52,754 nucleotides of DNA from an uncultured Gammaproteobacteria bacterium (GCA_947259875.1 CAMYNX010000010.1:1-52754), one strand, 5' to 3'; positions 1 through 52,754 are shown, numbered from the stretch's first letter. Numbers and translations are program-made. The notes: generated from the letters alone by a model not told the origin.

Positions 1-17
1 GTTCCTTCCTCTCTCAA

Positions 18-1511
<1,494 letters not shown>

Positions 1512-2372
1512 TCAAACTGCGGCTGCGCCGCCGACGATCTCGGAGATCTCCTGCGTGATCGCCGCCTGGCGCGCCTTGTTATAGGCCAACTGTAACTCAT
1601 CAATCAGATTGCCTGCATTATCCGAGGCGGCCTTCATCGCCACCATGCGCGCAGCCTGCTCGCATGCCAGGTTTTCGACTACGCCTTGATAGATCAGTGA
1701 CTCGATGTATCGCGTCAATAGCACGTCCAGCACGTCTTTGGAATCGGGTTCGTACAGATAGTCCCAGTGGTGTCGTAGCTCTGCCTCGTCGCTCGGCGGC
1801 AACGGCAAAAGTTGCAGAATCACCGGTTTCTGGATCATGGTGTTGACGAAATCATTGTGCAGCAGGAATAACCGGTCGAGCTTGCCGTCCTCGTAGGCGT
1901 CCAACATCACCTTGATCGCTCCGATCAAATCCGTTACTGCAGGCGCGTCGCCAAGATGCGAGGCCTCGGAGATGATGTTGCCGCCCAAACGCTTGAAAAA
2001 TCCCAGCGCCTTGGTCCCGATGGTGGCGAGATCAATTTCGGCACCTTTGTTCCGCCATTCCTCCATTGTCGACACTGTGGCGCGGAATAGATTGACGTTT
2101 AATCCGCCGCACAATCCCCGGTCGGTGGAAACGATCACGAGTCCGACCCTTTTTGCCTTACGCTCAATAACGAAGGGATGCTTATATTCTGGATGAGCGT
2201 GGGCTAGGTGCGCGACGACATTGCGAATTTTTTGTGCGTATGGCCGCGCAGCCTGCATGCGCTCCTGTGCCCTGCGCATCTTGCTCGCGGCGACCATTTC
2301 CATGGCCTTGGTGATTTTCTGAGTATTTTGAATACTCTTGATCTTAGTGCGAATTTCTTTGGCGCCGGCCAT
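1512..2372 (-). CDS. atpG: F1F0 ATP synthase subunit gamma
   Basis: N-term [44 protein letters not shown]; operon position. Confidence 0.98.
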
Positions 2373-2425
2373 GTTTTCTTCCGCTACGAGTGCTTGTTAA
2401 TAAACCGATACCGCAACGCCCTGGC

Positions 2426-3973
2426 CTACCAGGAGCCGTGGTCCTTAAACGCCTTCAGCGCGTCGTGCAGCCCCTGCTCAACGTCTTCGCTGAATTCCTT
2501 GGTATTGTTCATGGTCTCCAGCAAGCCTGCATGCTCGGCCTTAATGTGGGCGTGTAGCGCCGATTCAAAATCGACCACCTTGTCGACATCGATATCATCC
2601 ACATAGCCTTCATTGACAGCAAACAAAGCTACCGCCATCTCGGCTACGGACAACGGTGAATATTGCTTTTGCTTCATCAACTCGGTCACCCGTTGGCCGC
2701 GCTCGAGCTGTTTGCGGGTGGCCTCGTCCAGGTCCGATGCAAACTGCGAGAAGGCCGCCAGCTCACGGTATTGGGCCAGCGCCAGACGTACACCCCCGCC
2801 GAGTTTTTTGATCAGGTTGGTTTGCGCTGCGCCGCCAACCCGGGATACCGACAGGCCGGCGTTGATGGCCGGGCGGATCCCGGCATTGAACAAGTCCGAC
2901 TCCAGATAGATCTGACCATCGGTAATTGAGATGACATTGGTGGGCACAAACGCTGAAACATCTCCCGCTTGCGTCTCGATGATAGGCAATGCGGTCAACG
3001 ACCCCGTCCTGCCGGTCACTTCACCACCGGTCGCCTTTTCCACATACTCCGGGTTGACTCGGGCGGCGCGCTCGAGCAGGCGCGAGTGCAAATAGAAGAC
3101 GTCACCGGGATAGGCCTCGCGACCGGGTGGCCGGCGCAACAATAACGACACTTGGCGATAAGCCCACGCCTGTTTGGTGAGATCATCATAGATAATCAGT
3201 GCATCTTGGCCTCTATCGCGGAAGTACTCGCCCATGGCGCATCCGGAATAAGGGGCGATATATTGCATCGCCGCGGACTCGGAAGCTGCTGCTGCGACCA
3301 CGATGGTGTGGTCCATCGCGCCATGCTCTTCCAGTTTGTGTACGACATTGGCAATGGACGACGCCTTCTGACCCACCGCGACGTAGATACAGACGAGGTC
3401 TTTGCCTTTCTGATTAATAATGGTGTCAATGGCTACCGCGGTCTTGCCCGTTTGCCGGTCACCGATAATCAGCTCTCGCTGTCCGCGGCCGATCGGCACC
3501 ATCGAGTCAATGGATTTCAGCCCCGTCTGGACCGGCTCGTTGACCGACTGCCGCGTAATCACTCCCGGCGCGACTTTTTCAATGGGTGACGTAGCCTGGG
3601 TTTCGATCGGTCCTTTAGCGTCAACGGGAGCCCCGAGCGAATCCACCACGCGGCCCATTAGACCTTCGCCCACCGGCACTTCAAGAATGCGGCCGGTGCA
3701 TTTCACGGTGTCGCCCTCGCAGATGTGCTCATAATCGCCCAATATCACTGCACCGACCGAGTCCCGCTCGAGATTCAGCGCCAGACCAAAGGTTTCACCG
3801 GGGAACTCCAGCATTTCCCCCTGCATCGCGTCGGCAAGGCCGTGAATTCGGGTGATGCCGTCGGTGAGACTGACAACCGTACCTTCGGTGCGCGCTTCGG
3901 CAACCGTCTCAAAACTCTTTATCCGCTCTTTGATCAGTTCGCTGATTTCGGATGGATTCAGCTGGGTCGTCAT
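2426..3973 (-). CDS. atpA: F1F0 ATP synthase subunit alpha
   Basis: GDRQTGKTA Walker [26 protein letters not shown]. Confidence 0.98.
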
Positions 3974-4017
3974 AACTGTTCCTCAAAATTTAATGGGTAC
4001 TGGTTACCCAGTGTTTG

Positions 4018-4554
4018 TCAACGTGCCAGGTTGGCGGCCAGTTTTTGCAGGCGGCCTTTCGCCGAGGCGTCGATCACCATATCCCCCGCACGCAGGACCG
4101 CGCCGCCAATCAGCGCCGCGTCCTCAGTCACCTGCAGGCTCACCTCCCGGCCCAGTCGCTGAGACAGGGATTCGGTGATCTGCAACCGTTGGGCATCGGT
4201 TACCGGCTGCGCGGTGATCAGTTCGGCCTCAATCGTGCCCTCGGCATCTGCCCGCATCGTCTCGAATTGACTGGCCATATTCGGCAAGCTAAACACCCGG
4301 CCATTAGCGATAATCAGGCGCACCAAGCTCTTGGCTTGGGCAAACAACTTGTCACCACAGATGTCTTCAAAAAGCTGTGCCAGGGCAGTGCGGTCGATGC
4401 GCGGGTTTTGCACCAATTCCCGGATTTGAGAATTCGCCGCCAGCGCCGCTAACAACGCCAACGCGTCCGACCAAGACTGATAGTCATTGGTGTCCTTGGC
4501 CAGCTCAAAAACCGCTTGCGCATAGGGACGGGCGATGGTGTGGTATTCACTCAC
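4018..4554 (-). CDS. atpH: F1F0 ATP synthase subunit delta
   Basis: size, AtpH-like start IARPYAQAVFELA, operon position. Confidence 0.95.
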   Translation of the reverse strand: MSEYHTIARPYAQAVFELAKDTNDYQSWSDALALLAALAANSQIRELVQNPRIDRTALAQLFEDICGDKLFAQAKSLVRLIIANGRVFSLPNMASQFETMRADAEGTIEAELITAQPVTDAQRLQITESLSQRLGREVSLQVTEDAALIGGAVLRAGDMVIDASAKGRLQKLAANLAR

Positions 4555-4566
4555 GGTGGCGCTCGA

Positions 4567-5037
4567 CTATAGTTGCGTTGCCAATTCGTCGAGCATCTGG
4601 GCGTGCGCAGCTGTGTCAATCTCTTTCCCCAATATCTGTTCGGCACCGGCCGTGGCCAAAGCGGCAACCTCGGTTCGTAGCGCCTCCCGCGCCCGCTGCG
4701 CCTCCTGCTCAATCTCGGCGTAGGCCGCAGTGATAATCCTTTCGCCTTCCAGTTTCGCGTCGGTTTTCGCCTGCTCGACGATCTCCGCTCCGCGTTTCTC
4801 GGCGCTCGCTATCACTTCCACGGCTTTGCCCTTGGCCTCTTTGATCACCTCGGTGGCGCGTTGCTTACCAAGCTCGCGCTCCCTCTTACCGCGTTCCGCG
4901 GCGGCTAATCCATCGGCAATGGTTTTTTTCCGCTGCTCCAGCGCGTTCATGATCGGAGGCCATATATATTTCATACAGAACCAGACGAATACCATAAAAG
5001 CAATCGACTGCCCGATCAGGGTCATATTGATATTCAT
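4567..5037 (-). CDS. atpF: F1F0 ATP synthase subunit b
   Basis: MNINMTLIGQSIAFMVFVWFCMKYIWPPIMNALEQRKKTIADGL. Confidence 0.97.
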   Translation of the reverse strand: MNINMTLIGQSIAFMVFVWFCMKYIWPPIMNALEQRKKTIADGLAAAERGKRERELGKQRATEVIKEAKGKAVEVIASAEKRGAEIVEQAKTDAKLEGERIITAAYAEIEQEAQRAREALRTEVAALATAGAEQILGKEIDTAAHAQMLDELATQL

Positions 5038-5075
5038 GGCCGGCTCCTATAGCTCAAAACAATAAATCGCCTTGT

Positions 5076-6591
<1,516 letters not shown>

Positions 6592-6603
6592 TCGAAGCCC
6601 CGA

Positions 6604-6634
6604 TCAAAAACGAAAACACGGCCTTCAAGGCCGT
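6604..6634 (-). terminator. Rho-independent terminator downstream of parAB
   Basis: minus strand ACGGCCTTGAAGGCCGT hairpin followed by GTTTTCGTTTTT. Confidence 0.75.
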
Positions 6635-6775
6635 TTCGTTGCGAGGCTTTGGGGCCAACAATAGACCCCCTCCGCGAGTTTAGCTGCACTGCAGCAAAGC
6701 CGAAGAAGTTTAATAGACTAGGCATGGGACGGTCAATATAGGACGATCGGGCGGGAGATGGTATCCGTTGGTTCG

Positions 6776-7636
6776 TTACTTGATATGGTCCAGTATCCCA
6801 TCGAGCTGTTCCAGGCTGTGATACTGGATCACCACCTGCCCTTTGCCACTGCGGTCTCGAATCGACACCTTGGCCGCGAGCCGGTCTGACAACTGCTGCT
6901 GCAAGCGCCTAATGTCGGCGCCGGGTTTGTTTTCCGTCGGTTTGCGCGCGCTGCGCTGTTGATGCCAGCGCCGCACCAGGGCCTCGGTTTGGCGCACGGA
7001 GAGGCCTTTGGCAGCCACCTCTTTCGCCGCCTTGTCCTGGTCGGTGCCAGAAAGAGCCAGTAATGCCCTCGCGTGCCCCATTTCCAGTTTTTCTTCTTCC
7101 AGCAGTTTCTTGGACAGCGGGTTGAGCGTCAGCAGGCGCAGCAGATTAGTCACCGCGGTTCGCGAGCGACCAATGGTTTCCGCGACTTGCTGGTGGGTAA
7201 GGCCAAATTCATCCAACAACCGTTGCAGCCCATTGGCCTCTTCCACAGGATTTAGGTTCTCCCTTTGTATATTTTCAATCAACGCGATAGCCAGCGCTGC
7301 ATCGTCGGGGATAGCGCGGATCACCACCGGCACGGATTCCAGTCCCGCGAGTTGCGCCGCCCGCCAGCGCCGCTCACCAGCGATGATTTCATAGCTCTCC
7401 CCGGTCAACGGGCGAACCACAACCGGTTGTAACACCCCCTGGGCCTTGATCGACTGCGCGAGTTCATCAAGTGCCGCTTTATTCATGTGCGTGCGAGGCT
7501 GGTAACGTCCGCGCTCTAACATATCGACGGGCAAGTTACGAAGCTCTACCTCCCCGTGTTCGCCGCTGGCATCTGTGAAATCGCCCAGTAGCGCATCCAG
7601 ACCCCGTCCAAGTCGTTTCTTCTTTGCTGTGCTCAT
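6776..7636 (-). CDS. parB: Chromosome partitioning protein ParB
   Basis: KKRLGRGLDALLGD, YEIIAGERRWRAAQLAG, HTH LTHQQVAETIGRSRTAVTNLLRLL. Confidence 0.97.
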   Translation of the reverse strand: MSTAKKKRLGRGLDALLGDFTDASGEHGEVELRNLPVDMLERGRYQPRTHMNKAALDELAQSIKAQGVLQPVVVRPLTGESYEIIAGERRWRAAQLAGLESVPVVIRAIPDDAALAIALIENIQRENLNPVEEANGLQRLLDEFGLTHQQVAETIGRSRTAVTNLLRLLTLNPLSKKLLEEEKLEMGHARALLALSGTDQDKAAKEVAAKGLSVRQTEALVRRWHQQRSARKPTENKPGADIRRLQQQLSDRLAAKVSIRDRSGKGQVVIQYHSLEQLDGILDHIK

Positions 7637-8403
7637 GCTGCTTCATCCCGTCTAATGATCTCGCCAGCGAGCTCCAGGTAGGCCTGGGCCCCCTTAGAAC
7701 TCTTGTCATAATAAAGCACCGGTTTCCCGTAGCTTGGCGCTTCCGCCAAGCGCACGTTGCGGGGAATGATAGTACGATAGACTTTGTCTCCGAAATGTTG
7801 TTGCAACTGCTCGGATACCTCATTAGCTAGGGTATTGCGACCATCGAACATGGTTCGAAGCAGGCCCTCAATGCGCAAACGAGGATTCAGCATCTGGCGG
7901 ATCTTGCGAATTGTGTTTACCAGTGCCGTCAACCCCTCGAGCGCGAAGTACTCACATTGCATCGGGATGATTACCGTATCCGCCGCTACCAGGGCATTGA
8001 TCGTCAATATATTCAGGGCGGGGGGACAATCGATCAAGATGTAGTCGTAGTCGTCTCGAACCTGTTCTAGCGCTATGCGTAAGCGTAACTCGCGGCCGAT
8101 TTCGTTGACCAGCTCCACTTGCGCTCCCGCGAGATCCCCGTTCGCGGGGATGAGATCGTATCCAGCCTGTGACGAGATCTGCACCTCGACAATCTCTGCG
8201 TTCTGCAGCAGTAGATCATAAATGGATTTCTTGATCGACTCCTTGTCAACACCGCTGCCCACCGTTGTGTTCGCTTGCGGGTCGATGTCGACCAACATGA
8301 CGGCGCGCTGTGCGTCCGCCGCCAGGGACGCAGCTAGATTAATACCGGTGGTGGTCTTACCCACGCCACCTTTTTGATTGGCGACTGCGACGATTTTCCC
8401 CAT
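7633..8403 (-). CDS. parA: Chromosome partitioning ATPase ParA
   Basis: MGKIVAVANQKGGVGKTTTGINLAASLA; start trimmed from ORF 8436. Confidence 0.97.
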   Translation of the reverse strand: MGKIVAVANQKGGVGKTTTGINLAASLAADAQRAVMLVDIDPQANTTVGSGVDKESIKKSIYDLLLQNAEIVEVQISSQAGYDLIPANGDLAGAQVELVNEIGRELRLRIALEQVRDDYDYILIDCPPALNILTINALVAADTVIIPMQCEYFALEGLTALVNTIRKIRQMLNPRLRIEGLLRTMFDGRNTLANEVSEQLQQHFGDKVYRTIIPRNVRLAEAPSYGKPVLYYDKSSKGAQAYLELAGEIIRRDEAA

Positions 8404-9088
8404 GGTTGGTAATTGGACCCTTTGTTGGGCTGTCAACCCTTGTCTCGGCCTTGCCCTCGAACATAGGGCGTAAAATCACTAGATGACGAGTAGCGCCAAG
8501 GAGCGGAACTCGCAATGGTATGACATCAACCACCTCGATGGTGTTTATTGGCAGCTGATTGAGTTCGCGCTGCGGATCCCTGCCCTTCAGCGCCAATATC
8601 GTCCCGCCCGTCCGACACAGGTGGCCCGCCGCCGTCAGCAGTTTTGGCAGTGCTCCAAACGCACGTGCGACTAGCGTATCAAATTTCTTTTCGGGCCGGT
8701 ATTGCTCGGCCCGTTGGTGCACAATATCAACATTGCCCAGGCCGAGTACATTGACTGCCTGGATGAGAAACTGGATGCACTTGCGGCGGCTGTCCAACAG
8801 CGAAACCGAAATATCTGGGTGAGCGATCGCTAATGGGATTCCCGGCAATCCCGCGCCGGTGCCAACGTCGAGCACCCGTGAGCCGTGAAGATAGGGGGAA
8901 ATCACCAGGCTGTCCAATAAATGCCAGGGAACCATTGCCTGGGGGTCGCGAATGGCGGTCAGGTTGTAGCTACTATTCCATTGTTCAAGAAGGTCTAGGT
9001 ACTGAATAAGCTTGGCCTGGGACAGCTGGCCAAGATTAAGCCCGAGTGCCACCAGTCCGGTTTTTAGCGCCCCTTCCCTAGCCCGCAT
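8357..9088 (-). CDS. rsmG: 16S rRNA m7G527 methyltransferase RsmG
   Basis: HLLDSLVISPYL, VLDVGTGAGLPGIPLAI; upstream of parA. Confidence 0.96.
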   Translation of the reverse strand: MRAREGALKTGLVALGLNLGQLSQAKLIQYLDLLEQWNSSYNLTAIRDPQAMVPWHLLDSLVISPYLHGSRVLDVGTGAGLPGIPLAIAHPDISVSLLDSRRKCIQFLIQAVNVLGLGNVDIVHQRAEQYRPEKKFDTLVARAFGALPKLLTAAGHLCRTGGTILALKGRDPQRELNQLPINTIEVVDVIPLRVPLLGATRHLVILRPMFEGKAETRVDSPTKGPITNHGENRRSRQSKRWRG

Positions 9089-9140
9089 ATTGCACCAAGG
9101 ATCCCGGATGATGGCGCAGGACTCGGGTCGCGGCGCGTCT
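9077..9140 (-). repeat. Interspersed structured repeat, copy D (3' part)
   Basis: minus strand CATCATCCGGGATCCTTGGTGCAATATGCGGGCTAGG; contains rsmG start codon. Confidence 0.75.
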
Positions 9141-9171
9141 TACCGATACCGGCATCTGCAAACAGCGCCGG

Positions 9172-9630
9172 TCACGGTTTTGATGTTGCCTTATCCGTGA
9201 GCTTCCCCAGGGCCCCTGTCATTTTTTGGAGGACCTCGCCACGGTCATGAATCTGATGGCGGCCGGCCAAATAGCTCGGATCGTTGTAGGCGACCCAAAC
9301 CCGGCCTTGCTCGTCTTTCCACGCCAGCACCTTCATCGGAAGATCGATCCCCACCGCCTGGTTGCTGTGCATCAACGCGGTGCCCATCTTGGGGTTTCCG
9401 AAGATCAATACTTGGGTAGGGCGCAAGTTCAGTTGCATTTTGGCGGCGCCGGCACTGTGATCGATACGGGTAAAAATCGTCAGGCCTTTTTCCTTCAGCA
9501 CCCGCTCCAGGCGGTCCAAGGTTTCATCTACGCTGTAGGCGCTTGGTTTAACGACCAGGCCCTTGTCCGCAGCGGCGGAAGTGGTAATCATCAACAATAT
9601 GGAGCACGTTAATAAAAGTTTTGCGCGCAT
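9172..9630 (-). CDS. DUF302-family secreted protein
   Basis: signal peptide; QVLIFGNPKMGTALMHSNQAVGIDLPMKVLAWKDEQGRVWVAYNDPSYLAGRH is DUF302-like. Confidence 0.85.
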   Translation of the reverse strand: MRAKLLLTCSILLMITTSAAADKGLVVKPSAYSVDETLDRLERVLKEKGLTIFTRIDHSAGAAKMQLNLRPTQVLIFGNPKMGTALMHSNQAVGIDLPMKVLAWKDEQGRVWVAYNDPSYLAGRHQIHDRGEVLQKMTGALGKLTDKATSKP

Positions 9631-9848
9631 ATGAAAGACCCCTTTGGTTATTTACAATTACGATATTGTCTCCCGAGAAATGCCCCCGGAAGCCTAGCCG
9701 CCAAGTTTAGAGAAACCCGCGGCAGCATATTTCACCACCGATCAGCCAGAATTGATCAAGCGTCACCCTGGTTCAACCTTGCCTCGACCACGCTGCACGC
9801 AGTGTCGCGGCGGATGGTGAGTCGCTCGCGAACAGGCCATGGTTTTGT

Positions 9849-10679
9849 TCAACTGCTGGTGAACCATTCCGCGAGCTTGGTTTGCCATGAGCTTGGCGTG
9901 GTGAACGGTTGTGTGATGCGCACCAATATAATCGATATGTTGTCGATCCCGCCCTTGCTATTAGCCAGCTCCACGAGTCTGACCGCCAACGTTTTAAGGT
10001 TCTCATCCCGTCGTTCGAGCGCCGCGGCGATCCCTGGATCGTCAACCAGGTCTGTCAGGCCGTCCGAGCACAACAGGTATATATCCTGCGATTGGACTTT
10101 GTATTCACCGAGATCGACCTCAACATCCGCCGCGATTCCCAATGCTCGTGTCACCAGGTTCTTGTCCGTGGAAGCCCGAGCTTGTTCCGGTGTATACAGC
10201 CCGCTATTGAGGTACTCTTGAACTACCGTGTGATCTACGGTCAGCTGCTCCAGCTTTCCGTCCCGCCAACGATATCCACGCGAGTCTCCGACATGGGCGA
10301 TAGTCACGCGATTATCATAGAACAGGGTTGCCACCGCCGTGGTGCCCATGCCGTCAAACTCGGGATCTTCGTGCGCAGCCTTATAGATGATTTCATTAGC
10401 CAGGGCGATGGCGTCACGCATCACCAGGGACTCATATCGGTAACCGGTTGCCTGGTCGGTCTGTCCGCGCACCAACGTCTCCAGGGCGCTGCGGATTTCG
10501 CGGTAGATAGCCGTGGTGGCAATCGCGCTGGCCACCTCGCCCGCCTTATAGCCGCCCATCCCGTCCGCCAACACCGCCAGCCCGATGTCGATGTCTTCCG
10601 CAGTGCTGTCTTCGTTGTGCTGCCGCACTCTGCCGGTATCGGAGGCAACCGCTATCTCTATGGCTTCCCTTAGGATCAT
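9849..10679 (-). CDS. PP2C-family protein Ser/Thr phosphatase
   Basis: VRQHNEDS, LADGMGGYKAGEVAS, IAHVGDSRGYR, LLCSDGLTDL; ATGA overlap with kinase stop. Confidence 0.95.
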   Translation of the reverse strand: MILREAIEIAVASDTGRVRQHNEDSTAEDIDIGLAVLADGMGGYKAGEVASAIATTAIYREIRSALETLVRGQTDQATGYRYESLVMRDAIALANEIIYKAAHEDPEFDGMGTTAVATLFYDNRVTIAHVGDSRGYRWRDGKLEQLTVDHTVVQEYLNSGLYTPEQARASTDKNLVTRALGIAADVEVDLGEYKVQSQDIYLLCSDGLTDLVDDPGIAAALERRDENLKTLAVRLVELANSKGGIDNISIILVRITQPFTTPSSWQTKLAEWFTSS

Positions 10680-11515
10680 TGCAAGGTATTCAGAATCACG
10701 TCCGAGCAAGGTATCAGATCCTCGAGAAATTCTTCACAGGACTGATAGCGGTCTTGGGGTTGTTTTTGCAAAACGTTGTCCATGATTGCGCGCAAACAAA
10801 CGCCCGCACTTGCCAGATTAGGGCGCACCGCCAGTATGTCAGGTGGAGAATCTTTCTCGATCTTTCGGATTAACACCTCAAGGGAGCTGGCCTCAAACGG
10901 CACGCCGCCGGTTATTAGCTGAAACAAGGTCGCCCCCAATGCATAGATGTCGGCGCGTGCGTCCACCTGATTGCCCGTGATCTGCTCCGGGGCCATGTAA
11001 TAAGGCGTCCCTGCAAACATCTTCGTTTTTCGCTTGGCTGAACCGGTCATTATCGACAACCCAAAATCGGTAACCGTCGCTGCACCGCTGCCACGATTAT
11101 AGATTATGTTCGCCGGCTTGACATCGCGATGAATCACTCCGTGCTGGTGCGCATAGGCCAATCCTCGTGCCGCTTTAATTGTGACGCCGAAGACTTCCTC
11201 TAGGCTCAGTTGCTCTTTGGCAATGTAATAAGAAAGGTTGCGTCCCGGAAGATACTCCATCACGATATAGATGACGTCATCTGCCGCCTGGGCATCGTAC
11301 ATCTGTACTAGGTTGGGGTGCTCCAATCGAGACAATGCGCGCGCAGCCTGCAAAATTCGCTTGGCTGCTGACTCTCTGTCCACTTGCTTGGGATATTGGC
11401 GAACGAGTTGTAACACCTTTATCGCCACCTGTCCTTTATCTGGGTCATCGGCCAAATAAAGTTCGCCGGTGGCACCGGCTGCAAGTTTTTTAATTATTTT
11501 GTATTGCCCCAGCAT
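10676..11515 (-). CDS. Soluble Ser/Thr protein kinase
   Basis: HRDVKPANI, DFG, GTPYYMAPEQ motifs; no TM segment seen. Confidence 0.95.
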   Translation of the reverse strand: MLGQYKIIKKLAAGATGELYLADDPDKGQVAIKVLQLVRQYPKQVDRESAAKRILQAARALSRLEHPNLVQMYDAQAADDVIYIVMEYLPGRNLSYYIAKEQLSLEEVFGVTIKAARGLAYAHQHGVIHRDVKPANIIYNRGSGAATVTDFGLSIMTGSAKRKTKMFAGTPYYMAPEQITGNQVDARADIYALGATLFQLITGGVPFEASSLEVLIRKIEKDSPPDILAVRPNLASAGVCLRAIMDNVLQKQPQDRYQSCEEFLEDLIPCSDVILNTLQ

Positions 11516-11561
11516 TCTCGATGTTCTGCGAGTATTTGTTCGGGAGTCTCGCAACAGGCCA

Positions 11562-13448
11562 TTAGGCTGCGCTAAGAACCGCCCGCTTTTTTAAGTGTAC
11601 TAGCAATAAGGAAATCGCCGCCGGTGTCACGCCGGATATTCGTGACGCTTGTCCGATGGTCTCGGGGTGGTGTTGATCCAGTTTCTGGCGTACCTCGGCA
11701 GACAAGCCGCGAACTTGAGTGTAATCCAGGTCACGCGGTAATCGGGCAGACTCATGACGTCGGTGCCGCTCGATCTCCTGATGCTGGCGATCAATATATC
11801 CTGCATAACGCGCCTGAGTCTCAATCTGCTCGGCAACCTTTGGATCCGATACCCCAGGACCGATGCCAGGCAATGACATCAACTCGTCGTAGCTCACCTC
11901 TGGGCGGCGGAGCAATTCCACGCAGTTGGCCTCGCGCTGCAACAGTTGCCCAAGCACACGAACACAGTCGGTATCAGGGAATTGCCCGGGGCGGACATAG
12001 GTAGCCTGCAAGCGCTGTTGCTCACGTTCTATGGCGTCACGTTTTTCCACAAACGCCCGCCAACGCTCATCGTCCACTATGCCCAACTCGCGACCCAGTT
12101 CAGTGAGGCGCAAATCCGCGTTGTCCTCACGCAGCAAAAGCCGGTACTCCGCTCGCGACGTGAACATACGGTAGGGTTCATTGGTCCCGCGGGTAATCAA
12201 GTCATCGATCAACACGCCGATATATGCCTGATCCCGGCGCGGCCACCACGGCTCCCGATGTTGCGCGTTTCGCGCCGCGTTGATGCCCGCCACCAAGCCC
12301 TGGCCCGCCGCCTCTTCGTAACCGGTGGTGCCATTAATCTGTCCGGCAAAAAACAGCCCCGGCACGAATTTGGTCTCGAGGCTAGGCCGCAAGTCCCGCG
12401 GATCGAAGAAATCGTACTCGATGGCATAGCCTGGACGGGTAATCGCGGCATCCTCAAACCCCTTGATGCTTCGCACTAGCTCCCATTGCACATCAAAGGG
12501 GAGGCTGGTGGAAATACCGTTGGGATAGACCTCGTTCGTGCTCAGCCCCTCCGGTTCGACAAAAATCTGGTGCGCGGTCTTGTCGGCGAATCGCACCACC
12601 TTGTCCTCAATCGACGGGCAATAACGTGGCCCAACGCCCTCGATCACCCCGGAATACAACGGCGAGCGATCCAACCCGTCGCGGATGATCTCGTGGGTGC
12701 GCGCGTTGGTAGCGGTAATGTGGCAACTGATCTGTTGTGGATGTTGCGCTGGGTCTCGAAGATAAGAAAACGCCGGTAATGGCTGGTCTCCGGGTTGTTC
12801 TTCCAAGCTGCTGTAGTCGATTGTATTGCCGTCAATGCGCGGCGGCGTACCGGTTTTCAGCCGATCAACGCGAAACGGCAGTTCCCGCAGCCGCCGGGCC
12901 AAGGTAACCGCTGGGGAATCGCCGGCGCGGCCACCCTGATAGTTGGACTCGCCGATATGGATCCGGCCGCCGAGAAACGTCCCCGTTGTCAACACCACCG
13001 CACGCGCCTCGAATCGCAACCCCATCTGCGTCACGACACCGGCAATGCGTCCTTGTTCGCAGATCAAGTCATCCACTGCCTGTTGAAACAACCACAAATT
13101 CGGCTGGTTCTCTAGCATTTGCCGGATCACCTGCTTGTACAATACGCGATCCGCCTGGGCCCGCGTCGCCCGCACTGCCGGACCCTTGCGTGAATTGAGA
13201 ACCCGAAACTGGATGCCCGCACGGTCGATGGCTTGGGCCATGGCTCCGCCCAGGGCGTCGATCTCCTTGACGATGTGGCCCTTGCCGATACCGCCGATGG
13301 CCGGATTGCAAGACATCTGGCCGATGGTCTCGATATTATGCGTCACCAACAACGTCCGGCATCCGATGCGCGCAGACGCCAGCGCCGCCTCAGTCCCGGC
13401 GTGGCCTCCGCCAACAACGATAACGTCATAATGATGTGGAAATTGCAT
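11562..13448 (-). CDS. mnmG: tRNA uridine 5-carboxymethylaminomethyl modification enzyme MnmG
   Basis: [46 protein letters not shown]. Confidence 0.98.
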
Positions 13449-13573
13449 GGTCGCTCAAGCGCCGCTGTCTGGGTTGCCGAATCATAATGCTTGCCGGGGC
13501 CATTGCAAGTATTAACAAGTTTCGGCCAGCCAGGTGTTTCAGTCTACACTTATTTGTTCAGACCCATCGGACG

Positions 13574-14557
13574 ATGCTCCTACACCCGAATAGCCTTATG
13601 ATGGATGCCGGAACCAAAAAAGTCGACCTCGCGGGCCACGGTGCCGCTGCAGCTTTGGAACAAATTGTCGCTCAAGTCGAGCAGGTTATCCTTGGCAAGA
13701 CAGATACAATACGTCTGGCATTGAGTTGCTTGTTGGCGCGCGGGCACCTGCTGATCGAAGACATCCCCGGGGTTGGCAAGACCACATTGGCCCATACCCT
13801 GGCAAAGGTTCTCGGACTCGAATTCAGTCGGATTCAGTTTACCAGCGATCTATTACCGGCAGATATCCTCGGCGTGTCGGTCTACGATACCGATACCCAG
13901 TCGTTTCGGTTTCACCCAGGGCCGATATTTGCGTCGGTGGTGCTGGCCGACGAGATCAATCGCGCGACTCCCAAGGCACAAAGCGCGCTGCTGGAAGCGA
14001 TGGAAGAACATCAGGTGACGGCGGAGGGTGAGACGCATACCTTGCCACAGCCTTTTTTCGTTATCGCCACGCAAAACCCTCGTCACCAAATCGGCACATT
14101 CCCGCTGCCCGAGTCACAACTGGATCGGTTCCTGATGCGCCTCGACATCGGTTTCCCGAACCAGGAAGCGGAACGGAAATTACTGCGCGCCAGTGACCGG
14201 CGGATGGTGCTCGCATCCCTACCGCCAACCATCGATGCACACCGATTCACCTCGTTACAGCGCACCGTCGATCAAGTGGTATGCAGCGATGCGTTGCTGG
14301 ATTATGTGCAGGCGCTGCTCAATACCACCCGCGAGGCCGGTTGGCTGATGTACGGTCTGTCCCCACGTGCCGGGCTATCACTGGTCCGCGCCGCCAAGGC
14401 GTGGGCGCTTTTATCGGCGCGGGAGTTGGTATTGCCGGAAGATGTGCAAGCGGTTGCCCCCGCCGTGTTCGGTCATCGATTGCAGGCCGCCAGCGGCGAG
14501 GGGGACGAGGGTAACGAGATGGTCGAGCGCCTGCTGCGCTCGGTCGCAATTCCCTAG
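13574..14557 (+). CDS. MoxR-family AAA ATPase
   Basis: LIEDIPGVGKTTLAHTLAKVL, VLADEINRATPKAQSALLEAMEE; start trimmed. Confidence 0.95.
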   Translation: MLLHPNSLMMDAGTKKVDLAGHGAAAALEQIVAQVEQVILGKTDTIRLALSCLLARGHLLIEDIPGVGKTTLAHTLAKVLGLEFSRIQFTSDLLPADILGVSVYDTDTQSFRFHPGPIFASVVLADEINRATPKAQSALLEAMEEHQVTAEGETHTLPQPFFVIATQNPRHQIGTFPLPESQLDRFLMRLDIGFPNQEAERKLLRASDRRMVLASLPPTIDAHRFTSLQRTVDQVVCSDALLDYVQALLNTTREAGWLMYGLSPRAGLSLVRAAKAWALLSARELVLPEDVQAVAPAVFGHRLQAASGEGDEGNEMVERLLRSVAIP

Positions 14558-14564
14558 CGAAACC

Positions 14565-15476
14565 ATGGGCGCCACCGCCGACGAATATGTACTGGGCCGG
14601 CAGCGCTTATATATGCTGCCGACCCGCCACGGTCTGTACTTCGCGCTGTTACTACTGGTCATGCTACTGGCCGCGGTCAATTACAACAACGGCCTCGCGT
14701 ACGGGTTTACCTTCACGCTCGCCGCGGTGGGCCTGGTATCGATGCTATACACGCACCGTAACGTCACCGGATTACGGCTGACGGTCAAGGATGCCGGGCC
14801 GGTGTTCGCCGGACAGTCGGCGCGGTTTCCAGTCTACATCCATAACGCATCCAAGACACGGCGGCCCGGGGTGTGGTTGTTGTCCGATACCCACTCCCGA
14901 TGCGTAGACATCGCTCCCTATAGCTCGCACCCGTTGTCGCTGACGGTTGCAGCGCCACGGCGCGGCTATTTGCCATGTCCAGCGTTCTCGGTATCCAGCG
15001 CATTCCCGTTTGGCCTGCTATACACCTGGGCGAAGCCGGTACGCCCCATGAGCCATTGTTTGGTCTATCCCGCGCCGGGGCCCCGGCTGCCCTGGCCCCA
15101 GGAGCCGGATTTAGCCCATCGTCACCACCGCGGACAGAGCATTGACGGCGACGACTTCGTGGGCCTGCGCGCGTATCAACCAGCCGATCCCCCGCGACAC
15201 GTGCATTGGAAGGCCACCGCGCGCGGGACGGAGTGGCTGACCAAGCGCTTCGGCGACTCCGCCGGCGGCGTCGTATGGTTGGACTGGGCCGCGACCCATG
15301 GGAGTCAAGTCGAAGAGCGCCTTGGTGTATTGTGCCGCTGGGCCCTCGACGCCGAACGCGCGGGTTTGCGTTACGGGCTGCGTTTGCCCGACCTCGAAAT
15401 CGCCCTGGATTCGGGCCCACAACATCTCCATCGGTGCTTGCGCTCACTTGCCTTATGGGGGCCCGCCGGTGTTTGA
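14565..15476 (+). CDS. DUF58 domain membrane protein
   Basis: two N-terminal TMs; GDDFVGLRAYQPADPPRHVHWKATAR. Confidence 0.93.
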   Translation: MGATADEYVLGRQRLYMLPTRHGLYFALLLLVMLLAAVNYNNGLAYGFTFTLAAVGLVSMLYTHRNVTGLRLTVKDAGPVFAGQSARFPVYIHNASKTRRPGVWLLSDTHSRCVDIAPYSSHPLSLTVAAPRRGYLPCPAFSVSSAFPFGLLYTWAKPVRPMSHCLVYPAPGPRLPWPQEPDLAHRHHRGQSIDGDDFVGLRAYQPADPPRHVHWKATARGTEWLTKRFGDSAGGVVWLDWAATHGSQVEERLGVLCRWALDAERAGLRYGLRLPDLEIALDSGPQHLHRCLRSLALWGPAGV

Positions 15477-17478
15477 GTGGCGCACCTATCGGCCACCGGA
15501 TCGGGCCCCGGATCGTCATGCGGCGAACGGCCTGCTGTTGAGTGCATTGGCGGCGTTGGCGCTACACATACAACGGCTACCGTTATGGTTGAGCCTGGGC
15601 GTATGCGGCTTGGTTGCGTCGCGCTACCTGGTGGAGAACTACGGTTGGCGGCATCCACCAAGATTGATTCGTTGGTGCCTACTGCTGGCGGCGGTGATTG
15701 CGGTGTTCAACACCTACGGCACGTTATTAGGCCGCGAGGCGGGGATCAGCCTGCTGGCCTTATTGGTGGGGCTGAAGATCCTGGAAATCCGCTCGCTGCG
15801 CGATTATTTCGTTTCCGTTTTTCTGCTCTATTTTCTCGCCCTCGGCGCTTTTTTGTTCTCACAGTCATTGCTCACCGCTGGGCTGGCCATGGCAGTGGCG
15901 GTGGTCACCACCGCCACCCTGGTGAGACTCAGCCTTCCCAATGCGCTGCCGGCGTCGGAGGGGCTACGGCTGACCGTCGCCATACTGTGGCGAGCGGTCC
16001 CGATCATGTTGGTCATGTATCTATTGTTTCCCCGCATTCAGGGAAGCCTGTGGGGGCTACCCGCCGATGCTTTCGATGCGCGCACCGGATTGAGCGACAC
16101 GGTGACACCGGGATCGATCAATGAGCTTTCCAGCAGCGGTGAGGTTGCGTTTCGGGTGGATTTCACCGGCCCGGCGCCGCACCCACGGCAACGGTACTGG
16201 CGATCATTAGTGTTGAGCCACACCGACGGCACGACCTGGTCTCGGGCCCGTGAGGCGGTCACGGTCAATGCCGATATTTGGCCATACCGCGGCGTCGGGG
16301 AGCCGATCGACTACACCATCGACTACGAGGCCACCGGCCGCCGCTGGTTGGTGGCGATGGACGTTCCGGCCACGGTTCCTGCTGAGGCCACCGCGCGGCC
16401 GGGGTTCATTCTCGTGGCGAAGCGGCCGGTACAGAAACGTTTCCAGTATGCGATGCGCTCCTACCCGGCTCATAGTGCCGCGCCACTCGCGCCTGCGGCC
16501 CGTGCGCTCCACTTGCGCACCCCGCGGCCCATGAGCCGGCGCGTCCGGGCTCTGGTCGATGCGTGGCAACGGGAACCGGATCCGGTGCGCGCGGTGTTGC
16601 GCTACTTTCATGAACAAGACTTTGTTTACACGCTCACACCGCCATTGTTGCGCGGGGACTTATTGGATGAGTTTTTGTTCGAGTCCCGTCGCGGTTATTG
16701 CGAACACTACGCCGCTACCTTCGCGATGCTGATGCGCCACCTCGGCTTCCCCAGCCGGCTAGTGGTCGGTTATCAGGGCGGCGAGTGGAACAACGCCGGC
16801 GGCTACCTGGTGGTTCGCCAAGCAGATGCCCATGCCTGGGTCGAGGTGTGGCGCAAGCACCGAGGCTGGACACGCGTGGACCCCACCGCGGCGGTGGCGC
16901 CGGAGCGGATCGAGCTGGGTATGACCGCTTTACAGGCGCTGCTGGCACGGGGCGCATTGCCGGGGGAGCTCGAACCGGCCGCGATCCGGGCCTTGCTCGA
17001 GGGCCGCTGGTTGGCACGCCAATGGCGCCGCTTGGGAATGTACTGGGACGCGGTAAATACTGCCTGGAACCGCTGGGTCATGGCCTACGGCCCCGAGCGC
17101 CAACAGCGTCTCCTAAACTCGCTCGGTTTCGATACGCCGTCGTGGGCCCAAGTGGTCGTAACCCTGGTCATCGGTGTGGCCTCGTTGTTATTGGTGTTGG
17201 CCGCCACGCTGCTGTGGACACGAAACAGAATGGATCCGGTGGCCGCCAGCTACCGGCGTTTTTGCGCCAAGTTAGGAAAATCGGGACTGTCGCGCCACGC
17301 CCACGAGGGGCCGTTGGATTTTTATCACCGCATCTTGGCCGCGCGCCCGGACCTGGCCGCCGACAGCAAACCGATCATCGCCTTGTACGTCACACTCCGA
17401 TACGGAAATGTGGCCGGCGAGGAGTTGGTGGACCAGCTTCGCGGGCGCGTTCGCCGTTTTAAGGCGGCGGGCCAATAA
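15469..17478 (+). CDS. TgpA-like membrane transglutaminase
   Basis: N-terminal TM array; RRGYCEHYAATFAMLMRHLGFPSRLVVGY and DAHAWVEVW, VDPT catalytic motifs; probable GTG start overlapping DUF58 stop. Confidence 0.93.
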   Translation: MFEWRTYRPPDRAPDRHAANGLLLSALAALALHIQRLPLWLSLGVCGLVASRYLVENYGWRHPPRLIRWCLLLAAVIAVFNTYGTLLGREAGISLLALLVGLKILEIRSLRDYFVSVFLLYFLALGAFLFSQSLLTAGLAMAVAVVTTATLVRLSLPNALPASEGLRLTVAILWRAVPIMLVMYLLFPRIQGSLWGLPADAFDARTGLSDTVTPGSINELSSSGEVAFRVDFTGPAPHPRQRYWRSLVLSHTDGTTWSRAREAVTVNADIWPYRGVGEPIDYTIDYEATGRRWLVAMDVPATVPAEATARPGFILVAKRPVQKRFQYAMRSYPAHSAAPLAPAARALHLRTPRPMSRRVRALVDAWQREPDPVRAVLRYFHEQDFVYTLTPPLLRGDLLDEFLFESRRGYCEHYAATFAMLMRHLGFPSRLVVGYQGGEWNNAGGYLVVRQADAHAWVEVWRKHRGWTRVDPTAAVAPERIELGMTALQALLARGALPGELEPAAIRALLEGRWLARQWRRLGMYWDAVNTAWNRWVMAYGPERQQRLLNSLGFDTPSWAQVVVTLVIGVASLLLVLAATLLWTRNRMDPVAASYRRFCAKLGKSGLSRHAHEGPLDFYHRILAARPDLAADSKPIIALYVTLRYGNVAGEELVDQLRGRVRRFKAAGQ

Positions 17479-17520
17479 GGCCGGTATGGGGATCGCGGGA
17501 CCGTCGGGTTGGCCCCGCTG

Positions 17521-18906
17521 CTATTTTCCGATACAAAAAGCCGAGAAGATCCGGCCCAATAAGTCCTCGCTGGTAAACTCGCCGGTGATCTCGGACACGG
17601 ATCGCTGCGCCAAACGCAGTTCCTCGGCCAACAACTCGCCGGCCCGCTGTTCGACCAATAGCTGCTTTCCCGCCACGATGTGGTCGCGTGCAAGGTTCAG
17701 CGCCTCCAGATGTCGGCGCCTGGCGATGAAGGTCGGCTCGCTGCCAATTTCATAGCCCATGCTTTGCTTGAGGTGTTTTTTTAAACACACAAGCCCCGCG
17801 CCAGTCTTCGCCGAGATGGCCACTTCGATGGCAGCGGGCGTGGTGTCCGTTCCCGGTTTGCGCCCGGACAAATCAATCTTGTTGCGCACCAAGGTTGCCG
17901 GCACCCCCGGCGGCAGCTGCGTCATCAGTACCTCCAGATCAATGCCTTGGCTGTCGTCAACCACAACGAGCACGCGGTCGGCTTGTCGCATCGCGGCACG
18001 GGCGCGCGATACGCCTTCGTGCTCGACATCGTCGCCAGCGTCACGTAGGCCGGCGGTGTCCAACAGGTGTAACGGTAGCCCGTCGATTTGAATATGCTGC
18101 TCGACGATGTCACGGGTGGTGCCCGGTGTATCGCTCACGATGGCACGCTCAACCTGCGCGAGTGCGTTCAGTAGACTCGACTTGCCCGCGTTGGGGGGGC
18201 CGGCCAGCACAATACGCATCCCATCCCGTAACAGGCATCCTTGCTGGGCCGAGACCAGGACGCGGTCGATCTCGACCAACAGGTTTTCAACGGCGTTTGT
18301 GATCTGTTGGTCACCCAAAAAATCGACTTCCTCTTCCGGGAAATCGATCGCGGCCTCGACATACATCCGCACGCTGATCATCGCCGCCACCAACCGGTTC
18401 ACGCGCTGCGAGAATTCCCCCTGTAACGAGCGCATAGCAGACCGTGCCGCGGCTTGCGAACCGCTGTCGATGAGGTCGGCCACGGCTTCTGCCTGAGCAA
18501 GATCCAGCTTGCCGTTCAAGAACGCGCGCTCAGAGAATTCTCCAGGTCGGGCGAGCCTGGCGCCCAGTTCCAGCACCCGGTTTACGAGCATGTCCAACAC
18601 CACCGGGCCGCCATGCCCTTGTAACTCCAGCACGTGTTCACCGGTGAACGAGTGCGGCTTGGGGAAGTACAGCGCGATCCCACGGTCGACGGCGGCGCCA
18701 TCGGCACCTAGAAACTCACCATAAACCGCCCGGCGCGCCCGCGGCAGCCGACCGAGCATCGCGTTGGCGATGGGTGGGGTCTGGGGTCCGGAAACCCGCA
18801 CCACCCCGATGCTGCCACGCCCGGGGGGGGTGGCTATGGCAACGATGGTGTCCGTCTCAGTAGTCAAAGGGGTGGCCGTTAGACCCAGACGGTGGCGTGT
18901 ATTCAC
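17521..18906 (-). CDS. mnmE: tRNA modification GTPase MnmE
   Basis: DTIVAIATPPGRGSIGVVRVSG, GPPNAGKSSLLNAL, C-terminal CIGK; start codon uncertain (GTG 18906 or TTG downstream). Confidence 0.96.
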   Translation of the reverse strand: MNTRHRLGLTATPLTTETDTIVAIATPPGRGSIGVVRVSGPQTPPIANAMLGRLPRARRAVYGEFLGADGAAVDRGIALYFPKPHSFTGEHVLELQGHGGPVVLDMLVNRVLELGARLARPGEFSERAFLNGKLDLAQAEAVADLIDSGSQAAARSAMRSLQGEFSQRVNRLVAAMISVRMYVEAAIDFPEEEVDFLGDQQITNAVENLLVEIDRVLVSAQQGCLLRDGMRIVLAGPPNAGKSSLLNALAQVERAIVSDTPGTTRDIVEQHIQIDGLPLHLLDTAGLRDAGDDVEHEGVSRARAAMRQADRVLVVVDDSQGIDLEVLMTQLPPGVPATLVRNKIDLSGRKPGTDTTPAAIEVAISAKTGAGLVCLKKHLKQSMGYEIGSEPTFIARRRHLEALNLARDHIVAGKQLLVEQRAGELLAEELRLAQRSVSEITGEFTSEDLLGRIFSAFCIGK

Positions 18907-18916
18907 ACCGGCGTGA

Positions 18917-20578
18917 TTATGTGTTCTTGGCGCCGATGGTCCGGTTGATATACCACTGCTGGGCAATAGACAGGACATTGTTCACCAGCCAGTAAAGAAC
19001 GAGACCGGCGGGAAAGTAGAGAAACAGCAAGGTAAATACCACTGGCAACGCCATCATTATCTTTTTTTGCATGGGATCCAGGGGCGATGGATTGAGTAAC
19101 TGCTGTCCCACCATGCTCGCCCCCATCAAGATGGGGAGCACGTAGTACGGGTCTTTTATTGATAGGTCTTTGATCCAAAAGGCCCATTCAGCCTGGCGTA
19201 GTTCGACGCTTTCCAGCAGCACCCAGTATAAGGCGATAAACACCGGAATCTGTATCACGATTGGTAGGCAACCGCCGAGCGGATTGATCTTGTCTTTCTT
19301 GTACAGCTCCATCATCGCCTGTTGGAGTTTTTGCTTGTCGTCCCCGTAACGCTCCTTTAGGGTCTGCAGCCGTGGTTGCAGCTTCTTCATCTTGGCCATC
19401 GACTTGTAGCTCGCGGCGGATAGAGGATAGAAGGCGAGTTTGATCAATAGGGTCAAGATGATAATGGCCCAGCCCCAGTTATTGACCACCGCGTTGATGC
19501 GTTGGAGGATCCAGAACAAGGGCGCGGACAACGGCGTGAGCCAACCGTAATCGACGCTCAGCACGAAACCCTCGCCTTGTTGTTTAAGGCGCTCCTGTTC
19601 CTTAGGGCCAACGAACAGCTTTGTGCTCAACGCGCCGCGTTCGCCGGGCCTCACTATGGTTGGTGTCACAGTCTTGTAACCAATGTTGTAACGTGGGCCA
19701 CCAGCGGTCGTGATTACTCGGCTGTAGAACCGATAGGGCCCTTCCTGTTGCGGAAGCCAGGCGCCGACGAAATAATGCTGCAGCATCGCCACCCAACCGG
19801 ACTTGACGTCCCGATTCAGGTCCTGCTCGGTCATATCGGCAAAGTCGATCTTTTCGTATTTCTCCTCAGGGGTATAGATCGCACCACCTAGATAGCTTGG
19901 GACTACGCCCAGGAAAAAGCTTCTCTCTGGCACAACGTGGGTGCGCAGGAACTGCGCATACAAGTACCCATTCCAGGTATCCGTGGTTTGGTTGTCCACC
20001 AAATAGTCAATAGAAATGTTGTAGCTGTCGCGATGAAAGGTATATACCTTCGAGTACTTCACACCATCCGGTGAGTTCCAGAACAGCTTGGCCTCGATAC
20101 TATCCTTGCCGGGAGCAAGCTCAAAAGAGGGGTTTTCGGCGCTGAAGGCGGTCTTGTGATTGGGAAACTCACGGCCACGCCCGATCAGGCCGGTTTGGCT
20201 TATGAACACATCCGCCCCCTGTTGTCGAAGCAATTCGAACGGTTTGTCCGGTTGATCGACACTGATTGGGTACTGGAGTAACTCGACCTTCTTCAGATCG
20301 CCGCCGAGGGTGTCGATGTGCGCACGGAATAAGTCGGTGGTTACCAGTATGCGATCACTAGTGGCAACGGCTTGTGCTTGTGGTTGGCCCGGTGATTCAG
20401 GGGGTTGATCGACAGCGGTGGGGGCTTGGGGTACATCACGGGCATCAGGCGATGGTACCGATGTTTGCGCCGTGGGGGTCGGTGGCGGTGGCGGTTGTTG
20501 TTGCTCCAACCATTTCTGATAGATGAGGATTAAGACGAAGGCTAGCGCAATAAATAACAGGCCGCGTTGAATATCCAT
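18917..20578 (-). CDS. yidC: Membrane protein insertase YidC
   Basis: MDIQRGLLFIALAFVLILIYQKW, C-terminal INPLGGCLPIVIQIPVFIALYWVLLESVELR. Confidence 0.98.
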   Translation of the reverse strand: MDIQRGLLFIALAFVLILIYQKWLEQQQPPPPPTPTAQTSVPSPDARDVPQAPTAVDQPPESPGQPQAQAVATSDRILVTTDLFRAHIDTLGGDLKKVELLQYPISVDQPDKPFELLRQQGADVFISQTGLIGRGREFPNHKTAFSAENPSFELAPGKDSIEAKLFWNSPDGVKYSKVYTFHRDSYNISIDYLVDNQTTDTWNGYLYAQFLRTHVVPERSFFLGVVPSYLGGAIYTPEEKYEKIDFADMTEQDLNRDVKSGWVAMLQHYFVGAWLPQQEGPYRFYSRVITTAGGPRYNIGYKTVTPTIVRPGERGALSTKLFVGPKEQERLKQQGEGFVLSVDYGWLTPLSAPLFWILQRINAVVNNWGWAIIILTLLIKLAFYPLSAASYKSMAKMKKLQPRLQTLKERYGDDKQKLQQAMMELYKKDKINPLGGCLPIVIQIPVFIALYWVLLESVELRQAEWAFWIKDLSIKDPYYVLPILMGASMVGQQLLNPSPLDPMQKKIMMALPVVFTLLFLYFPAGLVLYWLVNNVLSIAQQWYINRTIGAKNT

Positions 20579-20833
20579 TTACGGGCACTCACCGGCAGTT
20601 GTTTCAGACGGGCAGTGATCGCTATCGGGCACCGGGTCGAAGCCACCGGCGTGGAACGGATGACAGCGCGACACGCGCCGTAGGGTCATCCAAACACCGC
20701 GCAGCAGTCCAAACCTTTCAATGGAAGTCATCGCATATTCTGAGCAAGTCGGGTAGAACCGACAGTGCTGGCCGAGCAGCGGGCTCACCGCATAGCGGTA
20801 GGTACGGATTACTCCTAGCGCGAATCGGCGCAT
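20579..20833 (-). CDS. yidD: Membrane protein insertion efficiency factor YidD
   Basis: YRYAVSPLLGQHCRFYPTCSEYA. Confidence 0.96.
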   Translation of the reverse strand: MRRFALGVIRTYRYAVSPLLGQHCRFYPTCSEYAMTSIERFGLLRGVWMTLRRVSRCHPFHAGGFDPVPDSDHCPSETTAGECP

Positions 20834-21177
20834 GATTTTTCCAATAAAAACCAAAGGTTATCGAGCATACTCAGAACTTCGTCAGCGATCAGGCGATCCG
20901 CGCCTGGTCGCGCCAATATTATTACATCCATTCCGTTTATCTGCGGTTGGCGCAGTCGAAACGATTCTCGAATAAGACGTTTTAAACGATTGCGCACAGT
21001 TGCCTTTGTTGACACTTTTCTAGATACAGCGAGACCAAGTCTAGGATATTGCAGATTATTGGGAGCGGATGCGGCTTCAAATTTTCCTACGCGAATACGC
21101 TGGCGGAATTTCAACACCCGTGTATAGTCGCATTGTCGGTGCAGTCTGTAATTCTTTGGCAGCTGATGTCGCGCCAC
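20815..21177 (-). CDS. rnpA: Ribonuclease P protein component
   Basis: YPRLGLAVSRKVSTKATVRNRLKRLIRESFR. Confidence 0.95.
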   Translation of the reverse strand: MARHQLPKNYRLHRQCDYTRVLKFRQRIRVGKFEAASAPNNLQYPRLGLAVSRKVSTKATVRNRLKRLIRESFRLRQPQINGMDVIILARPGADRLIADEVLSMLDNLWFLLEKSCADSR

Positions 21178-21201
21178 GCAGACTCTTTAACCTAAGCGTA
21201 C

Positions 21202-21336
21202 TTAAGCGCTCAATTGACTGCGTCCCTTAGCGCGCCGTGCATTGATTACAGCACGACCACCTTTGGTCCGCATACGTGCGCGAAAACCATGCGATCGCTT
21301 ACGCTTAACTTGACTAGGCTGGAAAGTACGTTTCAT
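21202..21336 (-). CDS. rpmH: 50S ribosomal protein L34 (below ORF-track length cutoff)
   Basis: hand translation [44 protein letters not shown]. Confidence 0.98.
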
Positions 21337-21515
21337 GGTAAAAATAAATTTAGTGAAAGAGTTGATTCATTATCGGTAGAACTGCGACCGCCGACACGAA
21401 AAAGGGCGAGCAAACTTAAAAGGTTTACCAACAAGTGTCAACTAAAACAGCAATTTATTAACACGATCATAAATCGATACGTCCACGCCGCATATTAAAC
21501 AACACAAGGCGTGAG

Positions 21516-22874
21516 ATGCGAACACCAGGAGAGGATTTCAACTTGTCAAATTCTGCGATTTGGAACAAGTGCTTGAATCACTTGGAGGATGAGCTGACTC
21601 CACAACAATTTAACACGTGGATACGCCCACTCCAGGCGATTGAAGATACCGCGACGTTGCGTTTGCTGGCCCCTAATCGGTTTGTAATGGACTGGGTAAA
21701 ACAGAAGTTCATGGGACGAGTTGATAAACTCGTGAGCGATTATAGTCAGGAGAATATTACCGTTTGTCTGGAAATTGGAAGTAATCGAAGAGTGGAACTT
21801 GCCGGTCCTAAACATGAGGATACGAAACCAAGCACGAAGATAAGTAACTATGGAACCAAGTCACTAAATGCGGCATTTACCTTCGAGAACCACGTTGAAG
21901 GCAAATCCAATCAGTTGGCACGGGCCGCTGCCATCCAGGTCGGGGAGAACCCGGGAAAAGCCTATAATCCGCTGTTTATTTATGGCGGGGTGGGACTTGG
22001 TAAAACCCATCTCATGCAAGCCGCTGGGAATTTGATAGTGAGCTGCGACCCGGGCGCGTCGGTTGCATACGTACATTCTGAACGTTTTGTCGCTGACATG
22101 GTGAGGGCGTTGCAACGCAACGCAATCAACGATTTCAAGCGGTACTATCGCTCCCTCGATGCGTTACTCATAGACGACATTCAGTTCTTCAGCGGGAAAA
22201 ACCATTCTCAGGAGGAGTTTTTCCATACTTTCAACACCTTAACGGAGGGTCAAAGGCAAGTCGTAATCACTAGTGACCGGTTCCCGAAGGAAATCACCGG
22301 CGTTCAAGAACGGCTCATCTCACGATTTGGCAGTGGCTTGACAGTATCAATAGACCCACCCGAGCTGGAGACCAGGGTGGCAATATTGAGCAATAAGGCG
22401 CACAAAAAAGGTATTCAGATCGACGACGAAGTGGCATTTTTTATCGCCCGACAAGTACGCTCCAATGTACGCGAACTCGAAGGTGCGTTACACCGCATCA
22501 TCGCGAGTGCGCGATTCACCGGTCGCGCGATAGATCTACCGCTGGCGAAAGACGCTTTAAAAGACTTAATGGTCTTTCAGGAACGTAAAGTCACCATACA
22601 AAACATACAAAAGACAGTAGCAGCATATTACAAGATGCGGTTATCAGATCTACATTCAAAGCGGCGCAACCGGCAAATTACCCGTCCACGTCAGATTGCG
22701 ATGGCGCTTGCGAAAGAATTCACTAACCTTAGCCTCCCTGATATCGGAGACGCATTCGGCGGCCGTGACCACACGACAGTCTTGCATGCTTGTCGAAAGG
22801 TCGACGAACTAATTCAGCACGATGCAAAAACCAAGGAAGACTATGACAACCTACAAAATCTACTCGGCAGGTAA
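21516..22874 (+). CDS. dnaA: Chromosomal replication initiator DnaA
   Basis: [43 protein letters not shown]. Confidence 0.98.
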
Positions 22875-23097
22875 AGGCTAAAGGTAAAATAACTGAACAA
22901 CTTGTGGATAACCATGCACACAGTAATTATTGATCTTGGCTCATTAGACTTTTTGCCCAGTATGAGGCTCTAAAATCAATAGTTATCTACAGTGATTCTC
23001 AGCCTCTAACTTTCTGAATTAAATAGGTAAATAATACTTATCCACATAAATAACTGCATAATAATATTCACTTAATTCTTAAATAGTATATTAACTA
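22875..23097. other. oriC: Candidate oriC region (dnaA-dnaN intergenic)
   Basis: TGTGGATAA at 22903-22911 and TTATCCACA at 23038-23046 (perfect DnaA boxes), TTATCTACA at 22983-22991 (1 mismatch), strongly AT-rich; gene orientations diverge here. Confidence 0.7.
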
Positions 23098-24198
23098 ATG
23101 AAACTAAGCATAGAACGTGATCGTTTATTAAAACCTTTGGGTCAAGTTTGCAGTGTTGTAGAACGGCGTCAGACATTGCCCATTTTAGGCAATGTTTATT
23201 TGCGGGTTGATGATCGGTGCTTAGTGTTAACGGGGACAGATCTTGAAACCGAGGTCACCTCGCAGATTGAAAATGTGGACGGCGGTGATGGGGAATGCAC
23301 ACTAACCGCACGCAAGTTCTACGATATCTGTCGTGCCTTGCCGGAAGACGCGGTCATTGAGTTGGAGGCAGCCGGTGATCGGGTGCAGATTCAGAGTGGG
23401 AAAAGCCGTTTTTCATTGCAAACCTTGGCAGCGGCCCATTTTCCTCGTTTGGAAACGGAGCAGTGGGAATGTGAATTTGAGGTAGAACAAGGAAAGTTGA
23501 AACAACTTATTGATAATACTGCGTTTTCGATGGCACAACAGGATGTGCGTTATTACTTGAACGGATTGTTGTTGGAAACTGAGGCGCGGACGTTACGTGC
23601 GGTGGCGACCGATGGGCATCGACTTGCGATGTCGGAACTGGCGATAGACGGTGATATTGGCAAACCACGTCAGTTAATCGTTCCGCGTAAGGCGGTTTTG
23701 GAGCTGGGGCGTTACCTGGAGGAGAGCACTACGATCGCAACGGTGGGGATGAATCCCAATCACATTCGCGTTAAAGCCGGGCCACTAGTGTTTACGTCGA
23801 AACTAATTGATGGACGATTTCCCGACTATGAGAAGGTGATACCGAAGAATTTGAGTACCCATCTGGAGATCGAACGCGGCGAGTTGCACGACATTTTGGC
23901 ACGCGCGGCAATTTTAACTAATGAAAAGTTCAAGGGAGTACGCTTGAATCTATCTTCTAAACGGTTGTTAGTGAGCGCACATAATCCTGATCAAGAAGAG
24001 GCCAGCGATGAAATGGTGGTAGATTATGAGGGGGGGGAGCTCGAAATAGGGTTCAATGTCGGATATCTGATGGAAGCACTACGGATTTTGGGCGGTGAGA
24101 CGGTGGATCTCGGCCTACAAGATCCCAACAGCAGCTGTACAGTCAGGGCGCCCGGTGACGAATCTACGTTGTATCTAGTGATGCCGATGCGTTTATAG
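23098..24198 (+). CDS. dnaN: DNA polymerase III beta clamp
   Basis: MKLSIERDRLLKPLGQVCSVVERRQTLPILGNV; C-terminal YLVMPMRL. Confidence 0.98.
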   Translation: MKLSIERDRLLKPLGQVCSVVERRQTLPILGNVYLRVDDRCLVLTGTDLETEVTSQIENVDGGDGECTLTARKFYDICRALPEDAVIELEAAGDRVQIQSGKSRFSLQTLAAAHFPRLETEQWECEFEVEQGKLKQLIDNTAFSMAQQDVRYYLNGLLLETEARTLRAVATDGHRLAMSELAIDGDIGKPRQLIVPRKAVLELGRYLEESTTIATVGMNPNHIRVKAGPLVFTSKLIDGRFPDYEKVIPKNLSTHLEIERGELHDILARAAILTNEKFKGVRLNLSSKRLLVSAHNPDQEEASDEMVVDYEGGELEIGFNVGYLMEALRILGGETVDLGLQDPNSSCTVRAPGDESTLYLVMPMRL

Positions 24199-24213
24199 GT
24201 TTCACGTGGAACA
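24198..24213. promoter_or_regulatory. parS-like site 1
   Basis: GGTTTCACGTGGAACA matches the consensus TGTTNCACGTGNAACA-type ParB site. Confidence 0.88.
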
Positions 24214-24224
24214 TTTTTGTGTGA

Positions 24225-26750
<2,526 letters not shown>

Positions 26751-26800
26751 CGGACATCAAGCGGCAAACTTCCGCTAACTACCCTCATCTTCTGTTATCG

Positions 26801-27184
26801 TTAGTGTAACGTGCCAGGGATTGAGAGCGTGAAAGCGGGGATTTCCGCGTCAAACTTGGTCCCGTCTTCGGCCACCATCTGATAACTGCCCCCCATCGTG
26901 CCTACCGGCGTCTCGATGGCGGTGCCACTGGTGTACTGGTAGCTGGCCCCCGGCTGTAACCGCGGTTTTTCTCCGACGACGCCATCGCCGCGCACCTCCT
27001 GAATTCGGTCGTTTGCGTCGGTAATGATCCAGTGCCGAGTAACGAGTTGTACTGGCACCGATCCGTCGTTGGTGATCGTGACCGTGTAGGCAAACACATA
27101 TCGACTGGCATGCGGATCGGACTGTGCCTCGATGTACGCGGTCTTCACCGCAATGTTGATCTGGTATGTGTGTGTATCGCTCAT
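26801..27184 (-). CDS. apaG: Co2+/Mg2+ efflux protein ApaG
   Basis: YVFAYTVTITNDGSVPVQLVTRHWIITDANDRIQEVRGDGVVGEKP. Confidence 0.96.
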   Translation of the reverse strand: MSDTHTYQINIAVKTAYIEAQSDPHASRYVFAYTVTITNDGSVPVQLVTRHWIITDANDRIQEVRGDGVVGEKPRLQPGASYQYTSGTAIETPVGTMGGSYQMVAEDGTKFDAEIPAFTLSIPGTLH

Positions 27185-27220
27185 CGCTCTACGCAGATTC
27201 TATCACTGCTAGCGAAGGGT

Positions 27221-27304
27221 TAGCCCGCATGTTGCACTAACCCCCGCCCTGGCTCGGTCTAGGGCGCCTGGGTTTGTGCTTCACCCAACCCATAGCTTAT
27301 GTGG
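27221..27304 (+). repeat. Interspersed structured repeat, copy E (rearranged/partial)
   Basis: inverted tail TAGCCCGCATGTTGCAC joined to left half CCCTGGCTCGGT...CATAGCTTATG. Confidence 0.65.
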
Positions 27305-27305
27305 A

Positions 27306-28118
27306 CTACGCCTCCTGGCAGGGCACCGCGGTCAATTCGACCGGCCTTTTGTCGAGACGCGCGGCGGTAAGGCTATTCCCCCAGACACAACCGCTATCCA
27401 GGCAGATCACGTTGCCGATTTGTGCCGCGCCCAAGGTCGACCAATGGCCAAAGATCAACAATTCGCCGCCGTTGCGCGGCCACGCATACCACGGCTCCAG
27501 CGTGGCAGGTTGGGTTCCCGGTGGCCCGGTATACGCGAGATCAATGCGCCCATCATGATCACAATATCGCATGCGCGTGAATACGTTGATGATGAACCGC
27601 AGCCTGTTCCATCCGATTAATGAATCACGCCAGCGGCGCGGCGTGTCTCCATACATGCGGTGCAAAAACGCCACGCTGTCTGCGGACCCGAGCGCGTCTT
27701 CGACCTCGCTGGCGAGCTCCGCTGCCTGCGCGAACGACCACTGTGGCAGCAAGCCAGCGTGGACCATCGACACGTTAAGAACCGGATCTTCTAGGAACAG
27801 CGGGCGGGAACGCAGCCAGGTCAGCAACTCATCGCAATCGTCAGCCTCCAAAACTGGATTCAAGGTATCTCGACTCCGTCGTGGCCGTGCGCCGGCCGCG
27901 ACCGCAAGCAGATTGAGATCGTGATTGCCGAGCACGACCTTGGCAGCGTCTCCGAGCGCCCTCACAAAACGAAGCACCTGCAACGAGTCCGGACCTCGAT
28001 TAACCAGGTCGCCAACAAACCAAAGCTGGTCGTTCTCCGAATCAAAGCGAATCCGGCGCAATAGTGCTTGGAGCGACCGGAAGCATCCCTGCACATCACC
28101 AATCGCATATATCGCCAC
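27306..28118 (-). CDS. apaH: Symmetrical bis(5'-nucleosyl)-tetraphosphatase
   Basis: MAIYAIGDVQGCFRSLQALLRRI, FVGDLVNRGPDSL, VLGNHDLNLLA. Confidence 0.96.
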   Translation of the reverse strand: MAIYAIGDVQGCFRSLQALLRRIRFDSENDQLWFVGDLVNRGPDSLQVLRFVRALGDAAKVVLGNHDLNLLAVAAGARPRRSRDTLNPVLEADDCDELLTWLRSRPLFLEDPVLNVSMVHAGLLPQWSFAQAAELASEVEDALGSADSVAFLHRMYGDTPRRWRDSLIGWNRLRFIINVFTRMRYCDHDGRIDLAYTGPPGTQPATLEPWYAWPRNGGELLIFGHWSTLGAAQIGNVICLDSGCVWGNSLTAARLDKRPVELTAVPCQEA

Positions 28119-28124
28119 GGCCCA

Positions 28125-29081
28125 TCACCTTCGACGCAGCATTTGCGAGACAGTGTGCGTCCCTTTTAGTAGCGCGTCCGCGATCCCCGATTCGCTGGCG
28201 GCATGGCCCGAGTCGGGCACCACGATCAGTTGTGCCTTGGGCCAGGCGCGATGTAATTGAAAGGCATTTTCCAGCGGGCAAACGATGTCATAGCGTCCAT
28301 GTACAATAATCCCAGGAATGTCGGCCAGTCGATAGGCATCACGCAATATTTGGTTCGGAGAAAGAAAACTGTCGTTGATGAAGTAATGCGACTCAAGCCG
28401 GGCAAGACTCAATGCAACGTGGGGGGTGCCGAAGAAATCTTGTGCTGCACCACTGGGTTGCAACGTAACGCAACGCCCCTCCCACAGAGACCATGCCTTT
28501 GCCGCCGCCATGCGCGCGAGCTCGTCATCCCCGGTCAGGCGTTGATAATACGCATGCAGCAGCCTGTCGCGTTCGGATTCTGGAATTGGCGCGATGAAAT
28601 CCTCCCAATAGTCAGGGAAGATCCGGCTGGCGCCTTGTTGATAAAACCAATCGATCTCGTGCCGCCGGCACAGAAAAATCCCTCGCAGAATGAGGGCCAA
28701 CACTCGGCTTGGATGGGCCTCGGCGTATACCAAGCTTAATGTTGATCCCCACGAACCTCCAAACAACACCCACCGTTCGATGCCAAGATGTTCACGGATC
28801 TGCTCAATGTCAGCTACAAGGTGTGGTGTGGTATTGGCTTCTAAGCTCGCATGGGGTCGTGACCTACCCGCGCCACGTTGATCGAACAGCACGATGCGAT
28901 AAATTTCAGGATCAAAAAAGCGGCGATGATACGGTTCACAACCAGCGCCCGGACCGCCATGTAAAAAAAGCACCGGTAGCCCATCAGGATTGCCACACTC
29001 CTCGACATACAGTTCATGAGGTGGGTCTACGGCGAGATGAAAACTCTTGTTCGGCTTAATTTCCGGGAATAGAGAGCGCAT
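28125..29081 (-). CDS. pip: Proline iminopeptidase
   Basis: FLHGGPGAGCEPYHRRFFDPEIYRIVLFDQRGAGRSRPHA, GGSWGSTLSLVYAEAHP. Confidence 0.95.
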   Translation of the reverse strand: MRSLFPEIKPNKSFHLAVDPPHELYVEECGNPDGLPVLFLHGGPGAGCEPYHRRFFDPEIYRIVLFDQRGAGRSRPHASLEANTTPHLVADIEQIREHLGIERWVLFGGSWGSTLSLVYAEAHPSRVLALILRGIFLCRRHEIDWFYQQGASRIFPDYWEDFIAPIPESERDRLLHAYYQRLTGDDELARMAAAKAWSLWEGRCVTLQPSGAAQDFFGTPHVALSLARLESHYFINDSFLSPNQILRDAYRLADIPGIIVHGRYDIVCPLENAFQLHRAWPKAQLIVVPDSGHAASESGIADALLKGTHTVSQMLRRR

Positions 29082-29092
29082 AGGCCAGGACT

Positions 29093-29842
29093 TTACAGAG
29101 ATGGCTCATCCAGCGGCGGTTCGCCGTCAAAAATAAGGTCCAGTCGTTTTTGCCGGTAACTCTCCCGCGAAAATAGATAAGGATCCAACTGTAGATCCAG
29201 TAATCTTGTCGTCCCGAGTAATTGGGATCGGAAATCGATTACATCGATCGCGACCAACGCGATACGTGCCCCTCTTTCGTCCAGCGCCAGCCTGGGGTCG
29301 GTATAGTAGTAGTAAGGCAGCAGCCCAAAGGCATCGCGCACGTTACTGGGACCGAGAAATGGCAACACGACGTATGGCCCGGACGAGATCCCCCAAACTG
29401 CCAGTGTCTGGCCAAAATCTTCCTGATTGCGCTCTACTCCAACTTTGGTGGCGACATCGAAAAGGCCGACGATCCCTAATGTTGAATTAAGTAAAAACCG
29501 GCTGGCATCCGAGATCGCCTGAAGAGGTTTGCCCTGCAACAGGTCGTTGACTACGGTGGTCGGTTCCAGCAGGTTGCGAAAGAAGTTTCCAACGCTGCGC
29601 CGCACAGGTCGTGGGGTTATCCTGCGATATCCCTTTGCGAGCGGTTTGGTGACCACACGATCAACCTTGTCGTTGAATCTGTATACTGTTCGGTTGAACC
29701 CTTCCCACGGATCGTGTCCGTTCACCTGTTCTTGCTCCGCTTCCCCGGTATGTGGGCCTTTATTGGGCAGGGAGGTGCATCCGGCGGCGAAAACTGTCAA
29801 CGATAAAACCACAACCGTTCCGTTCATTAGGTATTGGTACAT
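29093..29842 (-). CDS. mlaA: MlaA/VacJ-family lipoprotein
   Basis: lipobox AAGC; DPWEGFNRTVYRFNDKVD, LEPTTVVNDLLQGK. Confidence 0.94.
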   Translation of the reverse strand: MYQYLMNGTVVVLSLTVFAAGCTSLPNKGPHTGEAEQEQVNGHDPWEGFNRTVYRFNDKVDRVVTKPLAKGYRRITPRPVRRSVGNFFRNLLEPTTVVNDLLQGKPLQAISDASRFLLNSTLGIVGLFDVATKVGVERNQEDFGQTLAVWGISSGPYVVLPFLGPSNVRDAFGLLPYYYYTDPRLALDERGARIALVAIDVIDFRSQLLGTTRLLDLQLDPYLFSRESYRQKRLDLIFDGEPPLDEPSL

Positions 29843-30199
29843 CGATGTATACGAATCGTGGCGTGGCCCCCTAGTGTATCAGTGTTCTGTACTTTGCGTC
29901 TGCTGTAACCCAAGGCCGTTATTACCAAATACGCGCTCGGCGCTGGTACCCGCGCGGACACTTTTCAAGGAGGTGGTAGCTTGCGGGTATGTCGGTTCAG
30001 ATGCTTGATTCCCGGGATGCGGGGACAGGTGAGCAGGGCATGTGTAGCACCTAACCACTGTTGTCGTTACTAGAGTCATCAGCTTAAGATCGAATACTTC
30101 TTTAGGTCGGCGAGGCTACGTCCGTAATTAAAGTTCGCCAAAGCCTGGGCGCCGCATCGCAAACGAGATAAAGTTGCACCTTCGCCAACTAATCGGAGA

Positions 30200-30667
30200 A
30201 TGGTAATGAACTGGGCAGAAGAATCTGAAAAGATTTTAAAAACTTGGGCAGAGACCCAGGAGCAACTATGGAAATCATGGGCACCGCCGGCGACCAGCGA
30301 ATCGCCCGAGGACGCGTGGAATCACGGGTTGGAATTATGGCAACAGTCGATTCGGCAGACCTTGGATGCACAGTCCGAGGCGATGAAGATGTGGGCGAGT
30401 CTAGCCCAACAAGGTGGCGCAACGGCGCCGGAATTCAGCCGATATTTTCCCGCCCTTCAGGACATGTTTGGACAGTGGACAGCAGCACAACAGCAGCTCT
30501 GGAGCCAGTGGGTGGAGACGTTGAAAAGCATCGACCCGGACAAGCTCAATGAGATGTGGCAGGAACAAGGCGGTGAGTTGACACAACAGTTCTCCGAATC
30601 GACCAAGAAGATGCTGGAAGCCCAGCAACAAACAATGGCGCAACTCCTGAAGGCCTTCCAGTCCTAA
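30200..30667 (+). CDS. Trp/Gln-rich helical protein, possibly phasin-/PhaE-like
   Basis: repeated amphipathic segments (EQLWKSWA, QQLWSQWVETLK); no catalytic motif. Confidence 0.7.
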   Translation: MVMNWAEESEKILKTWAETQEQLWKSWAPPATSESPEDAWNHGLELWQQSIRQTLDAQSEAMKMWASLAQQGGATAPEFSRYFPALQDMFGQWTAAQQQLWSQWVETLKSIDPDKLNEMWQEQGGELTQQFSESTKKMLEAQQQTMAQLLKAFQS

Positions 30668-30798
30668 CCTGCGCGTGCGAATAAGATGGCCCGCGGGAAG
30701 AATTAATGGGCAGATCAAAAGCGGTTGTTTGAGAAGCCAGGTAAATCACGTTAGGCGTGCTCCGCGACTCACCCCGCCGCCGGTTTGGCCTTTGTTAA

Positions 30799-30941
30799 AG
30801 CCCCGGGATTGGCGCTTCCCGCGTGTGAGGCGTTCAGCCGCCCGACCCTGCGCTTGTCCCCGCACAGCAGCGCAACCCCGCGCAGCACAAGTCCCTTCGC
30901 CATCATCGGGGCTCCCTCGGGCAATATGCGGCTAGGTGCAA
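30799..30941 (+). repeat. Interspersed structured repeat, copy A (shortened)
   Basis: closing stem AGCCCCG 30799-30805 / CGGGGCT 30907-30913; CGACCCTGCGCTTGTCCCCGCACAGCA core; tail GGGCAATATGCGGCTAGG. Confidence 0.85.
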
Positions 30942-30956
30942 CGTGTGGCACGAGAA

Positions 30957-31520
30957 TCATGGCCGGCCAAGCTTTGCCGACGTATAACCCCACAGGATTC
31001 CCAGTAACAGCCCTGCAGTGTGCGCCATGTTGGCAATATTGCCGACGAGGCCGAGCCAACAGACGACAAACCATCCCAGCATCATAATAACAATGTGCTT
31101 ATGCAGTCCCATGCCGAAACGGGGATTGAATCGGCCCTGCATCCAAAAATATCCCAACAGGCCGAATACCACACCGGACATTCCGCCGAAAGCCGGGCCC
31201 TGATAAAAATATTGCGCGAGGTTAGAGGATACCCCCAGCCCCACCACCATGGTGGCAAGATCCAGCGCGCTCAATCGATTTTCCAGCGCCCCGCCGAGCT
31301 CCCATAGCCAGAGCATATTAAATACAATATGGATAACGCCGATATGTATGAGTACCGGTGTCAACAGGCGCCAGAATTGCCCGGATCTGATTTCCGGCAG
31401 CATAATATCCACGCGCTCGGAAATAAAAAACGGCCGTAACAAATCGATCTTTGCGCCGAATCCCGAGACCAAGGCCAGTATTACACACAGCACGATTAAC
31501 GAAGTGGTAAGTGGGGGCAA
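30957..31520 (-). CDS. Rhomboid-family intramembrane protease
   Basis: GMSGVVFGLLGYFW and MAHTAGLLLGILWGY catalytic motifs; start uncertain (TTG 31520 proposed); upstream ORF extension to 31763 is repeat B. Confidence 0.88.
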   Translation of the reverse strand: MPPLTTSLIVLCVILALVSGFGAKIDLLRPFFISERVDIMLPEIRSGQFWRLLTPVLIHIGVIHIVFNMLWLWELGGALENRLSALDLATMVVGLGVSSNLAQYFYQGPAFGGMSGVVFGLLGYFWMQGRFNPRFGMGLHKHIVIMMLGWFVVCWLGLVGNIANMAHTAGLLLGILWGYTSAKLGRP

Positions 31521-31549
31521 TCTCACGGGTCGTAACGGTGGCAGGCCTA

Positions 31550-31733
31550 GCCCGTATATTGCCCCAAGGATCCCGGCTGATGGCGACGGGACTTGTGCTG
31601 CGCGGAGTTCCCCTGCTGTGCGGGGACAAGCGCAGGGTCGGCTGGACGCCGCGCTGGAACGAAATGCATAGCTGTAGCTATGGGTTGAGTGAAGCGCAAG
31701 TGCAGGCGTTCGCGACCGGGCCAGCGCCGGGAT
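31550..31733 (-). repeat. Interspersed structured repeat, copy B
   Basis: closing stem ATCCCGGC 31570-31577 / GCCGGGAT 31726-31733; same core and tail as copies A and C in reverse orientation. Confidence 0.88.
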
Positions 31734-32077
31734 AGGCCCAGCTCCGGGCACGCAACGTGGCAATGAACATTTGTCGAATTCGTTATTTCAAACAACGTTA
31801 GCTCTTTTCTTTGCTGTCTTGGTGGAATATACGGGCACCAGGGTGAGGTTGACAGCAGCCAGCCGCTGCTCACCATGAATATATTTGTTGTAAACCAGCC
31901 ACGCTAGCAAAAACTCTTTCGAAAGCCAATAATCTTGATAATTGCTTGTTTATCTACGGCGCTAGCTTAAACTTCTTTTCGAGATCCGTTGTTGCTGATT
32001 TTTTATGGCCACGGTATGGCCTCGTGACGGGCCTTGGTGAATCGAGTAGAACATTTCGCTAGATAATTTAATCATAC

Positions 32078-33535
32078 ATGCTTTCACATACAGCGGTTTT
32101 TACACGGCTGGTTCGCGATCACATGGGGCCGGCACCGGTAACGGTACCGGTGGGCACGGCCTGTGAAGATGCGGTGCGCCGCATGCGTGACGCGAAGGCG
32201 GACAGCATCGTCGTTGTCGATGGGGACGGTACCCCGGTGGCGATCGTTACCGAACAGGATGTTGTTCGGCGGTTGACGTTTCGTATTCCGGGCGACACTC
32301 CCGTGGATCAAGTCATGACCGCGCCACTGCAGACTATCCGCGACGACGAGCTTCTGTTTCATGCAATTGCCCAGATGCGGCGTGGACGCCTGCGGCACAT
32401 GCCGGTGGTGGACGCACATGGCGGGGTCGTCGGGGGACTGCAGCTCCACCACGCCTTGGCGATGGCCGCGCAACAAATGGTCAGTCAGATTGACATCCTG
32501 ACCCACTCGAAGACTGTTGAGGGGATGAAGCATACCAAGCAGGCGCAAGTGGAAGTCGCCAAACAGCTCTGTCATGACGCGGTGCCGGCACCGGAAGTGC
32601 AAGCACTAATATCACGGATCAATATCGATCTGTACCGGCGCATAGTCGATCTATGCCTGCGCCAAATGGCAGAAGACGGTTGGGGTGAGCCGCCGGTGGA
32701 TTTCGAAGTCATCGTTATGGGTTCCGGAGGCCGCGGCGAAAGTTTCCTGTATCCGGATCAGGACAACGGCTTTATCTTAGAGGACTATCCCGATGATCAA
32801 CACAAGAACATCGATCCTTGGTTTATAGAGCTTGCAGAACGCATGACCGAAGCCCTGGATCAGGTTGGGTTCGACTACTGTCGCGGTAATGTGATGGCGA
32901 CCAACCCATTGTGGCGAAAAACAATATCGCAATGGCGTGACCAGATCCGTCGTTGGGTGGGCAAGGGTGCCGGCACGGTATTGCGGCTCGCAGACATTTT
33001 TTTCGACTTTGTCCCGGCGCACGGGAAGGGCACCTTAACCGCCCAGCTTCGCACGTTCGTGACCGACGCCGCGCGTCGCCCGTTCTTTTTACGTGAGATG
33101 TACAAGCAAAACGAAGGGCACGAAGTTGCACTCGGTCCGTTTAACCGCTTGTTGATCGACAAGTTAGACGGCCCCAATAAAGGGAAGCTGAATCTGAAAA
33201 TGACCGGCACCTTACCGTTGGTGGGAGCGGTGCGAATTGCCGCATTATTCAATGGTGTTGCGGTAACTTCAACTTTGGGACGTGTTGCCGAGCTGTACGA
33301 ACAAGGGGCGCTGTCTTCCGATGAGCAGGACTATCTTTCCGGCGCGTTCAGACATATCACTAACTTACTGTTTCGTCAGCAGTTACGGGACTATGAGACC
33401 GGAGTAAAAGTCGGTAACCACGTGGCGGTGGACGCGTTATCGAAACGTGAACGAGACATGCTGATAGACGGTTTCAGGGCCATCAAGGAATACCGCAACC
33501 GGTTGCGCACCGCGCTGACCGGCAATGTTTTTTAA
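32078..33535 (+). CDS. CBS-pair domain protein with DUF294/GlnD-like nucleotidyltransferase domain
   Basis: two CBS motifs (DSIVVVDGDGTPVAIVTEQDVVRRL; LRHMPVVDAHGGVVG) and VMGSGGRGESFLYPDQDNGFI. Confidence 0.92.
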   Translation: MLSHTAVFTRLVRDHMGPAPVTVPVGTACEDAVRRMRDAKADSIVVVDGDGTPVAIVTEQDVVRRLTFRIPGDTPVDQVMTAPLQTIRDDELLFHAIAQMRRGRLRHMPVVDAHGGVVGGLQLHHALAMAAQQMVSQIDILTHSKTVEGMKHTKQAQVEVAKQLCHDAVPAPEVQALISRINIDLYRRIVDLCLRQMAEDGWGEPPVDFEVIVMGSGGRGESFLYPDQDNGFILEDYPDDQHKNIDPWFIELAERMTEALDQVGFDYCRGNVMATNPLWRKTISQWRDQIRRWVGKGAGTVLRLADIFFDFVPAHGKGTLTAQLRTFVTDAARRPFFLREMYKQNEGHEVALGPFNRLLIDKLDGPNKGKLNLKMTGTLPLVGAVRIAALFNGVAVTSTLGRVAELYEQGALSSDEQDYLSGAFRHITNLLFRQQLRDYETGVKVGNHVAVDALSKRERDMLIDGFRAIKEYRNRLRTALTGNVF

Positions 33536-33818
33536 CCGCCTGGCAACAACCAATGTCAGCATTTCATGTGCGTCTCTATGCTTGGATCACGGGCCGCAAA
33601 TACTGTCAAAGACGCGCGCGAATCGTGACTTAAGTAGCAAAACCGTGACCCCAAGCAGGTCCACACCCTCTAGCCGATAACCAAATATCATCAAACATCC
33701 TGTTTTGCCCGGGCCTCGCGGGCCGTATACTTAGACCTTGGCGGCACGGCCGCCCGCTGAACAAACCCCGGTGCAAGCCGGATTCGTCACTTAAGCATTT
33801 GACCTAAGGAGAACGGCA

Positions 33819-34034
33819 ATGTCCGAACACTTCAGAGATTACCTTATAGCGCTAGCCGATGATCCCAGCTTGCTTGCGCGATACAAAGCCGACCCAAAGG
33901 ACACCCTTCGGGATGCGGCAATTAGCAACGAAGAACGGCACGCCCTGTTGAGTGGTGATGTAGACCAAATCAAGGCCTTCTTGCAGGGGCAAGACGTGCC
34001 GGAACGAGTAATCGAGCTGATTGCAAAACTTTAG
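33819..34034 (+). CDS. Small helical protein of unknown function
   Basis: 71 aa; YLIALADDPSLLARYKADPKDTLRDAAISNEERHALLSGD pattern; GGAG upstream of ATG. Confidence 0.75.
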   Translation: MSEHFRDYLIALADDPSLLARYKADPKDTLRDAAISNEERHALLSGDVDQIKAFLQGQDVPERVIELIAKL

Positions 34035-34236
34035 ACTGCCACTGCAACCCATTCCGTCACCGCACTGGCAGCGAAGGACGCTGGCGCTAACACTATATCG
34101 GTCTTTTATTTGGGAGGGTGGCTAAGCGTGGGATAATCAAGTCGGGAGTCGCCGCGAGTGTATTCGTTAACCACTCGCGAGTCTGGCTGGCTGCAACGTC
34201 AGGTGTCTCCGTGACCCGTAGACCCAGTTTTTGATT

Positions 34237-34623
34237 ATGTCTGAAGCCATAGGAAGAACGGTGCTGATCGTTGACGATGAGCCCAATATCGTTTTGTCGT
34301 TGGAGTTCCTGATGAAGAAGGCAGGATATTCGGTGGCAACCGCGGCCGATGGTGAAGATGCGCTGGAGCAGATCAAGCACGCCATACCCGATTTGGTGCT
34401 CCTCGACATCAACATTCCCAAGGGCAACGGTTACGAAGTTTGTCAAGCGATTCGCGCCAACCCTGACTGCAAAGAGGTACGGGTAGTGATGTTAACTGCC
34501 AAGGGCCGTGATATAGAGCGTGAGAAAGGGCTCGCGGTGGGAGCAGATGATTACATCACTAAGCCTTTTTCGACCCAAGAGGTGGTTGACCTAGTTCACC
34601 GTTTGCTCCGGCCCGACGCTTAA
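34237..34623 (+). CDS. Single-domain response regulator (CheY-like receiver)
   Basis: VLIVDDEPN, LVLLDINIP, VMLTAKGR, GADDYITKPF. Confidence 0.95.
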   Translation: MSEAIGRTVLIVDDEPNIVLSLEFLMKKAGYSVATAADGEDALEQIKHAIPDLVLLDINIPKGNGYEVCQAIRANPDCKEVRVVMLTAKGRDIEREKGLAVGADDYITKPFSTQEVVDLVHRLLRPDA

Positions 34624-34628
34624 GTCAG

Positions 34629-36731
34629 ATGACTGCACGCAGCAAGTTCTGGTTGCTGCTGGCCACACTCCTGGGCGTGCAACTAATCGTCTTGGTTTGG
34701 GGAGCCTGGTGGCTTGGAAGCCGACCGCAACAAAACATAGCAGCCACAGAAGTTTTTGTTGTGCTTGCCGGGCTCGGCATGGTGCTCGCCACCGCCTTGG
34801 TGGGCGCTTGGTTATTCCTGGATCATTCGTTGCTGCAGACATTGCGGGTACTGCGTCGTGGTGTGGGCATCATTACCCAAACCAACCCACAACACGAGCT
34901 GGAGATCCGCAGCCCCCACTTACTCGATGATCTCCCGGATGCCGTCCATCAGCTGGGTCTGGAGCTAGACCAAGTCAGGACAGAGGTCGCTCAGGCGCTG
35001 ATAAGCGGAGCCAAGCATGCCGAGGAGCAAAAATCTCGCTTGGAGGCGGTGCTGTGTGAGCTCACCGAGGGAGTCCTTGTATGCGACGCACGATGCCGCA
35101 TCATGTTGTACAACCCGGCTGCACAACGCATCCTTCGTAATCATGCGGCGCTGGGATTGGGCCGATCGCTACATGATGTGCTTACTCGCGAGCCGGTGGA
35201 GCACAGCCTTGAAGTGTTGTCGCGGGCCATGGATCAGAACCGGGATGCGAACGAGCCGGAAACCGAGTTCGTCTGTGCCACCGTTGACCAAGAGATATTG
35301 CTGCGCTGCCGGCTGCGTTTGCTGTCAGCGGATTTGGGAATTGAATCGGGTTTCGTCGTCGCCTTCGATGACGTCACCCGCCAAGTTCAGGCCATAGGGC
35401 AGCGCGATGATCTGCTGCGGAAAGTGCTGGAACAGAACCGGGGCTCATTGGCGAATATCCGCGCGGCGGCAGAAAACCTAGTGGCGCATCCGAATATGAA
35501 TGTTGAGACACGCGCCCGGTTTGAGCAAATCATTGCGTATGAAAGCGCGCGACTGAGCGAGCAACTGGATCAAGCCGGGGAGCGTACCCGAGCGCTGGTT
35601 GGAAACGAATGGCTAACGGGCGATTTGTACTCGGCGGATCTGTTAGGCGCCGTGGTACACCGGTTCAAGCGAGACGGTGATATAACGGTGGTAATGACAG
35701 GAGCGCCGTTGTGGCTGCACGGCGACAGTCATTCGCTCATGCTTCTGCTCGAACAATTGATACGTCGAATCCAGACAGTCAGCAACGTGCGGGAGTTTGA
35801 CGTGAACGTGCTGATGGGAGATCGCGGTGTCTATATCGATATCGTGTGGGAGGGCGAGCCTATCAGCGAGTCTGTACTCGCTAAGTGGTCGTCTGAACCG
35901 TTAATGCATGCGGTGGGCGCATTAACGGTCAGTGATGTGATCGACAGGCATGGTGGTCAAATCTGGAGTCAGCGCGCGCGTCGCCGCAACTACTCTCTGG
36001 TACGCGTGCCGGTGCCGGTATCAAGCAAACAATGGGAGCTTCCTCGGGAAAAACTGCCGCCGCGACCGGAGTTTTATGATTTCAGCCTGGCAGGCGAACC
36101 GTCGGACTTAGGGACGCTCGCCGAGCAACCGCTGGACCGTCTCAATTATGTGGTGTTCGACACCGAAACCACGGGCTTGAAACCGTCTGCCGGGGACGAG
36201 ATCGTGTCGATTGCCGGAGTTCGCATCGTCAGGAACCGGATCTTGACATCCGAGACGTTTGAACGGCTGGTGAACCCTAAACGAAACATACCTAAACGCT
36301 CCATCCGTTTCCACGGTATCACCGACGACATGGTCAAAGACAAACCGCCGATCGAAGTTGCCATACCGCAGTTTAAGGAGTTCGTTGGTGATGCCATTTT
36401 AGTGGCACACAATGGAGCGTTTGACATGAAATTTATCCAACTCAAGGAAGCAGAGACCGGATGCCGATTCGATAACCCGATGCTAGATACTTTGTTGCTG
36501 TCGGTGTTTCTGCATGATCACGTGGAAGACCATACCTTGGATGGAATCGCCAATCGACTCGGGGTAGAGATATCCGGCCGCCACACCGCGTTAGGTGATG
36601 CGCTGGTGACCGCAGAAATCTTTCTGCGCCTCTTGGACGTACTGATTGAGCACGGCGTGACTCGCCTGAGCGAGGCACTGGAAGCGTCTGAGCGGGTGGT
36701 CACAATTCGAACCGAACAAGCCCGCTTTTAG
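34629..36731 (+). CDS. Membrane PAS / degenerate histidine-kinase-like protein fused to DEDDh 3'-5' exonuclease
   Basis: N-terminal TMs, PAS-like CRIMLYNPAAQRIL, no phospho-His in DHp-like segment, C-terminal VVFDTETTGL...AHNGAFDMKF...HTALGDALVTAEIF. Confidence 0.9.
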   Translation: MTARSKFWLLLATLLGVQLIVLVWGAWWLGSRPQQNIAATEVFVVLAGLGMVLATALVGAWLFLDHSLLQTLRVLRRGVGIITQTNPQHELEIRSPHLLDDLPDAVHQLGLELDQVRTEVAQALISGAKHAEEQKSRLEAVLCELTEGVLVCDARCRIMLYNPAAQRILRNHAALGLGRSLHDVLTREPVEHSLEVLSRAMDQNRDANEPETEFVCATVDQEILLRCRLRLLSADLGIESGFVVAFDDVTRQVQAIGQRDDLLRKVLEQNRGSLANIRAAAENLVAHPNMNVETRARFEQIIAYESARLSEQLDQAGERTRALVGNEWLTGDLYSADLLGAVVHRFKRDGDITVVMTGAPLWLHGDSHSLMLLLEQLIRRIQTVSNVREFDVNVLMGDRGVYIDIVWEGEPISESVLAKWSSEPLMHAVGALTVSDVIDRHGGQIWSQRARRRNYSLVRVPVPVSSKQWELPREKLPPRPEFYDFSLAGEPSDLGTLAEQPLDRLNYVVFDTETTGLKPSAGDEIVSIAGVRIVRNRILTSETFERLVNPKRNIPKRSIRFHGITDDMVKDKPPIEVAIPQFKEFVGDAILVAHNGAFDMKFIQLKEAETGCRFDNPMLDTLLLSVFLHDHVEDHTLDGIANRLGVEISGRHTALGDALVTAEIFLRLLDVLIEHGVTRLSEALEASERVVTIRTEQARF

Positions 36732-36734
36732 ACG

Positions 36735-36971
36735 ATGCGCAACGGAGGACGACAGACTGACCGCATCATCACGCTGGTGATAGTGGCCGCGCTTGCTTTC
36801 AACTACCCGTTGCTGAGTCTGTTCGGATCGTCAACCCTGATCTTGGGTATACCGGTTTTATATCTGTACTTATTCGTAGCGTGGGCTGTGCTCATCGGTC
36901 TAATGCGTGCGGTAATGATAAACCCGGGACCGAAACGCCGAAAACGCGATCTATCTCAGCGGCGACAATAA
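36735..36971 (+). CDS. Small membrane protein, probable symporter partner
   Basis: two hydrophobic segments, 4-nt spacing to neighbours in operon. Confidence 0.8.
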   Translation: MRNGGRQTDRIITLVIVAALAFNYPLLSLFGSSTLILGIPVLYLYLFVAWAVLIGLMRAVMINPGPKRRKRDLSQRRQ

Positions 36972-36974
36972 GCG

Positions 36975-39740
36975 ATGCTAAAAGAATGGGTGATTCTGGC
37001 AGTGTCCTTGGGTTACCTCGCCCTGTTGTTCGGGGTTGCCTATTATGGTGACAAGCGCGCCGACATGGGGCGCTCTATCATCAGTAATCCGTACATCTAC
37101 ACCCTGTCAATAGCGGTTTATTGCACGGCTTGGACGTTTTACGGAAGTGTCGGGCGAGCCGCGAGCACCGGCGTTGGTTTCCTTCCTATTTACCTCGGAC
37201 CCACGCTCATGGTCGCCATGTGGTGGATTGTGTTGCGCAAGATTATACGTATCGCCAAGGTGCATCGCATCACGTCAATCGCTGATTTCATCGGTTCTCG
37301 TTATGGCAAAAGCGCCCTACTTGGCGGGCTGGTGTCGATTATTGCGGTGGTCGGCATCATGCCCTATATCTCGTTGCAGCTGAAGGCGGTGTCCACCAGT
37401 TTCAACGTCGTGCGACGTTATCCCGATCTGCCGGTACTTGAGCACACGACCGCGACGCCGTTGTGGAGCGACACCGCGCTTTACGTGGCATTGGTGATGG
37501 CGGTGTTCACAATACTGTTTGGGACTCGGCACATCGACGTGGCAGAACGTCATGAAGGCATGGTCGCCGCGATCGCTTTTGAATCCCTGGTAAAGCTATT
37601 GGCCTTTTTGTCGGTGGGAATATTCGTGACCTTTGGGGTTTTCGAGGGCCCCGGAGATCTGTTTGCGCGCGCTGCGGCTGATCCCGAGTTGGCCCGCTTG
37701 ATGAGCCTGGAAGGTGCTCCTGGTGGCGCCACCAGCTGGTTTTTGCTCACGTTTTTGTCGATGTTTGCCATCCTGTTCCTGCCCCGCCAGTTCCAGGTGG
37801 CGGTGATCGAGAACGTCAACGAAGAACATATCCGCAAAGCTGTTTGGTTGTTTCCGTTGTATCTGTTCGTTATCAACTTATTCGTGCTGCCAATCGCGTT
37901 TGGTGGTCTGCTGCACTTTCCGAACGGCGAAGTCGATCCCGATACGTTCGTGTTAACGATACCGATGGCCGAGCATCAAGAGGCGCTGGCGCTATTCGTA
38001 ATTCTAGGCGGATTGTCGGCGGCGACCGGCATGGTTATCGTCGCATTATCGACCATGGTGTGCAACGACGTGGTGATGCCGGTGTTGTTGCGTCTAAAGG
38101 CCCTGGGCCTCACGCAGCGGAGAGATCTGGGTGGCCTGTTGCTTGGAATTCGCCGCAGCGCGATTGTCGGGATTCTATTGCTCGGGTTCGTGTACTTTCG
38201 CCTCATCGGCGAGTCCTATGCCTTGGTCACCATCGGGCTGGTGTCGTTTGTGGCAGCGGCACAGTTCGCGCCGCCGATCCTGTTCGGGATCTACTGGCAG
38301 GGAGCGAGCCGCGCCGGCGCGCTTGTCGGCCTGACTGCCGGTTTCTGTGTATGGATCTACACGCTCATGTTGCCCGCCTTTGCCAAGTCCGGCTGGCTGT
38401 CCACGGTGTTTATCGAACACGGTCTATTCGGGCTGGAAATTTTAAAACCGTACCAACTGTTTGGACTGGAAGGCCTAGATACGATTTCCCACGCGGTGTT
38501 TTGGAGCCTGTTGTTTAACGCCGGTGGTTTGGTCGGGGTATCGTTGTTCTCGCGCCAGAGCCCCATAGAGAGGATGCAGGCGGCGTTCTTCGTCGATGTC
38601 TTTCGCCAGGCAATTCCCAGAGGCGAGACGTATTTTTGGCGTGGCGCGGCTACAGTGTCCGAGCTTTTCGACTTGTGCGCCAGGTTCCTCGGCCTATCCA
38701 GGGCAACCGAAATTTTTACCGGGTACGCGCGCGAGCAGGGGGTCAAGCTGGAAGACGAACTTCAAGCTGGTCCCCGGCTGGTAAATCTAGTGGAGCGCCA
38801 CTTGGCGGGGGTTATTGGTTCAGCCTCCGCGCGGGTCATGGTGTCGTCGACGGTGAAGGGCGAAGCGCTGAGTTTAGACGATGTCATGCAAATCTTGGAC
38901 GAGACTTCACAAATGGTTGAATACAGTCACCAACTGGAGCAGAAGTCGGTTGAGTTAGAGGCGGCCACAAAAGAGTTACGCGCCGCCAACGAACGTCTGC
39001 ACGAGTTGGATCGCTTGAAGGATGAGTTCGTGTTCACAATCAGTCACGAGCTTCGTACCCCACTGACATCAATCCGGGCGTTCTCGGAAATACTTCATGA
39101 TAATCCGAACCTGGACGTCAAGAAACGAGAAGAGTTTTTGGCGACTATGGTGAAGGAGACCGAGCGCTTGACGCGACTGGTCAACGAGTTATTAGACCTA
39201 GCGCGGATCGAAGCGGGCCGCATGGACTGGCGTATGGAGCAGCTGGACTTGCGCGAGTTGGTTCGAGACGCGGGGGCCGCTGTCGGACAATTATTCGAGG
39301 AGCGGAGAATTGCCCTGACCCAGGACTTCCCTAACCGGCCAATGATACTGGAGGGTGATCACGATCGGCTGATGCGGGTGTTGATCAACCTATTGTCCAA
39401 CGCCAACAAGTTTTGCCGGCCAAATACCGGACGTGTCGTGGTGCGGTTATCTGAGATGGCGCAACAGGGTTATCGATGCGAGGTCATCGACAATGGTCCT
39501 GGTATTCCAAGCGAACAATTGGAGCGGGTGTTTGAGCGCTTCCACCAAGTCAGCGATCCAGACAAAGGCAGACCCAAGGGTTCCGGCCTCGGGCTCACTA
39601 TTTGCCAACGCATCATCGAACACCATGGGGGACGAATTTGGGCGAGCAGCGTCATCGGAGAGGGAACCACAATGGCGTTCGAGCTTCCACGCGTGGCGGT
39701 CACGCTTAGCAACCAGACACAGCCTGAACAGGTCAGATAG
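36975..39740 (+). CDS. Sodium:solute symporter-histidine kinase fusion (CrbS/CbrA-like)
   Basis: N-terminal SSS-type TM region; FTISHELRTPLTSIRAFSEIL H-box; LINLLSNANKF, DNGPGIP, GSGLGLTIC. Confidence 0.94.
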   Translation: MLKEWVILAVSLGYLALLFGVAYYGDKRADMGRSIISNPYIYTLSIAVYCTAWTFYGSVGRAASTGVGFLPIYLGPTLMVAMWWIVLRKIIRIAKVHRITSIADFIGSRYGKSALLGGLVSIIAVVGIMPYISLQLKAVSTSFNVVRRYPDLPVLEHTTATPLWSDTALYVALVMAVFTILFGTRHIDVAERHEGMVAAIAFESLVKLLAFLSVGIFVTFGVFEGPGDLFARAAADPELARLMSLEGAPGGATSWFLLTFLSMFAILFLPRQFQVAVIENVNEEHIRKAVWLFPLYLFVINLFVLPIAFGGLLHFPNGEVDPDTFVLTIPMAEHQEALALFVILGGLSAATGMVIVALSTMVCNDVVMPVLLRLKALGLTQRRDLGGLLLGIRRSAIVGILLLGFVYFRLIGESYALVTIGLVSFVAAAQFAPPILFGIYWQGASRAGALVGLTAGFCVWIYTLMLPAFAKSGWLSTVFIEHGLFGLEILKPYQLFGLEGLDTISHAVFWSLLFNAGGLVGVSLFSRQSPIERMQAAFFVDVFRQAIPRGETYFWRGAATVSELFDLCARFLGLSRATEIFTGYAREQGVKLEDELQAGPRLVNLVERHLAGVIGSASARVMVSSTVKGEALSLDDVMQILDETSQMVEYSHQLEQKSVELEAATKELRAANERLHELDRLKDEFVFTISHELRTPLTSIRAFSEILHDNPNLDVKKREEFLATMVKETERLTRLVNELLDLARIEAGRMDWRMEQLDLRELVRDAGAAVGQLFEERRIALTQDFPNRPMILEGDHDRLMRVLINLLSNANKFCRPNTGRVVVRLSEMAQQGYRCEVIDNGPGIPSEQLERVFERFHQVSDPDKGRPKGSGLGLTICQRIIEHHGGRIWASSVIGEGTTMAFELPRVAVTLSNQTQPEQVR

Positions 39741-39779
39741 GGAACTTATAGCTCGGCGGCACAAGCTCCCAATCGAGCG

Positions 39780-40802
39780 CTACGACCACTCTAACGGCGC
39801 CTCGTCCATCAACGCAGCCTGCTCGCGCAGCGAGAGGATATGATCCTCCCAGCACCGCTGGGTATTGAACCATGGGAATGCTCGCGGAAATGCCGGATCG
39901 TTCCAACGCTTCGCCAGCCACGCGTGATAGTGCAGGAGGCGCAGTGTGCGCAGCGCCTCGACCAAATGCAGCTGACGTGCGTCAAAGTCGTTGAATTGGG
40001 TATAACCGTCCAACAACTCATCTAAACGCGCAGTTTGGTAAGCACGATCGCCGGACAAGAACATCCACAGGTCTTGGATCGCGGGACCGGTTCTGGCGTC
40101 ATCCAGGTCAACGATGTGAGGCCCTTTTTCGCCCCACAATATGTTCCCGCTATGGCAGTCGCCATGTAAGCGCAGACTACCGACGTCCCCAGCACGGTCG
40201 AAACAATAACCAACGCGTTGTAAGACATCCTCGGCAATAGACCGATAGGGTGTTTCGAGCTCCGGCGGAAGGAATCCTTTCTCCAGCAGGTAACGGTAGG
40301 CGTGGGTACCGAAAGATTCGATCGTCAACGTCGGGCGGTGCGCGAACCCGCGCACCGCGCCGACCACGTGAATGCGTCCCAGAAAGCGGCCGAGCTGTTT
40401 CAGGTGTGCCGGGTTGTCCAGTTCCGGTGCACGGCCGCCATGCCGGGGAAACAGCGCAAAGCGGAACAAGCCCTGATAATGCAGCGTCTCGCCCGAATCC
40501 AACCGCCACGGCGGGACCACTGGGATTTCCGCCGCCGCCAACTCCCAGGCGAAGTCATGTTCTTCGTGGATCGCGGCATCCGTCCAGCGATGGGGGCGAT
40601 AGAATTTCGCGATCAGTGGCGGGGCGTCTTCCAGCCCCACTTGATACACGCGGTTTTCGTAGCTGTTGAGCGCTAATAATCGTCCGTCACAGTGGAAACC
40701 AACGCTCTCTACGGCGTCCAAGATCTGTTCCGGCCGCAAGCCTTGATAGGCGCGGGCCTCGCCGCTTTTATCGATAATTTCGTGTGTGGCCGACTCAGGC
40801 AT
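39780..40802 (-). CDS. srkA: Stress response kinase A (YihE/RdoA family)
   Basis: YENRVYQVGLEDAPPLIAKFYRPHRWTDAAIHEEHDF; RLHGDCHSGNILW, HIVDLDDARTGPAIQDLWM. Confidence 0.94.
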   Translation of the reverse strand: MPESATHEIIDKSGEARAYQGLRPEQILDAVESVGFHCDGRLLALNSYENRVYQVGLEDAPPLIAKFYRPHRWTDAAIHEEHDFAWELAAAEIPVVPPWRLDSGETLHYQGLFRFALFPRHGGRAPELDNPAHLKQLGRFLGRIHVVGAVRGFAHRPTLTIESFGTHAYRYLLEKGFLPPELETPYRSIAEDVLQRVGYCFDRAGDVGSLRLHGDCHSGNILWGEKGPHIVDLDDARTGPAIQDLWMFLSGDRAYQTARLDELLDGYTQFNDFDARQLHLVEALRTLRLLHYHAWLAKRWNDPAFPRAFPWFNTQRCWEDHILSLREQAALMDEAPLEWS

Positions 40803-40916
40803 TAACCGACCTTAGCGCAGCCAAAAGAAAATTTGTAGCGATGATTTCTTGCCCCGACACCGCGTGAGCTATGATTGCCCGCCCCAATCAACTCCGAACC
40901 AAGCGTTATTTCAAAG

Positions 40917-43232
40917 ATGGCGACGAAACAAGACCTAGAAGCGCGAGAATCAGACTGCACGAGCACCGATGACTTCCTGGCATTGGCCAACGAGGCATTG
41001 AGCGAACCGGCAGATAAAGAATACGCCAAGCACCTGTTGCAGCAGGCTGAGATGCAATGCCAGTTTCCAACGCAGTACGTCGATGTGGCGAGGGGTTTTG
41101 CCGACGGACTGGGGGACCAAGATTATGCCAAGGACTTGTTGGACCAAGCCCAAGAGGCGTGCTTTGAGGGCAAGGAATTCGCAGCAGTAGGCCATGCCTT
41201 CGCAACCCTGATCGGCGATTCCGAAACCGGCAAGGCGCTGCTCGCGCAGGCCGTGGAGGAGGCGAAGGGACTGGATGAGATCATGGAACTGGCACACAAG
41301 GCCGAGCAGATTGATGCCGAGTTGGCAAAATCGCTGCTCACCAAGGTGGAAGCCGAATGCAAGGATTTTGAGACGCTGCGAAAACTCGCCGCTCGTATGG
41401 CAGGCAGCGACGCGACAGCCGCTAAAGAGATCTACAAGAAAGCGGACCGGTTTTGCGGTGACATGGAAACAACCGTGGAATACGCGCGCGGCGCCAAAGA
41501 GATCTTCGCCGATGACAATTGGGCTGGCGAGATCCTGGAAGCGGCGGAGTCTGATTGTCAATTTCCCAATGAATTCGTCGCCCTGGCCCGCGGCTTCAAG
41601 GAGATCCTTGGGAGAGACGACAAGGTCGATGATTTGCTCGAACAAGGCGCGGAATTCGCGATGTCCGGACCGGAACACCTAGACCTTGCGCGTGGATATT
41701 GGGAGCTGAAAAACGACGCGGCGCGGGCGGCCCAAGCCTATCAACAGGCACTGCCCGAGATCACCGATCGGACGCAGCTGCTGGCATTGGCAAAGACGGT
41801 CGGCGCAGAACTAGGCGACCAGGAACTCGCCAAACAGATCTATGCCAAGGTGGAACAGAAAACTACGGTGGCAGGCGACTTTGTGAAACTGGCCCAGGAG
41901 ATCGCGGAGAATTTGCGCGACCAGGTATACGCCTCCGAGGTATATCAGCGTGCGGAAGAAAAGATGTCCGGTGTCCACGACTTGATCAACCTCGCTGGCG
42001 CCGTGCTCGGCAACTTGGATGATCGAGGACGTGCCGTCGATATCTACCAGAAGGCGTTGGAAAAAGCCGATGACTTTACCGGTTTAACTAAGTTATTGGA
42101 TGCGGTACAGACGAGTGTCGAGGATGATGCGCTGATTCGTGGGGTATTTGACAAACTTGCCAGTACCGCGGATGCGACCAGTGAGTTGCTGGGTTTGCAC
42201 CTACGAGCGACGGAGCTGTTGCGCGACAAAGAGTTACCGACTCGTATGTTGCAACTCGCGGAAGAATGCGTCACCAGCCTGGACGAAATGCGCAAGGTAG
42301 CGGAAGCAGTCACTAGCCACGCCGCCAACGATCAGGAGTGGGTAGCGCGGGTCACCGAAAAACTGCACAAGCGAGAGGCCAACCAGGCAACATATGCACA
42401 GATCCAAAAGCAAGAAGAGGAGTGCTCTGCCGCCAAACAGTTGCTTCACCTGGCGGATCAGGTCATCACCGAGCTAGAAGACAAGTTCTACGCCCGTAAG
42501 TTGATCAGTAAGGCTGAAGAAATGTTACAGAAGGAGACTTTTGACTTCAGCAAGTATCAAGCGCTGATCACCAGCATCGATAAGAATCTGCAGGACCAGC
42601 AATGGGCCGAACAACTGTACCGCGACTGCATCGAGCGCTGCCGCCATTTTGCCTGTGTGCAACAGATCGCGCAATCGGCGGTGAGCACCCTGACAGATAG
42701 TGAATTGGCACACCGCCTGGCGCGAGAATTCTATCAGGCCGAACAACAAAAGCTTGGCGATAAATCGTTTGCCGACACTCTGAAGCTAGCGGATGCCATT
42801 TTGCGTGATCTTGATGACCACACTTGGGCACAAGACCTATTGGGCAAAGCGGAGCTGTCCGTGGAAGACCATTTCGATCTCGCCTGTGCGGCGCAATTCG
42901 CGGCCCGGCTTGACGACAACGCGAGGGCGGAATCGCTCTATCAGCAAGCGGCGGACCATTGCGGTTCCGCGGAGGACCTGTTGCAACTGGCAACACGTAT
43001 GCAGCGAGACCAGGTCGATGAGCAAACTGTGAAAGACGTCTATCGCTCGGCAGGCGCAACATTGTCAGCGCCGGGCGACCGGCTCAAGTGGGCGGAGGGC
43101 ATTATCACCCTATTCGCCGACCGTGAATGGGCACGCCAAGCTTACGACGATCTCAAAGATTCTTTCACCGACGAACGCCAGCGGGCGGTCTACAGCGCGA
43201 GCCGCCAACACCGGCTCGAGCGGCGATTGTGA
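40917..43232 (+). CDS. Tandem ~34-aa helical-repeat (TPR/Sel1-like) solenoid protein of unknown function
   Basis: about 21 repeats of pattern [E]xxCxxxxxFxxLAxxxxxxLxDxxxAxxLLxKA; no signal peptide seen. Confidence 0.85.
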   Translation: MATKQDLEARESDCTSTDDFLALANEALSEPADKEYAKHLLQQAEMQCQFPTQYVDVARGFADGLGDQDYAKDLLDQAQEACFEGKEFAAVGHAFATLIGDSETGKALLAQAVEEAKGLDEIMELAHKAEQIDAELAKSLLTKVEAECKDFETLRKLAARMAGSDATAAKEIYKKADRFCGDMETTVEYARGAKEIFADDNWAGEILEAAESDCQFPNEFVALARGFKEILGRDDKVDDLLEQGAEFAMSGPEHLDLARGYWELKNDAARAAQAYQQALPEITDRTQLLALAKTVGAELGDQELAKQIYAKVEQKTTVAGDFVKLAQEIAENLRDQVYASEVYQRAEEKMSGVHDLINLAGAVLGNLDDRGRAVDIYQKALEKADDFTGLTKLLDAVQTSVEDDALIRGVFDKLASTADATSELLGLHLRATELLRDKELPTRMLQLAEECVTSLDEMRKVAEAVTSHAANDQEWVARVTEKLHKREANQATYAQIQKQEEECSAAKQLLHLADQVITELEDKFYARKLISKAEEMLQKETFDFSKYQALITSIDKNLQDQQWAEQLYRDCIERCRHFACVQQIAQSAVSTLTDSELAHRLAREFYQAEQQKLGDKSFADTLKLADAILRDLDDHTWAQDLLGKAELSVEDHFDLACAAQFAARLDDNARAESLYQQAADHCGSAEDLLQLATRMQRDQVDEQTVKDVYRSAGATLSAPGDRLKWAEGIITLFADREWARQAYDDLKDSFTDERQRAVYSASRQHRLERRL

Positions 43233-43250
43233 ACCGCAAGCTAAGTTTTT

Positions 43251-43703
43251 TTAGTTGACGATCCGCCAAGAGCCATCGGGTTGCCGGCACGCCGTACCAT
43301 AGGCCTTTTCCCGGTTGCGGCCGACAATGATGTCGGTTTGAAACTCGCGGCAATATTCACCCGATGATCTTTGGTAGGTCTGGGTGGGGGTTATGGTGAC
43401 TTGACTTCCCTCGTCGGGATTGACCCAGCGGGTGGATTCGCCGACACGGTTGTACTCCAGCACATGTTGCGCATGCAATTCATCGACGCGGTCCAAGGAA
43501 CGACCGATTTCCTGGCCAACCAGCGCCCCGAGCACTGCACCAACGAAGGTCGCGGCGATCTGCCCGCTGCCGTCACCGATGGTGGAGCCCAGCACACCGC
43601 CGGCCACCGCACCGGTGGCCGTGCCCGCCTCTTCTTTGGTCATGGCACAGCCGCCAACGACCATGGTGCCTGCCAACACCACACCAATAAATTGTTTGTA
43701 CAT
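43251..43703 (-). CDS. Glycine-zipper 2TM outer-membrane lipoprotein
   Basis: lipobox VGGC; GTATGAVAGGVLGSTIGDGSGQIAATFVGAVLGALVGQEIGRSLD. Confidence 0.9.
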   Translation of the reverse strand: MYKQFIGVVLAGTMVVGGCAMTKEEAGTATGAVAGGVLGSTIGDGSGQIAATFVGAVLGALVGQEIGRSLDRVDELHAQHVLEYNRVGESTRWVNPDEGSQVTITPTQTYQRSSGEYCREFQTDIIVGRNREKAYGTACRQPDGSWRIVN

Positions 43704-43896
43704 TGACGTTCTTCCCGTATGGTTGTTCTATAAATAACGATAAACTGTCGCCCCGGGATGACACGCGAGCGCGGTAAAGCGCGCGCGTTGCTTGACAATT
43801 ACGAACCATCGCTGGGTAGCAGCCGCGATAAACCAAGGGGTCGCCAATTGCCCCGGCCTGCACATCGCCGTTCAATGTAGACATGCAACAAAAGAC

Positions 43897-43934
43897 GGAT
43901 AACCCGGATATTGCGCCAAGGCGCCCGGTGACTA
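43897..43934 (-). repeat. Interspersed structured repeat, copy F (tail fragment)
   Basis: TAACCCGGATATTGCGCCAAGGCGCCCGGTGAC region resembles the inverted tail of copies A-D. Confidence 0.5.
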
Positions 43935-44028
43935 TTCATAGCGCCCGGCTAACAGCTTCGCAGTGTCACTTAGATAAAATGGCAACATACGAGTCTCCAG
44001 GTTATCTGAAGAGAATAGTCGCGGGGCT

Positions 44029-44236
44029 ATTCCGGCCCTGGCTCAGTGGCGAACGCCCGGGCTTACGCCTCACGCAACGCATCGCTACGGCTATGCGTTT
44101 CGCTCCAGCGCGGCGCTTGTCCCCGCCAGCAGGGGAACCCGACCCTGCGCTTGTCCCCGCACAGCAAGGGAACTCCGCGCAGCACGAGTCCCCTCGTCAT
44201 CATCCGGAATTCTCGGTGCAATATGCGGGTTAAGCA
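44029..44236 (+). repeat. Interspersed structured repeat, copy C (with internal duplication)
   Basis: closing stem ATTCCGG 44029-44035 / CCGGAAT 44204-44210; GCGCTTGTCCCCGCCAGCAGGGGAAC and GCGCTTGTCCCCGCACAGCAAGGGAAC; tail TGCAATATGCGGGTTAAG. Confidence 0.88.
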
Positions 44237-44996
44237 CGCATCGAGAGCGCCGCATCTGGTTGCCCACCGCGGCGTTCCGGCATCAATGCCAGGAAACACC
44301 CTCATCGGTTTTGAGGCCGCGCTGCAAGCCGGTGCACGGTATTTGGAGCTGGATATCCAGCTCACCGCTGACGGTGTACCGGTGCTGTATCATGATGACA
44401 ATACACTGCGCATGTCCGGCATCGCCGGTGGTCTGCTGACGCGCTCGCTCGCAGAGGTCAAGAAGCTGCGCGCGTCGTTCCCGTCGCGTTTTGGGGATCA
44501 CTTCAAGGACAATCCGATCGCGTCGCTGTTCGAATTTTGCGAATTATTGGCCGTGTGGCCCAAGGTCACCGTCTTTGTAGAGTTGAAACGCGCCAGCCTG
44601 AATCATTTCGGGCGCGCAAACATGGTTGATGCGGTGGTAAAGATATTGAGTGCCTTTCGTAACCAGGCGGTGTGCATTTCCTTTGATGCTGCCGCGATAG
44701 AATATGCGCAATCGACCCACGGGGCGAGCATCGGTTGGGTACTGCCGGAATGGAGCGCCGAAAACCAGGCTCGGGCCGAGGCGTTGGCGCCCCACTTTTT
44801 ATTCTGCGACATGGACATCCTTCCCCAAGACGATCACCACATCTGGCGTGGGCCCTGGCAATGGGCAGTCTATGTCGTCGACGACCCGGACCAGGCCCTG
44901 GCATTATTCAAGCGTGGTATCGATCTGGTGGAGACCGACCGCATCGTCGATATGCTGCGACATCCGCTGTTGGCGGAGCGCGCACACCATGGATAG
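44223..44996 (+). CDS. Glycerophosphodiester phosphodiesterase
   Basis: LVAHRGVPASMPGNTLIGFEAALQAGARYLELDIQLTADGVPVLYHDD; start codon lies in repeat C tail. Confidence 0.94.
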   Translation: MRVKHASRAPHLVAHRGVPASMPGNTLIGFEAALQAGARYLELDIQLTADGVPVLYHDDNTLRMSGIAGGLLTRSLAEVKKLRASFPSRFGDHFKDNPIASLFEFCELLAVWPKVTVFVELKRASLNHFGRANMVDAVVKILSAFRNQAVCISFDAAAIEYAQSTHGASIGWVLPEWSAENQARAEALAPHFLFCDMDILPQDDHHIWRGPWQWAVYVVDDPDQALALFKRGIDLVETDRIVDMLRHPLLAERAHHG

Positions 44997-46161
44997 CTAT
45001 GACATCGTGGTTGTGGGTGGCGGGATTCACGGCGCGGGGGTCGCGCAGGCCGCCGCGGCGCACGGCTACACGGTGTTGTTGCTGGAGCAACGCCGTCCGG
45101 CGGCGGGTACGTCGAGCCGGTCCAGTAAGCTCATCCATGGTGGCTTGCGTTATCTGGAAAGCGCTGCATTCAGCCTGGTGCGCGAAAGCCTGCGAGAACG
45201 GGAGCTGTTGTTGCGGTTAGCGCCGGGCCTGGTGAAACGGCAACGGTTTTTTATTCCCGTTTATCCAGGCACCCGGCGGCGGCCGTGGCTGATTCGCACC
45301 GGACTCAGTATGTACGCGTTGTTGGCGGGGCTGGGGCGAGAGGTACGCTTTCAGTCGCTACCCAAGGCACAGTGGGATGATTTGGACGGACTGCGTACCG
45401 AAGGGTTGCAGGCGGTGTTCCAGTACTGGGACGCGCAGACCGACGACGTACGTCTGACCCAGGCAGTGATACGATCTGCTGAATCCTTGGGTGCCCGGTG
45501 TCTATGGCCGGCGACGTTCGTGCGCGGCGATATCCACAGCGGCGGCTGTCGGGTGGTATACCGTTACCAGGATCGCGACCACCAGTGCACCGCCCATACG
45601 GTGGTCAACGCCGCTGGGCCGTGGGCGGTATCCGTCTCGCAACGTTTTGCCCCGCCGGTCCCGGCGCCGGCGGTGGAGAATATCCAGGGCAGCCACCTCG
45701 AGTTGCGGGGTGGGATAGAACGTGGCTGCTATTACATGGAGGTCCCGGAGGACAAGCGTGCGGTGTTTCTCATTCCGTGGCACGACGATACCGCGTTGCT
45801 GGGCACCACCGAACACCGTTATCAAGGCAACCCGAGCGATGTGGCGCCGTTACCGGAGGAAATCGATTATCTGCTAAAGGTCTACCGGCATTATTTCCCG
45901 CAACGTCCTGCTGAGGTGCTGGCGGCTTGGGCAGGGCTGCGGGTGCTGCCGGTGACCCACGGCGCGGCGTTCAAGCGCTCCCGCGAGACGCGGCTGGAAG
46001 TCGATGACGTTAGTCACCCGCGGGTACTCTCCATATTAGGCGGTAAGCTGACCGGCTATCGGGCCACCGCGGAGAAGGTGATAAAGCGGTTAAGCAAGAC
46101 TCTGCCGACCCGAACACCGGTGGCGAATACCCGTGAGTTGCCGTTACGTGCGGATGACTGA
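44989..46161 (+). CDS. glpD: FAD-dependent glycerol-3-phosphate dehydrogenase
   Basis: YDIVVVGGGIHGAGVAQAAAAHGYTVLLLEQ, SSKLIHGGLRYLE; start overlaps GDPD stop. Confidence 0.93.
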   Translation: MDSYDIVVVGGGIHGAGVAQAAAAHGYTVLLLEQRRPAAGTSSRSSKLIHGGLRYLESAAFSLVRESLRERELLLRLAPGLVKRQRFFIPVYPGTRRRPWLIRTGLSMYALLAGLGREVRFQSLPKAQWDDLDGLRTEGLQAVFQYWDAQTDDVRLTQAVIRSAESLGARCLWPATFVRGDIHSGGCRVVYRYQDRDHQCTAHTVVNAAGPWAVSVSQRFAPPVPAPAVENIQGSHLELRGGIERGCYYMEVPEDKRAVFLIPWHDDTALLGTTEHRYQGNPSDVAPLPEEIDYLLKVYRHYFPQRPAEVLAAWAGLRVLPVTHGAAFKRSRETRLEVDDVSHPRVLSILGGKLTGYRATAEKVIKRLSKTLPTRTPVANTRELPLRADD

Positions 46162-46498
46162 TTCGTCGCTCACGCTGGCCATCGACTAAAAAGATACGCA
46201 CTGTTCACGAGCGATGGTGTTCGACCAGCACGGAACAGCAATAGCAAAGGCACAACAGTTGCTGTCGCTGACTCGGCTCAGCCGCCACCGGGTGGAACAG
46301 CAAGCGGATTTGACGGACTGCACGGTGGAGCGCTCGCCACAACTGGAGGCCACCGCCAAGGGCATCGCGTGGCTGGCGGCGGGCCGGCCATCGGACTGGG
46401 TCGTCCCCGGCACTATAGCTCGGTTCGAGCCGCGCCCTGATACCGGCCGGTGCGAACGCTTCATGGTGTTCCAGGAGGTGTTGCATGCCATGTTGTGA
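46154..46498 (+). pseudogene. FGGY-family/glycerol kinase remnant with in-frame stop and internal deletion
   Basis: MTDSSLTLAID*KDTHCSRAMVFDQHGTAIAKAQQ (kinase N-terminus) continues in frame into VERSPQLEATAKGIAWLAAGRPSDW (kinase C-terminus); start coupled to glpD stop. Confidence 0.82.
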
Positions 46499-46551
46499 CC
46501 CGCCACAATCTGGCCGCTGCCGGGTGCCCAGCAGCAGGACGCGGGATGCGA

Positions 46552-46980
46552 TTACCTTCCCGCGAGGATATCGCGGATTTCGGTAAGCAGCTGTTCTTGC
46601 TTTGGCGGTTCGGCGGGAGCCTCTTCCTTTTCTTCTTCTTGTTTTTGCATGTTGTTGATGGCCTTGATGACCAAAAACACGGCAAAGGCAACAATCAAAA
46701 AACTAATTACGGTGTTAAAAAACGCACCATAGTTCAATGTCACCGCGCCAGCTTCCTTGGCTACCTCGAGGGTCGCATAGGGGGCGGCGATGGCACCCTC
46801 CTTAATCACCGCGAACAGGTTGGAAAAGTCGACATTACCAAGTAACAGACCGATCGGCGGCATCAGCACATCTGCGACAAACGATTTGACGATGGTGCCA
46901 AATGCGGCGCCAATAACGATGCCAACCGCCATATCCACCACATTACCGCGCATCGCGAACTCTTTGAACTCTTTGAACAT
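46552..46980 (-). CDS. mscL: Large-conductance mechanosensitive channel
   Basis: [44 protein letters not shown]. Confidence 0.98.
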
Positions 46981-47172
46981 AACTGTCCCTTTAATTGAAT
47001 TTGAAAACCGCACAATTTTAGTAAACGGTTATTTAAACGGCCACAAGAATATGTAAACGAGCGTAAAATTATTGCCAACACAAACCGGACGTTTAGTCAC
47101 ATCGGCAACGCCGATACAGTTGTGATTGAGTCGTGTTACCATCGCTAGCCTCACAACGCTGTAGGCTCGGTA

Positions 47173-47964
47173 ATGATTGTCGAACAGATTTGGACCAAAA
47201 ACGCGTGGCGCAACTTTAATTATCTTATTGTGTGCCCGCAGACCGGGGAGGCGTTGGCGGTTGACCCGCTGGATCACCAGAGATGTTTGGGGGCTGCCAA
47301 AGAACACGGTTGGGAGATAACCCAGGTCCTGAACACGCACGAACACGGGGACCACACCGGCGGTAATGCAAAGGTCATTGCGGCCACCGGGGCGAAGTTA
47401 TTGGCGCACCACGAGGCCGGCGACAAAATCCCCGGGGTCGATGTGGGGTTGCGTGCCGGAGACGTGGTGAAAGTCGGAAACAGTGTTGAGCTGGAGGCTC
47501 TGGACACTCCTGGCCACACAATGAGTCACGTGTGTGTTCTCGCGCACGCGGATGTCCCAGGTTTGTTTTGCGGCGACACCTTGTTCAACGCCGGTGCCGG
47601 TAATTGCCACAACGGTGGTCATCCCGAAGAGCTATACATGACCTTTGCCCGGCAGCTGGCCAATCTGCCGGACACCACCAACATCTATCCTGGACACGAC
47701 TATATCGTCAACAATCTCAACTTCACCCTTGACCGGGAGCCGGACAACCAGGCAGCACGAAGCCTGCTTGAAGCGGTCAAGCAACAAGACCCTGATCGCG
47801 CGCTGGTCACCAATCTAGCCCTGGAAAAAGAGGTAAATACGTTTTTCCGATTACACAGCCCCACGGTCATAGCGAAATTGCGCCAGGTTTTCGCGGATCT
47901 GCCCGATGAACCGGACGAGAAGACGATATTTTTGAAACTGCGCGAGTTGCGCAACCAATGGTGA
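47173..47964 (+). CDS. Metallo-beta-lactamase-fold hydrolase, glyoxalase II-like
   Basis: THEHGDHTGG, TPGHTMSH, FCGDTLFNAGAGNC, YPGHDY. Confidence 0.92.
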   Translation: MIVEQIWTKNAWRNFNYLIVCPQTGEALAVDPLDHQRCLGAAKEHGWEITQVLNTHEHGDHTGGNAKVIAATGAKLLAHHEAGDKIPGVDVGLRAGDVVKVGNSVELEALDTPGHTMSHVCVLAHADVPGLFCGDTLFNAGAGNCHNGGHPEELYMTFARQLANLPDTTNIYPGHDYIVNNLNFTLDREPDNQAARSLLEAVKQQDPDRALVTNLALEKEVNTFFRLHSPTVIAKLRQVFADLPDEPDEKTIFLKLRELRNQW

Positions 47965-48018
47965 TCGGGGTCGACTAATGACTGCAGGCTGCGGCGCGAT
48001 AGATTCCGTCACCGCCTA

Positions 48019-48666
48019 TCAGTCTTGTGGGTAGGCGATAATCTCCACGAAGTGACCGCCATAGGCCCCGGGATTTTGAATCCCACAATCGAACGCATTT
48101 TGCACCCAAAGTTTGACCTTGAATTTGGCCTCAACGTGGTAACTGCCAAGGTCGATATCAGCCCGTTTCAAGTATCGTTCGCCGGGATTGTGGACGATGT
48201 TTTGAGGCGTGCATCCGTTGCAGCTTCCGTGCTGGGGAATCTTCCCACCGATCACTTTTTCGCCGTCAATGAACATCGCATAGGGCGAGGCGCCGGCGCA
48301 TTTATGGACGACATCTTTCCACATAAAGCGGTAGGTGCCGGCCGCCGGGAATTCCCAGGTGTAGGAACCGTCGCAGATGTTATGTCCGCACCACACCACC
48401 CAACGGTCCCATTTCTTCTGTACGGCGCCCTCCCGCTCGGCTTTTTCCGCTTCCAACACCACCGGCCCCTTTGCGGCGCCGGCACTTTCCGCCGACGTGG
48501 TTTCCGTTTGGCCACAGCTCACCAACCCCAGCAGCACTGCCGGGACGAGTACGATGCGGTTAGCTAAGCCGTATCGTCGGTGTGGGAAAAGTATCAGTTG
48601 ATGGACAAATCGGGTGCCTGATGTTCCACTGACCCTAACATGTGCCACGCCTGGTTGCCATCGCAA
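48019..48666 (-). CDS. Cys-rich lipoprotein with CBM6-like beta-sandwich features; start uncertain
   Basis: lipobox-like LVSC; VVLEAEKAE...GTYRFMWKDVVHKC...; multiple Cys after the lipobox. Confidence 0.65.
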   Translation of the reverse strand: MRWQPGVAHVRVSGTSGTRFVHQLILFPHRRYGLANRIVLVPAVLLGLVSCGQTETTSAESAGAAKGPVVLEAEKAEREGAVQKKWDRWVVWCGHNICDGSYTWEFPAAGTYRFMWKDVVHKCAGASPYAMFIDGEKVIGGKIPQHGSCNGCTPQNIVHNPGERYLKRADIDLGSYHVEAKFKVKLWVQNAFDCGIQNPGAYGGHFVEIIAYPQD

Positions 48667-48874
48667 ATAAACTTGACCACATTGCGTTACACTGCCGTCG
48701 CAAGTGTTCCCTTTTCAACCTCACCGATGTTATCAACGGAGCCGATCCAGCGTGACCGCCGCCCCTATATCGCCGCGAAGTTGGGGCGTGCGGGCTAAGC
48801 ATTGTCCCGGTTTGTGGCATCGGTTCGATTGTCGGTGTTGGCGTAATTCAATTTCAGTTGTGAATCAGCGCCGG

Positions 48875-49219
48875 GTGAAAACCGGTATGGCGGTGATCGC
48901 CCTGGCGCTGGTCATCGGATGTCATCACGACGTGAGAACGGGAGCCGAGACCGCCAATCTGTGGCCGAACAAGATGTCCGAAAAGTGCTTTGATCTCGCG
49001 GTGGGTGAGAAGCTCGCTTATCGATTCAACGCCACTGAATCAGTCCTTTTCAATATTCATTATCATCTCAAAAAAGAGGTGATTCACGAGGTCTCCGAGC
49101 ATCTTATCGCGCGCCGCGACGGGACGTTCGAACCCGGCATCAGCGGGCGGTATTGTCTGATGTGGACCAATCCGAGCACACACACGGCCAAGATTGAATA
49201 TGACTATACGATCCGATGA
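48875..49219 (+). CDS. Small lipoprotein, beta-sandwich-like, unknown function
   Basis: GTG start; MAVIALALVIGC lipobox; FNIHYHLKKEVIHEV and GRYCLMWTN. Confidence 0.65.
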   Translation: MKTGMAVIALALVIGCHHDVRTGAETANLWPNKMSEKCFDLAVGEKLAYRFNATESVLFNIHYHLKKEVIHEVSEHLIARRDGTFEPGISGRYCLMWTNPSTHTAKIEYDYTIR

Positions 49220-49282
49220 TGCAGGTTGCGGCCTTGGTTCTGTAATTCGCGGTCACTGTGAGTGACCGCGGTGAACACGCCT

Positions 49283-49669
49283 TCAGCGTCGCCCGCTGCG
49301 CCGTCCGGCGATCACCAGCCCGGCGGTCAGGGCGATAAACAACCATGCCCCCACGCCCCAGGTAACGGCGCTAATGGGCATGCCGAGTGCGCCATAGGCG
49401 AGAGCAAAGATGGTCCACACCACGGCTACTGCGGCAATCAGAACGACGTCAAGATTTTTCGCCTCTTTCAACTCCGCGGCCGCGGCCGGCACGTCATCGA
49501 CGGCCCGCTCGTGTGCCAGCGACATGGCGATGGCAAGGATCAAGAATATGCATGCACCAGCGCCCCATGTCGCAGCACTCTCCAGCATGCCGAGTGACCA
49601 ATAGGTCAATGCAAAGACCCCCCAGACCAAAGAAACGGCCCCGATCAGTTTGGTATCAAGACTCTTCAC
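49283..49669 (-). CDS. Four-TM membrane protein with internal duplication
   Basis: two similar halves: LIGAVSLVWGVFALTYWSLGMLESAATWGAGACIFL and LIAAVAVVWTIFALAYGALGMPISAVTWGVGAWLFI. Confidence 0.75.
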   Translation of the reverse strand: MKSLDTKLIGAVSLVWGVFALTYWSLGMLESAATWGAGACIFLILAIAMSLAHERAVDDVPAAAAELKEAKNLDVVLIAAVAVVWTIFALAYGALGMPISAVTWGVGAWLFIALTAGLVIAGRRSGRR

Positions 49670-49699
49670 CGCGCCGGTGTCCGCGCGGCAATAATCGGC

Positions 49700-51373
49700 T
49701 CAGTGATGTGCATGGCCACCGCCGGTTGCTGACAATGGGAGACTCTGCATGACTTCGAACCCCAACACGGTAAACACCGCCATCGCGCCTAGCACCACGA
49801 GCACCGACAGCGGGCCCACCCAAGCTGGGTGTCGCCCAATGGGTTCGGCCCCCAAGGACACCACCGGCAGCGCAACGGCTTGTTGACCGGCCTTGCCCGC
49901 GCGCCGCAACAACATGCGCGCCAGTGCGTAAACATAAACGCCAAGACCCGCGCTCATGAAGATGGCACCGATGCCGACGAGGACCATCAGCGGTTCCCAC
50001 CCGATCGGGGCCTCGCCGCCGTAGCCGACGTCGAAAACACGACGCGGCACGCCGATATAGCCCGCGGTCACGCCGGCGGCACCGAACACAAGCAGGCCAA
50101 ATGTAATCACATAGGGCAACTTATTCAGCAACCGCGGGCGCCATACCGGATTTGCGGTGATGCCTGGAACCACGTACAAAAGCGCCGCGATGAATGTCAG
50201 CGTCACCGTGCCCAGCGTCAGAAAGTGGAAATAACCGGGGACGAAGAACGTGTCGCTCAGCAACGGCGCGAGGCGCTCCTGAATCAACACGAATGACAAT
50301 GCCCCGCCGATCGCCAAGTTGATCGCCGCCAGGCCGATCGCGGTCATCGCCGGATTACTCCATGGCAGCATGCGCATCCAGCCGAACAGCCCTTTACCGC
50401 CTTGGGCCCGCGCATAGGATTCCAGTGAACTGACAATGATCAGATACACGAGCACCGTTGGGACGGCTATGAACAGAGACAACAGCGAACCGATCACCCT
50501 GACCGTCTCGGAGAGACTGGGGTCGAGGAACATATGGTAGAGGAAAGTCGGCGGCACGAGAATGAGATAACTGGCAAACACTTTTTTTGAGAATGGCGAT
50601 CCAAAGATCGAGCGCACTCCGGTCATCGTCTCAACCAGCACATACCAGATGATGACCGTGGCCATGAGCGGCAGATAGTGCATGTTGTGAAACAGTACGT
50701 GCCACTTCATAGCATAATCGCTGATCGCAGGACCGAGTCCGAATGCCCACAGCATCGGCGGCAGGAACACATTGAAACCAGCCATGGCGCTGACGATGAG
50801 CAGACCCGCCCATGCCACGGCGGCGAAGCTGATCGCAGACCACGGTTCAACGCTGCCCTCGAACTTCGGCATCAGGGTAGTCAAAATGCCGACGGTCCCG
50901 ACCAAAAACAGACCCACGCTCATCACCACGTAGCCCAAATAGAACAGCCCGGGGATCATCGTGTTGCCGGTCACCAGCTTGGGATGGCCGTCGTACAGCA
51001 GCGGTACGTCCATCGTCAGGGTCATTTCACTCAGGGCAAAACCGGCGATCATCAGCCCCAGCGCCAGCCACGCGAGTGGCCGTCCCACCAGCCTGCCTGT
51101 GCCGTTGGCGTAGACGCTGGCGATCATCAGCACCAGCCCGGCCTGGATGAAGTACAGCCAGTAAAAGAAGATCGAAACGCCGTGGAGGCTCAGAATCTTG
51201 TACCCCAGCCAGGGCGGCAACGACACGAATCCCGCGCGGCGAAATCCGGTCAACGCGCCGCACACCAGGCCGAGCGCCAAGCCCAACATCGCCATGACCA
51301 CAAACGCCTTGAGCAGCCGTTTATCGCCTGGTGGAAGACGTTGCAGGCCGTTCAGCAGTGCCTCGTTCGTCAT
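49700..51373 (-). CDS. Divergent heme-copper oxidase subunit I (ba3/B-type-like)
   Basis: many TMs, LHGVSIFFYWLYF, GYIGVPRRVFD; partner gene encodes CuA subunit II; ligand motifs altered (YHMF, YFHF). Confidence 0.85.
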   Translation of the reverse strand: MTNEALLNGLQRLPPGDKRLLKAFVVMAMLGLALGLVCGALTGFRRAGFVSLPPWLGYKILSLHGVSIFFYWLYFIQAGLVLMIASVYANGTGRLVGRPLAWLALGLMIAGFALSEMTLTMDVPLLYDGHPKLVTGNTMIPGLFYLGYVVMSVGLFLVGTVGILTTLMPKFEGSVEPWSAISFAAVAWAGLLIVSAMAGFNVFLPPMLWAFGLGPAISDYAMKWHVLFHNMHYLPLMATVIIWYVLVETMTGVRSIFGSPFSKKVFASYLILVPPTFLYHMFLDPSLSETVRVIGSLLSLFIAVPTVLVYLIIVSSLESYARAQGGKGLFGWMRMLPWSNPAMTAIGLAAINLAIGGALSFVLIQERLAPLLSDTFFVPGYFHFLTLGTVTLTFIAALLYVVPGITANPVWRPRLLNKLPYVITFGLLVFGAAGVTAGYIGVPRRVFDVGYGGEAPIGWEPLMVLVGIGAIFMSAGLGVYVYALARMLLRRAGKAGQQAVALPVVSLGAEPIGRHPAWVGPLSVLVVLGAMAVFTVLGFEVMQSLPLSATGGGHAHH

Positions 51374-51391
51374 CGCGCACGATTCTCGTAG

Positions 51392-52006
51392 CTATTCGAC
51401 AATGATCCTGCCCTTCATGAGATCGTGACCGACACCGCAATAGACCGTGCAGTATATCGGGTACTCACCGGGTTCCTTGAACACCAGGACCTTTTCAACG
51501 GCATGCCCGGCGCGGACGCGTATCATATATGCGGCGCCCTTGAACTTGATGGATGCGCCGTGGTCGGTATCCATGGCCATGATGCGGAATCGGTACGGGA
51601 TGTTTGTTCCCAGACGCAATACCGCCGGCCAATAGCTGTATTGCCTGGCCATCAGGTAGACCTCCACGGGTTCGCTGATGTAGGCGGCGCCGGAACGATC
51701 CGCGATGGCCGGTTTGACACTGCCGTCGGGCAGCGAATTGGCGTCGACGAACGCCCGGGCACGACGCCGAAATTCTTCCACCGGGATGTGGGAACCCATG
51801 TCCTGCGCCGACTCCATTCCTGTCGCGGGTGTCTGCATGGCTCGCTTTGCGGTACCAAGACTGATCGGCACCGCACCGTAGCTGGCCCATAACCCATACA
51901 GGCTGACAACCGCAAAACCACACAGCACGATGAAACCGCGCCGCGTGGTCGGGTGTGGTCTTTTGATCTCGCTGTTATCGCGCATCGTGAGTTCTTGTGA
52001 AGTCAC
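51392..52006 (-). CDS. Cytochrome c oxidase subunit II-like, CuA-containing
   Basis: N-terminal TM; CTVYCGVGHDLM (CxxxCxxxHxxM) CuA motif. Confidence 0.9.
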   Translation of the reverse strand: MTSQELTMRDNSEIKRPHPTTRRGFIVLCGFAVVSLYGLWASYGAVPISLGTAKRAMQTPATGMESAQDMGSHIPVEEFRRRARAFVDANSLPDGSVKPAIADRSGAAYISEPVEVYLMARQYSYWPAVLRLGTNIPYRFRIMAMDTDHGASIKFKGAAYMIRVRAGHAVEKVLVFKEPGEYPIYCTVYCGVGHDLMKGRIIVE

Positions 52007-52160
52007 TGTTAGCAGGCGTGGTTGAAAAGCGCCGATATACGGATTCTAACGCAAACGATTTTTTGAACGTGCCCGGATCGTCCATGATATGGTAACGGAT
52101 GCGTAGTCATTGTCCACTATGTGTGGGTTAGGTACACAAGTCAAAACTGCTCGAAAAATC

Positions 52161-52754
52161 GTGATTACGAAGCGCACCGTTGGCTTCGCACTGTTGCTGG
52201 TGCTCATAGGTTGTGACCGCGACCCGGCAACCTTTGCCTTGTTTCCCGCCGCAAAGGAAATGGAGTCACCCGCCGGGACAGACACTACCGTTCCCTATCT
52301 TTTTAACGGCGGTGGAAATCTGGTGTTGAGCTGGATACAAAAAGGCAAGCAGCAAGACACATTATTTTATTCGCGCTTGGAACAAGGGCGCTGGGCGGCG
52401 CCAAGAAAGGCAGCCACCGGACCCCATTGGTTTGTGAACTGGGCCGACGTTCCGGCTGTGGCCACCGACGCCGAGGGAAATATCCTTGCCAGCTTCCTGG
52501 TCAAAAGTGGTAGCAGGACCTATGGCTATAACCTGAATCTGTTGGTGTCCAGCGACCATGGTCGGAGTTGGACGCGCCCCTTTGTTCCCCACGATGACCG
52601 CACCCAAACCGAACATGGATTTGTCAGTTTATTGCCCATCGGGCAAGGGCAGTTTTTTATTGCCTGGCTGGATGGCAGGAACAATACCTGGGGCTCCAGG
52701 CGGTCGGGCGGATCGATGGGACTGCGCGGGGCGTTCGTCGACAATCGTGGCACT
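52161..52754 (+). CDS. BNR/sialidase-like lipoprotein, truncated by window edge (absent from ORF track)
   Basis: GTG start, ALLLVLIGC lipobox; SSDHGRSWTRPF Asp-box; open to window end. Confidence 0.75.
   Translation, partial: MITKRTVGFALLLVLIGCDRDPATFALFPAAKEMESPAGTDTTVPYLFNGGGNLVLSWIQKGKQQDTLFYSRLEQGRWAAPRKAATGPHWFVNWADVPAVATDAEGNILASFLVKSGSRTYGYNLNLLVSSDHGRSWTRPFVPHDDRTQTEHGFVSLLPIGQGQFFIAWLDGRNNTWGSRRSGGSMGLRGAFVDNRGT

What the first reader, a model, noticed from the sequence alone, without database searches (positions are those of the whole stretch)
30799..44236. Interspersed structured repeat family with covarying closing stems (copies A, B, C)
Seen directly: three dispersed copies share the core CGACCCTGCGCTTGTCCCCGCACAGCA(R)GGGAACTCCGCGCAGCAC(A/G)AGTCCC and a tail. 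Each is closed by a stem whose sequence differs between copies while complementarity is kept: A AGCCCCG(30799-30805)/CGGGGCT(30907-30913); B ATCCCGGC(31570-31577)/GCCGGGAT(31726-31733); C ATTCCGG(44029-44035)/CCGGAAT(44204-44210). Internal hairpins also look conserved (B CATAGCT-AC-AGCTATG; E CATA-GCT-TATG; B TCCCC-GCACAGCA-GGGGA; GCGCGG...CCGCGC nested stem). Inference: selection on folded structure, either a mobile MITE/REP-type element or a structured RNA.
Basis: partly seen in the sequence, partly recalled or inferred. Interest (0 to 1): 0.78.

Follow-up and report, generated by a model that had tools for sequence, protein, structure and literature searches.

The report
Folded mobile repeat moved by IS1380
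The scattered repeats are copies of a small, gene-free jumping DNA element, present in over a hundred copies and apparently moved by a cut-and-paste enzyme of the IS1380 family, whose inner hairpin has kept its shape across distantly related bacteria while its letters changed, which suggests that the folded form itself matters.

Summary
In detail: the sequences and stems lie exactly where stated. A, B and C, plus relics near 9.08 kb and 27.22 kb, belong to one MITE-like family. Its own genome (4.6 Mb, 390 contigs) holds 306 terminal repeats at up to 3 mismatches (0 in reversed-pattern controls). Elements are mostly 250-340 bp, with ~19-bp terminal inverted repeats CCCGCATATTGCACCAAGG and 4-bp YTAR target duplications. 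Relatives G004 and G005 show clean empty sites for C, and G005 for B. Autonomous elements with matching ends in relatives encode IS1380-family transposases; no such gene was found in this draft genome. The left half folds into a ~131-nt hairpin. Within this genome covariation is not significant. Across lineages it is: 39 of 45 pairs change on both sides, 88.7% of cells pair (shuffled 72.5%), and the three strongest covarying column pairs of the alignment are structural pairs. A covariance model finds it in 19 of 109 genomes of the order, in five families. The right half is an exchangeable module that occurs in both orientations when bounded by its own inverted repeats. Conserved folding is supported; whether it acts as RNA or DNA is unresolved, and expression is untested.

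The parts
43899..44233 (-). Copy C: complete element (body 43903-44229) with target duplications ATAA 43899-43902 (decayed) and TTAA 44230-44233. Left part is module 3 (hairpin type i, about 43921-44027); right part is the long-hairpin core, read on the - strand
   Evidence: empty orthologous sites with a single CTAA in relatives G004 and G005; covariance model hit E 1.3e-10
31547..31839 (+). Copy B: complete element (body 31551-31835), target duplication CTAG 31547-31550, right end decayed; core on the + strand, module 3 of type ii
   Evidence: empty orthologous site in G005, shorter copy in G004; covariance model hit E 4.4e-19
30703..30935 (-). Copy A: decayed element whose left terminal repeat is lost; right target duplication CTAG 30932-30935
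   Evidence: the G002 orthologue keeps the left end TTAACCCGTATATTG at the matching position; covariance model only E 0.23
9078..9156 (+). Copy D: relic with an intact left end CTAG-CCCGCATATTGCACCAAGGATCCCGG and a decayed core; right limit uncertain
   Evidence: covariance model hit 9093-9156, E 1.9e-4
27220..27297 (-). Copy E: relic with left end TTAG-CCCGCATGTTGCAC and part of the core; right limit uncertain
   Evidence: (inverted repeat I4)
43921..44027 (+). Module 3 of copy C, bounded by its own inverted repeats; occurs in both orientations in other copies
44029..44210 (-). Core hairpin domain of copy C (closing stem ATTCCGG/CCGGAAT), expanded by tandem GCTTGTCCCCGCACAGCAGGGG units
31570..31733 (+). 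Core hairpin domain of copy B (closing stem ATCCCGGC/GCCGGGAT; apical hairpin CATAGCTGTAGCTATG)

Best explanation
This is a high-copy, non-autonomous transposable element (a MITE) that an IS1380-family transposase, supplied in trans, recognises by its 19-bp ends and inserts at YTAR sites, mostly between genes. Its interior is modular. One module is a long hairpin of about 131 nt with a conserved tip (CATAGCCGTAGCTATG), whose fold, more than its letters, has been kept across the order. The second is an exchangeable right-hand module that can sit in either orientation when it has inverted-repeat ends. Shown: ends, duplications, empty sites, matching autonomous IS1380 elements in relatives, fold conservation. 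Inferred: that IS1380 transposase does the moving; that the fold is kept by selection (for example on element stability, transposition, or as a transcript) and not by a mutational process alone; and that module flips and swaps arise through the inverted-repeat arms (template switching or recombination).
For: 306 ends at up to 3 mismatches, none in controls; 84 paired elements. YTAR duplication matches in 28 of 83 against 14.2 expected, and in 16 of 31 against 7.3 for the best-preserved; recent G007 copies mostly show CTAG on both sides. Empty sites. Three identical-length 1790-bp IS1380 elements in G040 with closely matching ends and YTAR duplications, and one in same-genus G001. Insertion is mostly intergenic: 8 of 76 fall inside a long ORF against 100 of 175 control positions. 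Fold: and 71 double Watson-Crick replacements on the tree. Order-wide model hits. Module 3 inverted in 10 of 30 hairpin-bounded copies but 0 of 31 others, p 0.0003, and confirmed for type i.
Against: No IS1380 gene was found in G000, G002 or G007, which have the most copies; these are incomplete drafts in which repeated IS copies are easily lost. Only 2-4 base pairs are individually significant against the phylogenetic null. The five most distant sequences were aligned by the model itself, which favours the structure. The structure was derived from one of the sequences, which inflates the cells-paired measure.
Confidence: 0.85

Rival explanations
1. The core is a structured non-coding RNA gene (or cis-acting RNA) that has been captured and spread by IS1380 ends; its transcript is the functional form.
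For: Strong covariation with fixed internal loops and a fixed tip position, 76-77 nt from the end in the short forms of every lineage sampled. The predicted fold is more stable on the core strand (-72 against about -53 kcal/mol), because some consensus pairs are G-U.
Against: No Rfam match even at E 1. Changes from Watson-Crick pairs to G-T and to A-C are about equally frequent (34 against 26 events, p 0.37), so no strand preference expected of an RNA is seen. Copies insert without a fixed gene context.
Confidence: 0.15
2. The paired arms stay complementary only by a mutational process: template switching inside the palindrome copies changes from one arm to the other, with no selection on the fold.
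For: Tips and modules have been swapped and flipped in ways expected of template switching; quasipalindrome correction makes double changes at once, and double changes are common.
Against: Correction should turn the hairpin into a perfect palindrome, but internal loops and mismatched positions are kept at the same places across lineages.
Confidence: 0.25
3. The mobiliser is a different DDE family with a YTAR target, such as IS701.
For: From memory, YTAR duplications are also given for IS701; no IS1380 gene is in the draft genome.
Against: No IS701-family transposase in this genome; matching ends with YTAR duplications were found directly around IS1380 transposases in relatives.
Confidence: 0.05

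Closest known systems
IS1380-family insertion sequences (PF13701, NF033539)
   Same: Nearly the same terminal repeats and YTAR 4-bp target duplications; autonomous copies of 1.6-1.8 kb in relatives G001 and G040 (2 mismatches in 20 positions at the best ends), and a second end type (TTTCTCACC) in G005 and G006 matching a second class of these MITEs
   Different: The window element has no transposase gene and its interior is not a shortened copy of the IS coding region
RUP of Streptococcus pneumoniae (MITE moved by IS630-Spn1) and Correia/NEMIS of Neisseria (PMC2229807)
   Same: Small, non-coding, intergenic, about 100 or more copies, terminal repeats, foldable transcripts; RUP proposed to be mobilised in trans by a resident IS
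   Different: These use TA targets and are under 200 bp; here the target is YTAR, the element is 250-340 bp and modular, and the fold covaries across several bacterial families
ERIC and QMITE elements (PMC2229807, PMC10969869)
   Same: Intergenic, strongly folded, high copy number
   Different: Different ends and target sites; no IS1380 link
REP/REPIN palindromes with TnpA-REP
   Same: Dispersed palindromic repeats
   Different: REPs have no DDE-type terminal repeats and no target duplication; the only REP-like feature here is a terminator-like hairpin that replaces the tip in some copies

Membership tests
MITE | Short, no transposase gene, many dispersed copies | tested here: met
   Mostly 250-340 bp, 306 ends in 4.6 Mb
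MITE | Terminal inverted repeats | tested here: met
   19-bp near-perfect ends, column frequencies 0.87-0.99 at most positions
MITE | Target site duplication and empty orthologous sites | tested here: met
   YTAR, 28 of 83 against 14.2 expected; empty sites in G004 and G005
IS1380-mobilised elements | Ends shared with an autonomous element encoding an IS1380 transposase | tested here: met
   G040, three copies, and G001
IS1380-mobilised elements | Autonomous partner in the same genome | tested here: not met
   No PF13701 match in G000, 91% complete, 390 contigs
IS1380-mobilised elements | Mobilisation by the transposase shown | not testable with these tools
   Needs a laboratory transposition assay
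IS701-mobilised elements | IS701 transposase with the same ends | tested here: not met
   No NF033540 match in G000; relatives not searched
Structured RNA family | Covariation above a phylogenetic null | tested here: met
   4 of 45 pairs at E<0.05; top pairs E 0.02 and 0.04 against all column pairs; not within the own genome alone
Structured RNA family | Match to a known Rfam family | tested here: not met
   None
Structured RNA family | Strand preference of G-U changes | tested here: inconclusive
   34 against 26 events, p 0.37
Structured RNA family | Transcribed and processed | not testable with these tools
   No RNA-seq available
REP/REPIN | Short palindromes without DDE-type terminal repeats | tested here: not met
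   Elements have 19-bp terminal repeats and YTAR duplications

The most novel reading that the evidence does not exclude
An IS1380-borne element carries an ancient structured RNA (or folded DNA) module with a conserved tip, spread through an order of Gammaproteobacteria, whose fold is selected for a specific function, while its flanking hairpin module acts as an invertible, exchangeable cassette.
Probability: 0.2. Interest if true: 0.75.

Novelty: new variant of a known kind. Interest (0 to 1): 0.55.

Why it matters
MITEs are usually seen as short-lived, lineage-specific debris. Here one architecture (ends, tip position, long hairpin) persists across at least five families of an order, with compensatory changes in nearly every base pair, so its fold is either selected or maintained by a specific mutational process; both are testable. 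It also gives IS1380, for which no MITE turned up in the papers searched, a high-copy non-autonomous partner, and shows hairpin-bounded modules being swapped and inverted inside a mobile element.

Tried and rejected
IS701 as mobiliser (no hit in this genome). TA-only target duplication, as in IS630 elements: k=2 matches equal expectation, while k=4 at YTAR exceeds it. Stand-alone copies of the ~100-nt core: hits that looked solitary were inside ordinary elements once the flanks of the 14 sampled were read. Stand-alone copies of module 3: 17 of 18 type-i matches in the genome have an element end at the expected distance on at least one side; one (L316) has none by the scan used, although its flank reads GGGCTAG. 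Rfam and plasmid records gave nothing. RNAalifold gave no structure on the gappy own-genome alignment, so a named structure and a separate phylogenetic null were used. The G-U against A-C strand test was inconclusive.

Full report
CHECK. Copies A, B and C are 84-89% identical over 90-97 nt, B in the opposite orientation. A search of the window's own genome (G000, 4.59 Mb in 390 contigs) with copy C gave 49 matches, with only 40 of 238 candidates scored. No Rfam family matches, even at E 1.

ENDS AND TARGET. Extending the copies outward gave paired terminal inverted repeats, TARCCCGCATATTGCACCAAGG and its complement. The genome has 306 such ends at up to 3 mismatches, none in the reversed-pattern control. 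From the fetched regions 84 distinct paired elements were taken; the main group is 250-340 bp, with shorter deletion forms of 71-230 bp and longer forms up to 574 bp. The flanking tetranucleotide is YTAR (CTAG, TTAG, TTAA, CTAA). The left and right tetranucleotides agree in 28 of 83 elements against 14.2 expected after shuffling, and in 16 of 31 of the best-preserved against 7.3. A burst of near-identical elements in G007 (mean identity 94%) mostly shows CTAG on both sides.

EMPTY SITES. For copy C, relatives G004 and G005 carry the flanking genes with a single CTAA and no element; G002 has an element at the same place lacking module 3. For copy B, G005 has an empty site and G004 a shorter copy. 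For copy A, G002 keeps the left terminal repeat which the window copy has lost. Elements are rarely inside genes: after removal of the element, 8 of 76 junctions lie in a long ORF, against 100 of 175 control positions.

MOBILISER. In G040, a one-contig genome of the same order, three pairs of the same ends lie 1790 bp apart. Each encloses one 475-aa protein (488-aa open frame) that matches DDE_Tnp_1_4 (E 6e-152) and the NCBI model transpos_IS1380 (E 6e-117). Its duplications are TTAG, CTAG and CTAG. A same-genus IS1380 element in G001 has matching ends (L172). IS1380 elements in G005 and G006 have a second end type (TTTCTCACC or close to it, L174 and L175), which is also found on MITEs with the same core in G001, G008 and G012. 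G000 itself has no IS1380 gene and no IS701 gene. Given an incomplete draft this is not decisive, but it means the partner in this genome is inferred.

DISTRIBUTION. Ends are abundant in all same-genus genomes except one low-completeness bin, and in parts of the same family. Titled public records with the element are uncultured Gammaproteobacteria MAGs. A covariance model of the core finds it in 19 of 109 genomes of the order, spanning five families (f1, f4, f6, f8, f10). In the window it finds B (E 4e-19), C (1e-10), D (2e-4) and weakly A (0.23).

ANATOMY. In core orientation an element reads: end; closing stem ATCCCGG; a variable number of hairpin units such as TTCCCCTGCTGTGCGGGGACAAGCGC; the long hairpin with tip CATAGCCGTAGCTATG; closing stem CCGGGAT; module 3; end. 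In short forms the tip is 76-77 nt from the end in the lineages sampled, including G017, whose stem letters are largely different. In about nine copies the tip is replaced by a different hairpin with A- and T-runs, GGGGTCGGAGTC...GACTCCGACCCC.

MODULE 3. Four types were seen. Types i and iii, which resemble each other in reverse orientation and have their own inverted-repeat ends, occur in both orientations relative to the core (20 and 10). Types ii and iv occur in one orientation only (0 of 31 inverted; Fisher p 0.0003). A direct search with the type i module gave 18 matches. In about nine the module lies next to the left end with the core to its right, and in about six it is inverted next to the right end; one inverted copy (L320) sits in an element whose core is of type iv. 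Orientation and pairing of modules are therefore mixed. The route (template switching or recombination through the arms) is inference.

COVARIATION. Own-genome copies alone: no pair significant against a tree-based null that redistributes substitutions, although 74-97% of cells pair per helix. Forty cross-lineage short forms: 2-3 pairs with E<0.05. Twenty-four sequences aligned without structure: 87.2% of cells pair against 78.8% shuffled and at most 40% when slid; 18 pairs changed on both sides. Thirty-one sequences including five distant hits: 88.7% against 72.5%; 39 of 45 pairs changed on both sides, 195 double-changed cells against 53 shuffled. Against the tree-based null, 4 of 45 pairs are significant and the three highest-scoring column pairs of the whole alignment are structural (all-pairs E 0.02, 0.04, 0.2); the mean score is 10.8 for the structure and at most 1.3 when slid. 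Caveat: this last alignment was fitted by the model. The null is a home-made version of the R-scape idea, not R-scape itself.

RNA OR DNA. If the fold acted as RNA from one strand, G-U intermediates should outnumber A-C ones. They do so only slightly (34 against 26 events, p 0.37). The core strand folds more stably (about -72 against -53), but this partly reflects how the structure was chosen. The question stays open.

KNOWN WORK. Bacterial MITEs such as RUP and Correia/NEMIS are small, intergenic, foldable and proposed to be IS-mobilised (PMC2229807). The 2024 review of prokaryotic MITEs does not mention IS1380 (PMC10969869). Searches for IS1380 with MITE terms found no IS1380-derived MITE family in the open library; subscription papers and ISfinder were not searched, so novelty is provisional. 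The YTAR target of IS701 is from memory.

VERDICT. A new MITE family with IS1380 ends: strongly supported. Order-wide conserved fold: supported. Function of the fold: unknown; selection on element biology is the leading idea, with a mutational explanation and an RNA function as live rivals.

Noticed in passing
L062, L072, L080, L088, L103, L105, L111, L115, L127 (own genome): The conserved tip of the core hairpin is replaced by a terminator-like hairpin (A-run, GGGGTCGGAGTC...GACTCCGACCCC, T-run) at the same place; possibly a REP-type palindrome inserted at hairpin tips.
   Followed up: partly
L054:1496-1990: A ~490-bp copy carries, in the tip of its core hairpin, an insert with ends TTCTGTTGAAAAACTC, apparently a different MITE.
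   Followed up: no
L298 (G004:C52:25700-26550): One element is inserted into a CTAG just after the tip of another element of the family, a nested insertion.
   Followed up: partly
L296, L297, L335, L336, L337, L342: Elements with the same core but a second end type (TTTCTCACC), matching IS1380 copies in G005 and G006, as if the core had changed ends to follow a different transposase.
   Followed up: partly
window 31547-31763 and 44046-44232: The mechanical ORFs of the rhomboid gene (30957-31763, -) and the GDPD gene (44046-44996, +) begin in or just beyond copies B and C, so the elements lie directly upstream of, or at, these gene starts.
   Followed up: partly
L166, L133 (G015): Other MITEs of 137-207 bp with near-identical ends (TAGCCTGCATATTGCACCAG) but an interior unrelated by eye.
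   Followed up: no
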